From a virus, in the IMG/VR virus record IMGVR_UViG_3300046009_005620, positions 1 to 43,418 of that record: 43,418 nt of DNA; one strand, given 5' to 3'. The notes under the pieces were generated by a model. That model saw nothing but the letters and a program-made list of their open reading frames with translations, did not search any database and was not told the origin of the DNA. The translations under genes were made by a program, and so were the position numbers. Positions within the stretch are counted from its first letter, which is position 1; the number at the start of each line of letters is the position of its first letter. Positions 1 through 43,418 of the stretch are shown here, piece by piece.

Positions 1-2
1 AG

Positions 3-1178
3 ACCGGCAATGTTTATGCTAATAGCGGCACAATTGGTGCTTCACTATTAACTGGCGCGCTAACAACAGCATCACAGCCAAATATCACATCAGTCGGTAC
101 ATTAGACTATCTATCTGTAAGCAATAATATTACTTCCAATATGAGCATTTATGCGAATAGCGGTACTATAGGAGCATCATTGCTAACAGGCACATTAACT
201 ACAGCGGCACAGCCAAACGTAACAAGTTTAGGCACACTAACTGGTCTTGGTGCAAATGGCAACGTTACAGCAGTAAATATCACAGCAAATACTGGTGTAT
301 TTACTGGTAATGGTAGTGGCTTGACAGCACTTAATGCAAGCAATATATCAACTGGTACTCTATCACAATCAAGATTGGCTAATGCATCACTAACTGTTAA
401 TGGTACATCAATAACACTCGGTGGTTCAGGGACTATTACAGCGAACACTACACAAACATTGACTTTAGGTTCATTCTTAACCGGAACAAGTTTTAATGGT
501 GGTACAGCAGTAACAGCGGCAGTTGATGCTACATCAGCAAATACTGCAAGCAAGGTTGTTGCTAGAGATGCTAGCGGTAACTTTAGTGCTGGTACAATCA
601 CAGCAACACTAAGTGGCGCTGCGACGACAGCAGGAACTGTAACAACAGCAGCTCAACCAAACATCACTAGTGTTGGTACGTTAACATCATTAAGCGTAAG
701 TGGTCAGTTGACGAATGCTAACTTGACTACTGGTGCAAACACAACAGCAGGTAGCTTGACAGGTAACTGGTCATTGACAGCAGGTTCAAGATTACAAGCA
801 ACATACGCTGACTTGGCAGAAAAATATGTAGCTGATGCTCACTATGAAGTAGGCACTGTATTACTATTTGGCGGCGACCACGAAGTTACAATGTCAAATG
901 AGTTTGACTCACATAGAGTGGCAGGTGTTGTATCTCATAATGCAGCTTATGTCATGAACGCAGGATGTCAAGGTGAACATGTAGTTGACGTAGCATTGAC
1001 AGGACGTGTTCCGGTAAAGGTACATGGCCCGATCGCTAAGGGTGACTTGATGGTAACAGGTCCTAATGGTCACGCTGTTGCTAACAACATGGCGCGTGCC
1101 GGCACAATCTTAGGTAAAGCATTACATAACTTTGCTGGCGGTGACGGTATAATTGAAATAGTAGTCGGCAGAGTATAA
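3..1178 (+). CDS. Tail fibre protein, 5'-truncated by window edge
   Basis: The frame is open from base 3, so 391 residues of a longer tail-fibre-type virion protein are visible and the true start lies to the left. About two thirds is built of imperfect repeats rich in Gly, Asn, Thr and Ala with the core [10 protein letters not shown], seen near bases 80-110, 210-240 and 655-690; such repeats are typical of trimeric beta-structured phage fibres. From about base 790 the last 130 residues change to a non-repetitive domain starting YADLAEKYVADA, which resembles the C-terminal domain of fibres in T4-like aquatic phages. It may be a host-recognition tip or a chaperone/cleavage domain; I cannot say which. 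The same repeat core recurs in the reverse-strand fibre genes at 39-43 kb. An internal ATG at 141 is not a convincing start because the repeats continue upstream of it. Confidence 0.85.
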   Translation, partial: TGNVYANSGTIGASLLTGALTTASQPNITSVGTLDYLSVSNNITSNMSIYANSGTIGASLLTGTLTTAAQPNVTSLGTLTGLGANGNVTAVNITANTGVFTGNGSGLTALNASNISTGTLSQSRLANASLTVNGTSITLGGSGTITANTTQTLTLGSFLTGTSFNGGTAVTAAVDATSANTASKVVARDASGNFSAGTITATLSGAATTAGTVTTAAQPNITSVGTLTSLSVSGQLTNANLTTGANTTAGSLTGNWSLTAGSRLQATYADLAEKYVADAHYEVGTVLLFGGDHEVTMSNEFDSHRVAGVVSHNAAYVMNAGCQGEHVVDVALTGRVPVKVHGPIAKGDLMVTGPNGHAVANNMARAGTILGKALHNFAGGDGIIEIVVGRV

Positions 1179-1215
1179 TCTCTGCCGGCTTATCTTAACA
1201 AGATAAGTATTTTGC

Positions 1216-1656
1216 GTGACAAACATTTTTCTTTTTGATTACGAGACCCGTCTTAGGTCTTGGGTCGATTTACGCAATAAACTTCTTAGACTACCTGTCA
1301 ATCAACAAGCAATAGAAGTAGATAGATTTTGGCAACGTGTACCAACACAGCATCATTACCTACACACAGACTTTATAAAAGATTGGCCTAATCCTTGGCA
1401 ATTATTATCTGACAACACATATTGTAACTATGCCCGCGGTCTGGGTATGATTTACACACTGTTGTTACTGGGCAACAAAGACATTGACCTAGTTGACGCA
1501 AAAGATGATAATAGTAACGAAGTGGTATTAGTCCTAGTTGATGACGCAAAATATGTGCTGAATTACTGGCCCGATACGGTAGTAAATAATCACATCACAG
1601 ATTTTGTGATAACTAGAAAACACGATTTGACACCGCTTTACTCTAAGATAGGTTGA
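1216..1656 (+). CDS. Conserved hypothetical phage protein, 146 aa
   Basis: Function not recognised. GTG start at 1216, 37 bases after the fibre stop; no later ATG would keep the hydrophobic N-terminal strand (MTNIFLFDYE). The protein is soluble, acidic in its second half and rich in aromatic residues (several Trp), with no signal peptide, membrane span or Cys motif. The stop TGA at 1654-1656 lies 2 bases before the nrdA ATG at 1659, so the two are probably co-transcribed and translationally coupled. It could be a small virion or baseplate component, given the fibre gene before it, or an accessory protein of nucleotide metabolism. Confidence 0.7.
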   Translation: MTNIFLFDYETRLRSWVDLRNKLLRLPVNQQAIEVDRFWQRVPTQHHYLHTDFIKDWPNPWQLLSDNTYCNYARGLGMIYTLLLLGNKDIDLVDAKDDNSNEVVLVLVDDAKYVLNYWPDTVVNNHITDFVITRKHDLTPLYSKIG

Positions 1657-1658
1657 TA

Positions 1659-3974
1659 ATGAAAATAAATGTAATAAAAAGATCTGGAAAATCAGAGCCT
1701 CTGGCCATTGAGAAATGGCAACAACAAGTAGCAAAAGTTTGTAATGGCATAGCCGATATCAGTCAAAGTATGATTGAGATCAAGGCTCAACCACATTTTC
1801 ACGATGGTATCACTACAAGAGAGATTGATGAGATCACACTACGCGCCATAGTAGATTTGATTGATAGCGATACTAATCCAGATATCGGTCACACCAATTA
1901 TCAATATGTAGCGGGTAAGCAAAGACTAAGCATGTTACGCAAAGACGTTTATGGAAGTTATACCCCGCCCAGCCTATATAGTATTGTAAAGAAAAATGTT
2001 GAGTTAGGATTGTATACTAGTGATTTATTATTATGGTATACTGAAGAAGATTTCAATAAGATGGATGAGTTCATAGACCATGAAAAAGATGAACAATATA
2101 GTTACGCAGCCATTGAACAATTGATTGAGAAATATCTTGTTCGCAATCGTGCTACAAAGGAAATTTATGAGACACCTCAAATTCGCTACATGGTCGCCGC
2201 TGCGACTGTTTTCCATAATGAAGAAAAAAGTCAAAGACTACGATACATCAAGGAATATTATAATTGCGCCAGTGACGGATTATTTACTTTGGCTACTCCT
2301 GTATTGGCTGGTCTTGGGACTCCTACTAAGCAATTTTCTAGTTGCGTTCTTATTCGCAGTGATGACGATCTTGACAGTATTTTTGCTAGTGGAGAGATGA
2401 TGGCAAAGTATGCTAGCAAACGTGCTGGCATTGGTCTAGAGATCGGCAGACTACGCCCATTAGGTAGCCCTATTCGCGGTGGCGAAGTTATGCATACTGG
2501 CATGATACCATTTCTAAAGAAGTGGTATGGTGATTTACGCAGTTGCTCACAAGGTGGTATCCGCAACGCAAGTGCTACGATATTCTACCCAATATGGCAT
2601 TATCAGTTTGACGATTTGATCGTATTGAAGAATAACCAAGGAACTGATGAAACTAGAGTGCGTCATATGGACTATGGCGTAGTACTATCAGCATTCTTCT
2701 TCAAAAGGTTCAAAAACCGTGAAAATATAACGTTTTTTGACCCCAACGAAGTTCCTGATTTATACGAGGCTTTCTACTCAAATACTCAGAAGTTTGAAGA
2801 ACTTTACGTCAAATATGAGAAACGTAAGGATTTGCGTAAAAAGACCATGAGTGCTGAAGAAGTATTCAAGGGCGGTATATTGAAAGAAAGAACGGATACA
2901 GGCCGTATCTATCTAGTGTTCATTGATAACGTGATGAACCAGGGTCCGTTTGATCCAGAATATCATACGATCTATCAAAGCAATCTATGTTGCGAGATAT
3001 TGCTTCCAACTAAGCCCTTCAAGCGATTGGACGATCCAGATGGTCGTATCGCATTATGTACATTGGGTAGCATCAACTGGGGTGCGTTTAGAAACCCAGA
3101 AGATATGCGTAGAGCATGTCGCATACTACAACGTAGTTTGTGTAATATCCTTGACTATCAGGACTTCTTGTCAATACAAAGCAAGTTGAGCAACGATGAG
3201 ATACAACCACTAGGCGTAGGTGTCACTAACCTTGCCTACTGGCATGCCAAACGTGGTATGAAGTATGGTGAGAGTGATAGTCTACAAGAAGTCAAAACGT
3301 GGATGGAACATCAAGCATATTACCTCACCGAAGCCACAGTAGAACTAGCTAAGGAACGGGGCAAGTGTGTAGACAGTGACAAGACACGTTATGGTCAAGG
3401 TGTGTTCCCCTGGGAGCTACGCGCACCAGGAGTCAACAAACTTGCAAACTTCAAGCCTGAACTAGACTGGGAACCACTCAGAAATGAGATGAAACAACAT
3501 GGCGTAAGAAATGCTACATTGATGGCAATCGCCCCTGTAGAAAGTTCAAGCGTGGTAATCAACAGCACGAACGGCATTGAATTGCCTATGTCATTGATTA
3601 GCACAAAAGAAAGCAAGGCTGGTAGTTTCACACAAGTCGTTCCCGAATACAACAAGTTGAAGAATAAATATCAACTCATGTGGGATCAAACTGATTGTGC
3701 TGGCTATTTGAAAACAGCAGCGGTATTAGCAGCATATGTTGATCAAAGTATTAGTACAAACACATTCTATAATCCTGCACACTTTGAAGGACGTAAAGTG
3801 CCTTCTACACTGATTGCTAAGAATTTGATGTTGGCGCATCAGTGGGGACTAAAGACTTTCTACTACAGCCTAATCAATAAGGCTGGCGCGAAGGTCACGG
3901 AAGAATTGCAGCAGGTAGCACAGCAGTCAGTTGATATACCGGTAGAAGAAGATTGCGAGAGTTGTAAGTTATAG
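1659..3974 (+). CDS. nrdA: Class Ia ribonucleoside-diphosphate reductase, alpha subunit
   Basis: Reduces ribonucleoside diphosphates to deoxy forms, with NrdB as radical source and a glutaredoxin as reductant; all three genes are here. 771 residues from ATG 1659 (a TTG two codons earlier is less likely). Residues 1-90 form an ATP-cone allosteric domain. Active-site residues are all visible: Cys229 and Cys467 (the redox pair), and N442-L-C444-x-E446 (radical Cys with its Asn/Glu partners). The C-terminal shuttle pair is present as CESC, residues 766-769, two residues from the end, a tighter spacing than the Cys-x4-Cys of E. coli NrdA. Length is close to the E. coli enzyme (761). Lytic phages use this to turn host ribonucleotides into dNTPs. 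The gene order is nrdA - small gene - aldolase - nrdB - grx, with overlaps that suggest one operon. Confidence 0.97.
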   Translation: MKINVIKRSGKSEPLAIEKWQQQVAKVCNGIADISQSMIEIKAQPHFHDGITTREIDEITLRAIVDLIDSDTNPDIGHTNYQYVAGKQRLSMLRKDVYGSYTPPSLYSIVKKNVELGLYTSDLLLWYTEEDFNKMDEFIDHEKDEQYSYAAIEQLIEKYLVRNRATKEIYETPQIRYMVAAATVFHNEEKSQRLRYIKEYYNCASDGLFTLATPVLAGLGTPTKQFSSCVLIRSDDDLDSIFASGEMMAKYASKRAGIGLEIGRLRPLGSPIRGGEVMHTGMIPFLKKWYGDLRSCSQGGIRNASATIFYPIWHYQFDDLIVLKNNQGTDETRVRHMDYGVVLSAFFFKRFKNRENITFFDPNEVPDLYEAFYSNTQKFEELYVKYEKRKDLRKKTMSAEEVFKGGILKERTDTGRIYLVFIDNVMNQGPFDPEYHTIYQSNLCCEILLPTKPFKRLDDPDGRIALCTLGSINWGAFRNPEDMRRACRILQRSLCNILDYQDFLSIQSKLSNDEIQPLGVGVTNLAYWHAKRGMKYGESDSLQEVKTWMEHQAYYLTEATVELAKERGKCVDSDKTRYGQGVFPWELRAPGVNKLANFKPELDWEPLRNEMKQHGVRNATLMAIAPVESSSVVINSTNGIELPMSLISTKESKAGSFTQVVPEYNKLKNKYQLMWDQTDCAGYLKTAAVLAAYVDQSISTNTFYNPAHFEGRKVPSTLIAKNLMLAHQWGLKTFYYSLINKAGAKVTEELQQVAQQSVDIPVEEDCESCKL

Positions 3975-4165
3975 ACAGCAAAGAAACAAAAAAGTTTGCA
4001 TGGTTTCCTGTTAGAGTTACAAGCGGCAAAATAGTTTGGATGAACTGGTATTATGAGCATACTATGTTGTATGATCCTAATACACTAAAGCCGCCTCTGA
4101 TAGGATATCATTATATGTGGACAGAAACTAGCAAAGAAAGAGTTTGGCGTTTACTAAAGGACTAG
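3971..4165 (+). CDS. Small conserved-looking protein, start codon unclear
   Basis: A 64-codon frame fills the gap between nrdA and the aldolase gene. Its residues look like a real protein: FAWFPVRVTSGKIVWMNWYY, then a Tyr/Trp-rich stretch, ending RVWRLLKD just before the aldolase start. No ATG, GTG or TTG lies at its N-terminus: the frame opens after an in-frame TAA at 3965-3967, and the first ATG is at 4040, inside the Trp-rich segment. Translation may begin at the AUA at 3971, overlapping the nrdA stop (3972-3974), or be re-initiated from nrdA. Function not recognised; the aromatic pattern resembles short phage proteins of unknown role. A start at 4040 would give 41 residues. Confidence 0.5.
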   Translation: MDSKETKKFAWFPVRVTSGKIVWMNWYYEHTMLYDPNTLKPPLIGYHYMWTETSKERVWRLLKD

Positions 4166-4170
4166 TAATA

Positions 4171-4818
4171 ATGTTAGAAACAATATGTGATATTTTGGTT
4201 GACGCTTATAAGCGTAATTGGATCACTAGCCGCGATGGCAATGTAAGCATACGCCATCATGACCGTGATTATTTTTATATCACGCCAAGCGGTGTACGCA
4301 AACAAACACTTCAGCCAGACCAATTCAAAAAGATTGGTATTGTGAAACAGGCAGTAAATCGTAATGTAAGTCTATACAGTCATAATGTATTAGAATATAC
4401 TGATATAAGTAGCAAACTAAAGCCCAGCGGCGAGCTGCCTATGCATTTTGGATTACAAAAAGAATTAGGACAACATAAGCATGATGTTCGTGTTGTGGTA
4501 CACATCCATCCTACATATATCGTAGCAGCCATGCATGCCGGTATAGAATTAGATAAGTTAGTCAAAGATTTTCCAGAATTGGGTCGTTATACAAAAGTTG
4601 CGCCAAACGTGCCAGATGTGCCACCAATCAGCGAAGAACTAGCACAGGGCGTACATAATAATCTATTACTTGACAATCAGGGCTATACTAAGTATGATAT
4701 TGTAGGAATAAAAGGGCACGGAGTAGTAAGCATAGATACTAGTCCCTGGCGTGCTTACGAACACATAGAAAGATTAGAACATATCTGTAAGATAGTACTA
4801 GCATCAGGAAATTACTAA
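4171..4818 (+). CDS. Class II aldolase/adducin-family protein
   Basis: 215 residues from ATG 4171 (a TTG at 4144 is open in frame but precedes the neighbour's stop). The family holds zinc-dependent L-fuculose-phosphate aldolases and L-ribulose-5-phosphate 4-epimerases. The catalytic Glu (E88 in SGELPMH) and the three metal-binding His (H111 and H113 in HIHP; H183 in KGHGVV) are intact, so an active enzyme is likely. The N-terminal Gly-Asn-x-Ser (DGNVSIR) phosphate-binding segment is also present. The gene lies between nrdA and nrdB and overlaps the nrdB ATG by one base, so it is expressed with deoxynucleotide synthesis. Substrate unknown; a pentose- or deoxypentose-phosphate reaction feeding nucleotide supply is my inference from position only. 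Confidence 0.9.
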   Translation: MLETICDILVDAYKRNWITSRDGNVSIRHHDRDYFYITPSGVRKQTLQPDQFKKIGIVKQAVNRNVSLYSHNVLEYTDISSKLKPSGELPMHFGLQKELGQHKHDVRVVVHIHPTYIVAAMHAGIELDKLVKDFPELGRYTKVAPNVPDVPPISEELAQGVHNNLLLDNQGYTKYDIVGIKGHGVVSIDTSPWRAYEHIERLEHICKIVLASGNY

Positions 4819-5918
4819 TGAGCAAAGAACAATATAACCTAAAAACTAAAACTGATTATTTGAATCGCAAGATGTTTTTGGATCCAAAAGGTCCAGTAAC
4901 TATTCAAAGATTTGAAGAAGTAAAGTACAATAAATTACAAAAACTAGAACAAACAGCACGTGGCTTTTTCTGGGTGCCAGAAGAAGTCAGTCTCACTAAA
5001 GATGCTAATGATTTCAAAGAAAGTAGCGATGCAGTAAAGCATATCTTTACTAGTAATTTACTACGCCAGACCGCACTTGATAGTTTACAAGGTCGCGGCC
5101 CAACGCAAGTCTTTACTCCTGTTGTCAGTTTGCCTGAACTTGAAGCATTGATGTTCAATTGGGGTTTCTTTGAGACTAATATTCATAGCCGCTCATACAG
5201 TCACATTATTCGTAACATTTATAATGTGCCAAAAGACGTTTTCAATACTATACACGATACAAAAGAAATCGTTGACATGGCAAGTAGCGTAGGCAAGTAT
5301 TATGATGACTTACATCTTATCAACTGCCGTGTAGAAGCTGGCGAGAAGGTCAAAGAAGCAGACCACATCAAAGCAATTTGGCTAGCACTAAACGCAAGTT
5401 ACGCACTAGAAGCGTTCCGCTTCATGGTGAGTTTTGCTACTAGTCTAGCGATGGTCGAAAACAAATTGTTTATCGGTAATGGTAATATTATCAGTTTAAT
5501 TTTACAAGACGAATTGTTACACAAGGAATGGACCGCTTGGTTGATCAATCAAGTTGTCAAAGAAGATAGTCGTTTCGCAAAGGCAAAAGAACAATGCGAA
5601 AGTGAAGTATATCAAATGTATATGGACGTTATCCGTGAAGAAAAAGATTGGGCAGACTATCTGTTCAGCAAGGGTAATGTTATTGGATTGAACGCAAACA
5701 TTCTAAAAGATTTCGTTGATTATACAGCCGCCACAGCACTCAAAGAAATTGGTATCAAGTACCAACATCATGCACCAAAGATCACCCCGATCCCTTGGTT
5801 CAATAAGCATAGTGATACTAGCAAAAAACAAACAGCATTGCAGGAAAACGAAAGCACTAACTATGTGATTGGTGTCATGAGTGATCAACTAAATTATGAC
5901 GACCTACCGTCATTATAA
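4818..5918 (+). CDS. nrdB: Class Ia ribonucleoside-diphosphate reductase, beta subunit
   Basis: Diiron tyrosyl-radical partner of NrdA, 366 residues. Visible metal and radical residues: D88 (ALDSLQGR), E119 and H123 (FFETNIHSRSY), radical Tyr127, E198 (ALEAFRF), and E232/H235 (DELLHKEW). The Glu-to-His spacing in ETNIH is one residue longer than the ETIH of E. coli NrdB. The presence of Tyr127 points to a normal tyrosyl-radical class Ia protein rather than a Tyr-less variant. Start ATG overlaps the aldolase stop (ATG at 4818 within TAATG), indicating translational coupling. The extreme C-terminus carries the acidic tail that in this family docks on the alpha subunit. Confidence 0.97.
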   Translation: MSKEQYNLKTKTDYLNRKMFLDPKGPVTIQRFEEVKYNKLQKLEQTARGFFWVPEEVSLTKDANDFKESSDAVKHIFTSNLLRQTALDSLQGRGPTQVFTPVVSLPELEALMFNWGFFETNIHSRSYSHIIRNIYNVPKDVFNTIHDTKEIVDMASSVGKYYDDLHLINCRVEAGEKVKEADHIKAIWLALNASYALEAFRFMVSFATSLAMVENKLFIGNGNIISLILQDELLHKEWTAWLINQVVKEDSRFAKAKEQCESEVYQMYMDVIREEKDWADYLFSKGNVIGLNANILKDFVDYTAATALKEIGIKYQHHAPKITPIPWFNKHSDTSKKQTALQENESTNYVIGVMSDQLNYDDLPSL

Positions 5919-5942
5919 TATATAAAGTAATAAGGAGAATAT

Positions 5943-6173
5943 ATGCAAGCAGTAATATGGAGCAAGGATTTTTGCGGCTATTGTGACCTAGCCAAAAGAT
6001 TATTAGAACAAAAAGGCATCAAGTACGAAGAACGCAAGATTGGTACTGGTTGGACTAAAGAACAACTATTAGAAAGTGTACCCACAGCACGATCAGTACC
6101 GCAGATATTTTTGGATGATAAACTTATCGGTGGACATGACGATTTGATAAAATATTTCAATGAGGTAAAATAA
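5943..6173 (+). CDS. grx: Glutaredoxin
   Basis: 76-residue thioredoxin-fold reductant. N-terminal strand then the active site CGYC (residues 12-15) in SKDFCGYCDLA, cis-Pro segment SVPQIF, and the GGHDDL motif that binds glutathione; all as in GrxC-type glutaredoxins. A good ribosome-binding site (AAGGAG at 5932-5937) precedes ATG 5943. Following nrdB by 24 bases, it most likely re-reduces the NrdA C-terminal cysteines with glutathione from the host, as T4 NrdC does. Confidence 0.95.
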   Translation: MQAVIWSKDFCGYCDLAKRLLEQKGIKYEERKIGTGWTKEQLLESVPTARSVPQIFLDDKLIGGHDDLIKYFNEVK

Positions 6174-6174
6174 G

Positions 6175-6477
6175 ATGGATATCACAAAAGACGAGATTTA
6201 TACATTCAAGCTCAATAGCGGAGAAGAATTGATTGCTAAAGTAGTTGCTGTGTCAGATACACACTATACCATATCAGAACCAGTCAGTATTGGTCCTAGC
6301 CCACAAGGTGGTCTTGGATTAGTCCCTAGTTTGTTCACCTATAATAACCGAGAAAATGTCAGACTAAATACTAGTAGCCTAGCACTAGTAGCCCAAACTG
6401 ACGATAATGTAAAGACAAAATACATTGAAGCAACGACTGGTTTACAAGTGCCTGGTAAGAAAGTATTACTAGGATAA
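6175..6477 (+). CDS. Small conserved phage protein, Sm-like fold suspected
   Basis: 100 residues, starting one base after the glutaredoxin stop. Pattern of five short beta strands with a Gly-rich turn: YTFKLNSGEELIAKVV followed by a second strand set ending VPSLFTYNN is reminiscent of Sm/LSm barrels (FKLxxGxEIxGKV). Similar small proteins occur, to my recollection, beside nrd or baseplate genes in T4-like aquatic phages, with no known role. No Cys, no signal peptide. Could bind RNA or be a virion accessory; not decided by the sequence. Confidence 0.75.
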   Translation: MDITKDEIYTFKLNSGEELIAKVVAVSDTHYTISEPVSIGPSPQGGLGLVPSLFTYNNRENVRLNTSSLALVAQTDDNVKTKYIEATTGLQVPGKKVLLG

Positions 6478-6481
6478 GGGA

Positions 6482-6763
6482 ATGTCAGGAAAGAAACTCA
6501 GCAGAAAAGGTGATAAAAATACAACCGGTGGGGTATTACAGCAGGGGGCAAGCACAGTATTTTGCAATAATAAGCCAGTAGCATTGCACCCTTGCAAAAT
6601 AAGTCCGCATAGCCCATCATCCCCTAGCATTCATAAAAATGCGGTCACTACGGATGGTAGTCCTAGTGTTTTTGCTGAGAATAAACCTGTTGTACGTGTT
6701 GATAGCAAAAATAATTGCGGTCATCAAATCGTTCAAGGAAGCGGGGACGTTTTCGTCCCTTAA
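6482..6763 (+). CDS. PAAR-repeat spike-tip protein
   Basis: 93 residues. N-terminus SRKGDKNTTGG, central HPCKISPHSPS and Gly/Ser/His-rich segments with regularly spaced short strands match PAAR proteins, which form a metal-stabilised cone on the tip of phage tail spikes and type VI secretion VgrG trimers. Candidate zinc ligands are His36, Cys38, His43 and the late Cys/His pair in NCGHQ. It would cap the central baseplate spike and help pierce the outer membrane. The next two genes are large virion-type proteins, which fits a baseplate block. Confidence 0.85.
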   Translation: MSGKKLSRKGDKNTTGGVLQQGASTVFCNNKPVALHPCKISPHSPSSPSIHKNAVTTDGSPSVFAENKPVVRVDSKNNCGHQIVQGSGDVFVP

Positions 6764-6769
6764 TAAATT

Positions 6770-9352
6770 ATGGCAGACACAGGAATTCAAAGCCCGCTAG
6801 GTGTCAATGTTGTAGCCGCAACCATACTTAATGAAGGCTTAAGCATCAATCCTGTTGCCCAACGACTAATTGGATCTAGTAAAACAAATAGCGAATACAC
6901 TCCCGGTTCGATTATTAATGACACATGTTTATCTTGGGTCACTCAAGCAGTTCAAGCAGCCTATTATTCAAATGGTTTTAGTGAAGATGGATTGAACCCT
7001 ACTGAAATAGTAGGCGATCTGGTCGGTATTACAAATTATCTAGGCATATTAACTGTTAAAAAAGTTAACAGAGGTGGCATCATTCCTAGAAATTATTTTG
7101 TAGTTGATGATATGCCGGTCGTATTGCCTAGTAGCCAGATGACGGGACTTGGCGCTAGATTTATAATTACAGAAATGGGCGAAACTGACTGGGCTTTACA
7201 GGATATATATGGTATTCCCCCTTACAGTGAGGATATGAAAAAATATCAATATGTCATTGAACAGAACGGTCCTCCCGGTGGACCATACCAGACAGATTTT
7301 ACAGTTGTAGGTGCTCCCTCAAATGATGAAGGAACCGTTTTTGAATGTAACACAGTGGGACCTAGTTTACCAGGATATAGTCAGGGGCAAGTTAGAAGAT
7401 TAGGCTATAGTGTCGGGACAGAAATTTTTTCTAACGGTAGCGGATTAGGTTATACTACACCGGGTAAAGGTAAAGCGTTAACGCTACAATTTTATATCGG
7501 TAATTTGATTTCAGGCGACGGAAACACTCCGGGTAGCCAATGGCAGGTATATTTCTTAGACCCGGGCACTGGAAGACCAGGTAGATGGTGTTTAAATTAT
7601 ACACCTGATGTTGCCGAATACATGAATTTTACAGATCATACGTTTAGATTTTATGTTAACAATCTAACTTATTATAATTCTAATATTGACAAAGCTACCT
7701 ACGATAATTTGCTAGCGATGGGACAAAGTAGAATACCTGCATTATCAAATAGTCTGCCTCCAACATATCTTGTTAATGATCCAAGTAATGTATGGCAAGG
7801 TCAAGCCACAAGCGGTTATGCTATTGAAGGTGACGTTGGTCAAGGACAAGAAGCAACATGGTTCCCTTATGATACTGACAACAATAATTATTCTGTAACT
7901 CAGTGGGGATTTTTACGTTGTCTAGCATTACAAGCATGGAATGTTTTCAATTGGCAAGGCTCAAGTCCTTTAAACGAAGAACCAGAATATAAAAACTATG
8001 CTACACAATTTGTAACGATTACTGGATTCTTGGAACAGTCTAATCAAGCGATAATGGCGTTAAGAAATTCTATTACCTTCTTAGAAGGCACCTATAGCAA
8101 TATGAATGATTTAATTACTGCCGATATTACAGGTGTAAGTTTATCAACACAAGCATTTGGTCAAGACTTGATTAATTTAGGCGGCGCTTTAAATCTAAGC
8201 AAAATAAGCATGTTTGGTTTGCCGTCGACCTTATTATACAATTTGCAAACAAACAATGCATTAACTAGACCTGTAATCTTATCACTTTTATTATCTCAAT
8301 TATCACAACAAGAAATAGATGATATAAGTGCTGGTACTGTGACCGCGACTACTATTCAAGAACAAAAAATTTATTCGTCATTTTTAGCTATCGGCGGAAA
8401 AGATTTAAAAGAAATATTAAAAATATTAAATTGTAAAACTAAAGGTATAGTGAGATTATCTGATTTATTAAATGTTGGAAAAATGTTCCCGATCAGTTAT
8501 ACTACCTTAACTGTACCTATATATAATACAACTCCAAGTCCTAACAATAGCAAAACATACTACTTGTTGTTTGTTGATAGAGAATTAAATCCTCAATTAT
8601 TGACACCTAGAATAAAAGAGGTTGTTGGTCCGATCATTCCACCTGTGCAACCACCTATCATTGAGCCTCCTCCTGTGCTTCCTGTCATCGAAGAAGAAAT
8701 TTTTGTGCAGGTACCGGAACCAGTCGTACTACCATTACCAGAAATTATTCCAGTTATAGAACCAATTATTGTATTGCCCCCACCAGTACCGGATGTGCCA
8801 TTGCCGAAACAGGACCCACCACCGCCTCCATTACCTGAGCCACCGGCGCCGACACCTCCACCAGCAAGAACAGGCGGCGGCGGTTGCGTAGCACTAGAAT
8901 CATTTATACCATTAATCGAGACAGAGCAAAAGCACAATGGCAGAGAGATAACAAAGGCTTGGATGCTAGAGACTGGTATGAAGATAAGTCTTGGCACAGA
9001 AGAACTAAGTATAGTAGATGGTCAAGTAGTCAAAACATTAAACGACTATCAGCCGTGTGTGCGTATCAGCACAAGTGATGGTATAACATTAGTGTGTTCA
9101 ACCACAGCACCGATACTCACAAAAGATAAGGGTTTCATTCCAGCAACAGAAGTATACGGCAAGCGTGTAGCAGTCATGCGCAACGGTCGCACTTGGTATG
9201 ATGAAGTTGTCGGACTAGAAGATGTTGGTATGAAGTTTGTGCGTGTTATAGATGCAGGTAACAATAGTTTTTGGGCAGGCGAACGTCCCGGAGCATTCAT
9301 ATTACACCACAACGTACCAATCAATGATAAACTAAACTTTGATAAGAAATAA
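6770..9352 (+). CDS. Large virion-type protein with proline-rich stalk and C-terminal Hint domain
   Basis: 860 residues. The N-terminal 600 residues begin GIQSPLGVNVVAA and recall structural proteins of T4-like aquatic phages; no enzyme motif is seen there. Residues about 615-702 are an extreme proline/glutamate stalk (PPPPPLPEPPAPTPPP), then GGGG. Cys706 opens a Hedgehog/intein (Hint) fold of about 143 residues: block A-like CVALESFIPL; a block B-like segment ending PILTKDKGFIPATEV in which the usual His is replaced (STTAP); and block F/G-like NNSFWAGERPG followed by FILHHN ending at Asn848. Only 12 residues follow. Family knowledge: such C-terminal Hint domains can self-cleave or ligate at the Cys. 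Whether this one is active is uncertain because of the missing block B His. Probably a baseplate or tail component given the PAAR neighbour. Confidence 0.8.
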   Translation: MADTGIQSPLGVNVVAATILNEGLSINPVAQRLIGSSKTNSEYTPGSIINDTCLSWVTQAVQAAYYSNGFSEDGLNPTEIVGDLVGITNYLGILTVKKVNRGGIIPRNYFVVDDMPVVLPSSQMTGLGARFIITEMGETDWALQDIYGIPPYSEDMKKYQYVIEQNGPPGGPYQTDFTVVGAPSNDEGTVFECNTVGPSLPGYSQGQVRRLGYSVGTEIFSNGSGLGYTTPGKGKALTLQFYIGNLISGDGNTPGSQWQVYFLDPGTGRPGRWCLNYTPDVAEYMNFTDHTFRFYVNNLTYYNSNIDKATYDNLLAMGQSRIPALSNSLPPTYLVNDPSNVWQGQATSGYAIEGDVGQGQEATWFPYDTDNNNYSVTQWGFLRCLALQAWNVFNWQGSSPLNEEPEYKNYATQFVTITGFLEQSNQAIMALRNSITFLEGTYSNMNDLITADITGVSLSTQAFGQDLINLGGALNLSKISMFGLPSTLLYNLQTNNALTRPVILSLLLSQLSQQEIDDISAGTVTATTIQEQKIYSSFLAIGGKDLKEILKILNCKTKGIVRLSDLLNVGKMFPISYTTLTVPIYNTTPSPNNSKTYYLLFVDRELNPQLLTPRIKEVVGPIIPPVQPPIIEPPPVLPVIEEEIFVQVPEPVVLPLPEIIPVIEPIIVLPPPVPDVPLPKQDPPPPPLPEPPAPTPPPARTGGGGCVALESFIPLIETEQKHNGREITKAWMLETGMKISLGTEELSIVDGQVVKTLNDYQPCVRISTSDGITLVCSTTAPILTKDKGFIPATEVYGKRVAVMRNGRTWYDEVVGLEDVGMKFVRVIDAGNNSFWAGERPGAFILHHNVPINDKLNFDKK

Positions 9353-9354
9353 TT

Positions 9355-10995
9355 ATGGCAGACGAATATAATTTTCAGATACCGAAAGAAGGATTCGATA
9401 GTTATCTTTATGGTATTATACCAGAAGATCAAGCTGTGTTGGCTGGCGCATTTGGCGTCAGTATGCAACAGATAAAAAATATAAATGAAGTTGATCCGAA
9501 AACTTTTGCTAAAGTTGTTTATAGTTTAGAAACAAATAATGGATTGAATCTTACTAATGGTACAAACGTCCCAACAGAAACTTTTAAAGTAGATGCAGCA
9601 TTATCTAAAGTTGCATTAGGCTCAGGCTTATACGGAACGTATACTCATAGCGACTTTGTTGGTTCTATGACTGCACTACCTTATCCATTACAGAATATTT
9701 ACGACGGTATAAAACAATTACAAACTGAAACTCTAATTAACATTTATAAGGAAATTTGGGAGCTTTGCACATATAGTCGTGCAATCATCAATATTACCTT
9801 TAGCCAGTTTGATGAATTTGAGAATCCATTGCCACCTGAAGAATTTAGAATTACAGGCGCAAGTGTTTTATATTCAGGTGGGGGATACGATCCTAATAGT
9901 CCTCCTCTCTTAAAACAAGAACAAACTCAACCAACTCCGCAAATAGGCACATTGACAGTAGGGAGTGATCCAAATGATGCCTCTACATATAAAAGAATAA
10001 CAGGGGTAACTTTGCTCCCTGCCTATCAAGATGCAATTATTACAGGAGCATTGATACCTAGAGTTGTCCCCGATCCCCCACCTGATGCATACGGAGATAT
10101 TGATGATGGCGGCGCATGGGCAGCAAGACAAGCAAGAATCAATGAATTGATAATTGCAGCTGATGCTGAAATACAAAGCATTCTTTCTAGTAGCATAGAG
10201 AATTTTAATAAGGCAAAATTATTAAATGCAAATTGGAATGCATTAGGCACAGCATTAAAGATTGAGCAAAGAGCAAGATATACAGCGATACCACCTGTGC
10301 CAATTCCAAGAGATCCCTGGTTAGCACTATATCCTACTGCACTTTATAACTTTGTTGACTCTATCCCTGAATATGCAGCAAACACAATGCCTCATGGACC
10401 TGCACAAAGTTTAGAAATGATTGCTGACATGTGTTCGACAGGTGGACAAAGCATAATTGGTTTGATGCGCGAGAGCAGAAATCAAGATAGATTGGCAGAA
10501 GCAGGCATACCCTTAGATAACACCATTCCTGACACATTGTCTGATGAAGATGTATCCGCATTAATGGGTAATGGTACTAAGTGTGGGGCTGTACCTGGAT
10601 CTGGCATCACGGCTGAAAACGGCCTCACTTTCTCTATGCCAGCATTCGCATCTACTCAAAATTGTGACGGCGATCAAATGAAGCCAGATAAAAACACCTT
10701 CTTTGATTGCGGAGAACAATCTTTACGTAGAACAGAAAATAAGGTGCAGGGAAGCATACAACCATTATTACAAGATCCAGATTGCTGTACTGTAGCAGGT
10801 CCGGAAATTCCTGTTGGCCCGTCGACACTTCTAGGAACAGGGATTCCAAACTTTATTACTGGTGATGAAGGTAATGTAGTTCCAAATACACTAAACGTAG
10901 ATTTTATAAATGGCATCTTATTGCCCGGACAGTATAATATCAACGATGCGATTGACAAAGTAATTGAATGTAATTGCGATTGTTGGATAGAATGA
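9355..10995 (+). CDS. Virion-type structural protein, 546 aa
   Basis: Starts two bases after the previous stop, also with MAD. The sequence is rich in Asn, Pro and Tyr, with no enzyme motif, signal peptide or membrane span. The C-terminal 150 residues contain many Cys (DCGEQSL, DPDCCTV, and a final CNCDCW), which suggests metal binding or disulfide cross-links in the particle. Segment KEGFDSYLYGIIPEDQAVL at the N-terminus may be an assembly handle. Similar length, start and spacing suggest it acts with the 860-residue protein. It resembles conserved virion proteins of T4-like aquatic phages, but no precise role can be given. Confidence 0.75.
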   Translation: MADEYNFQIPKEGFDSYLYGIIPEDQAVLAGAFGVSMQQIKNINEVDPKTFAKVVYSLETNNGLNLTNGTNVPTETFKVDAALSKVALGSGLYGTYTHSDFVGSMTALPYPLQNIYDGIKQLQTETLINIYKEIWELCTYSRAIINITFSQFDEFENPLPPEEFRITGASVLYSGGGYDPNSPPLLKQEQTQPTPQIGTLTVGSDPNDASTYKRITGVTLLPAYQDAIITGALIPRVVPDPPPDAYGDIDDGGAWAARQARINELIIAADAEIQSILSSSIENFNKAKLLNANWNALGTALKIEQRARYTAIPPVPIPRDPWLALYPTALYNFVDSIPEYAANTMPHGPAQSLEMIADMCSTGGQSIIGLMRESRNQDRLAEAGIPLDNTIPDTLSDEDVSALMGNGTKCGAVPGSGITAENGLTFSMPAFASTQNCDGDQMKPDKNTFFDCGEQSLRRTENKVQGSIQPLLQDPDCCTVAGPEIPVGPSTLLGTGIPNFITGDEGNVVPNTLNVDFINGILLPGQYNINDAIDKVIECNCDCWIE

Positions 10996-11088
10996 TTACC
11001 CAAAATAGTTGTGTAGAGTAATTGTCTAGTATACGATAACTACTTAATGTATTACCTGAAGTTAGACAACTAACATAGGAGAAACAAA

Positions 11089-11622
11089 ATGGAAAAATCG
11101 TTGAAAGGTATCAATCTACTAATTGGGCTTGTCATCGTTGTGTTACTCACTAACTTTGTCATTCTCAAGAAAGTAGACGATCTACAAAAACGCGATATTG
11201 ATCCAGACTACATGACTGCTGCTGAAGTAGAAAAGAGTCTTGATTGTCTCGCCATCAATGTGTACCGTGAAGCAGGTCATGAGCCGTTTGAAGGCAAAGT
11301 GGCTGTTGCTCAAGTTACGCTCAATCGTGTAAACAGTAACAAGTTCCCACGTGATGTGTGTGCTGTTGTTTACCAAAAGACACGATTTACCGAACGTGTG
11401 ATTTGTCAGTTCAGTTGGTATTGCGATAGCAAACATCGTAATCGTCCAGTTGACGATGAAGCATACGAAGAAAGTTATCGTGTTGCTAAAATGGTATTTT
11501 TAGAAGATTTCAAGTTGGAGAGCATTGAGAACGCATTGTATTATCATGCTGACTATGTAAATCCAAATTGGAAGTTGAAGCGTATAACGAAGATCGGCAC
11601 TCATATTTTCTACGAGGGATAA
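11089..11622 (+). CDS. SleB-family (Hydrolase_2) cell wall hydrolase with N-terminal membrane anchor
   Basis: 177 residues. Residues 8-27 form one hydrophobic segment after MEKSLKG, so the enzyme may be exported as a signal-anchor lysin. From about residue 45 the Hydrolase_2 pattern is clear: LDCLAINVYREAGHEP with catalytic Glu in YREA, AVAQVTLNRV, CQFSWYCD, and the closing NALYYHADYVNPNW. This family cleaves peptidoglycan glycan strands (lytic transglycosylase type). Ribosome-binding site TAGGAG before ATG 11089. The 93-base gap upstream contains only a loose inverted repeat (TTGTCTA at 11022, TAGACAA at 11063). The small membrane protein that follows one base later is a holin candidate, giving a lysis pair. 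Confidence 0.9.
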   Translation: MEKSLKGINLLIGLVIVVLLTNFVILKKVDDLQKRDIDPDYMTAAEVEKSLDCLAINVYREAGHEPFEGKVAVAQVTLNRVNSNKFPRDVCAVVYQKTRFTERVICQFSWYCDSKHRNRPVDDEAYEESYRVAKMVFLEDFKLESIENALYYHADYVNPNWKLKRITKIGTHIFYEG

Positions 11623-11623
11623 A

Positions 11624-11959
11624 ATGACAGTTTCATTTAGTGTTTTTAAAGAAATGGTCGTAAACTTTGTCAACAAACTTTGGATAGAGTTTAAGCAAAG
11701 CATACGCCAAGTTAGTATTGACGGTATAGGTTGGACTGGTCTTATCGCATTACACGCAGTCACTATTCCAAGTTTGTTTGGATTGATGACTGGGCTTACT
11801 GATAACACTCCGCCAATCGATATGGTTATTATTCTCTGGGCTGCTATGGCATTGTTTTATATCAAGGCTATCCTTGAAAAGAATGTTATCAGTCTAGTGA
11901 TTATTGGTCTTGGGTTCATCATGCAAAGTATTTTGATGGCTCTAGTATTCTTTAAATAG
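11624..11959 (+). CDS. Small membrane protein, candidate holin
   Basis: 111 residues with an amphipathic N-terminus and three hydrophobic stretches: about 37-56, 66-83 and 88-110. The start follows the lysin stop by a single base, so both are translated from one message. Size, membrane topology and position next to a lysin suggest a holin, but the sequence matches no holin family I can name, so this is inference from context. Confidence 0.6.
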   Translation: MTVSFSVFKEMVVNFVNKLWIEFKQSIRQVSIDGIGWTGLIALHAVTIPSLFGLMTGLTDNTPPIDMVIILWAAMALFYIKAILEKNVISLVIIGLGFIMQSILMALVFFK

Positions 11960-11962
11960 AGT

Positions 11963-12469
11963 GTGAGCGACGAACCTAAAAAAACAAACACAGCAAAAGG
12001 ACGAGAGAGTTTTGACATAACAGTTGGAAACTCTCTCGTTTCCTTTTTCAATCGTAATGTTACTAATTACCCCACAGAAGTAGGTGCTCCTAAGTTTGAT
12101 TTAGTTCCTGTTACTAAACAAAAAGACATTATGATCAATGTGGCTAGATTACATGCTAGCCAAGAATATGATCGTATTATGGAACTTGTAAATGTATTGC
12201 AGAAGCAAGCACAGCAGATACAAAGAAGATTACAACTAACAGACATGGTTCATGGTGCTGAATATAAATTTCAGTTGTATCATAATCAATGTTATTGGTT
12301 AGTTTGGGATACCAGTAAAAACAAGTCCATACTTACACCGTTAGGACCTAATGACTGGCATGCTAATAAACCTATAGAATATGAATATTTCTGTAGAGTA
12401 AAATGGTTGGGCGATTATACATGGATAGAAGTCAACGAAGATGGAAGTGACGGAATCCAAACATTATGA
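11963..12469 (+). CDS. DUF2452 protein
   Basis: 168 residues from GTG 11963. The pattern QKQAQQIQRRL (coiled region about residues 75-95), then AEYKFQLYHNQCYWLVW and LTPLGPNDW and a C-terminal LGDYTWIEV strand, matches DUF2452, a family of unknown function found in bacteria and phages. An acidic Asn/Lys-rich leader of about 25 residues precedes it. It follows the candidate holin by 3 bases and overlaps the next gene by four bases (ATGA). No enzymatic residues are evident. Confidence 0.75.
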   Translation: MSDEPKKTNTAKGRESFDITVGNSLVSFFNRNVTNYPTEVGAPKFDLVPVTKQKDIMINVARLHASQEYDRIMELVNVLQKQAQQIQRRLQLTDMVHGAEYKFQLYHNQCYWLVWDTSKNKSILTPLGPNDWHANKPIEYEYFCRVKWLGDYTWIEVNEDGSDGIQTL

Positions 12470-12846
12470 CCGCAAATAATCTTGAATACGATTTATTGAT
12501 CACAGAGTGGATATTAGAAAAGGTTCGCAATAGTGAGTCTTATTCTCAGAATCTTTACGCAGCTATGTGTAACAATGAGTTTGTAAAGAACGATGTCTGG
12601 CCTATATTATCAGATGATCGCTGGAGTTGCAGTTGGCGTGGTGCCGGCGGCATCATAAGTGATATGCGTCAAGAGGGCGACTATATAGATTGGTATTGTA
12701 GTGGGATAGGTTCTGTCACTTATGATACTGTCGCGGACGAACTACACTTCAGGTCTAAAAAATTTGTGCCTGAGGGTGAAGTTACCGACGAGATACGCGA
12801 CGATTTGTTAAAGCTGGGCTGGCTTGTAATTCAAGACGATAAATAA
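12466..12846 (+). CDS. Conserved hypothetical phage protein, 126 aa
   Basis: ATG 12466 overlaps the DUF2452 stop (ATGA). The N-terminal helix pattern LLITEWILEKVRNSESYSQN and the central SDDRWSCSWRGAGG and DYIDWYCSG segments resemble a small family shared by aquatic T4-like phages, from memory; role unknown. Acidic, soluble, no signal peptide. Its stop codon TAA lies inside a late-promoter-like box (12838-12845) that would serve the next gene. Confidence 0.75.
   Translation: MTANNLEYDLLITEWILEKVRNSESYSQNLYAAMCNNEFVKNDVWPILSDDRWSCSWRGAGGIISDMRQEGDYIDWYCSGIGSVTYDTVADELHFRSKKFVPEGEVTDEIRDDLLKLGWLVIQDDK
12838..12845 (+). promoter_or_regulatory. Late-promoter-like box GATAAATA
   Basis: One mismatch to the T4 late consensus TATAAATA, 17 bases before the ATG at 12862, overlapping the stop of the preceding gene. 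Too short to be sure in AT-rich DNA. Confidence 0.35.
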
Positions 12847-12861
12847 AGCACGGGAGAGACT

Positions 12862-13008
12862 ATGATTGATTTAAAAAACTTCGGCGGAGGTCGTAAACTT
12901 ATTAAAAAGGTAATAAGACAAGACAATTCACCTAGTAAGCCTTGGTCTCAAACACAACTTTTTAAAAAGTTAAAAAATCAAAAAAATTTTAAAAAACCAA
13001 ACGTTTGA
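12862..13008 (+). CDS. Small basic protein, 48 aa
   Basis: ATG 12862 with a fair ribosome-binding site (CGGGAG at 12851-12856). Sequence starts MIDLKNFGGGRKLIKKV and ends in a Lys/Asn/Phe-rich tail (KKLKNQKNFKKPNV); 15 Lys or Arg among 48 residues. No family recognised. The charge suggests nucleic acid or membrane binding. The stop at 13006-13008 is 8 bases before the next ATG. Confidence 0.6.
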   Translation: MIDLKNFGGGRKLIKKVIRQDNSPSKPWSQTQLFKKLKNQKNFKKPNV

Positions 13009-13016
13009 GTTTTAAT

Positions 13017-13193
13017 ATGAGCAACGAAGTAAAATCTCCGTGTATTGCTATATGCCGCGTCCGCACTGGTATGTGCGTAGGATGCTTCAGAACCGCTAAA
13101 GAAATAACCGAGTGGTGGGACGCCACGCCAGAAAGAAAACAACAGATTGTAAAAGATGCTGAACAAAGGAAGATAGATTTTGAAGCAGCATAA
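13017..13193 (+). CDS. DUF1289 protein
   Basis: 58 residues from ATG 13017 (a TTG at 13005 is inside the neighbour). The DUF1289 signature is complete: SPCIAICRV, then CVGCFRTAKEITEWWDATPE. The four Cys (CxxxC and CxxC) are the family's presumed metal site. DUF1289 proteins are small bacterial proteins of unknown function. Not common in phages, so probably acquired from a host. Confidence 0.85.
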   Translation: MSNEVKSPCIAICRVRTGMCVGCFRTAKEITEWWDATPERKQQIVKDAEQRKIDFEAA

Positions 13194-13305
13194 TTGTAGC
13201 AGTTGTCATTCTAACCCAAAAGAAAATAAATTATTAAAAAATCTTTTTATCGTGTTACCCATACTTGTTCTTATATGGGCAACAATTGAACAACTTTTCG
13301 TATAA
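13180..13305 (+). CDS. Possible small CxxC membrane protein
   Basis: A 41-residue frame from TTG 13180, overlapping the DUF1289 stop by 14 bases. It reads KQHNCSSCHSNPKE and then one strong hydrophobic helix (NLFIVLPILVLIWATI). CSSC plus His looks like a metal or heme-like site facing one side of the membrane. No ATG is present, and start choice is the weak point. The stop TAA (13303-13305) lies within the late promoter of ahpC. Confidence 0.45.
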   Translation: MKQHNCSSCHSNPKENKLLKNLFIVLPILVLIWATIEQLFV

Positions 13306-13308
13306 ATA
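13301..13308 (+). promoter_or_regulatory. T4-type late promoter TATAAATA
   Basis: Exact consensus, 59 bases before the peroxiredoxin ATG. A second AT-rich tract and the ribosome-binding site ATAGGAG follow (13355-13361). Confidence 0.7.
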
Positions 13309-13367
13309 ATTGTTTGGTACAGTCCTGTACCTATATATACAATACTCATTCTATATAGGAGAACAAA

Positions 13368-13952
13368 ATGAAAACAGTCGGAGATAAGTTAGGCTCATTC
13401 GCAGTGACTGGCGTCAAGCCGGGTAAGTTGACCCCAGATGATGCTTTTGAAACAATTACGGAAAACAGTTTTATTGGCAAGTGGAAGGTAATCGTATATT
13501 ACCCTAAGGATTTCACTTTTGTCTGCCCAACTGAAATTGTTGCTTATGACAAGTTGAACAAGGATTTCGCTGACCGTGATGCTGTATTATTGATCGGCTC
13601 AACAGACAATGAATTCTGTAAGTTGGCTTGGCGTAGTGCCCACGAAGATTTGAAGAAGACCAATAGCTGGATGTTTGCTGACACAGAACGCAGACATTAT
13701 GTTTATGAAAATGATGATGATTTTGGCACAGAAGTAGTTGGCCTAGTTGATCAGTTGGGTGTATTTTATAAGCCGGCTGGCGCAGCACTACGCGCAACTT
13801 TCATTGTTGACCCACAGAACGTCATTCAGCACGTTACTGTAAACAACTTGAATGTTGGTCGTAGCCCAGAAGAAACATTGCGCGTATTAGATGCTTGCCA
13901 AACAGGCGAACTATGCCCATGTAATCGCACTATCGGTGGCGAGACACTATAA
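13368..13952 (+). CDS. ahpC: Peroxiredoxin, AhpC family
   Basis: 194-residue 2-Cys peroxiredoxin that reduces hydrogen peroxide and organic hydroperoxides. Peroxidatic Cys53 sits in the family motif DFTFVCPTEI; the resolving Cys is in ELCPCNR near the C-terminus (Cys183 or 185). Thr50 and Arg (ALRATF) of the catalytic set are present. Strong ribosome-binding site and an exact late promoter upstream. The next gene, ahpD, overlaps by one base (TAATG), so the oxidase-reductase pair is co-expressed. Length and motifs are those of full, active bacterial AhpC. Auxiliary genes of this kind are rare in phages. Confidence 0.95.
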   Translation: MKTVGDKLGSFAVTGVKPGKLTPDDAFETITENSFIGKWKVIVYYPKDFTFVCPTEIVAYDKLNKDFADRDAVLLIGSTDNEFCKLAWRSAHEDLKKTNSWMFADTERRHYVYENDDDFGTEVVGLVDQLGVFYKPAGAALRATFIVDPQNVIQHVTVNNLNVGRSPEETLRVLDACQTGELCPCNRTIGGETL

Positions 13953-14479
13953 TGCGCGGCTGGGTAGAAATTATCAAGGACAGCGTTCCTGATCACAGCA
14001 AAGATATCAAACTAAATCTTGATGCTGTCATCAATCGCAGTCCATTGAGTGTAGAAGATACACATGCTTGTGCATTGACTGCGGCATTGGCGGCAGGTAA
14101 CGGTGAACTTGCATATGCTATCATGACTAGTGGCGAACTAGATAATTTTCAACCCGAAATGGAAGCGGCAAAAACTGCCGCTTCTCTCATGGGTATGAAC
14201 AATGCTTGGTATCCATTTGTTGAAATGTGTAACGACCCTGAACTAAAAGGATTACCTGCAGGATTGCGTATGAATGCTTATGCTACGCACGGTGGAGTAT
14301 CAAAGAAAAAGTTTGAACTCTATGCATTAGTAGCAAGTGCTATTGGCAAGTGCCACTTCTGTGTAAAAAATCACTATGATGTATTACGCAAAGAAGGCAT
14401 GAGTGTTCAAGAATTACATCATGCTGGCAAGATTGCTAGTGTAATCAATGCTATCGGTAAAATAGCCCCACCCTTGTAA
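13952..14479 (+). CDS. ahpD: Alkyl hydroperoxide reductase, AhpD family
   Basis: 175 residues. AhpD reduces AhpC, in mycobacteria with electrons from dihydrolipoamide and lipoamide dehydrogenase. The active-site set is visible: Glu122 (KKFELYALV), Cys134-x-x-Cys137 in KCHFCVKNH, and His141; helical repeats around them fit the all-alpha AhpD fold. In M. tuberculosis the motif is C-S-H-C; here it is C-H-F-C, moving the inner His by one position. ATG overlaps the ahpC stop. Together the two genes form a peroxide-detoxification module needing only host lipoamide or a thiol donor. Confidence 0.92.
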   Translation: MRGWVEIIKDSVPDHSKDIKLNLDAVINRSPLSVEDTHACALTAALAAGNGELAYAIMTSGELDNFQPEMEAAKTAASLMGMNNAWYPFVEMCNDPELKGLPAGLRMNAYATHGGVSKKKFELYALVASAIGKCHFCVKNHYDVLRKEGMSVQELHHAGKIASVINAIGKIAPPL

Positions 14480-14482
14480 TTG

Positions 14483-14923
14483 ATGATAGTTAAAATTTCT
14501 TTTGAAGAAATTTTAGAAATATGGCAAACATATCTTTGGCCAACTAGAATTTCTAAAATTGAATCTCATAGTGCCATGTTATTAGATGGCACTATGACAC
14601 TACAAAATTGGCAGTATCAGCCTTCGTATTTTGCATTCAAATTAGATAATAATATAGTAGGTTGTAATAGCGGTCATAAATGCATAGATAATTCTTATAG
14701 AAGTAGAGGGCTGTTCGTTTTTCCTGAATATAGAAAAAAAGGTATAGGTGTAGAGTTATTAAAGTCTACCGTACAACAAGGAATAGACGAAGGCTGTAAT
14801 TTAGTATGGAGCTATCCTAGACAGTCTAGTTGGAATACATATCAAAAAACAGGCTTTAGTTTATATTCAGATTGGCATCAGGGCGAAAACGATATCAATG
14901 CCTATTGTGTTTTAAAAATTTAA
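14483..14923 (+). CDS. GNAT-family acetyltransferase
   Basis: 146 residues from ATG 14483, three bases after the ahpD stop. GNAT motif A is seen as RGLFVFPEYRKKGIGVELL (acetyl-CoA loop RKKGIG), followed by the helix and the strand ending WNTYQKTGF, which is motif B. The substrate is not predictable. Its stop (14921-14923) abuts the stop of the reverse-strand methyltransferase-like gene with no gap, marking a convergent boundary. Confidence 0.85.
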   Translation: MIVKISFEEILEIWQTYLWPTRISKIESHSAMLLDGTMTLQNWQYQPSYFAFKLDNNIVGCNSGHKCIDNSYRSRGLFVFPEYRKKGIGVELLKSTVQQGIDEGCNLVWSYPRQSSWNTYQKTGFSLYSDWHQGENDINAYCVLKI

Positions 14924-15502
14924 TTATTTTTTGCCGATAATCATATATCGGTTATACTTTAATTCGCCATAGTCAAAAGACTTGCTTCCCTGATAATAAA
15001 TTATACTTAAAGGAAATTTAGCTTTTAGATCATCTAAGTTATTGATAGGATTGGTGATAAACCAATTATCATAATTTTCAGCTTTTTCTGGCATTAAATC
15101 GCATGCCTGGAAGCAAACAAATTTTCCTTCAGGTATTCGGTTAAACCAAAGATCATCTTTAATATTCTCTATGCTCGTATTGATGATTAAATCAAATTCT
15201 TCATATGGAACGTCATTTGCTGACATGTTCCAATTTTCTAATTGCCCGGTATTCACATAAAATGCGTTTCCTATTTTATTAGCAATTTGTATACATGTTT
15301 TATCAACGTCTATACCTATGATTTGTTTATAAGATTTATCATTTCTGACAAGTAATAGAAACCCCAAAATATTGTACCATGAACCTAAAATTGCTATTTT
15401 TGGTTCAGAGGGTACCTCTGGTTTTATTACAAACTTTTCTATTTGTTCACATAACCAAAGTTTACTGTGTATTTGTCCGTGACTAAATGCTGAAAAATCC
15501 AT
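14924..15502 (-). CDS. SAM-dependent methyltransferase-like protein
   Basis: 192 residues on the reverse strand, start ATG at 15500-15502. A Rossmann-type pattern is visible: IAILGSWYNILGFLLL (motif I, with an unusual GSW in place of GxG), IIGIDVDKTCIQIAN (motif II, acidic Asp at the ribose position), and EEFDLIINTSIENI (motif IV region). Substrate unknown. One of few reverse-strand genes in the left 38 kb, embedded between late-type + strand genes. Confidence 0.7.
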   Translation of the reverse strand: MDFSAFSHGQIHSKLWLCEQIEKFVIKPEVPSEPKIAILGSWYNILGFLLLVRNDKSYKQIIGIDVDKTCIQIANKIGNAFYVNTGQLENWNMSANDVPYEEFDLIINTSIENIKDDLWFNRIPEGKFVCFQACDLMPEKAENYDNWFITNPINNLDDLKAKFPLSIIYYQGSKSFDYGELKYNRYMIIGKK

Positions 15503-15530
15503 GATAATATTTACTTAAAAAAATTGTATG

Positions 15531-15538
15531 TATAAATA
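15531..15538 (+). promoter_or_regulatory. T4-type late promoter TATAAATA
   Basis: Exact consensus, 47 bases before the lipoprotein ATG, just beyond the start of the divergent methyltransferase-like gene. Confidence 0.65.
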
Positions 15539-15585
15539 AAGCGTGGGCTTAATGCTCACATTTTCATTTAACCTAGGAGATAATA

Positions 15586-15780
15586 ATGAAGAACGTAATC
15601 GTAGCCGGCGTAGCCGCATTAGCATTAGTTGGTTGTGGTGCGAAGGAAGAAGCAGCAGTTGAAGCCGCCCCAGCGGTTGAAGCAGCTCCTGCCCCAGAAG
15701 CAGAAGTTGTAGAAGCAGCACCGGAAGCCCCAGCAGCCGAAGTTGCCGCTGAAGCAGCCCCAGCCGAAGCAGCCAAGTAA
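15586..15780 (+). CDS. Small Ala/Glu/Pro-rich lipoprotein
   Basis: 64 residues. N-terminal MKNVIVAGVAALALVGCG is a lipoprotein signal with lipobox LVGC, so Cys17 would be lipidated and the protein anchored in a membrane. The mature part is a low-complexity tail of Ala, Glu and Pro repeats (AAPAVEAAPAPEAE), probably an extended acidic stalk. Ribosome-binding site CTAGGAG before the ATG; exact late promoter upstream. Phages such as T5 use small lipoproteins to block receptors against superinfection; whether this one does is inference only. Confidence 0.8.
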   Translation: MKNVIVAGVAALALVGCGAKEEAAVEAAPAVEAAPAPEAEVVEAAPEAPAAEVAAEAAPAEAAK

Positions 15781-15791
15781 TTTTTACTTGA

Positions 15792-15799
15792 TATAAATA
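15792..15799 (+). promoter_or_regulatory. T4-type late promoter TATAAATA
   Basis: Exact consensus 12 bases after the lipoprotein stop. It is only 5 bases before an ATG at 15805, so the transcript would start at about that codon. Confidence 0.55.
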
Positions 15800-15804
15800 A
15801 AGTC

Positions 15805-15909
15805 ATGCTAACAAACTTACATATATGGCAAAGTATTTTTACCCGTGAAGAAATGGGTAAAAACCGTTGCGCCTATACTTCACCAAGAATTACAGGAGCA
15901 AAAGGATAA
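15805..15909 (+). CDS. Doubtful 34-residue frame or short RNA
   Basis: ATG 15805 to TAA 15909 gives MLTNLHIWQSIFTREEMGKN and 14 more residues, no family. No ribosome-binding site, and the late box is so close that the message would be leaderless. The same stretch contains the inverted repeat TTTTTACCC / GGGTAAAAA (15837-15861), so a short structured RNA running to the terminator at 15945-15973 is an equally good reading. Confidence 0.3.
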   Translation: MLTNLHIWQSIFTREEMGKNRCAYTSPRITGAKG

Positions 15910-15916
15910 CCGGAGT

Positions 15917-15934
15917 GTAAGTTGTTGATTTATA
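15917..15934 (+). repeat. Dispersed repeat, motif GTAAGTTGTTGATTTATA
   Basis: First of several copies. Near-identical copies lie at 33183-33199 and 36385-36402, and reverse-complement copies at 36361-36375 and 38103-38116. Role unknown. Confidence 0.6.
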
Positions 15935-15944
15935 AAGACTTTCG

Positions 15945-15973
15945 ACCCCGGGCATAAAAAACCCGGGGTTTTT
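15945..15973 (+). terminator. Rho-independent terminator
   Basis: ACCCCGGG stem, nine-base A-rich loop, CCCGGGGT, then five T. It also has an A-run on the left, so may work in both directions. It separates the lipoprotein unit from the tRNA promoter. Confidence 0.85.
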
Positions 15974-15985
15974 GTTTGTAGACTA

Positions 15986-16013
15986 TTGACTTAGATTGTT
16001 ACTAGTGTATAAT
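15986..16013 (+). promoter_or_regulatory. Sigma-70 promoter of the tRNA cluster
   Basis: TTGACT (15986-15991), 16-base spacer, TATAAT (16008-16013). It lies directly after a terminator and 216 bases before the first tRNA, with a structured leader between. Suggests early, host-polymerase transcription of the tRNA block. Confidence 0.75.
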
Positions 16014-16019
16014 GCTTAG

Positions 16020-16213
16020 ATAGAGTGTGAAGGGGAACGAGGCTCCGCGAGGCACTATAAACTTCTCGCAAACGGGCGGCGTAGGGGATCAAAGGGATGG
16101 CGAAAACTTCCCGAGTAAAATCCTAAATACAGAATATTATTCTGTAAGCATATACAAGAAAGAGGCCCTGTGCGCATGGCGCATAGAAAAGCACTGTGTA
16201 TGTTTACAGAACA
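16020..16213 (+). ncRNA. Structured leader RNA upstream of the first tRNA
   Basis: No plausible protein. A 14-bp helix with two wobble pairs joins 16142-16155 (CTGTAAGCATATAC) to 16196-16209 (GTGTATGTTTACAG). Inside is a TGCGC-ATG-GCGCA hairpin (16171-16183), and just upstream CAGAAT-ATT-ATTCTG. The 5' part is G/A-rich (GGGGAACGAGG, GGGCGGCGTAGGGGA). Promoter at 15986-16013. It may be processed from the tRNA precursor as an independent RNA. No known family recognised. Confidence 0.5.
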
Positions 16214-16229
16214 GTAAATAATGTAGTGC

Positions 16230-16305
16230 GCTCCTATAGCTCAGTTGGTAGAGCAACTGATTAGTAATCAGTAGGTCGGGAGTTCAAATCTCTCTGGGAG
16301 CACCA
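16230..16305 (+). tRNA. tRNA-Thr(AGT)
   Basis: Full cloverleaf with encoded CCA. Anticodon stem ACTGA/TCAGT and loop TTAGTAA give anticodon AGT. G1:C72 and C2:G71 fit threonyl identity. A34 in a bacterial-type tRNA other than Arg is unusual. Confidence 0.93.
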
Positions 16306-16319
16306 GTTTTTAGTTCTAT

Positions 16320-16395
16320 GTCCCCATCGTCTAGAGGCCTAGGACGCCGCCCTTTCACGGCAGCAACCGGGGTTCGAATCCCCGTGGGGACGCCA
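16320..16395 (+). tRNA. tRNA-Glu(TTC)
   Basis: Cloverleaf with CCA, loop CTTTCAC, acceptor GTCCCCA/TGGGGAC. Close to bacterial tRNA-Glu. Confidence 0.96.
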
Positions 16396-16466
16396 TATTC
16401 TTGGGGTAAGATGATACACAGGCATCATCACGATAGTTCGCGGGTGTGTGGGCGGCTATCACTTTT
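16396..16466 (+). other. Spacer between tRNA genes with two small hairpins
   Basis: 71 bases, no gene. GATGAT/ATCATC (16409-16428) and GATAG/CTATC (16432-16460) can pair. Possibly a processing signal; otherwise nothing seen. Confidence 0.35.
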
Positions 16467-16540
16467 GCCGGATAAGTGTTACGGAAGCACTGCGGTCTCC
16501 AAAACCGTAAGCGGGGGTTCGACTCCCTCATCCGGTGCCA
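16467..16540 (+). tRNA. tRNA-Trp(CCA)
   Basis: Loop CTCCAAA in stem GCGGT/ACCGT; acceptor closes with a G1:U72 wobble. CCA encoded. Confidence 0.93.
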
Positions 16541-16547
16541 TTTTTAT

Positions 16548-16621
16548 TGAGGTGTCGTCTAGTGGTAGGACAGCAGGTTTTGATCCTGCTTACCGTGGTT
16601 CGAATCCATGCACCTCAGCCA
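16548..16621 (+). tRNA. tRNA-Gln(TTG)
   Basis: Loop TTTTGAT in stem GCAGG/CCTGC, acceptor TGAGGTG/CACCTCA, discriminator G, CCA encoded. Confidence 0.96.
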
Positions 16622-16776
16622 ACTTGGTGACCTGCAGGCATGTCTGACGGGTTCATCCTATCAGTGTGAGGGCTTTTCCGTTTCGGTAGCACTGATTGAT
16701 ATATGAGGTAGAACGGAATGCACACCATGTGTAGTAACCATATGGTTAAGAACAAGCCTTTAATGGTAGTTACTAG
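16622..16776 (+). other. Non-coding stretch with a 7-bp hairpin
   Basis: No credible gene. ATCAGTG (16659-16665) pairs with CACTGAT (16689-16695), enclosing a T/C-rich loop; the rest shows only short repeats such as ACCATGTG/ACCATATGG. Perhaps part of a processed RNA. Confidence 0.35.
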
Positions 16777-16904
16777 TATAATGCGAGGTTGTCTGTTAGT
16801 AGCATGAATACAACAAATGGAAACAGAATAGTCTATGTTGCGTGGGGGCATAGATGAAACTAAATCAAGTTGTCTAGATGACACGGATTAGCCCACGCCT
16901 TTTT
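16777..16904 (+). ncRNA. Candidate small RNA with own -10 box and terminator
   Basis: A TATAAT (16777-16782) starts the element; the -35 is poor. GTTGT/ACAAC hairpin (16788-16814), then GCGTGGG (16840-16846) pairs with CCCACGC (16892-16898), enclosing a TGTC-TAGAT-GACA hairpin, followed by T5 (16900-16904). The last helix plus T-run reads as a terminator. No open frame. Size about 115 nt. No family recognised. Confidence 0.5.
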
Positions 16905-16949
16905 CTTTGACAATATTTTACAAATACTGTAAAGTATGATATATAGTTT

Positions 16950-17108
16950 TGTGAGAGTCCGAAAGCGAAGAGTTTAACCAACTACCTGGCTATCGAGGAT
17001 ATACCATTCTGTTGTTAGTTCTGGTCCCGATTATTAGGGTGTGCTGTGGTGGCACTGAAAACAACAGAGGGCGATCTGCCCTTGAACGGACCTGATAGCA
17101 CTCTCACA
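16950..17108 (+). ncRNA. Candidate multi-helix structured RNA
   Basis: Termini pair: TGTGAGAG (16950-16957) with CTCTCACA (17101-17108). Nested inside: GCTATC (16989) with GATAGC (17094); CTGTTGTT (17009) with AACAACAG (17060); hairpins GTGC/GCAC (17041-17055) and GGGC/GCCC (17069-17081). A TATGAT box (16935-16940) sits 10 bases before the 5' end. All helices fit one planar fold of about 159 nt. It lies between tRNA-Gln and tRNA-Ala. I checked for tmRNA, RNase P, SRP and hammerhead signatures and saw none. Confidence 0.55.
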
Positions 17109-17122
17109 CCTTATTTAAATAA

Positions 17123-17198
17123 GGGCGTGTAGCTCAGTTGGGAGAGCGCCAGCTTTGCAAGCTGGATGTCGCAAGTTCGATCCTTGTCACGTCCACCA
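17123..17198 (+). tRNA. tRNA-Ala(TGC)
   Basis: Loop TTTGCAA in stem CCAGC/GCTGG, CCA encoded. Acceptor pair 3 is G:U-like as needed for alanine identity (GGGCGTG/CACGTCC has the G3:U70 pair). Confidence 0.96.
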
Positions 17199-17205
17199 TT
17201 TTATG

Positions 17206-17213
17206 TATAAATA
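17206..17213 (+). promoter_or_regulatory. T4-type late promoter TATAAATA
   Basis: Exact consensus just 7 bases before the GTG at 17221, so a transcript from it would be nearly leaderless. Confidence 0.55.
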
Positions 17214-17220
17214 ACTGGTT

Positions 17221-17676
17221 GTGAAAAACTTATTTTTTATACTATTATTTCTAGTAAGCACTATCGCTAATTCAGAAACATTTAAACAACCCGATATACA
17301 ATATTGGGAAGGTTTAGTTTATGATTTTAGTAACGCTACCGCTTATGAGATTAACCAACCTATCATAAACAATTTTGAGATAGGTGTCATAGCAATTACT
17401 AGCCAACTTTATTGGGACTGTAATGGTTGCTATACAATCATACCTCAAAATTATGCGGCTAAATTGTCTAGACTTTTTAATATTAATGATGCTCTTAAAA
17501 TAAAAGTAGGCACAAATTACTGGACAAATAAAAGTATTATTTTTCCAGATCAGTATAACTTTGAATTAGGATTAAATTATTCTTATAAAGATCGTAGTAG
17601 CATACAGATCAAACATTATAGCAATCCTAATGACATTCATAATTTATATCAATTTTCTTTTGAACATAGATTCTGA
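17221..17676 (+). CDS. Exported beta-barrel-like protein, possibly PagL-type lipid A deacylase
   Basis: 151 residues from GTG 17221. MKNLFFILLFLVSTIANS is a signal peptide with cleavage near residue 18. The rest shows alternating strands and ends FSFEHRF, the aromatic C-terminus of outer-membrane proteins. IKHYSNPND (His132, Ser134, Asn135) near the end recalls the catalytic His-x-Ser-Asn of PagL lipid A 3-O-deacylase, where His and Ser lie in the last strands of a small barrel. A third acidic residue is less clear: Glu148 is 16 residues from His, compared with 14 in Pseudomonas PagL. Two Cys (CNGC) may form a disulfide. Flanked by tRNA-Ala and the initiator tRNA; no ribosome-binding site seen. 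Confidence 0.55.
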   Translation: MKNLFFILLFLVSTIANSETFKQPDIQYWEGLVYDFSNATAYEINQPIINNFEIGVIAITSQLYWDCNGCYTIIPQNYAAKLSRLFNINDALKIKVGTNYWTNKSIIFPDQYNFELGLNYSYKDRSSIQIKHYSNPNDIHNLYQFSFEHRF

Positions 17677-17677
17677 T

Positions 17678-17752
17678 TGCGGGATAGAGAAGTAGCAACT
17701 CGTCAGGCTCATAACCTGAAGATCGGCGGTGCAAATCCGTCTCCCGCTACCA
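17678..17752 (+). tRNA. Initiator-like tRNA-Met(CAT)
   Basis: Loop CTCATAA in stem TCAGG/CCTGA. Position 1 (T) cannot pair with position 72 (T), the hallmark of bacterial initiator tRNA. The stem carries only part of the usual GGG/CCC run. D-loop lacks GG and the T-loop reads TGCAAAT instead of TTCAAAT, so it is degenerate. CCA encoded. Starts 2 bases after the preceding CDS stop. Confidence 0.85.
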
Positions 17753-17757
17753 AGTTC

Positions 17758-17848
17758 TGAGTGTGAAAAATTTACAAAGGGTGGTATGTAATGGGGGAAT
17801 GTCCCTGTGAGGACCGGGATGCCCTACTAGCAACACTAGACACACTCA
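17758..17848 (+). ncRNA. Candidate structured RNA between tRNA-fMet and tRNA-Cys
   Basis: TGAGTGTG (17758-17765) pairs with CACACTCA (17841-17848), enclosing a G-rich core in which AGGG (17779) can pair with CCCT (17822) and GGGA with TCCC (17795-17805). 91 nt, same design (termini joined by an 8-bp helix) as the RNA at 16950-17108. No family recognised. Confidence 0.45.
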
Positions 17849-17857
17849 ATTTATATT

Positions 17858-17935
17858 GTGGAAGTGGTAGAGAGGCCCAATACAAAAGTCTGCAAAACTT
17901 TCCAGCCGTCGGTTCGAATCCGACCTTCCACTCCA
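17858..17935 (+). tRNA. tRNA-Cys(GCA)
   Basis: Loop CTGCAAA in stem AAAGT/ACTTT, acceptor GTGGAAG/CTTCCAC, CCA encoded. Confidence 0.94.
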
Positions 17936-17979
17936 AATTTTGCCGGAAAATGGCTGTGAGATATACCAGCCTAGTGTTC

Positions 17980-18245
17980 TTGACAGACGCAATTCTAGAC
18001 AAGTCCTATAGAGCAAACGGTAGCAGGGTGATTGCTATCCATAACGGCGTACTGAACGTGCAGTCTAATCAACTGCTAGTCTACCCAGACGATGAGAAGT
18101 GGCGTGATGTCCACAGGGTGGTTCCAGTCTAACCGAACTGGCGCTGGCAATGCGAAAATCCTCTTTGGTCGTGAAGTGGATGGAGGGACCGTGTGATGGC
18201 AGCAATGCTTGATAGTCTAAGTTACCACCGCAGAGAGGAAGCAAC
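17980..18245 (+). ncRNA. Candidate long structured RNA
   Basis: TTGACA (17980-17985) and a weak -10 (TCCTAT, 18004-18009) precede it. Local hairpins: GTCT/AGAC (18081-18092), GTGG/CCAC (18100-18115), CCAGT/ACTGG (18124-18141), and GGTAGC/GCTATC (18019-18040). A frame can be read across it (17791-18132) but it crosses tRNA-Cys and has no protein-like composition. About 250 nt between tRNA-Cys and tRNA-Tyr, ending in GAGAGGAAGCAAC. Boundaries are guesses. Confidence 0.4.
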
Positions 18246-18252
18246 TAATTTC

Positions 18253-18339
18253 GGACAGATGGGAGAGTGGCTAAATCCAATTGACTGTAAATCAATCACC
18301 CGACGGGTTACGCTAGTTCGAATCTAGCTCTGTCCACCA
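18253..18339 (+). tRNA. tRNA-Tyr(GTA)
   Basis: Class II tRNA with long variable arm; loop CTGTAAA in stem ATTGA/TCAAT; CCA encoded. Confidence 0.96.
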
Positions 18340-18353
18340 TTTTATGAGGTCAT

Positions 18354-18581
18354 ATGAAAAAGTTTATTCATGTCAACCAACACGTTATTCGTGCTAACAA
18401 AAAGAATGGCACTAATGATCCTGTTATCACTATAAAAGAAGGTAAAAAGAATACATACTGTCACAGAGTTCGTATCAACGGACCTAGTGAAGTGATGTAT
18501 AGTGGCAATGAAAAAACATTATTACCTTGCGGGGCAAGAGTAGCCATTGTCACAGAAAGTGAGATAGAGATATTAGAATAA
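18354..18581 (+). CDS. Hypothetical small protein, 75 aa
   Basis: Function not recognised. Basic N-terminal half (MKKFIHVNQHVIRANKKNG), a Tyr-Cys-His-Arg segment (KNTYCHRVRINGPS) and a C-terminal strand pattern (CGARVAIVTES) suggest a compact beta protein. GAGG at 18345-18348 precedes the ATG. Stops 11 bases before the thioesterase gene, so the two share a transcript. Confidence 0.7.
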   Translation: MKKFIHVNQHVIRANKKNGTNDPVITIKEGKKNTYCHRVRINGPSEVMYSGNEKTLLPCGARVAIVTESEIEILE

Positions 18582-18592
18582 CGGAGTATGAC

Positions 18593-18964
18593 ATGAGATT
18601 TTTGACAAGGAAGTTAGTCAAGCCAGGGGATCTGAATGCGAACAATACATTGTTTGGCGGACGCCTTATGGCTTGGGTTGACGAAGAGGCTGCGATCTAC
18701 GCTGCTATTGAGACAAGACATGAGAAGGTTGTAACTAAAAGTATTAGCGCCATCAATTTCATAGCCCCTGCTAAAAAGGGTGATGTTGTTGAAATTGGTG
18801 TAGCATTGAAACGTGTTGGTAAGACTAGTGTAACACTTGAAGTAAAAGTACGTAATCTAGTTACACAAAGTATTATCGTTGAAATTGATGAAATGGTTTT
18901 TGTATGCGTTGATGAAAACGGCAGACCAGTTCGTCATACATTAGGTAAAGCAAAGGGACAGTAA
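18593..18964 (+). CDS. Acyl-CoA thioesterase, YciA-like hotdog fold
   Basis: 123 residues. Hydrolyses acyl-CoA to free acid and CoA. The hotdog signature is clear: VKPGDLNANNTLFGGRLMAWVDEEAAIYA, with the Asn/Asp catalytic region (FGGxLMxWxDE), then KSISAINFIAPAKKGD and the strand VEIDEMVFVCVDENGRP. This matches YciA, which accepts a wide range of CoA esters and acts on membrane-related fatty acids. CGGAG precedes ATG 18593. The stop abuts tRNA-Ile with no spare base. A phage-borne metabolic gene that would affect lipid precursors, alongside the lipid-active genes at 24-26 kb. Confidence 0.9.
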   Translation: MRFLTRKLVKPGDLNANNTLFGGRLMAWVDEEAAIYAAIETRHEKVVTKSISAINFIAPAKKGDVVEIGVALKRVGKTSVTLEVKVRNLVTQSIIVEIDEMVFVCVDENGRPVRHTLGKAKGQ

Positions 18965-19040
18965 GGGACAATAGCTCAGTTGGTAGAGCAAAGTGTTGAT
19001 AACGCTTAGGTCCATGGTTCAAGCCCATGTTGTCCCACCA
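18965..19040 (+). tRNA. tRNA-Ile(GAT)
   Basis: Loop TTGATAA in stem AAGTG/CGCTT; CCA encoded. Begins directly after the thioesterase stop codon. Confidence 0.95.
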
Positions 19041-19054
19041 CATTTTGGAGTATT

Positions 19055-19348
19055 ATGAGCAAGTTTCGTTTTGAAGATTTACAACCGCATGTTGAGATGC
19101 TTATCGACGCCTTAGAAAATAAAGGCTCAAGTTCAAGCGGTACTCCGGATATTTTAGTATATCCTTATGCTGACAAGTATAGAGAAATGCTTAAGCAAAT
19201 CAGAGAAAAGAATGTTTCTAGATATTATCTAGACAGATTTTTAAATGAAACATTTGATGAAATCATGGAAGTAACAGTACAAAAGCATAGAGTAGAAAAC
19301 CTATTGCTAGCATTGCGTGTGTACTTCTATAAAGAATTCATGAAATAA
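19055..19348 (+). CDS. Hypothetical protein, 97 aa
   Basis: Unrecognised. Mostly helical pattern (LQPHVEMLIDALENKG, then KYREMLKQIREKNVSRYYLDRFLN, ENLLLALRVYFYKEF). The SSSSG linker separates an N-terminal helix from the rest. TTGGAG before ATG 19055. Stop abuts tRNA-Ser at base 19349. Could be a small adapter or regulator. Confidence 0.65.
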   Translation: MSKFRFEDLQPHVEMLIDALENKGSSSSGTPDILVYPYADKYREMLKQIREKNVSRYYLDRFLNETFDEIMEVTVQKHRVENLLLALRVYFYKEFMK

Positions 19349-19440
19349 GGAGACGTGGCTGAGTGGTCTAAAGCAGCAGGTTGCTAACCTGTCGTCGGGA
19401 GTAATCCTGACCGTTGGTTCAAATCCAACCGTCTCCGCCA
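19349..19440 (+). tRNA. tRNA-Ser(GCT)
   Basis: Class II, loop TTGCTAA in stem GCAGG/CCTGT, long variable arm, CCA encoded. No gap to the upstream stop codon. Confidence 0.95.
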
Positions 19441-19442
19441 GT

Positions 19443-19622
19443 TTATACAACAATATGAATTCGTTCTTGCTCTTTACGCCACATCATAAGATTACGTTGT
19501 ATCTCTTCAGGCGTGGTGCTTAGTAAACTACTATCACTAGGTTTTGGAAGTTTAGTATCATGATTATAGTATGTGTCTATGAGTGGCACATATTTGTTGT
19601 TTACTAAATTATTGACTTCCAT
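19443..19622 (-). CDS. Small reverse-strand protein, 59 aa
   Basis: Start ATG at 19620-19622, stop at 19443-19445. The protein reads MEVNNLVNNKYVPLIDTYYN, then a Pro/Ser linker and EEIQRNLMMWRKEQERIHIVV. Codon pattern and helix-like C-terminus look real. It fills the whole gap between tRNA-Ser and tRNA-Met and is one of few reverse-strand genes among the tRNAs. AATAAATA lies 13 bases upstream on its strand. No family recognised. Confidence 0.6.
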   Translation of the reverse strand: MEVNNLVNNKYVPLIDTYYNHDTKLPKPSDSSLLSTTPEEIQRNLMMWRKEQERIHIVV

Positions 19623-19636
19623 ATACTTATTTATTT

Positions 19637-19713
19637 GGTGAGGTAGCTCAGACGGTTAGAGCGATGGATTCATAACCCATAGGTCGGGAGTTCGATTCTC
19701 CCTCTCACCACCA
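19637..19713 (+). tRNA. tRNA-Met(CAT), elongator
   Basis: Loop TTCATAA in stem ATGGA/CCCAT (A31-C39 unpaired). Standard first acceptor pair (GGTGAGG/CTCACC). CCA encoded. Could be tRNA-Ile2 if C34 is lysidylated; elongator Met is my first choice. Confidence 0.9.
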
Positions 19714-19719
19714 GTATTC

Positions 19720-19796
19720 GGCTCGGTAGTTCAGTTGGTTAGAATATCGGCCTGTCACGCCGAGGGTCACGGGTTCAAGTCCCGTCCGAGTCGCCA
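19720..19796 (+). tRNA. tRNA-Asp(GTC)
   Basis: Loop CTGTCAC in stem TCGGC/GCCGA, discriminator G, CCA encoded. Confidence 0.97.
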
Positions 19797-19804
19797 ACTT
19801 TTAT

Positions 19805-19881
19805 GGTGGCCATCGTCAAGCGGTTAAGACCACGGGTTGTGATCCCGTTATTCGTGGGTTCGATTCCCACTGGTCACCCCA
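19805..19881 (+). tRNA. tRNA-His(GTG)
   Basis: Loop TTGTGAT in stem ACGGG/CCCGT; extra G at -1 opposite C73, as in histidine tRNAs. CCA encoded. Confidence 0.97.
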
Positions 19882-19886
19882 TTTTT

Positions 19887-19981
19887 GCCCCTGTAGTTTA
19901 ATGGTAGAACACCTGTCTTATACACAGGCTTTGGCGCCAGATTAGCGCACAGTGTCGGTTCGACTCCGGCCGGGGGTACCA
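19887..19981 (+). tRNA. tRNA with TAT anticodon and unusually long variable arm
   Basis: Acceptor GCCCCTG/CGGGGGT, anticodon stem CCTGT/ACAGG, loop CTTATAC (anticodon TAT, Ile AUA codon), T-stem GTCGG/CCGGC, CCA encoded. Between anticodon and T arms lie 25 bases with a GCGC/GCGC hairpin, where Ile tRNAs have 4-5. It may be class II-like or carry an inserted hairpin. Confidence 0.8.
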
Positions 19982-19986
19982 TATTA

Positions 19987-20063
19987 GCGCCCTTAGCTCA
20001 GTGGATTAGAGCATAACGCTACGGACGTTAGGGTCGGAGGTTCAAGTCCTTCAGGGCGCGCCA
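19987..20063 (+). tRNA. tRNA-Arg(ACG)
   Basis: Loop CTACGGA in stem TAACG/CGTTA; CCA encoded. Confidence 0.97.
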
Positions 20064-20064
20064 T

Positions 20065-20140
<76 letters not shown>

Positions 20141-20151
20141 TTTTAGTATTT

Positions 20152-20238
20152 GCCCAGATGGCGGAACTGGTAGACGCGATGGACTCAAAATCCATTTCCA
20201 TAAAAAGAGTGTGGGTTCGATTCCCTCTCTGGGCACCA
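20152..20238 (+). tRNA. tRNA-Leu(CAA)
   Basis: Class II with long variable arm, loop CTCAAAA in stem ATGGA/TCCAT; CCA encoded. Confidence 0.96.
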
Positions 20239-20243
20239 AATAT

Positions 20244-20272
20244 TTGATAAGTTCCGATATAACATTTATAAT
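20244..20272 (+). promoter_or_regulatory. Sigma-70 promoter inside the tRNA cluster
   Basis: TTGATA (20244-20249), exactly 17 bases, TATAAT (20267-20272), 32 bases before tRNA-Lys. Likely a second start for the distal tRNAs. Confidence 0.7.
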
Positions 20273-20303
20273 TGACGAAATGATTGTACATTTGCAAGAT
20301 TAC

Positions 20304-20379
20304 GGGACTATAGCTCAGTCGGTAGAGCAGCAGACTTTTAATCTGTTGGTCCAGGGTTCGAATCCCTGTGGTCCCACCA
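20304..20379 (+). tRNA. tRNA-Lys(TTT)
   Basis: Loop CTTTTAA in stem GCAGA/TCTGT; CCA encoded. Confidence 0.97.
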
Positions 20380-20384
20380 ATTTA

Positions 20385-20461
20385 GGCCCCGTAGCTCAGT
20401 TGGATAGAGCAACAGCCTTCTAAGCTGTGGGTCAGAAGTTCGAATCTTCTCGGGGTCGCCA
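20385..20461 (+). tRNA. tRNA-Arg(TCT)
   Basis: Loop CTTCTAA in stem ACAGC/GCTGT; CCA encoded. Confidence 0.97.
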
Positions 20462-20464
20462 TAT

Positions 20465-21088
20465 ATGAAAGTAAAAATTTATAACAACAATATAGTTCAT
20501 CTAAACTTCAATTCACAAAAAGAGTTGACCTTTGCATTATGCAGACCGCAAGAATACTATGAATGTAATAGTACTAAACTACGTGGAAAAGTTTTTACAT
20601 TTGAAAAGTTTATTGATCACTATACTGACATAGATGGGTTTATAACTTATTTTAGTTATTGGTCTGGCTTCAATCTGCCTGGTCATGTTTTAGAAGAATT
20701 TTTTGATTCTTTTAAATTAAATGATCGTGAGCAAAAGATTAGACAAATCACTTTAGATTTTAAGAATAAACCTTATTATCTTATAGCTACGAAAAAAGGT
20801 GATAGCGAAACTCTGAAGCATGAATTAATTCATGCTCACTATTATTTGAATCCAGTTTATAAACAGGAAGCCAATGTACTTGTCAAGCACATGAGACCAG
20901 ATTTAAAGAAAGAAATTACCTCCGTGCTTAAATCATTGGGTTACAGTCAAAATGTTATGATAGATGAAATAAATGCTTACATGTCAACAAGCGGATATAA
21001 GTATTTACATGAAGAGTTACAATTAAAAATATCTAAAAGAGATATAAAACCTTTTGAGAATTTAGCACGAATAATATTGCGGGATTAG
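20465..21088 (+). CDS. Putative zincin-like protein with HExxH motif
   Basis: 207 residues. KHELIHAHYYLNP near residue 120 carries HExxH, the zinc-metallopeptidase motif, with a candidate third ligand in the later helical region (DEINAYM, near residue 167). No signal peptide, so it would act in the cytoplasm. The ATG is only 3 bases after tRNA-Arg and no ribosome-binding site is visible except GGGG inside the tRNA. The last 10 bases overlap tRNA-Gly, so one transcript cannot serve as both tRNA and intact message. A second HExxH protein is at 32038-32556. Confidence 0.7.
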   Translation: MKVKIYNNNIVHLNFNSQKELTFALCRPQEYYECNSTKLRGKVFTFEKFIDHYTDIDGFITYFSYWSGFNLPGHVLEEFFDSFKLNDREQKIRQITLDFKNKPYYLIATKKGDSETLKHELIHAHYYLNPVYKQEANVLVKHMRPDLKKEITSVLKSLGYSQNVMIDEINAYMSTSGYKYLHEELQLKISKRDIKPFENLARIILRD

Positions 21089-21152
21089 TTTAATGGTAAA
21101 ACAGCAGATTTCCAATCTTCGGTCGAGAGTTCGATTCTCTCATCCCGCTCCA
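21079..21152 (+). tRNA. tRNA-Gly(TCC)
   Basis: Loop TTTCCAA in stem GCAGA/TCTTC; CCA encoded. Its first 10 bases are the last codons of the upstream gene. Confidence 0.95.
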
Positions 21153-21169
21153 AACAAAGGATATGAATT

Positions 21170-21409
21170 ATGATGGATAGTAAACAATTAGCATTAGTTT
21201 ATCTTATGGAAGAAGCTAATCGCATGGCAGGTGTATGCACAAGAAATGTTCACAATCTAGACAGTAAAAAGTCTAAAAAAGCATTAGAACAGCAAATGGG
21301 CATACTTTTTAGTGCCATGAAAGAGGTTGCTGAAGAATTTAAATTGGATGAAGCAACAGTTGAAACTTATGCTATGGAAGAGTATAATCGTAGACAGAGT
21401 GATAGATAA
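21170..21409 (+). CDS. Hypothetical helical protein, 79 aa
   Basis: ATG ATG at 21170/21173, with AAAGGA just upstream. All-helical appearance (LALVYLMEEANRMAG, KKALEQQMGILFSAMKEVAEEF, EATVETYAMEEYNRRQ). Acidic. No family recognised. Located between tRNA-Gly and tRNA-Leu. Confidence 0.65.
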   Translation: MMDSKQLALVYLMEEANRMAGVCTRNVHNLDSKKSKKALEQQMGILFSAMKEVAEEFKLDEATVETYAMEEYNRRQSDR

Positions 21410-21416
21410 AGTTATT

Positions 21417-21499
21417 GCCCAGGTGGTGAAATTGGTATACACGATGGTCTTAGAAGCCATTGCTTCGGCGTGAAGGTTCGAGTCCTTTCCTGGGCACCA
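21417..21499 (+). tRNA. tRNA-Leu(TAG)
   Basis: Class II, loop CTTAGAA in stem ATGGT/GCCAT, variable arm TTGCTTCGGCG; CCA encoded. Confidence 0.95.
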
Positions 21500-21518
21500 T
21501 TTTAGTAAGGAGATTACT

Positions 21519-21686
21519 ATGAGACAGACAACTTTTGAGAATATATACAATAAAGAAAGGTTTGTCATGATCGGTAAACCTGAAAAGAAGTTTATTGACG
21601 GTATTGAGTTTATCAAACTGTTAGTAGAAGGCACCCAACGTAGTGTTTTTGTACGTAGGGATTTTATCAAGAAGGTAATGAGTTGA
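21519..21686 (+). CDS. Small hypothetical protein, 55 aa
   Basis: ATG 21519 with a strong ribosome-binding site (TAAGGAG, 21506-21512). MRQTTFENIYNKERFVMIGK followed by basic strands and helices (GIEFIKLLVEG, VFVRRDFIKKVMS). Eight bases separate its TGA from the HNH gene. Unrecognised; basic charge suggests nucleic acid contact. Confidence 0.65.
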   Translation: MRQTTFENIYNKERFVMIGKPEKKFIDGIEFIKLLVEGTQRSVFVRRDFIKKVMS

Positions 21687-21693
21687 GGAGTTT

Positions 21694-22254
21694 ATGGCAG
21701 TTCTAGCATTAGACATTGGTGGAACCCCACGACAGTGGATTAGCCACGATAACGCAATTGTGTACCATGCTAAGGGTGCAGTTGCCTGGTCGCTTGGAGA
21801 GGTCATCGCTAAGTATCGCGGTGGCATTCAAAATGACGGCACTGAAAGTTATCTTGAAACTCCTAGCATTATCGCTATCAGGGGCAATGGTTTCAATCCT
21901 GCTAGGAATGGTAAGGTCGCACTAACTAACAAGACACTGTTTGGTCGTGACCGTCATGTTTGTGCCTATTGTGGTAATCACTTTGCAACACCAGGTCAAC
22001 TTAGCCGTGATCATATCGTACCGCGCAGTCGGGGCGGGGCAGATGATTGGATGAATGTTGTTACTGCCTGCAAGCGTTGTAACACACATAAGGGTAGCAA
22101 GTCGCTGAAAGAAGCAAAGCTTGAATTGATTTATGTACCTTATGTACCTAATCACTTTGAGCATTTGATTCTACAGAATCGTAATATCATGGCTGATCAA
22201 ATGGAATATTTGTTAGCCGGTGTTCCTAAACATAGTAGAGTTATTTTGAATTAG
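21694..22254 (+). CDS. HNH endonuclease-family protein
   Basis: 186 residues. HNH core at about 82-140: RDRHVCAYCGNHF (first CxxC), LSRDHIVPRSRGG (catalytic His), WMNVVTACKRCNTHKG (Asn, second CxxC, final His). An N-terminal domain (MAVLALDIGGTPRQW, AVAWSLGEVIAKYRGG) and the C-terminal YVPYVPNHFEHLILQNRNI match a family common in betaproteobacteria, from memory. As it is free-standing and not inside an intron, it may be a homing-type nuclease or a host-derived gene. Ribosome-binding site GAGGAG (21685-21690). Confidence 0.92.
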   Translation: MAVLALDIGGTPRQWISHDNAIVYHAKGAVAWSLGEVIAKYRGGIQNDGTESYLETPSIIAIRGNGFNPARNGKVALTNKTLFGRDRHVCAYCGNHFATPGQLSRDHIVPRSRGGADDWMNVVTACKRCNTHKGSKSLKEAKLELIYVPYVPNHFEHLILQNRNIMADQMEYLLAGVPKHSRVILN

Positions 22255-22280
22255 TGATATAATAATCTAAATAAAGGTAT

Positions 22281-22356
22281 GCCCACTTAGCACAGCTGGT
22301 AGTGCACCTGATTTGTAATCAGGGGGTCGGCGGTTCGATCCCGTCAGTGGGCACCA
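22281..22356 (+). tRNA. tRNA-Thr(TGT)
   Basis: Loop TTTGTAA in stem CCTGA/TCAGG; G1:C72, C2:G71; CCA encoded. Confidence 0.97.
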
Positions 22357-22366
22357 TCTTTATATT

Positions 22367-23095
22367 ATGAAATTATTCGCAAATGGTTGTAGTTTTACTT
22401 GGGGCGGCGATATCGTAAAATCGCTACATGACCAATCTGGACAATTATTAGATGCACAAGCCTCAGGTCAACTAAATGATTATAGGTTAAGTGTTACTTG
22501 GCCTAAACATCTTTCTGATTTATTATCTTGCACAGAAGTTCACAATCACAGTCTAGGATGTGGTTCGAACGCAAGGATATTACGAAAAACCTTTGATTTT
22601 TTTATTCCTAAAATTTATAACGATGAAGATGTATCAGATTATATCGCTGTGATACAGTGGACTGATCCTAGTAGATATGAATATTATAATCAATACGAAA
22701 AATCTTGGGCATTAGCTAAACATGATATGGTCGTTTATGAAAACAAAAAAATAAGCGACGATGATGATTTTGCATTAAGAAAATCTTATTTTAAAAATCT
22801 CAACGATAAGACATGGTGCAATACCTTTTTTAGCCAAATACTATCATTAGGTTTTTTCTTTAAAACCCATGATATAAAACATCTTTTTACTATAATACAT
22901 TCTGATGTTAATAGCATGAGTGATTACCAGATCAAATATCTAGACGATAATTTTAATTGGTATAAGAACTCAATTAAATTATGTTGTATCGAGGATATGC
23001 AAGTTGATAAAACAAGCAGTAATCATCCTAGTTTGATCGGGCATAAGCAAATTGCTGATAATCTATATAATTGGATAAACGCAAATAAGAATTAA
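22367..23095 (+). CDS. SGNH-type hydrolase-like protein
   Basis: 242 residues. N-terminal FANGCSFTWGGD matches block I of SGNH/GDSL hydrolases with Ser9 as nucleophile; LGCGSNARI could supply the block II/III Gly-Asn; SSNHPSLIGHKQIADNLYNWI near the end is block V, with the catalytic His and a nearby acidic partner. Members cleave acyl or acetyl esters on lipids or glycans. No signal peptide. ATG is 10 bases after tRNA-Thr. No clear ribosome-binding site. Many aquatic phages carry such genes near fibre or glycan genes; the substrate is unknown. Confidence 0.8.
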   Translation: MKLFANGCSFTWGGDIVKSLHDQSGQLLDAQASGQLNDYRLSVTWPKHLSDLLSCTEVHNHSLGCGSNARILRKTFDFFIPKIYNDEDVSDYIAVIQWTDPSRYEYYNQYEKSWALAKHDMVVYENKKISDDDDFALRKSYFKNLNDKTWCNTFFSQILSLGFFFKTHDIKHLFTIIHSDVNSMSDYQIKYLDDNFNWYKNSIKLCCIEDMQVDKTSSNHPSLIGHKQIADNLYNWINANKN

Positions 23096-23149
23096 TAATT
23101 CTTGTACACCCTTTGTATTGTACAAAACTTATACATTTTGGCCAGCTAG

Positions 23150-23157
23150 CATAAATA
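23150..23157 (+). promoter_or_regulatory. Late-promoter-like box CATAAATA
   Basis: One mismatch to TATAAATA, 41 bases before the EF-hand gene ATG. Confidence 0.5.
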
Positions 23158-23198
23158 TCTTTGCGCAAGAATGCGCGTATCTAATACAGGAGTTTGTT

Positions 23199-23450
23199 AT
23201 GAAGAAGTTCGCAATTGGTCTATTAGCATTGGTTAGTGTTTCAGCAATGGCACAGGATCGTGTAGGTAAGTTTGATACAAATGGTGACAGTAAGGTAGAC
23301 TTTGCCGAACTAACATCATCATGTGAAGTTAGCAAGAATCTTTTTGAGATAGCAGATAAGGATAATGATGGTGTATTGAGCAATATCGAAATGCGTACTG
23401 CTAAAGCATACCTTTTCAAAAAGTGTAATAAGGAAGAAAAGAACGCCTGA
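23199..23450 (+). CDS. Exported EF-hand calcium-binding protein
   Basis: 83 residues from ATG 23199 (ribosome-binding site CAGGAG); an upstream in-frame ATG at 23118 would bury the signal peptide. MKKFAIGLLALVSVSAMAQ is a Sec signal peptide cut after AMA. The mature part has two EF-hands: loop 1 DTNGDSKVDFAE and loop 2 DKDNDGVLSNIE, both with the 1-3-5-9-12 ligand pattern. Two Cys (SSCEV, KKCNK) could form a disulfide. Likely a periplasmic calmodulin-like protein. A late box upstream and a strong terminator after it make it a single-gene unit. Function unknown. Confidence 0.85.
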   Translation: MKKFAIGLLALVSVSAMAQDRVGKFDTNGDSKVDFAELTSSCEVSKNLFEIADKDNDGVLSNIEMRTAKAYLFKKCNKEEKNA

Positions 23451-23489
23451 TATTAGGTAGTTTTTTACAACCATCCTCCAGAGGGTTGT

Positions 23490-23520
23490 GGGGCGATAGA
23501 AATATCGCCCCCTTTGTTTT
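23490..23520 (+). terminator. Rho-independent terminator
   Basis: GGGGCGATA-GAAA-TATCGCCCC with a GAAA tetraloop, then TTT-G-TTTT. Ends the EF-hand transcript. Confidence 0.9.
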
Positions 23521-23524
23521 TGAT

Positions 23525-23532
23525 TATAAATA
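23525..23532 (+). promoter_or_regulatory. T4-type late promoter TATAAATA
   Basis: Exact consensus 9 bases before tRNA-Asn, after the EF-hand terminator. Could drive a late tRNA transcript. Confidence 0.5.
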
Positions 23533-23541
23533 ATTTGCAAT

Positions 23542-23616
23542 TGGCGAGTAGCTCAGAGGTAGAGCAGGTGACTGTTAATCACCTGGTCGCTGGTTCGATC
23601 CCAGCCTCGCCAGCCA
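23542..23616 (+). tRNA. tRNA-Asn(GTT)
   Basis: Loop CTGTTAA in stem GGTGA/TCACC; acceptor TGGCGAG/CTCGCCA; CCA encoded. Confidence 0.96.
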
Positions 23617-23632
23617 AATTACCCATATATGC

Positions 23633-23660
23633 TTGATATATACCACACTTCAAGTATAAT
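23633..23660 (+). promoter_or_regulatory. Sigma-70 promoter before tRNA-Pro
   Basis: TTGATA (23633-23638), 16 bases, TATAAT (23655-23660), 16 bases before tRNA-Pro. Likely drives tRNA-Pro, Val, Leu and Met/Ile2. Confidence 0.65.
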
Positions 23661-23676
23661 AGATAGTATTGAGACT

Positions 23677-23753
23677 CGGGATGTAGCACAGTCTGGTAGT
23701 GCGTCTGCTTTGGGAGCAGAAGGTCCAAGGTTCGAATCCTTGTATCCCGACCA
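23677..23753 (+). tRNA. tRNA-Pro(TGG)
   Basis: Loop TTTGGGA in stem TCTGC/GCAGA, acceptor CGGGATG/TATCCCG, CCA encoded. Confidence 0.96.
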
Positions 23754-23771
23754 TGATCTTTAACAATTTGT

Positions 23772-23846
23772 GCGGGATTAACTCAGTGGTAGAGTAGCGC
23801 CTTTACACGGCGAATGTCGGGAGTTCGACCCTCTCATCCCGCACCA
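23772..23846 (+). tRNA. tRNA-Val(TAC)
   Basis: Loop TTTACAC, acceptor GCGGGAT/ATCCCGC, CCA encoded. The first anticodon-stem pair is G27-A43, a mismatch. Confidence 0.94.
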
Positions 23847-23852
23847 TATTAC

Positions 23853-23937
23853 GCCTCGGTGGTGAAATTGGTAGACACAACAGACTTAAAATCTGTCGGC
23901 GATAGCTATGCCGGTTCGATTCCGGCCCGAGGCACCA
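23853..23937 (+). tRNA. tRNA-Leu(TAA)
   Basis: Class II, loop CTTAAAA in stem ACAGA/TCTGT, variable arm CGGCGATAGCTATGCC; CCA encoded. Confidence 0.96.
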
Positions 23938-23942
23938 ACCAT

Positions 23943-24018
23943 GGGCCTATAGCATAACGGTTAATGCAGCGGACTCATAATCCGTTGAGTCTAGGTTCAA
24001 ATCCTAGTGGGCCCACCA
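23943..24018 (+). tRNA. tRNA with CAT anticodon (Ile2 or Met)
   Basis: Loop CTCATAA in stem GCGGA/TCCGT, acceptor GGGCCTA/TGGGCCC, CCA encoded. Two other CAT tRNAs exist here (initiator-like and elongator), so this may be tRNA-Ile2 decoding AUA after lysidine modification by TilS; the sequence alone cannot decide. Confidence 0.9.
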
Positions 24019-24054
24019 TTTTTTATATCTATCTATAATAGTCTCTGTTTACCC

Positions 24055-24062
24055 CGTAAATA
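24055..24062 (+). promoter_or_regulatory. Late-promoter-like box CGTAAATA
   Basis: Two mismatches to TATAAATA, 39 bases before ATG 24102. An identical box precedes the metallophosphoesterase gene (24432-24439), which supports it. Confidence 0.4.
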
Positions 24063-24101
24063 CTAATGAGGAATCTAACCAATCCTCTGGAGGATAAAAA
24101 C

Positions 24102-24338
24102 ATGGATGCAATGAGTAAACTATTCGGCATAGCAGGAGACTTCCTAGGTCATATCATGCACTTGGGTATCAAATTAATTGCCGTTGGCGTTGTATTACAA
24201 ATCCTGTTTGGTGCGGCAGTACCATTCTTAGGACTTGATGTAGTAGGTGCAATCACAACTTTTGTGGGCGCACTTGGCGAAAAAGGCCTAGTAGGCTTAG
24301 TAGCACTAGCTGTTATCTATTGGTCATTCAAGAAGTAA
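24102..24338 (+). CDS. Small two-helix membrane protein, 78 aa
   Basis: ATG 24102 is preceded by GGAGG, so it is preferred over the in-frame ATG at 24066. Two hydrophobic segments: about 17-42 (LGIKLIAVGVVLQILFGAAV) and 49-75 (a Gly/Val/Leu-rich span ending LAVIYWSF), with a Gly-Glu-Lys hinge. Followed by a strong terminator. No family recognised. Size and topology would fit a holin, pinholin or membrane regulator, but there is no lysis gene adjacent. Confidence 0.7.
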   Translation: MDAMSKLFGIAGDFLGHIMHLGIKLIAVGVVLQILFGAAVPFLGLDVVGAITTFVGALGEKGLVGLVALAVIYWSFKK

Positions 24339-24365
24339 TAGCAAACTGTCGCACAGTGATATGCG

Positions 24366-24394
24366 GGCCCGCCCTAATACGGCGGGTCTTTTTT
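24366..24394 (+). terminator. Rho-independent terminator
   Basis: GGCCCGCC, six-base loop CTAATA, GGCGGGTC, then T6. Ends the membrane-protein transcript. Confidence 0.92.
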
Positions 24395-24431
24395 GTGTAA
24401 CACAAATGCAATAATAAAATCTCAGATATTT

Positions 24432-24439
24432 CGTAAATA
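24432..24439 (+). promoter_or_regulatory. Late-promoter-like box CGTAAATA
   Basis: Same box as at 24055-24062, 24 bases before GTG 24464; followed by AAGGAG. Confidence 0.4.
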
Positions 24440-24463
24440 TTTGCGAACACAAGGAGAACACTT

Positions 24464-25219
24464 GTGGAAACAAAAAACTATAAATCCATATTCATTTCTG
24501 ACGTACATTTAGGTAGCAAAGGTTGTAAAGCAGAAGTGCTTTGCGATTTTCTCAAACATCATACAAGTGAACACCTATATCTTGTAGGCGATATCATAGA
24601 TGGCTGGAGATTGAGGCGTAAGTATTATTGGCCACAATCTCACACCAATGTCATAAGAAGAATACTTACAGCAGCAAAGCGTGATACAAAAGTCACTTAT
24701 ATCGCTGGCAACCATGATGAAGCACTACGGAACCTATTACCATACGATGTGCATTTCGGTAATATTGATCTAGTCAATCAAACACGATACCAAGCATTGA
24801 ATGGAAAAACATATATGGTAATTCATGGCGATATGTTTGACACAGCATTACGCAATAAACTTGCTTGGCTATATCATTTTGGTGATTTTCTATATAATAT
24901 CTTGTTAAGCGTAAACGTAGTTGTTGCTAAAGTGCGTCAATGGTTCGGATTACCATATTGGAGCCTAAGCGCATATCTTAAAAATAAGACAAAAGAAGCG
25001 GTCGCGTATATGAGCGACTTTGAAGTATTGATCACTGATTATTGCCATAAGCAAAAAGCAGATGGTGTTATATGTGGTCATGTTCATAAACCTGCTATAA
25101 AAAAGATAGGCAACATTGAATATATGAACGACGGGGATTGGGTAGAGAGTTGTACTGCCCTCGTAGAAAAATATGATGGAGACTGGGAATTGATAGTATG
25201 GCAAGAACTAAGATCATAA
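24464..25219 (+). CDS. plcP: PlcP-like metallophosphoesterase (LpxH-type fold)
   Basis: 251 residues from GTG 24464 (ribosome-binding site AAGGAG). Complete calcineurin-type metal site: D13-x-H15 (SDVHLG), D43 (VGDIIDGW), N83-H84-D85 (AGNHDE), H121 (VIHGD), and H206-x-H208 (CGHVHKP). The overall pattern RRKYYWPQSH, GLPYWSLSAYLK and NDGDWVESCTALVE is that of PlcP (often annotated UDP-diacylglucosamine diphosphatase), a phospholipase C that removes phosphorylated headgroups from membrane phospholipids during phosphate limitation, leaving diacylglycerol. True LpxH is the alternative. The downstream glycosyltransferase overlaps it by 22 bases; in bacteria the plcP-agt pair has this order, which supports the PlcP reading. 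Assignment of substrate is inference. Confidence 0.8.
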   Translation: METKNYKSIFISDVHLGSKGCKAEVLCDFLKHHTSEHLYLVGDIIDGWRLRRKYYWPQSHTNVIRRILTAAKRDTKVTYIAGNHDEALRNLLPYDVHFGNIDLVNQTRYQALNGKTYMVIHGDMFDTALRNKLAWLYHFGDFLYNILLSVNVVVAKVRQWFGLPYWSLSAYLKNKTKEAVAYMSDFEVLITDYCHKQKADGVICGHVHKPAIKKIGNIEYMNDGDWVESCTALVEKYDGDWELIVWQELRS

Positions 25220-26211
25220 TCATCACTGATGCTTGGACACCACAAGTCAATGGTGTAGTAACTACATATACAAATATCGTCAAAAACTTACCAGAAGATG
25301 TAAGTGTAGATGTCATAGAACCAAGCCAGTTCAATGGATTCAATTTTCCATTTTACAAAGGTATAAAGATTAGTTTTTGTACTCGCTATAAAATGTATAA
25401 TCTGTTGAACGGCAAAACAGTATTTTATCAAAATCAAGGATATGAAGTCAGATATCATATTGCTACAGAAGGACCTTTAGGGCTCAAAGCAAAACTGATA
25501 TTAGACGAATGCAATAAGAATTATACTACTGCCTATCATACAAAGTTCCCTGAGTTCTTCAAGGCCATGTATGGTATACCGGAAAAATTTACACATTGGT
25601 ACTTTAGTTGGTTTCATAGTCATAGCACACAGGTCATGTGTAGCAGCGAAAGTAATGCTATAGAAAACAGAAACTGGAATAGTGTAGTATTAGATAAAGG
25701 TATTGACGATATATTTTTATTGAAAAAGAAAAAGTATAGCACACATAAAATCTTGTTATATGTAGGTCGCGTCAGCAAAGAAAAGAATATAGAAGATTTT
25801 TGCGAACTTGATATCATGAACACTACTAAGATTGTTGTAGGTGATGGACCATATCGCAAAATCCTACAGAAGAAATATACTGATGTTGAGTTTGTTGGTT
25901 ATAAATTTGGTTCAGAGTTAGCAGAATTTTATCGCAATAGTGATGTGCTTGTATTTCCAAGCAAGGTAGATACATATGGCATCGTCATGCTTGAAGCAAT
26001 GGCATCAGGTACACCATGTGCTGGATATAATGTGACTGGGCCTAAAGACCAAATAAAGAACGGTATAAATGGCTATGTAGATAATGACCTTGAACTCGCT
26101 GTTGAAATGTGTTTTGAGTTAGACAGAGAAACTGTTTATAATACCGTCAAACACAAGAATTGGAAAAACAGCAGTGAGCAATTCGTAAAATATACGACTA
26201 TTTCCCAATAA
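25198..26211 (+). CDS. agt: GT4 glycosyltransferase, Agt-like diacylglycerol glycosyltransferase
   Basis: 337 residues, overlapping plcP by 22 bases (ATG 25198). Two Rossmann domains: N-terminal IIITDAWTPQVNGVVTT with a Gly-Val-Val donor loop, HIATEGPLGL, AYHTKFPEF; C-terminal LLYVGRVSKEKNIEDF and the donor-binding VFPSKVDTYGIVMLEAMASG, which contains the GT4 E-x7-E-like motif. This layout matches the bacterial GT4 family that includes Agt, which transfers glucose or glucuronate from UDP-sugar to diacylglycerol, replacing phospholipid with glycolipid. The tight gene pair suggests that the phage carries both steps of lipid renovation. The sugar and acceptor cannot be read from the sequence. 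Confidence 0.82.
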   Translation: MARTKIIIITDAWTPQVNGVVTTYTNIVKNLPEDVSVDVIEPSQFNGFNFPFYKGIKISFCTRYKMYNLLNGKTVFYQNQGYEVRYHIATEGPLGLKAKLILDECNKNYTTAYHTKFPEFFKAMYGIPEKFTHWYFSWFHSHSTQVMCSSESNAIENRNWNSVVLDKGIDDIFLLKKKKYSTHKILLYVGRVSKEKNIEDFCELDIMNTTKIVVGDGPYRKILQKKYTDVEFVGYKFGSELAEFYRNSDVLVFPSKVDTYGIVMLEAMASGTPCAGYNVTGPKDQIKNGINGYVDNDLELAVEMCFELDRETVYNTVKHKNWKNSSEQFVKYTTISQ

Positions 26212-26376
26212 TTATATAGTAATATTTTATACGGCGTCGAATCCTTGTAAATACTATATGTCCCGTGAGGTTCATATATAACATTTTAGGTTGTCGCAAG
26301 ACACTCTATTATGCTATTTGGATCAAACGGGACATAATGCCAATAAAAAGGCATAACAACAAGGAGATAATAAAAT
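26212..26376 (+). promoter_or_regulatory. Structured 5' leader of the porin gene
   Basis: Box TGTAAATA (26246-26253) may be a late promoter. Then a 10-bp outer stem: TATGTCCCGT (26257-26266) with ACGGGACATA (26327-26336), enclosing a TGTC-GCAA-GACA hairpin with GNRA loop (26292-26303). A second hairpin ATGCC/GGCAT (26337-26354) follows directly, before AAGGAG (26361) and the ATG. The transcript leader would be about 120 nt, long for a phage gene. Could stabilise or regulate the message. No riboswitch family recognised. Confidence 0.6.
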
Positions 26377-27336
26377 ATGCGTAAAGCACTTATAGCATTA
26401 GCTATGTTAGGATCACTTTCTGTTTCAGCAATGGCTGCTGATCTGAAGGTCAATGGTGGCTTCGGCTATCGTTTTGACAGTGAAGAAACAACAGTCAAGT
26501 CAGAAAAGGATAAGTTGAAGGCTGAATTGGTACTAGAATCAAAAGTCAACGACAAGGTAAAAGCAGTTGTTGGTTTGAGAACTGGTGGCTTCAATTCACC
26601 TTACAATGATTTTGATGCTGCTGGTTTAGAGAATGTTGATCTACACTTAGCATATGTTGAATATGCTGCATTGGATCATGTCAAGGTAAAACTTGGCAAG
26701 ATGCATCAACCTTGGGCAACTTCATCAAGTCTATTTTTTGACCGTGATGTCAAGCCAGAAGGTGTAGCAGTAGCATTTGACAATGGATCAGGCTTGTTCG
26801 CCAATCTTTCATCAGTAAAACTAGTTGAAGGTGGCGTAGCAGATGATTCAAAAGTTCAAAGCCTACAAGTCGGCTTGCACAAGAAGCTAGGTGGATTACA
26901 CCTAAAGGGCGCTGTAGCACTACATGATCATAAGATCGTTGGTGGAGCAGACGCTAAACTTCAGCAAGTATTCGGTGAAGTCGGTACAGCACTAGCTGGT
27001 AAGCCAGTAGTAGCATTTGTTGACTACATGAAGAACGATGAGGCAAAAACTGCCGATACAGCTTTAGCATACGGTGTCAAGTTTGGCAATGCAAAGAAAC
27101 CACAAGAGTGGGATCTAAGCGTATTCCATCAGGAAGTAGAAGCCAATGCACAGTATGGTCTATGGCATGACAGCGACTTTGCTGGCGGTCAGGGTAATCA
27201 CGAAGGTCTAGGCCTAGTTGCTGGTTATGTTGTAGCCGACGGTTGGAAAGTCAACGCTAAGTATTTCGATGTTGAGCGTGGAGCCAACAAAGCAGATTAC
27301 AAGCGTCTACAATTAGACTTGAACTACATGTTCTAA
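26377..27336 (+). CDS. Outer-membrane porin-like protein
   Basis: 319 residues. MRKALIALAMLGSLSVSAMA is a signal peptide cleaved before ADLKVNGG. The rest is alternating amphipathic beta strands with Gly/Asn turns and ends LDLNYMF, the terminal Phe expected for outer-membrane barrel proteins. Length and pattern resemble general bacterial porins (Porin_5 or related), with about 16 strands possible. Composition is more Lys-Gly-Val-rich than neighbouring genes, suggesting transfer from a host. It ends in a terminator. Phage PA-2 of E. coli also carries its own porin, which changes the receptors of its host; a similar role is inference here. Confidence 0.82.
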   Translation: MRKALIALAMLGSLSVSAMAADLKVNGGFGYRFDSEETTVKSEKDKLKAELVLESKVNDKVKAVVGLRTGGFNSPYNDFDAAGLENVDLHLAYVEYAALDHVKVKLGKMHQPWATSSSLFFDRDVKPEGVAVAFDNGSGLFANLSSVKLVEGGVADDSKVQSLQVGLHKKLGGLHLKGAVALHDHKIVGGADAKLQQVFGEVGTALAGKPVVAFVDYMKNDEAKTADTALAYGVKFGNAKKPQEWDLSVFHQEVEANAQYGLWHDSDFAGGQGNHEGLGLVAGYVVADGWKVNAKYFDVERGANKADYKRLQLDLNYMF

Positions 27337-27363
27337 TAAAGAACACAGATTCAGTCAAGGACA

Positions 27364-27395
27364 GGGGAGATAGAAATATCTCCTCTTTTCTTTTG
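27364..27395 (+). terminator. Rho-independent terminator
   Basis: GGAGATA-GAAA-TATCTCC, extended by two outer pairs, then TTTTC-TTTTG. Same GAAA-loop style as the EF-hand terminator. Confidence 0.88.
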
Positions 27396-27429
27396 TAGAA
27401 TAAGTAATCGTGTTATTATAATATTTTAC

Positions 27430-27519
27430 GGAGAGGTGCTAGAGCGGTTGAATAGACTTGTCTTGAAAACAAGCGACTCTTTACGGGGTCCGTGAGTTCG
27501 AATCTCACCCTCTCCGCCA
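27430..27519 (+). tRNA. tRNA-Ser(TGA)
   Basis: Class II, loop CTTGAAA in stem CTTGT/ACAAG, long variable arm, CCA encoded. Confidence 0.96.
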
Positions 27520-27547
27520 TAAATTTATAAGTATTTTTCTAAATAAG

Positions 27548-27555
27548 CATAAATA
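27548..27555 (+). promoter_or_regulatory. Late-promoter-like box CATAAATA
   Basis: One mismatch to TATAAATA, 31 bases before the subtilase ATG. Confidence 0.5.
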
Positions 27556-27586
27556 GTACTACAAGTTATTTACTTGGGAGATTAAA

Positions 27587-29245
27587 ATGCGTTATTTAGT
27601 AGATTTTCACCACGATACAGCACAAACAGACATAGATAATTATCTAGCAGTTAATGGATGTACAGTCCTTAAAGAATGGGATAATTTTGATAAGGTCTTT
27701 TTAGTAGAGTGCAATAATGCTCCAGAAAAAACCGCTATTATTGAGCATATAGTCCTTGAAGAAGCACAGGGTATCCAATTATTAGATGTCACTCCAGTAG
27801 ATAACTTTTATATTTCCCATAACAATCCAAATGCTGAAAAAATCATTGTAGACGTAACTGATGATAAATCGTGGTGGAAAAATTATAGTTTTGCAGCACC
27901 TGTCTTTGAGGGAAATTTAGAACTAAACCGCTATGGAGAATTAATTAATGTCTATGTACTAGATAGTGGTATAGAGGCATCACACCCAGAATTCGTCGAT
28001 GCAAAAATTGAAAATGTTTATTCGGTGATGCCTAATGACTTTACTGACCGCACAGGTCACGGCACCAGTATCGCAAGCGTGATTGTAGGCAAAACTTGCG
28101 GTATCACAAATTCTACAATCAAAGTTGTTAAAGTTTTCGACCCCACTCATACTACTATGTTAAGTGAATTATTGAGTGCGTTAGACGCAATAATTGCTGA
28201 CCACTCACCTGATACGTTCGGTGTGGTAAATTGTAGTTGGATCATGGAGAAAAATTCCTGGGTAGAAAATAAACTAAAACGTTTAGTAGATAACGGAATG
28301 TTCATCATTGCATCAGCTGGCAATCAAGGTACGGAAATAGAAGAAACAACTCCAGCTAGCATGATGGAAGCACTTACAGTAGGTGCGTACAACAGACAAC
28401 TAAAACCCTGTGACTTTTCAAATTATACAGGCGGATCACTAATCTCAGTAACTAGCGGAGCTACCAACCACGGTGAATTAGACGGCTGGGCGCCCGGTGA
28501 AGAAATTTGGGCAGCAGGACTTAATGGAACATATGGATATGTTGCCGGCACGTCTATTGCTGCTGGCATTACTTCGGCAATCGCAGCAGGCTTGTTGTAT
28601 TGGCATTCGGACGAACAAGGTAAAAAACTAAGAGGTTTTGAAGATTTTGCTATTAATAGTGCAATTACAGGATCAACTAATGAAATTTTTAGAAAAGGCA
28701 ATTTACTTGACTTAAGCGATCCAAAATATGCTAGCTGCAAAAACGCTTTAGCAACAATTATTTCAAAACATATAGTTGCGCTTAATCAGGCGCCAGATGA
28801 ATTTAATATGGTGTTTCGTGCTGGAGAAAAAACTAAAAATATAAGAGTACTAGAACCATATTTCACTTTGTCATATGAGATGTTAGACCCGTTACCAAAT
28901 AATTTTGAAATTTTACCCGATGGTAGAATTTACGGTACCCCTACTTTAGAACAAGGTCCTTCAGACGGTGAGGAGTACAAATTATATACTTGTAGATTTA
29001 ACAGAACCAACACACAAAATGAAACAGAACTAGTCACAGTAAACATGTATGTGTTAGCTTCTAACGCGATGCCTTCTAGCGATCTTCCTGAAGATCATCC
29101 GATAAATATATTGGCTCAAGCGGTATGCAACAGCCCTCCTCAGTCACAATGCGGCGTTAACTATCCCCAAGCCTGTTCAAACGCTTGCGGTTTCGCATGT
29201 TGTCTTCCGGATTTCGGTAAATCGGCAACATGTACTTGCTATTAA
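27587..29245 (+). CDS. Subtilisin-like serine protease (S8) with He_PIG-like domain and Cys-rich tail
   Basis: 552 residues. Residues 1-75 resemble an I9-type prodomain or chaperone strand set. The S8 triad is complete: Asp126 (YVLDSGIE), His158 (TGHGTSIA), Ser323 (AGTSIAAG), with oxyanion Asn246 (ASAGNQG). Residues about 400-490 contain LPNNFEILPDGRIYGTPT, the motif of putative Ig domains (He_PIG). The last 40 residues carry eight Cys (CNSPPQSQC, CSNACGFACC, TCTCY), knottin-like. No signal peptide. Late box and ribosome-binding site (TTGGGAG) upstream. Stops one base before the next ATG. It may process virion or host proteins, or ride in the virion; the cysteine tail is unexplained. Confidence 0.92.
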   Translation: MRYLVDFHHDTAQTDIDNYLAVNGCTVLKEWDNFDKVFLVECNNAPEKTAIIEHIVLEEAQGIQLLDVTPVDNFYISHNNPNAEKIIVDVTDDKSWWKNYSFAAPVFEGNLELNRYGELINVYVLDSGIEASHPEFVDAKIENVYSVMPNDFTDRTGHGTSIASVIVGKTCGITNSTIKVVKVFDPTHTTMLSELLSALDAIIADHSPDTFGVVNCSWIMEKNSWVENKLKRLVDNGMFIIASAGNQGTEIEETTPASMMEALTVGAYNRQLKPCDFSNYTGGSLISVTSGATNHGELDGWAPGEEIWAAGLNGTYGYVAGTSIAAGITSAIAAGLLYWHSDEQGKKLRGFEDFAINSAITGSTNEIFRKGNLLDLSDPKYASCKNALATIISKHIVALNQAPDEFNMVFRAGEKTKNIRVLEPYFTLSYEMLDPLPNNFEILPDGRIYGTPTLEQGPSDGEEYKLYTCRFNRTNTQNETELVTVNMYVLASNAMPSSDLPEDHPINILAQAVCNSPPQSQCGVNYPQACSNACGFACCLPDFGKSATCTCY

Positions 29246-29246
29246 T

Positions 29247-30095
29247 ATGGAATGGGTAAAAACGTATACATCAGATAAAACCTATCATTTTGATTTTTCT
29301 AAAACTAAAAACCAGACATCACACGCGCTAGACGCAGCTATCGATGCCGCAGCATATATATCAGAACATTATCCCCCTCCTTATACATTACTTTTAAGTG
29401 GAGGGGTAGACAGCCAAGCTATGCTGTGGGCATGGCATAAATCAAAAGTTCCCTATAAAACTTTATCTGCTGTTTATAATCATAATTTAAATGACCATGA
29501 TTTAGAAACTATTCGAACGTTCGCTGCAAATCATGATATATCTATAAATTTCACAGATTTTGATTTGTTTAATTTTCTTGAAACTGAATATGAATCATAT
29601 TCCGACAAATATTTTTGCGGCAGCCCTCAAATATGCACCTTTATGAAAATCGCAGACGGAGTTAAAGAAGGCACAGTCATAATGTCCGGAAATTTTATTC
29701 AGCGTGATCAAATAGTGATTCCCCGAAACGTAGCAGGATTATGGCATTATAAAAAATTATCAAATAGAAATGTTATCCCATACTTTTTTTTAGAAACGGA
29801 AGATTTAGCATGGGCCTTTAATGAATATTCATGGGAAGCTCCTGTAAAATTTAACTATGATGTTAAAGTAAAAACTTATCAAAATTTTGATTTTCCGATA
29901 ATTCCTCAAGAAAAAAAATATAATGGATTTGAAAAAGTAAAAGACTGGTATGACACCAATTATAAAAAACCGATACCTTTAGAGAATAAAGTAGCTAAGA
30001 TTATGGGACAGGGTAGTAATAGAACATTCGATTTGCTATATAGAAATAAATTTGAAGTTAAATTTTCTCAGTATAAATATGTATACAAATGCTAG
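29247..30095 (+). CDS. PP-loop ATPase-like protein
   Basis: 282 residues, starting one base after the protease stop. LLLSGGVDSQAMLWAWH (residues about 47-63) is the SGGxDS PP-loop of adenylating enzymes (asparagine synthase, GMP synthase, tRNA thiolation and QueC types). YNHNLNDHDLE follows as the second strand. The C-terminal half has no catalytic signature I recognise. It would activate a carbonyl or carboxylate group with ATP, releasing pyrophosphate. It overlaps the zinc-ribbon gene by 7 bases. Substrate unknown; a modification partner of the neighbouring proteins is possible. Confidence 0.8.
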   Translation: MEWVKTYTSDKTYHFDFSKTKNQTSHALDAAIDAAAYISEHYPPPYTLLLSGGVDSQAMLWAWHKSKVPYKTLSAVYNHNLNDHDLETIRTFAANHDISINFTDFDLFNFLETEYESYSDKYFCGSPQICTFMKIADGVKEGTVIMSGNFIQRDQIVIPRNVAGLWHYKKLSNRNVIPYFFLETEDLAWAFNEYSWEAPVKFNYDVKVKTYQNFDFPIIPQEKKYNGFEKVKDWYDTNYKKPIPLENKVAKIMGQGSNRTFDLLYRNKFEVKFSQYKYVYKC

Positions 30096-30331
30096 ATAAA
30101 CTTAAGCAAAAAATGGAACAAGTACGTGATGTTGCACAATCTGCAGGCGCCGGCCTGCTTGCGCAAAAAGTAGAGCCTGAAGTTCAGGCTTATCGATATA
30201 GTATTTGTAGCTCATGCGAAAAACTCTATAAACCTACTGACACATGTAAAGCATGTGGTTGTTTCATGAAGGTTAAAACTTGGATGCCAAAACAAAGTTG
30301 CCCTCTAAAAAAATGGCCTTCGGTAGAGTAG
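30089..30331 (+). CDS. Small zinc-ribbon protein
   Basis: 80 residues. Helical start (MLDKLKQKMEQVRDVAQSAG) then two Cys pairs: CSSCEKLY and CKACGCFM, with a final CPLKKWP; a zinc ribbon of a type seen in T4-like phages from memory, of unknown function. Overlaps the PP-loop gene by 7 bases. Similar small proteins sit next to a variety of phage enzymes, so it may be a metal-bound adapter. Confidence 0.8.
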   Translation: MLDKLKQKMEQVRDVAQSAGAGLLAQKVEPEVQAYRYSICSSCEKLYKPTDTCKACGCFMKVKTWMPKQSCPLKKWPSVE

Positions 30332-30351
30332 TATAATTTTACTCTCTGACG

Positions 30352-31140
30352 ATGAAAATTTTAGTTATAACAAAGCCCAGAACTAGGTCTTCATTTTTAT
30401 GTTCTGCATTAACTAATTACTATAATATTGCTAATAAGCATGAATCTTTTAATTTCGTAGAAAAGCAATATAGTGAACTAAGAGTTAGGTTTGGCCTTCT
30501 AAAACAAAAAATAGAATTACATGATATAAAAAAATATCAAAAATTACATTTAGAAGAAATAAACAGAAATCTAAAAAGTCAAGATAACTATGTCACTAAA
30601 CTATTTGCGCGTGATCTTATTTTTACTTATAACGGTCCAATAATAAGAGATGAAAATTTATTTCAGCATGAAATTTATTTAAATTTTAATGAGATGTTTA
30701 AAATACAAGATTATGATACAATCTATTTTTTAGACAGAAATTTCATAGAGTCAGCGATAAGTTTTGCTTTTGCCGCGACGACATCTAGTTTTTTATACCT
30801 AGATTTGTCAGAATTAAATTATAAAAAGAAAAAATTTAAAAAAATATACATACCTAATCGCGAATTAAATTTAATGGATTATCATATATATGAAAGTGTT
30901 TTATTACTAAAAATTAAAAAGTTCTTAGATAAAGAAAATTTTAAGTATATAGATTTAGATTATGATAGATGTACGGATTATGTAAAAAACAATTTGGATT
31001 GTAAAAAACCTAATGGATATCTTGCAGGTAATTTCAATTACGAAGAAATTATTGAAAATTATTCTAGTTGCGTAGAACGTATAAAAAATAAATACTTACG
31101 ATTTACTGAACAACTACAGAATTTAGAGTTTGTTAGATAG
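30352..31140 (+). CDS. Sulfotransferase-like P-loop protein
   Basis: 262 residues. VITKPRTRSSFLCSALTNYY at residues 5-24 looks like the 5'-phosphosulfate loop (PRTRSSFL) of sulfotransferases, here as a phage-type variant, and IYFLDRNFIESAISFAFA like the 3'-phosphate-binding Arg-x7-Ser segment (Arg then Ser). Very AT-rich and Lys-rich. No ribosome-binding site of note. It follows the zinc-ribbon gene by 20 bases. The substrate could be a glycan, a tyrosine or a lipid; unknown. Confidence 0.65.
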   Translation: MKILVITKPRTRSSFLCSALTNYYNIANKHESFNFVEKQYSELRVRFGLLKQKIELHDIKKYQKLHLEEINRNLKSQDNYVTKLFARDLIFTYNGPIIRDENLFQHEIYLNFNEMFKIQDYDTIYFLDRNFIESAISFAFAATTSSFLYLDLSELNYKKKKFKKIYIPNRELNLMDYHIYESVLLLKIKKFLDKENFKYIDLDYDRCTDYVKNNLDCKKPNGYLAGNFNYEEIIENYSSCVERIKNKYLRFTEQLQNLEFVR

Positions 31141-31165
31141 AATTATTTAAAGTGAGGAGACAACA

Positions 31166-31303
31166 GTGGCTATAGGTTCAACGTCAGGAAAAAGACAAAC
31201 GATTATCAAGCGCACAAGTCAAGGTGGAGCAAATCCAAAAACTAGTGCTATGAATAAAGACCGTAAGCGAAGTTACAAGAAGTATCGCGGACAAGGTAAA
31301 TGA
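31166..31303 (+). CDS. Small basic phage protein, 45 aa
   Basis: GTG 31166 with GAGGAG upstream. MAIGSTSGKRQTIIKRTSQG then a Lys/Arg-rich end SMNKDRKRSYKKYRGQGK. Short basic proteins of this style recur in T4-like aquatic phages, to my recollection; role unknown. Its TGA overlaps the ATG of the next gene (ATGA), so the two are coupled. Confidence 0.75.
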   Translation: MAIGSTSGKRQTIIKRTSQGGANPKTSAMNKDRKRSYKKYRGQGK

Positions 31304-31440
31304 GCGGTAAAGGCAGTAAGCCTAGACCTTTCAGCGTTAATCGTAAAACGTTTGAAAGTAATTGGGATAAGATATTCGGTAAAAATAATAAAAAGAAAGT
31401 TACCGAAAAAAATAGCAAGAAGCAAAAAGCTGATATATAA
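31300..31440 (+). CDS. Small basic phage protein, 46 aa
   Basis: ATG 31300 overlaps the previous stop. MSGKGSKPRPFSVNRKTFES followed by NWDKIFGK and a Lys/Asn-rich tail. Part of a conserved small pair with the preceding gene. Function unknown; nucleic-acid binding is plausible from charge only. Confidence 0.75.
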   Translation: MSGKGSKPRPFSVNRKTFESNWDKIFGKNNKKKVTEKNSKKQKADI

Positions 31441-31449
31441 TATTACAAT

Positions 31450-31524
31450 GCGGGTGTAGCTCAGTGGTAGAGCCTTTCGTTGCCAACGAAAATGTCGGGC
31501 GTTCGAATCGCCTCACCCGCTCCA
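31450..31524 (+). tRNA. tRNA-Gly(GCC)
   Basis: Loop TTGCCAA in stem TTTCG/CGAAA; acceptor GCGGGTG/CACCCGC; CCA encoded. Last of the 29 tRNA genes. Confidence 0.96.
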
Positions 31525-31540
31525 TTCTACTAAATACTAC

Positions 31541-32029
31541 ATGATCTACATATCATATCAGGGTATTTACGACGGTACCAATTACGAATACGCAAACACA
31601 CCTAAACAAATAGGCAAAGCATTTGGTTATGGTGTAAGTGTCATGACAGACGTTTGGCGCGTCGACGGTAAGCTTTATCTAGGTACTGATCAACCACTCA
31701 CCGAAGTTACTGAGAAATATTTGCAAGGTAATCGATGGTGGATAAATGCACGTAATACAGATATGCAAAATTGGTTGAGTACACAGTCAAGTAAACTCTA
31801 TCCTAATTGGTTTTACTTTCCTAGTATGCCCCCTCCTCAATATGTCACAGCCAGTAATGGCAAACTAATCACCCCTGGTACTGTACCTATCAACAACAAT
31901 AGCGTGATTTTTTTACCTGAAATCACAGACAAAGGTTTGTTCAGCACAGTAAAGTTACGTTGTTTCGGTATCTGCAGCACTTACCTTAACTTTATCAGAC
32001 GTATGCGTGATGAAGGTCGCTGGTATTAA
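31541..32029 (+). CDS. GDPD-like protein, probably catalytically dead
   Basis: 162 residues. Fold pattern of glycerophosphodiester phosphodiesterases: N-terminal strand ISYQG, NTPKQIGKAFGYG, DVWRVDGKLYLGTDQP. At each catalytic site the expected residue is replaced: Tyr-Gln where His-Arg stand (HRG), Asn-Thr for Glu-Asn, Thr for the Glu before DVW, Thr for the His of GHD. So it looks like a pseudoenzyme that may bind a phosphodiester, or a structural reuse of the fold. Distant phage versions exist, from memory. Starts 16 bases after tRNA-Gly. Confidence 0.65.
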   Translation: MIYISYQGIYDGTNYEYANTPKQIGKAFGYGVSVMTDVWRVDGKLYLGTDQPLTEVTEKYLQGNRWWINARNTDMQNWLSTQSSKLYPNWFYFPSMPPPQYVTASNGKLITPGTVPINNNSVIFLPEITDKGLFSTVKLRCFGICSTYLNFIRRMRDEGRWY

Positions 32030-32037
32030 TATCTTAC

Positions 32038-32556
32038 ATGAAAGATAATAAAATTACATTCATTTATAAATCATCATTTCAGCATACTAAATCTTTCGAA
32101 TCTTTGGTTAAAAAAGTAGTCGAACTAGTAAAACAAATTCATGTTTTACCAAACAATATAGAAATACAATTTGAAGATATGGGGCCAAGCATATATGGAA
32201 TGACTATGTTAGACCCAAGATTTCCTAACCGCATCAGACTAAATCAGGATCTTAAAGAACACGAAATAATCATTCCATTAACCCATGAATTGGTACATCT
32301 AAATCAAACATTTACCAACCGATTACAAGTGCGTAGCGGTGGTAGAATATTATGGGATAAAGAAATATATAAAGTCAATAGTTTGCAATTAACTTATGAA
32401 GACTATTGCCAGTTGCCTTGGGAGCAAGATGCTACTCAAAAACAAACTAGGTTGCTAGAGTTTATTAGCCAAAATAGTAAAAAAATAAAATCAGAAATAA
32501 AAAGAGAACTACATCTTACCCAAAATACTTCTAATCCTATATCCAATCTGTCATAA
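32038..32556 (+). CDS. Putative zincin-like metallopeptidase
   Basis: 172 residues. LTHELVHLNQ near residue 84 is an HExxH zinc motif; PWEQDATQKQ about 46 residues later could supply the Glu third ligand (gluzincin arrangement). Short for a protease, with no signal peptide. Nine bases after the GDPD-like gene. The other HExxH protein at 20465-21088 may be a distant relative. Confidence 0.65.
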   Translation: MKDNKITFIYKSSFQHTKSFESLVKKVVELVKQIHVLPNNIEIQFEDMGPSIYGMTMLDPRFPNRIRLNQDLKEHEIIIPLTHELVHLNQTFTNRLQVRSGGRILWDKEIYKVNSLQLTYEDYCQLPWEQDATQKQTRLLEFISQNSKKIKSEIKRELHLTQNTSNPISNLS

Positions 32557-32590
32557 TATATTTGTTGTATATTCATTATAGGAGTTTGTT

Positions 32591-32797
32591 GTGTCTTTTC
32601 TTAATTTTCCTAATAGACCTACAGTAATGTTTGATGTTACTGATAAGGATCATAGGCGTTGGTTGGGTGATTTTACACGCACCCGTAGTTGGGCTAATTG
32701 TCCTGTAAAATTTTACAATATAGGTGCGGGCAACAATGTTGCACAAATGCAACTACGCCTGTTAGAGTATTACACTAACCAAGAATTCAAGGCTTGA
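32591..32797 (+). CDS. Conserved hypothetical phage protein, 68 aa
   Basis: GTG 32591 with ATAGGAG upstream. MSFLNFPNRPTVMFDVTDKD and WLGDFTRTRSWANCPVKFY suggest a compact beta protein; no family recognised. It ends Lys-Ala-stop (AAG GCT TGA); that TGA lies in the -35 box of the next promoter. Confidence 0.7.
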   Translation: MSFLNFPNRPTVMFDVTDKDHRRWLGDFTRTRSWANCPVKFYNIGAGNNVAQMQLRLLEYYTNQEFKA

Positions 32798-32822
32798 CAA
32801 CAGGTTCTATACCCATTATAAT
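32794..32822 (+). promoter_or_regulatory. Consensus sigma-70 promoter, early type
   Basis: TTGACA (32794-32799), 17 bases, TATAAT (32817-32822): perfect hexamers. The upstream gene's stop TGA is inside the -35. Start of transcription would fall near the ATG at 32830. Confidence 0.9.
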
Positions 32823-32829
32823 TTCTAAC

Positions 32830-32994
32830 ATGAAAACTGAACGCATTAGTTTCGTTGTAAAGGCCCCTAAAAAGCGCAATCATCGTGTGCTTTTTGACAG
32901 GGATTATAACTTCCGCGGCAAGCAGCACGATGATAAGCATGCCTACAAGCGCAAGCCACGTAATAACCGCTGGGACGATTATGACTACGCCTGA
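32830..32994 (+). CDS. Small Arg/Lys/Asp-rich protein, 54 aa
   Basis: ATG 32830, 7 bases after the -10 box, so the mRNA is probably leaderless. MKTERISFVVKAPKKRNHRV followed by a charged tail (KRKPRNNRWDDYDYA). No family recognised. First gene of the early block. Overlaps the next gene by 14 bases. Confidence 0.7.
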   Translation: MKTERISFVVKAPKKRNHRVLFDRDYNFRGKQHDDKHAYKRKPRNNRWDDYDYA

Positions 32995-33157
32995 GATCGT
33001 ACAGATGGTAAAAGACCTCAGGGCTGAGGGCTATGACTGTTATAATATTGCCCGCAAACTTGAGATACCTGTACCAGAGGTCGAGGAGATCGTGTTTGGT
33101 CCTGCTGTGACCGACCCAGATATGATTGAGTTCCTGCACTGGGGCGCACACTACTAA
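32981..33157 (+). CDS. Small HTH-like protein, 58 aa
   Basis: ATG 32981 inside the previous gene. EIVQMVKDLRAEGYDCYNIA followed by RKLEIPVPEVEEIV reads as a helix-turn-helix (two helices around GYDCYNIARKL), reminiscent of small phage or sigma-type DNA-binding proteins. May regulate the early genes downstream. No stronger family assignment possible. Confidence 0.6.
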   Translation: MTTPEIVQMVKDLRAEGYDCYNIARKLEIPVPEVEEIVFGPAVTDPDMIEFLHWGAHY

Positions 33158-33166
33158 AACCCTAAC

Positions 33167-33199
33167 AAAATCAATAGGTTACGTAAGTTGTTGATTTAT
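33167..33199 (+). repeat. Imperfect palindrome with the dispersed TTGATTT motif
   Basis: AAAATCAA (33167-33174) and GTAAGTTGTTGATTTAT (33183-33199) are opposite-facing copies of the motif seen at 15917, 36361-36402 and 38103. Arms AAATCAA/TTGATTT pair. Confidence 0.6.
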
Positions 33200-33200
33200 C

Positions 33201-33237
33201 AAGCCTTTTTCTTGTTAAAAATGTGAGAAAAAGGCTT
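33201..33237 (+). promoter_or_regulatory. 12-bp perfect inverted repeat overlapping a -35 box
   Basis: AAGCCTTTTTCT (33201-33212) and AGAAAAAGGCTT (33226-33237) are exact reverse complements, and the right arm runs into the TTGACC of the next promoter. Could be an operator, or a bidirectional terminator. Confidence 0.55.
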
Positions 33238-33264
33238 GACCTCATATGAGTCTGGGCATAGACT
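33236..33264 (+). promoter_or_regulatory. Sigma-70 early promoter
   Basis: TTGACC (33236-33241), 17 bases, TAGACT (33259-33264), then the shared tract ATATCTATAGTTGAG and CGGAG before ATG 33294. Confidence 0.8.
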
Positions 33265-33293
33265 ATATCTATAGTTGAGAAACGGAGATTGTT

Positions 33294-33752
33294 ATGAAAC
33301 TTGTCATCTACACTCAATTTAAGGAAAACTACGGTTCATATGAGAAGCCCTACTGGAAGTTCAAGGGTGGCGAAACTTATATCGTCCCAAACCTGACGGT
33401 TGCTCAGGCTCTAAAAATTAAGGACAAGGGTATTCCGACGCTGCTCTCATTGATTGAGGATCGTAACAATTCCTTCGAGGTGTATGTCCAAAATTGGGCT
33501 ATCCTAGACGATGATGTTGTTACCCATGAGGACTATGAAGCCCCGTACGTACTCAAGTATGTGGATGGCAAGTGGGTCTGTACGCAGGTACAAGAGGGTA
33601 GGGACTGGGGCTTCCACAAGAGTATCGTGTCCTGCACCAAGACCTACACTATGACTGTGGGCGGTGAGCGACAGGACTACAAGATTGTGTACACCTTGGT
33701 TGACGGTCGCACGATGGATTGGGAACAGTTCAATCAGGCTCACAAGGCTTGA
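33294..33752 (+). CDS. Early conserved hypothetical protein, 152 aa
   Basis: MKLVIYTQFKENYGSYEKPY and WKFKGGETYIVPNL start the protein; it is rich in Trp, Tyr and Val strands and ends QAHKA. No family recognised, though similar early proteins recur in aquatic phages, to my memory. Its own promoter and CGGAG site lie just upstream. The stop TGA (33750-33752) lies inside the next -35 box. Confidence 0.75.
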   Translation: MKLVIYTQFKENYGSYEKPYWKFKGGETYIVPNLTVAQALKIKDKGIPTLLSLIEDRNNSFEVYVQNWAILDDDVVTHEDYEAPYVLKYVDGKWVCTQVQEGRDWGFHKSIVSCTKTYTMTVGGERQDYKIVYTLVDGRTMDWEQFNQAHKA

Positions 33753-33777
33753 CATTTGGAACACTTGGTGTTACCAT
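33749..33777 (+). promoter_or_regulatory. Sigma-70 early promoter
   Basis: TTGACA (33749-33754), 17 bases, TACCAT (33772-33777); followed by ATATCTATAGTTGA and CGGAG. Almost the same cassette recurs at 35594-35645, with only a few differing positions over about 55 bases. Confidence 0.8.
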
Positions 33778-33808
33778 ATATCTATAGTTGATTCACGGAG
33801 TAATTGAA

Positions 33809-34132
33809 ATGTATCACGAACACGATATGGACATGGCATTGACTGAGTACATGGACGCCATCCAGGCTGACTACAATCGTTGGTCAGACACTAAGTTTGC
33901 TGTCCAAGACCGCCTGAATGTCACTATCAACACCGGTAGCAAGTTTTACAAGGTCGTTCGCGTTTCTTGCGGCAAAAGCGTCCACAGTTTTGTCTGCCGC
34001 AAGGCGCACGATAAGTGGAAGGTCGGTGATGTTCTCAAGGCGGCAAGTTGGGCACAGCCTGCTAAGAATTTTGTGCGCGGCAATGTACTCACTCAGACAT
34101 ATCTGAATCCGGTTCGCTGGACCGGCCTATAA
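33809..34132 (+). CDS. Early hypothetical protein, 107 aa
   Basis: ATG 33809 after CGGAG is preferred to TTG 33788. Acidic N-terminus (MYHEHDMDMALTEYMDAIQA), then strands rich in Lys/Val (KFYKVVRVSCGKSVHSFVCR) and KWKVGDVLKAASW, a barrel-like or SH3-like hint. No family recognised. Confidence 0.7.
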   Translation: MYHEHDMDMALTEYMDAIQADYNRWSDTKFAVQDRLNVTINTGSKFYKVVRVSCGKSVHSFVCRKAHDKWKVGDVLKAASWAQPAKNFVRGNVLTQTYLNPVRWTGL

Positions 34133-34140
34133 TAGGAGTT

Positions 34141-34506
34141 ATGACTGTGAGTAAGACAATCAAGAAAATCAAACCGAGCAAGGTTCAAAAGTTCTTCCAA
34201 GGCGACTTGGTGATGATTTCGAATCTCCCTTCGTGGATGAGTCATTTTTCTAGTGGTCTGGCGATTGTCATTGGCTCAGCGGCTGATGCGCACTGGCCAA
34301 GTCGCGCTGCCCACAAAGAGTATACTCTTCATATTATCGAAAAGAAGAACGATTCTTCTTGGTATCCTGAGGAGTGTCTTGAACTTGTCGAGATTGACCG
34401 TCTTGACTTGCTGCCTGAGAATCACAGAATCTCCAAGTCTCTCCAAGCCAAGAAAGAGCGCGATGAGAATTTGAAGAAGTCGAAGGCGACGGAGGTGAAG
34501 CCGTGA
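34141..34506 (+). CDS. Early hypothetical protein, 121 aa
   Basis: ATG 34141 eight bases after the previous stop, with TAGGAG as ribosome-binding site. FQGDLVMISNLPSWMSHFSS and AIVIGSAADAHWPS suggest a small KOW/SH3-like barrel, then a Lys/Glu-rich helical tail that ends EVKP. The last codons (GAGGTGAAGCCGTGA) overlap the next GTG start. Function unknown. Confidence 0.65.
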   Translation: MTVSKTIKKIKPSKVQKFFQGDLVMISNLPSWMSHFSSGLAIVIGSAADAHWPSRAAHKEYTLHIIEKKNDSSWYPEECLELVEIDRLDLLPENHRISKSLQAKKERDENLKKSKATEVKP

Positions 34507-34745
34507 GCGACAAACTGACTGAGATGTGGGCGGCGTTCGAGGAGCACAAGCCTGCGCCAGAGTATGCCGATGAGTGGGAAACGATGCTCAAGAAGCGGAC
34601 GCGGGATGCAATGCGAGTGGTTTACTGTGTAGCGCCCGAAGGGTCGGCGGCGTGGGCGGCGGCAATAGCGGCGACGGCGGCGGCGGCGGCTGACCGCTAC
34701 GCGCAGGATGCTATCGACGCAATCAAGCGGGAGGTGAAGCCGTGA
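34503..34745 (+). CDS. Ala-rich hypothetical protein, 80 aa, paralogue 1
   Basis: GTG 34503 overlaps the previous stop. MSDKLTEMWAAFEEHKP begins it; a run of Ala (SAAWAAAIAATAAAAADR) follows, then DAIDAIKREVKP. Very GC-rich in contrast to the AT-rich phage. Paralogue of 34987-35244. Same GAGGTGAAGCCGTGA junction on both ends. Function unknown; similar short Ala-rich genes occur in betaproteobacterial phages, from memory. Confidence 0.65.
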   Translation: MSDKLTEMWAAFEEHKPAPEYADEWETMLKKRTRDAMRVVYCVAPEGSAAWAAAIAATAAAAADRYAQDAIDAIKREVKP

Positions 34746-34990
34746 GTACGCAACCCGAAGCCCTGCGGTTGGCTGATTCCATTGAAGGGCTTGCGTGGGA
34801 CTCAATAGCAAGTTCATGGAATGACTTGGAACCAGCCGCCGACGAACTGCGCCGCCTTCATGCGATGAACGCGGAACTGTTGGAGGCGTTGAAGGTAGCA
34901 CTAGACGCATCATGGAACGGACCGATGCCGGATTACGCGCGGGATAAAGCCTGCGCCGCCATCGCCAAAGCAGAGGGGGTGCAGTCGTGA
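34742..34990 (+). CDS. Small protein typical of betaproteobacterial phages, 82 aa
   Basis: GTG 34742. MSTQPEALRLADSIEGLAWD followed by EPAADELRRLHAMNAELLEALK and ACAAIAKAEG is a pattern that recurs in small proteins of Burkholderiales prophages, from memory; role unknown. GC-rich. Sits between the two paralogues. Confidence 0.7.
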   Translation: MSTQPEALRLADSIEGLAWDSIASSWNDLEPAADELRRLHAMNAELLEALKVALDASWNGPMPDYARDKACAAIAKAEGVQS

Positions 34991-35244
34991 GTACGAAACT
35001 GGACGAAATGTGGACTGCACTTGAGGCGTATCAGCCGCAAGCCAACGCTGACGGACACGGTGAATCGTGGCGCGTCATGTGCAAGGAACGGACATGGGCT
35101 GCGACGGCGAAGGCTTACGATGCAACGCCCATAAGGTCGGCGGCGGCGTGGGCGGCGTTGTCGGCGGCGGCGGCGGCGGTGGATACCGCGGCTGACCGCG
35201 ACGCGCAGGAAGCCATCGACGCGATCAAGGAGGTGAAGCCGTGA
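34987..35244 (+). CDS. Ala-rich hypothetical protein, 85 aa, paralogue 2
   Basis: GTG 34987 overlaps the previous stop. MSTKLDEMWTALEAYQP aligns with the first paralogue's MSDKLTEMWAAFEEHKP, as do the Ala run and the closing EAIDAIKEVKP. Diverged in the middle (a W/C/T-rich segment). The cassette appears to have duplicated and diversified. Function unknown. Confidence 0.65.
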   Translation: MSTKLDEMWTALEAYQPQANADGHGESWRVMCKERTWAATAKAYDATPIRSAAAWAALSAAAAAVDTAADRDAQEAIDAIKEVKP

Positions 35245-35315
35245 GCGCACTTGAACGGGTGTTGGCTTGGGTCTGGCGCAGGTTTGTTGCTAAAATACAA
35301 CAGAAAAAGGCTTGA
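35241..35315 (+). CDS. Very small protein, 24 aa
   Basis: GTG 35241 overlaps the previous stop in the same GTGA arrangement. MSALERVLAWVWRRFVAKIQ then QKKA-stop: an amphipathic basic helix with two Trp. The TGA (35313-35315) is inside the next -35 box. Could be a genuine peptide or a translation relay. Confidence 0.45.
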   Translation: MSALERVLAWVWRRFVAKIQQKKA

Positions 35316-35340
35316 CTTTGGGTCAGTTTGGGCATATACT
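35312..35340 (+). promoter_or_regulatory. Sigma-70 early promoter
   Basis: TTGACT (35312-35317), 17 bases, TATACT (35335-35340), then ATATCTATAGTTGAG. Stop codon of the 24-residue gene is inside the -35. Confidence 0.85.
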
Positions 35341-35369
35341 ATATCTATAGTTGAGTTATGGAGATTGTT

Positions 35370-35597
35370 ATGAGTAAGGATTGGTATCTCGGTGACGCAG
35401 TACAGACCATTGAACAACAGGCTAGACGGGAAGGGATGAGTATCCTGAAACTGTTGGAAACGGTCAATACTTATGGAATCGAGGCTTATATCAAGTCTAG
35501 GGGATTGGATCAGGGTCCGGATAGCGGCGACGATTTTCGTGACGCCGTTGGAATCTTCATGGCAGCGGGTCGGGAATTTTTCAAGCCCAAGGCTTGA
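35370..35597 (+). CDS. Early hypothetical protein, 75 aa
   Basis: ATG 35370 after ATGGAG; an ATG at 35358 is within the ribosome-binding site. MSKDWYLGDAVQTIEQQARR, then a helical stretch ending YIKSRGLDQGPDSGDDFRDA and FKPKA-stop. The stop TGA (35595-35597) lies inside the next -35. No family recognised. Confidence 0.65.
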   Translation: MSKDWYLGDAVQTIEQQARREGMSILKLLETVNTYGIEAYIKSRGLDQGPDSGDDFRDAVGIFMAAGREFFKPKA

Positions 35598-35622
35598 CAT
35601 TCGGGTCATTTGGTGTTACCAT
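35594..35622 (+). promoter_or_regulatory. Sigma-70 early promoter
   Basis: TTGACA (35594-35599), 17 bases, TACCAT (35617-35622); a near copy of the cassette at 33749. Confidence 0.82.
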
Positions 35623-35652
35623 ATATCTATAGTTGATTCACGGAGTATGACA

Positions 35653-35919
35653 ATGAAAATCAATGATGTTACTCATGCGATTATGTTTGGTGACTTTACT
35701 AACGAGCAATTGAATGCGATTGGTATGGCTGTAAAGTATCGTCGCAACCAGATCGCTAGCACTGTGAAGCGCGGTCTCTGTATCGGCGATAATGTTCGCT
35801 TCAATGGTCGCAACGGACAAGTGACTGGTAAGGTCGCTAAGGTCAATCGCAAGTTTGTTATCGTCAATACTGGTTTCACTAATTGGCGTGTTCCGGCTAG
35901 CATGTTGGAGACTGTGTGA
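35653..35919 (+). CDS. Small early protein with KOW-like strand, 88 aa
   Basis: ATG 35653 rather than 35647, which lies too close to the ribosome-binding site. N-terminal helix (MKINDVTHAIMFGDFTNEQL) and then GDNVRFNGRNGQVTGKVAKVNRKFVIVN, a KOW-like small barrel, ending WRVPASMLETV. Close relatives occur in T4-like cyanophages, from memory; function unknown. The stop overlaps the next start (GTGTGA). Confidence 0.75.
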   Translation: MKINDVTHAIMFGDFTNEQLNAIGMAVKYRRNQIASTVKRGLCIGDNVRFNGRNGQVTGKVAKVNRKFVIVNTGFTNWRVPASMLETV

Positions 35920-36260
35920 ACCTAAATAGTTTTGATGTCATCCAAGACAAGGTAGTACGCGACGGTAAGGTCGCGGTGCTTGTCAGCCCGGGTTTTGGTG
36001 CAGGCTGGTACACTTGGAATCAGGCTCATCCAGAATTATTGTTCCTGCCCCGTGTGGTAGAAATGGTACTCAACGGTACCAGCTATTCTGAGATTGAATC
36101 CTATGTAAACTCCGTATATGGGGAGCATGAGATTTACACGGGCGGGGCAAGTGACCTCAAGATTGAGTGGATACCCCAAGGGGCACAGTTCCAAGTAGAG
36201 GAATATGACGGGTCAGAAAGCCTCAGACTCAAGGACTCTGAGGACTGGATCACCGCATAG
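35916..36260 (+). CDS. Early conserved hypothetical protein, 114 aa
   Basis: GTG 35916. VAVLVSPGFGAGWYTWNQAH and PELLFLPRVVEMV are the conserved core; the C-terminus is acidic with a DLKIEWIPQG strand. Recalls small proteins of large phages; function unknown. A strong hairpin follows (36275-36319). Confidence 0.7.
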   Translation: MNLNSFDVIQDKVVRDGKVAVLVSPGFGAGWYTWNQAHPELLFLPRVVEMVLNGTSYSEIESYVNSVYGEHEIYTGGASDLKIEWIPQGAQFQVEEYDGSESLRLKDSEDWITA

Positions 36261-36274
36261 GACCTCATTACAGC

Positions 36275-36319
36275 CCCCGGGCAGGGATAGTCTACTCTCT
36301 CTTATATCCCCGCCCGGGG
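36275..36319 (+). terminator. Strong hairpin, probable terminator
   Basis: CCCCGGGC pairs with GCCCGGGG, and GGGATA with TATCCC across a one-base bulge, with a 15-base T/C-rich loop. No T-run follows, so it may act as a processing or pause site instead. Confidence 0.6.
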
Positions 36320-36360
36320 TCGCTTATAGAGCGTTATAGGCGGTTTTAGGAAAACCTAAT

Positions 36361-36402
36361 AAAATCAACAACTTAGCAGGCATCGTAAGTTATTGATTTA
36401 TA
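36361..36402 (+). repeat. Long palindrome with the dispersed motif
   Basis: AAAATCAACAACTTA (36361-36375) and GTAAGTTATTGATTTATA (36385-36402) face each other over a short spacer; one mismatch in the arms. Same motif as 15917, 33183 and 38103. Possible recombination, replication or termination element. Confidence 0.65.
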
Positions 36403-36437
36403 ACGGTTTATTTCCTGTAAAAATCCGTAAAAAAGGC

Positions 36438-36466
36438 TTGACTTTGGGCACCCAAGATACTATAAT
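36438..36466 (+). promoter_or_regulatory. Sigma-70 early promoter
   Basis: TTGACT (36438-36443), 17 bases, TATAAT (36461-36466). Not embedded in a stop codon; lies in a gene-free stretch (36261-36497). Confidence 0.85.
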
Positions 36467-36497
36467 ATACATATAGACTGAGAAAACGGAGATAGAA

Positions 36498-36782
36498 ATG
36501 AACGTAGCCCAAACAATTCTTTCGCAAATTAAGACTCTTGACCCAATGGCATTGCCCGCTTGGGGTGCTAAGGATCTGATGAACATGGGCGACGGTCTCA
36601 AGTTCAAGACTTCGGGTATGACCCCTTATAAGGGTTTTGTGTATGTCAAGTACAACCCGGTTCCTGATCTGTATGAAGTCCAATTCTTTCGTTTTCGCAA
36701 GTTGGAGATGAAGATGGACAAGGTTGTGCAAGATGTGTATGCCGAGGACCTCGTTTCTATCATCGATAAATTTGTTGGTTAA
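36498..36782 (+). CDS. Early conserved hypothetical protein, 94 aa
   Basis: ATG 36498 with CGGAG. MNVAQTILSQIKTLDPMALP followed by WGAKDLMNMGDGLKFKTSG, GFVYVKYNPVPDLYEVQFFR and VYAEDLVSII. Recalls a family of small proteins in T4-like cyanophages; role unknown. TAA stop, then the next promoter starts within 4 bases. Confidence 0.75.
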   Translation: MNVAQTILSQIKTLDPMALPAWGAKDLMNMGDGLKFKTSGMTPYKGFVYVKYNPVPDLYEVQFFRFRKLEMKMDKVVQDVYAEDLVSIIDKFVG

Positions 36783-36785
36783 GGC

Positions 36786-36814
36786 TTGACTTTGGGTTAG
36801 TCTGGGCGCATAAT
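36786..36814 (+). promoter_or_regulatory. Sigma-70 early promoter
   Basis: TTGACT (36786-36791), 17 bases, CATAAT (36809-36814). Begins just after the previous stop. Confidence 0.8.
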
Positions 36815-36845
36815 ATCTACATACTGAACGAACGGAGATTGACAG

Positions 36846-37262
36846 ATGGCTTACATGAACGGTGAACGAAAGGCGAAGATTGCGGCGAACTTGAAGCCCG
36901 TCCTCAAGAAGTATGGTATCAAGGGTACGTTGCGTGTTCGTAATCATATGGCAATTGTACTGACCCTCAAGTCGGGCAAGATTGATTTTATCGCCAACAG
37001 CAACCGTGTCTGTGGTAATGATTTCTATCAAGTGTCTCGCGGGTTCAAGCCGAACACTGGTGGCTACTGTGATGTGAACCAGTTTCACTTCCAAAATCAC
37101 TATGATGGTCTCGCTAAGGCGTTTCTGACTGAGGCGTATGCTGCGCTCAAGTCGGCTTCGTGGTATGATCGTAGCGATGCGATGACGGATTATTTCGACA
37201 CCGCGTACTACATGGACATCAATATCGGCAAGTGGAACAAGCCCTATCAGGTCACTTGCTAA
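36846..37262 (+). CDS. Early conserved hypothetical protein, 138 aa
   Basis: MAYMNGERKAKIAANLKPVL, then LKKYGIKGTLRVRNHMAIVL and a C-terminal MDINIGKWNKPY. Pattern of strands and helices resembles a protein widespread in T4-like phages of proteobacteria, from memory; no function known. Own promoter and CGGAG upstream. Confidence 0.75.
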   Translation: MAYMNGERKAKIAANLKPVLKKYGIKGTLRVRNHMAIVLTLKSGKIDFIANSNRVCGNDFYQVSRGFKPNTGGYCDVNQFHFQNHYDGLAKAFLTEAYAALKSASWYDRSDAMTDYFDTAYYMDINIGKWNKPYQVTC

Positions 37263-37291
37263 TTATACTAATTGGTACGGAGGGTACTGAA

Positions 37292-37453
37292 ATGAATACT
37301 CAAATGTATAAGGCTATGTGTCGTTATAAGGATGAGCCCGGCGCGGGTTTTGGTTGGGTCTATGTTCAGGCTACTAACCCCTTCGAGGCTTATCAGTTCC
37401 TTAAGGCACAATATGGGCGATTGCTACTCACTGAGTACGCGGTCCCTGCTTAA
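37292..37453 (+). CDS. Small early protein, 53 aa
   Basis: ATG 37292 with CGGAGGG; an upstream in-frame ATG (37232) lies in the preceding gene. MNTQMYKAMCRYKDEPGAGF and GWVYVQATNPFEAYQFLKAQ. Unrecognised. Confidence 0.65.
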   Translation: MNTQMYKAMCRYKDEPGAGFGWVYVQATNPFEAYQFLKAQYGRLLLTEYAVPA

Positions 37454-37473
37454 GAAATTGGGTAACAAAGTGG

Positions 37474-37502
37474 TTGACTTCTGGACATCACTCTGTTATA
37501 CT
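37474..37502 (+). promoter_or_regulatory. Sigma-70 early promoter
   Basis: TTGACT (37474-37479), 17 bases, TATACT (37497-37502), before the gene at 37568. Confidence 0.82.
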
Positions 37503-37567
37503 GATAAGGTAAAGTGAGAACTTTACAAGTGTGTGTTGATTAACTTTAACTTGATGAGGTAATTTAT

Positions 37568-37927
37568 ATGTCTACTAAGTTGTTTTCTGTTGCTGGTATC
37601 ACTGTTCACAATGGCAATGCTAAGGTCCGTTTTACTGAGGACATGGGTCGTCGCGTGAAGCAGTTCTCTAAGGGTGGTGCTACCCGTGTTGATTTTGTTT
37701 CGTTGCCGCAGGCTATGAACAAGATTGATGCTCTTAAGTATCTTTTGACGCTGCCGAACTTCGCAAGTGCTGAGGATCAGGCTACTATCAATGATACTCT
37801 CAGTGATCGTGAGAAGGAAGCCCGCAAGGGTGAGGTCAAGGTGCAGGCTAAGCCCAGCCTTGATGCTATCAAGAGTCGCGCCAAGACTAAGGTCTCTGTC
37901 GCTGACGTTCTTGATGCTGTCAAGTAA
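37568..37927 (+). CDS. Conserved T4-like phage early protein, 119 aa
   Basis: MSTKLFSVAGITVHNGNAKV, then FTEDMGRRVKQFSKGGATRV and FVSLPQAMNKIDALKYLLTL. The C-terminus is Lys/Ala-rich (SRAKTKVSVADVLDAVK). A small family present in T4-like cyanophages, from memory, with no known role. Ends in a terminator at 37950. Confidence 0.78.
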   Translation: MSTKLFSVAGITVHNGNAKVRFTEDMGRRVKQFSKGGATRVDFVSLPQAMNKIDALKYLLTLPNFASAEDQATINDTLSDREKEARKGEVKVQAKPSLDAIKSRAKTKVSVADVLDAVK

Positions 37928-37949
37928 TCAGTAATTCGATACTGAATGT

Positions 37950-37973
37950 GAAAAGCCCCGCAAGGGGCTTTTC
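37950..37973 (+). terminator. Rho-independent terminator
   Basis: GAAAAGCCCC-GCAA-GGGGCTTTTC with GNRA tetraloop; the A/T ends of the stem serve both directions. Ends the early + strand block. Confidence 0.88.
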
Positions 37974-38102
37974 CATTTCTGTCTAGGAATATGGTCCTTA
38001 TAGGAACGTCTGTAGGGGCCTGTTTTGGGGGTAGCTAGTGTCATATATACCCCCCGCTCAGAATCGCTGTAATGCGGTCCTATTGCGTTATACGGCCAAT
38101 AG
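37974..38102. other. Gene-free junction
   Basis: Between the last + strand early gene and the reverse-strand glycosyltransferase. Contains a G/C-rich tract (TTTTGGGGGTAGC, ACCCCCCGC) and GCGTTATA, shared with the stretch at 36331. No gene seen. Confidence 0.4.
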
Positions 38103-38116
38103 AATCAATGACTTAC
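38103..38116 (-). repeat. Dispersed AATCAATGACTTAC motif
   Basis: Reverse-facing copy of the motif at 15917, 33183 and 36385. Lies at the end of the glycosyltransferase gene (its stop is at 38113-38115). Confidence 0.5.
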
Positions 38117-39237
38117 AGTGTAGGTAAGTCTCTACGTAGGTAATCGAGGGCAACTCTGTTGCTATTACGTTCGTACCAGCCTTTGCCCTCGTAAACGTTC
38201 AATACGTTTTGAAAATACTCTTCGTACATAGGGGCGACATTTTCTAAACTAAAGTTTTCACCGAACTTACGACAGTTAGCAGGCTTGATGTTACCGATAT
38301 TTTCAGTAGCCCAAACAAAATGATCAAACGTGCGACAACGATATCCTGTGTATCCGTGAATATTGTTCTCTGTGAAACTACCCCAGTCTGTTGTGATTGT
38401 AGGAGTACCACTCAATAACATTTCAATCTGTACGCCACCAAATGGTTCAATATACATACTAGGTACATAAGCACCTTTAGCATTTGCCATTAACTTCTTA
38501 CGTGTAGGCACATCAGCATAGCCTACAAATTCTACGTGTTTTGGAAAATGCATATCGTCAGGTTTTTGACCTGCGATAACTAAACGTTGACCTGCGGCTT
38601 CGCTTGCTTGTATTGCTACGTGAACACCTTTACCACTATACACACGACCTAAGAATAGCATGTAATCTTCTTTTTTGTCGTTATATTGGAAGTCATCTAA
38701 ATCAAAGTAGTTAGGTATGACGACATCATACCAATCACTCTTACAAGTTCCTACACCTTGCATACCATAATAGGCATGCATGATAGCATAACTCTCAAAG
38801 ATTTTCCAACGTGCCCAGTGACCACCTGCATATCCTATGCCTGGCTCAACAACTATCATATCGTTTTGATGTGCGTCACATACTTCACGAACTCCGCTAC
38901 CCCAAAATGGCAATATGAAATCGCCCTTCTGTTTACGTTTGCCTACCTCTACGATTGCGTTTTTAAAGAATGTTTGATATGCGTGATCTGATTTGTCAAA
39001 CTTAAAAAAGTTATTACGCCAATCATAATTTCCATATGCGATTTCTAAATCTTTATTAGTGATGACTGTAACATGCTCATCACAATCTAACACACTTTCT
39101 TCATGACCATAATGTATAATCTCATGACCGCGTGCCTTCATCATCTTACCAAATTTTACTACTTTTTGTGTATAGGCGCAGGCGTTATATTCTTTACTTG
39201 TAACTGTATGGGGAAGACCTAAAATGTGAAATCTCAT
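38113..39237 (-). CDS. GT4-family glycosyltransferase
   Basis: 374 residues, start at 39237. Rossmann pattern: [20 protein letters not shown] (acceptor domain), [36 protein letters not shown] (donor domain), and [21 protein letters not shown], the GT4 Glu-rich donor motif (EPFGGVQIE). Similar to phage glycosyltransferases near tail-fibre genes, which may modify the fibres, other virion proteins or host glycans. A hairpin at 39249-39280 separates it from the fibre gene. Confidence 0.88.
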
Positions 39238-39248
39238 AATAATGGAAA

Positions 39249-39280
39249 ACCTAGTATATGTAATCTTACTTATACTAGGT
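39249..39280 (-). terminator. Weak terminator for the collagen-like fibre gene
   Basis: ACCTAGTATA and TATACTAGGT, 10-bp perfect stem, 12-base loop, followed on the reverse strand by TTTCC. Short T-run. Confidence 0.6.
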
Positions 39281-39310
39281 CACCAATATTACTAAATTTT
39301 TAGTTTAGTA

Positions 39311-41836
39311 TCAAGTACCTGAACCTGCGATCAAGTTCCATTGTGTTGCACCACGAACTTGCATACCTGATCCAGTAACGTATACAACTTGACCTGCTAC
39401 AGGAGATACTATAGCTGCATCTCTTGCTGCATTTGAGGCATATGTTGCAAGTTGTAGACTTACACCGATGCTGCTCAATGTCATGACGTTTGCAGCGCCT
39501 GTAACACTTAAGTTAATCTTATTATTGTTACCATCAAATACTAATGACTCACCACCGCCGTTAGTTACAATATCAACGTTTGCTTGACCAAATGATAGAA
39601 TACTACCTTGTGGGTTGAATTCAATTGTTGGACCGAAGTTGTCTAGTTCTACAACACCGCTTGTTGCATTAGCAAATAGTGGGTAGAATGTACCTATCGC
39701 GTTTGCATTAGCGTTTGTAATAGTTACGTAGTCGGCAGTGACATTGCTCAATGATGTACCGTCACCACTAAAGAAGTTAGCGATTGCCAAGTTTCCTAAA
39801 TCGGCATTACCTGATGTTAGATTACCTGTTACATCTAGGCTTGTCAATGTACCAACACTAGTGATGTTTGGCTGTGCCGCTGTAGTTAAGTCACCAGTCA
39901 ATGTAGCACCAGATACATCACCTGTTGCGATTACATTGCCAACGTCTAAATTACCAACAACGTTTGCATCATTAGATACTTCTAATGCACCTAATACGAT
40001 GTTTGCATCGATGCTTACTGTGTTAGCAACATTTGCTACTAACTCTACACCATTGTTGAAACGAATATCAGCAACTTTAAACGGAGCATCTAAGCCAGTT
40101 AGGCCAAGATCGATCCATTGTAGGTCAAGACCATAATCGAATCCCGAACCACTTGTGCTGTTCTTCATGCTCACGCCGTATGCCGAGCCTGCTGTAGTTA
40201 ATCCACCGTCACCGTCTAAGTAAGCGATAACTGCAGCATCGGCTGTAGTTGTTTGATCGCCTACAACACCGAGTACGCCAGTCTTTAAGAAGTCACTTGC
40301 GTTAGTACCAGTGATTAAATATTGACCAGTAACACCAGTTAGATAGTTGCTGTTACCTGTCAAGTTTGTACCTGTGATACGACCGCGAACTGCTTGTGCG
40401 CTTGCTGGATTGTTTGGGTCATTGCTACCGAAACTTGAGTCAACTGCCAATACAGACTTGACTCCTACTGTAGCACCTGAACCAACTGTTGATGCTACAC
40501 CGTCGATATTTGCACGACCGTTAGCAATGTTTAAATTACCTACATTAGCATTACCTGTTACTGCGACGGATATTAATGTGCCTAAGCTTGTTATATTTGA
40601 TTGCGATGCATTTACTACATCACCCGCAAATGCAGCGTAGTTTGCGTTAGCAACTAAATTGACATTCGCGCCGTTGATATTTGTCAAGCCTGCACCATTG
40701 CCGCTATATGAACCTGTGCTTAATACGATGTTACCTGAAACTTGTAGATTGTTTACTGCATAGTTCCAAGTCAAGTTCGCATCACCAGTGAATCCACCAG
40801 GAGCACCGTTGCTATACTGAATGCTTGTGTTGGCTCCACCGATTGTTGGCATTGAACCTGTAGCACCTGTAGCACCAGTAGCACCTTGTAGACCAGTAGC
40901 ACCAGTGCTACCTAATACGCCTTGTGCACCTGTAGCACCAGTAGGACCTGTCAAGCCAGTAGCTCCAGTTGGGCCACCTGCTGGACCAGTAGCACCAGTC
41001 TCACCAGTAGCACCTGTTGGACCTGTTGGGCCACCTGCTGGACCTGTAGCACCAGTCAAGCCAACTGGACCAGTTGCACCAGTTGCGCCGCTTAGTCCTG
41101 TTGAACCTGTTGCACCTTGAGTGGCATTTAAATTTACGTCCCAAGAATTATAAGTTCCGCTACCTACGATTGTAGTCACGTTAACTGTTAAAGTACCGAA
41201 ACCTGGTCCCGGGGTATTGTCGGCATATAGCACACAAATACCTGACATGAAGTTAGTAGAATTATGTGCGATTAATACTGGCTGACCAGGAGTATAAGCA
41301 AGATCGCTAGCAACAAGCAATGTGACACTGCCGACTGCCATTGTTATGCTACTTCCTGATGATGTTTGGTATCTATCACTTTGACCAGTAGCACCAGCTG
41401 GACCTGTAGTTCCTTGAGGACCAGTTGGACCAGTAGCACCAAGTAAACCAGTAGCACCTGTCGGTCCGGTGTTACCAGTTGCGCCTGTGCTGCCTTGAGG
41501 TCCTGTCGGTCCGGTGTTACCAGTTGCGCCTGTGCTGCCTTGAGGTCCTATAGGACCAGTCGCACCAGTTAAACCAGTAGCGCCAGTTGGTCCTGCGACG
41601 CCAGTAGCACCAATCGGACCTTGTATGCCTGTAGCACCTGTTGAGCCTTGAGGGCCTGTTGCGCCAGGGCCACCTGCGATACCGCCGTATGCTAAACTAT
41701 TCCACGGTGTGGCACCATTACCTATCTTAAACTGATTGGTATCAGTTTCTACGCCCATCTCGCCTGATGCGAGTACGGGATTTGCCAGTGTCCATGCTGC
41801 CGCTGTATCCCTTCTAAATTGTATTAAAACCGACAT
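39311..41836 (-). CDS. Collagen-like tail fibre protein
   Basis: 841 residues. N-terminus [20 protein letters not shown] is the Mtd_N-type phage fibre head domain. Residues about 55-150 and 245-330 are Gly-x-y repeats ([19 protein letters not shown] style), a collagen-like triple-helical stalk split by a globular insert. From about residue 350 the beta-repeat module of the other fibres continues, including [13 protein letters not shown] near 39860. The last 80 residues ([40 protein letters not shown]) resemble a fibre foot. It shares the repeat core with the left-end + strand fibre, in opposite orientation. Confidence 0.92.
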
Positions 41837-41868
41837 TATACTATTCCTCCGTCATCTGACGATATAAA

Positions 41869-42525
41869 TTATACACTAATAGCATTGCCACCATTTAGGC
41901 TTGCTAATAGTAAAACTGAACTAGTTGCGTTACCGCCGTCGCCGCTAACGCTTGGATCGATGCCGACCCAACTCAAATTACCTGAACCATCTGTCGCAAG
42001 CACATATCCAATGCTACCACCTGAGATATGAACATTAGCAACAGGACCTAAGTTACTTACGCCAGCATTTAAAGTAGTAATATTGGCGTTGCCTGCTACA
42101 TTTAATGTGTTAGTGGCTGAATTATAACTAAAATTTGCGCTAGCGCCAAATAATCCATTGTTATTATATTGTACGTAAGTATTTGATCCTGCGGCGTTAG
42201 CGATCTCACTTTGAATATCTCTCCAAGCAAGATTACCAGTGCCATCTGTAGATAATACATTTAAATTAGCACCGCCTGATATAGTGATATTTCCTACAGG
42301 ACCTAAATTACTTTCACCTTCAACTGTCAAATTTTCAACAATGACATTTCCTAGGTTAGCATTGATGCTACCGTTAACTGTTACATTTCCACCTACTACC
42401 AAATTTCCAGCAATATTACCCTCGCCTGTAACGGCAATATTGTCTACCAATAGGGTATCACCAGCTGGTAATTCCTGTATTGTTAATGTTGCTGAGTTAG
42501 AAACTAACGGGTACTTATTTGCCAT
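41869..42525 (-). CDS. Fibre-related repeat protein, 218 aa
   Basis: MANKYPLVSNSATLTIQELP then repeats with the core ISGG and LNVAGNANITTL; the segment SNLGPVGNITISGG recurs twice here and twice in the gene upstream. Ends LLLASLNGGNAISV. Likely a fibre or fibre-attachment protein. GATAAATA (42545-42552, reverse strand) lies 20 bases upstream of the start. Confidence 0.8.
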   Translation of the reverse strand: MANKYPLVSNSATLTIQELPAGDTLLVDNIAVTGEGNIAGNLVVGGNVTVNGSINANLGNVIVENLTVEGESNLGPVGNITISGGANLNVLSTDGTGNLAWRDIQSEIANAAGSNTYVQYNNNGLFGASANFSYNSATNTLNVAGNANITTLNAGVSNLGPVANVHISGGSIGYVLATDGSGNLSWVGIDPSVSGDGGNATSSVLLLASLNGGNAISV

Positions 42526-42544
42526 TGTTTATTCCTATTAGTTG

Positions 42545-42552
42545 TATTTATC
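42545..42552 (-). promoter_or_regulatory. Late-promoter-like box GATAAATA
   Basis: One mismatch, 20 bases before the ATG at 42525. It overlaps the 3' end of the next gene on this strand. Confidence 0.35.
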
Positions 42553-43276
42553 ATATTTGCGTGGTATTAAGGTTTAAGAAAGATCCGTCACGATTTTGAA
42601 TAGGATATTGTCTTAAAATAGCGTTAGGACTAGACAAATAGTTATTTCCATCGCGTAAGTCTACTGTTATATAGTAAACAGGGACTGTTTTCCAACCTAA
42701 TTCTTGTGTATTTTGATTAACTATTCCTAATACTTGCTGCTGTGTACCATTACCTACAGGTAAGTGTAAATTGCCTACTGTCAGATCAGATACATCTATA
42801 TTTCCTGCATCTAAATTAGAAATATAGACTGTGTTTGTTGTATTGTTAAAAGTAAATGTACTGCTTCCGCCCAACTGTCCATTATTGTTATATTGTACTG
42901 ATGTGTTAGGTTGGCCAGGAGTAATGTCATTGCTCCAATATAATGTACCGTTACCGTAAGTTGCTAGTAGTTGACCACTAGTACCGCCAGTAATTTTAAC
43001 ATTACCTACCGGACCTAAATTACTTATACCGTTAACATTTAAACCAACTAATGTACCGACACTTGTGATATTAGGTTGTGCGTTGTTGCGAACTGTATTC
43101 GCTATATTGGCTGCTGGAAATAAATTACCTGCCTCGGCAAGTATAAAGTTAGCTAAATTTTGAACATTAGTTTGAAGTGTTTCATCTAAAGTAAGGTCTA
43201 CACTTACTAAGGTAGTATTGGCACTAACATTAGGTAATGTGTTGAGTCCAGTAATTTTTACGCCGCGCGTTGCCAT
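42551..43276 (-). CDS. Fibre-related repeat protein, 241 aa
   Basis: MATRGVKITGLNTLPNVSAN, a DUF-like phage fibre start, then the repeat core [13 protein letters not shown] near 43050, SNLGPVGNVKITGG, and a non-repeat C-terminus (TVDLRDGNNYLSSPNAILRQ). Paralogous to the 218-residue gene downstream and probably part of the same fibre complex. Late box TATAAATA at 43293-43300 upstream. Confidence 0.8.
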   Translation of the reverse strand: MATRGVKITGLNTLPNVSANTTLVSVDLTLDETLQTNVQNLANFILAEAGNLFPAANIANTVRNNAQPNITSVGTLVGLNVNGISNLGPVGNVKITGGTSGQLLATYGNGTLYWSNDITPGQPNTSVQYNNNGQLGGSSTFTFNNTTNTVYISNLDAGNIDVSDLTVGNLHLPVGNGTQQQVLGIVNQNTQELGWKTVPVYYITVDLRDGNNYLSSPNAILRQYPIQNRDGSFLNLNTTQI

Positions 43277-43292
43277 TTGTTATCCTTTTAAC

Positions 43293-43300
43293 TATTTATA
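43293..43300 (-). promoter_or_regulatory. T4-type late promoter TATAAATA (reverse strand)
   Basis: Exact consensus 16 bases before the start of the 241-residue fibre-related gene. Confidence 0.6.
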
Positions 43301-43307
43301 TACTACT

Positions 43308-43418
43308 TTAAGCGTTAGGTGCCTTGATAACCATAAATCTAATAGTAACTGCTTCTGCACTTATCGGGAAACCACTGATGTTTTGTAAAGTCAAATAGAA
43401 ACCACCTATACCTGAATT
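43308..43418 (-). CDS. 3' end of a reverse-strand gene, truncated by window edge
   Basis: 36 codons and stop are visible, reading NSGIGGFYLTLQNISGFPIS and ending VIKAPNA. Continues beyond base 43418. Strand-rich, likely a virion or fibre protein like its neighbours, but the fragment is too short to name. Confidence 0.6.
   Translation of the reverse strand, partial: NSGIGGFYLTLQNISGFPISAEAVTIRFMVIKAPNA

Follow-up and report, generated by a model that had tools for sequence, protein, structure and literature searches.

Why would a virus carry a metallophosphoesterase gene followed directly by a glycosyltransferase gene, in the arrangement of the bacterial plcP-agt operon? Two such genes lie in the stretch of DNA analysed here, a 43,418-base IMG/VR virus record (the window; Table 1). 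Phages carry phosphate-uptake genes, and we consider this pair to be a phage-borne plcP-agt operon that serves as a phosphate-economy cassette, with a probability of about 0.72. In the proposed mechanism, host phospholipids would lose their phosphate-bearing headgroups to the phosphoesterase during infection and become diacylglycerol, to which Agt would add a sugar from a nucleotide-sugar donor, probably UDP-glucose, so that membrane lipids would be retained and phosphorus released. Because PlcP releases phosphorylated headgroups rather than phosphate, host phosphatases would have to act on phosphoethanolamine or phosphoglycerol before the phosphorus could enter nucleotide and DNA synthesis; this counts against the reading. 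The closest parallel among phage-borne phosphate-stress genes is offered by cyanophage pstS and phoA under host PhoBR; control of pstS by this system sets a precedent for host regulation of phosphate genes in phages (PMC10976474), and the host PhoB regulator may also switch on the cassette described here. Cyanophage pstS and phoA act on the uptake of external phosphate, whereas plcP-agt would draw phosphorus out of the membrane lipid of the host itself, and in waters poor in phosphate infection would then be linked to lipid composition.

Table 1. Coordinates of the gene pair and adjoining features in the window
Feature	Position	Strand	Basis
Terminator-like hairpin with T run, directly before the pair	24365-24389	+	Consensus match only
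PlcP-type metallophosphoesterase, 251 aa, GTG start	24464-25219	+	ORF, PF00149, tree, motif
22-nt overlap of the phosphoesterase and transferase genes	25198-25219	+	ORF coordinates
Agt-type GT4 glycosyltransferase, 337 aa, ATG start	25198-26211	+	ORF, PF00534, tree, residues
Porin_5 outer-membrane porin	26377-27336	+	Profile match; neighbour cluster

Both ORFs are intact and overlap as the first-pass annotation had described; the phosphoesterase matched PF00149 with 41.7 bits (cut-off 21.5) and the transferase matched PF00534 with 79.3 bits (cut-off 26.4). The overlap suggests that the two genes are translationally coupled, and a transcript of their own probably begins with the pair because the terminator-like hairpin ends just upstream, 75 nt before the phosphoesterase GTG. 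Also encoded in the window are a tail-fibre-like protein, a ribonucleotide reductase, an endolysin and 29 tRNA genes. Several longer virus contigs with relatives of the pair carry a T4-type gp23 capsid gene, which indicates that the window comes from a large tailed phage and is not a stray bacterial fragment. An identical phosphoesterase was present on a second contig from another dataset (L002).

A scan returned 111 viral stretches with a phosphoesterase relative, from which 84 loci were retained after removal of overlaps, with near-identical contigs still among them. The gene directly downstream encoded Agt at 50 loci, a GT2 enzyme at 12 and PstS at 11; six had none of these and five ended too early to tell. 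Because the same kind of GT4 gene recurs in this position at 50 of the 84 loci, the two genes are not chance neighbours, and they overlap in 45 of the 50 pairs. Within one phosphoesterase subclade the downstream slot holds one Agt type (window and L003), another Agt type (L008 and L009) or GT2 (L004 and L006), and this mixed content suggests that the partner has been exchanged while a sugar-transferring function was kept. Bacterial plcP likewise precedes glycosyltransferase genes of several kinds (PMC4796936). No GT2 relative was found next to plcP in the bacterial loci that we examined. Values of dN/dS were 0.03-0.10 for the phage pairs that could be computed, consistent with purifying selection; comparison of the window with its relatives gave no value, with synonymous sites saturated. 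One contig (L071) carries two PlcP-type phosphoesterase and GT2 pairs approximately 5 kb apart (3-755/777-1499 and 5998-6738/6904-7614), and some phages have a gene for a TonB-dependent receptor immediately after that for the phosphoesterase or Agt (L049:6797-9301 and L024:7803-10319).

The bacterial operon, represented by PlcP of S. meliloti, PlcP and GTcp/Agt of SAR11 HTCC7211 and PA3219-PA3218 of P. aeruginosa, pairs the two families in this order too, commonly with an overlap or close to one, and has the same active-site residues; Pho-box-like sites are found upstream of bacterial plcP and of part of the phage genes alike. Unlike the bacterial genes, the phage second gene can be swapped for GT2, or be absent with PstS in its stead, and the phage copies appear as separate clades whose proteins are 32-50% identical to the bacterial ones.

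Phosphate genes recur around the phage phosphoesterase. A PstS-type phosphate-binding gene lies beside it at 15 of the 84 viral loci, in several arrangements, and in the isolated SAR11 phage Mosig the PstS and phosphoesterase genes are divergent neighbours; PstS is also encoded a few kilobases from plcP-agt in several SAR11 bacteria. The gene after PstS is commonly a Porin_5 gene, including in phage stretches without the phosphoesterase. Phage contigs L241-L249 have the PstS-porin pair and no phosphoesterase within the fetched stretch, so the pair looks like a phage module in its own right. The window porin shares a neighbour cluster with the PstS-linked porin of related phages and is a putative member of the cassette; its score against phosphate-selective porins was 18.2 bits, below the threshold of 20.9. 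PstS itself is absent from the 43-kb window fragment, which counts against the cassette reading.

Upstream regions were scanned with a degenerate Pho box, a direct repeat of YTGTMAY-N4-YTGTMAY matched at no fewer than 12 of 14 positions; this form was picked after the results of a strict scan (CTGTCAT-N4-CTGTCAT), which gave no overall signal. Degenerate repeats occurred upstream of the phosphoesterase in 19 of 61 distinct phage regions, all at -42 to -60, compared with 13 of 649 other phage genes (Fisher P = 5e-14 at 12 or more of 14, an exploratory value that is overstated by sequence relatedness). With clustering at 80% identity, 5 of 22 clusters had a site, and in a later check with the same degenerate form sites were found in 39 of 78 upstream regions of bacterial plcP. 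The best site near the start of the window gene matched 11 of 14 positions at -69 and is not distinguishable from background, which speaks against the cassette reading for the window copy. A phosphoesterase gene that keeps company with PstS and a porin, and that in relatives often stands behind a Pho-box-like site, appears to belong to a phosphate-economy cassette. We would give even odds to the broader proposal that many phages carry a modular, host-PhoB-responsive cassette (PlcP, an exchangeable Agt or GT2, PstS and a porin) that turns membrane phospholipid into glycolipid as a phosphorus reserve for virus production, and that some environmental viral 'lpxH' genes are PlcP.

The lipids might instead be remodelled for the sake of a changed envelope, through superinfection exclusion, tolerance of membrane stress or the timing of lysis, and not for phosphorus. 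Glycolipids alter membrane properties and are reported to have a protective role in P. aeruginosa (PMC8528852), the effects of lipid renovation on phage receptors are treated in a review (PMC9804370) and another GT4 gene is present in the window (38113-39237). We regard this as unlikely to be the selected benefit, since phosphate is what PstS, the PstS-linked porin and the Pho-box-like sites indicate; both benefits could hold at once. The first-pass annotation had offered both a phosphate and an envelope interpretation, citing a late-type box and nearby porin, EF-hand and thioesterase genes as an envelope programme. Its phosphate side gains from the PstS, porin and Pho-box associations in relatives. 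The late-type box (GTAAATA, 24433-24439) is not supported, RTAAATA being no more frequent in the window than expected (28 seen, 30.7 expected), and no EF-hand match was obtained among the window proteins scanned, which were part of the ORFs. The porin was borne out by its Porin_5 match, and a role in phosphate economy suits it no less than one in an envelope programme; the thioesterase is also there, as a 4HBT match at 18593-18964, approximately 5.5 kb away among tRNA genes.

The phosphate-economy reading depends on the identity of both enzymes. For the transferase, the best match in 14 of 16 bacterial genomes was a full-length Agt-type protein (35-42% identity), encoded directly behind plcP in nine of them; Agt-type proteins scored 173-235 bits, and other GT4 proteins scored at most 44 bits with partial matches only. 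In a quick tree search with SH-aLRT support only, phage and bacterial Agt were split from other GT4 enzymes at 95%, and the phage transferases formed a clade of their own. In line with the Agt partner proposed by the first-pass annotation, the window transferase groups with Agt on sequence, apart from other GT4 enzymes including LPS transferases. Its AlphaFold model (mean pLDDT 95) has GT4 enzymes such as MshA and BshA as the nearest solved folds.

Catalytic, donor-site and diacylglycerol-site residues have been mapped in SAR11 GTcp (PMC8231724), and the SAR11 proteins encoded next to plcP had all of them at the published positions. In the window transferase, the counterparts of catalytic H104 and D256 are kept (H114 and D258), as are the donor-site residues G19, G92, G95, R191, K196, T259, G261 and E266; F258 of GTcp is replaced by tyrosine, as it is in the P. 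aeruginosa Agt1-type protein. At the diacylglycerol site of GTcp (R163 and W320), the tryptophan is kept (W322) and the arginine is replaced by lysine. This replacement and the identity to bacterial Agt of only 32-42% count against the operon reading, though most phage relatives share the lysine and the Agt1-type protein of P. aeruginosa has it too. Agt1 makes glucosyl-diacylglycerol and uses UDP-glucose as its only donor (PMC8528852). It is quite improbable that the genes descend from plcP-agt and that the transferase, or both enzymes, came to use a different acceptor once in the phage, for instance protein, LPS or DNA. The separate phage clades, the identity to bacterial Agt of only 32-42% and the GT2 enzyme in the slot at 12 loci would fit such a shift, but the donor and diacylglycerol residues of GTcp are kept save for conservative changes shared with the P. 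aeruginosa protein, and the PlcP-type partner, the would-be supplier of diacylglycerol, is conserved.

In the phosphoesterase, D13, H15, D43, N83, H121, H206 and H208, assigned from the known calcineurin-type/LpxH motif, were invariant across an alignment of 59 phage and bacterial rows and make up a complete dinuclear metal site, as the first-pass annotation had read it. The protein is 45% identical to the PlcP-type protein of S. meliloti, 50% identical to that of P. aeruginosa (both identified by their gene neighbours) and 22% identical to E. coli LpxH. The S. meliloti gene adjoins those for an acyl-homoserine-lactone synthase and a LuxR regulator, a neighbourhood that we take to be the place of SMc00171, whose product was described as PlcP. 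In P. aeruginosa the match is followed by a glycosyltransferase gene and then cyaB, presumably the order PA3219-PA3218-PA3217. The products of PA3219 and PA3218 have been published as PlcP and Agt1 (PMC8528852).

Against the LpxH equivalog model, the window phosphoesterase scored 49 bits (cut-off 134); in ten bacterial genomes with both kinds of protein, true LpxH scored 202-294 bits and PlcP-type proteins 34-60. A profile of the phage phosphoesterases gave full-length bacterial PlcP-type proteins 308-396 bits and LpxH 44 or less. GNRD was present in all 11 LpxH sequences tested, and GNHD in the phage and PlcP-type sequences (one distant phage had GNHE). The phosphoesterase tree, a comparison suggested in the first-pass annotation and again a quick search with SH-aLRT support only, set LpxH apart at 100% and placed the phage proteins as a clade (99%) within the PlcP-type group, close to Campylobacterota and SAR11. 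Two sequences departed from this pattern: the distant copy of cyanophage S-SRM01, and one Hellea MAG sequence placed among the phages. The latter (L092:4986-5843) lies inside the phage clade (81%) on a contig with bacterial-looking neighbours and possibly reflects transfer between phage and cell. On these sequence comparisons, the window phosphoesterase is PlcP-type and not LpxH. That it hydrolyses UDP-diacylglucosamine as a true LpxH does, with the pair serving lipid A or LPS synthesis, is scarcely credible given this score, motif and tree: the annotation of its relatives as UDP-2,3-diacylglucosamine hydrolase/LpxH in public databases is a trap, because S. meliloti and P. aeruginosa have PlcP-type genes that bear the same label, and the LpxH folds nearest to its AlphaFold model (mean pLDDT 88) are an unspecific match, because no solved PlcP structure turned up. 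A PDB sequence search with the phosphoesterase gave no match.

The PlcP assignment suggests a re-reading of some viral genes filed as lpxH. Viral 'lpxH' auxiliary genes from seawater, Lake Baikal and Xanthomonas phage X1 have been read as serving LPS or cell-wall synthesis (PMC10653327, PMC9611531, PMC13384950), and their annotation label is the one borne by the window gene's relatives in Mosig and S-SRM01; phage X1 was not among the matches to the window protein in the phage collection. Those from surface seawater and Lake Baikal may partly be PlcP. No paper describing a phage plcP was found among the open-access papers searched, subscription papers and preprints being outside the scope of the search.

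Two further observations concern the window itself. The second GT4-type glycosyltransferase gene, on the minus strand, matched phrog_3408 with 646 bits; it adjoins tail-fibre-like genes and is unrelated to the Agt-type transferase. At 13368-14479 a gene for an AhpC-type peroxiredoxin adjoins one for an AhpD-like carboxymuconolactone decarboxylase, possibly a peroxide-defence pair in the phage.
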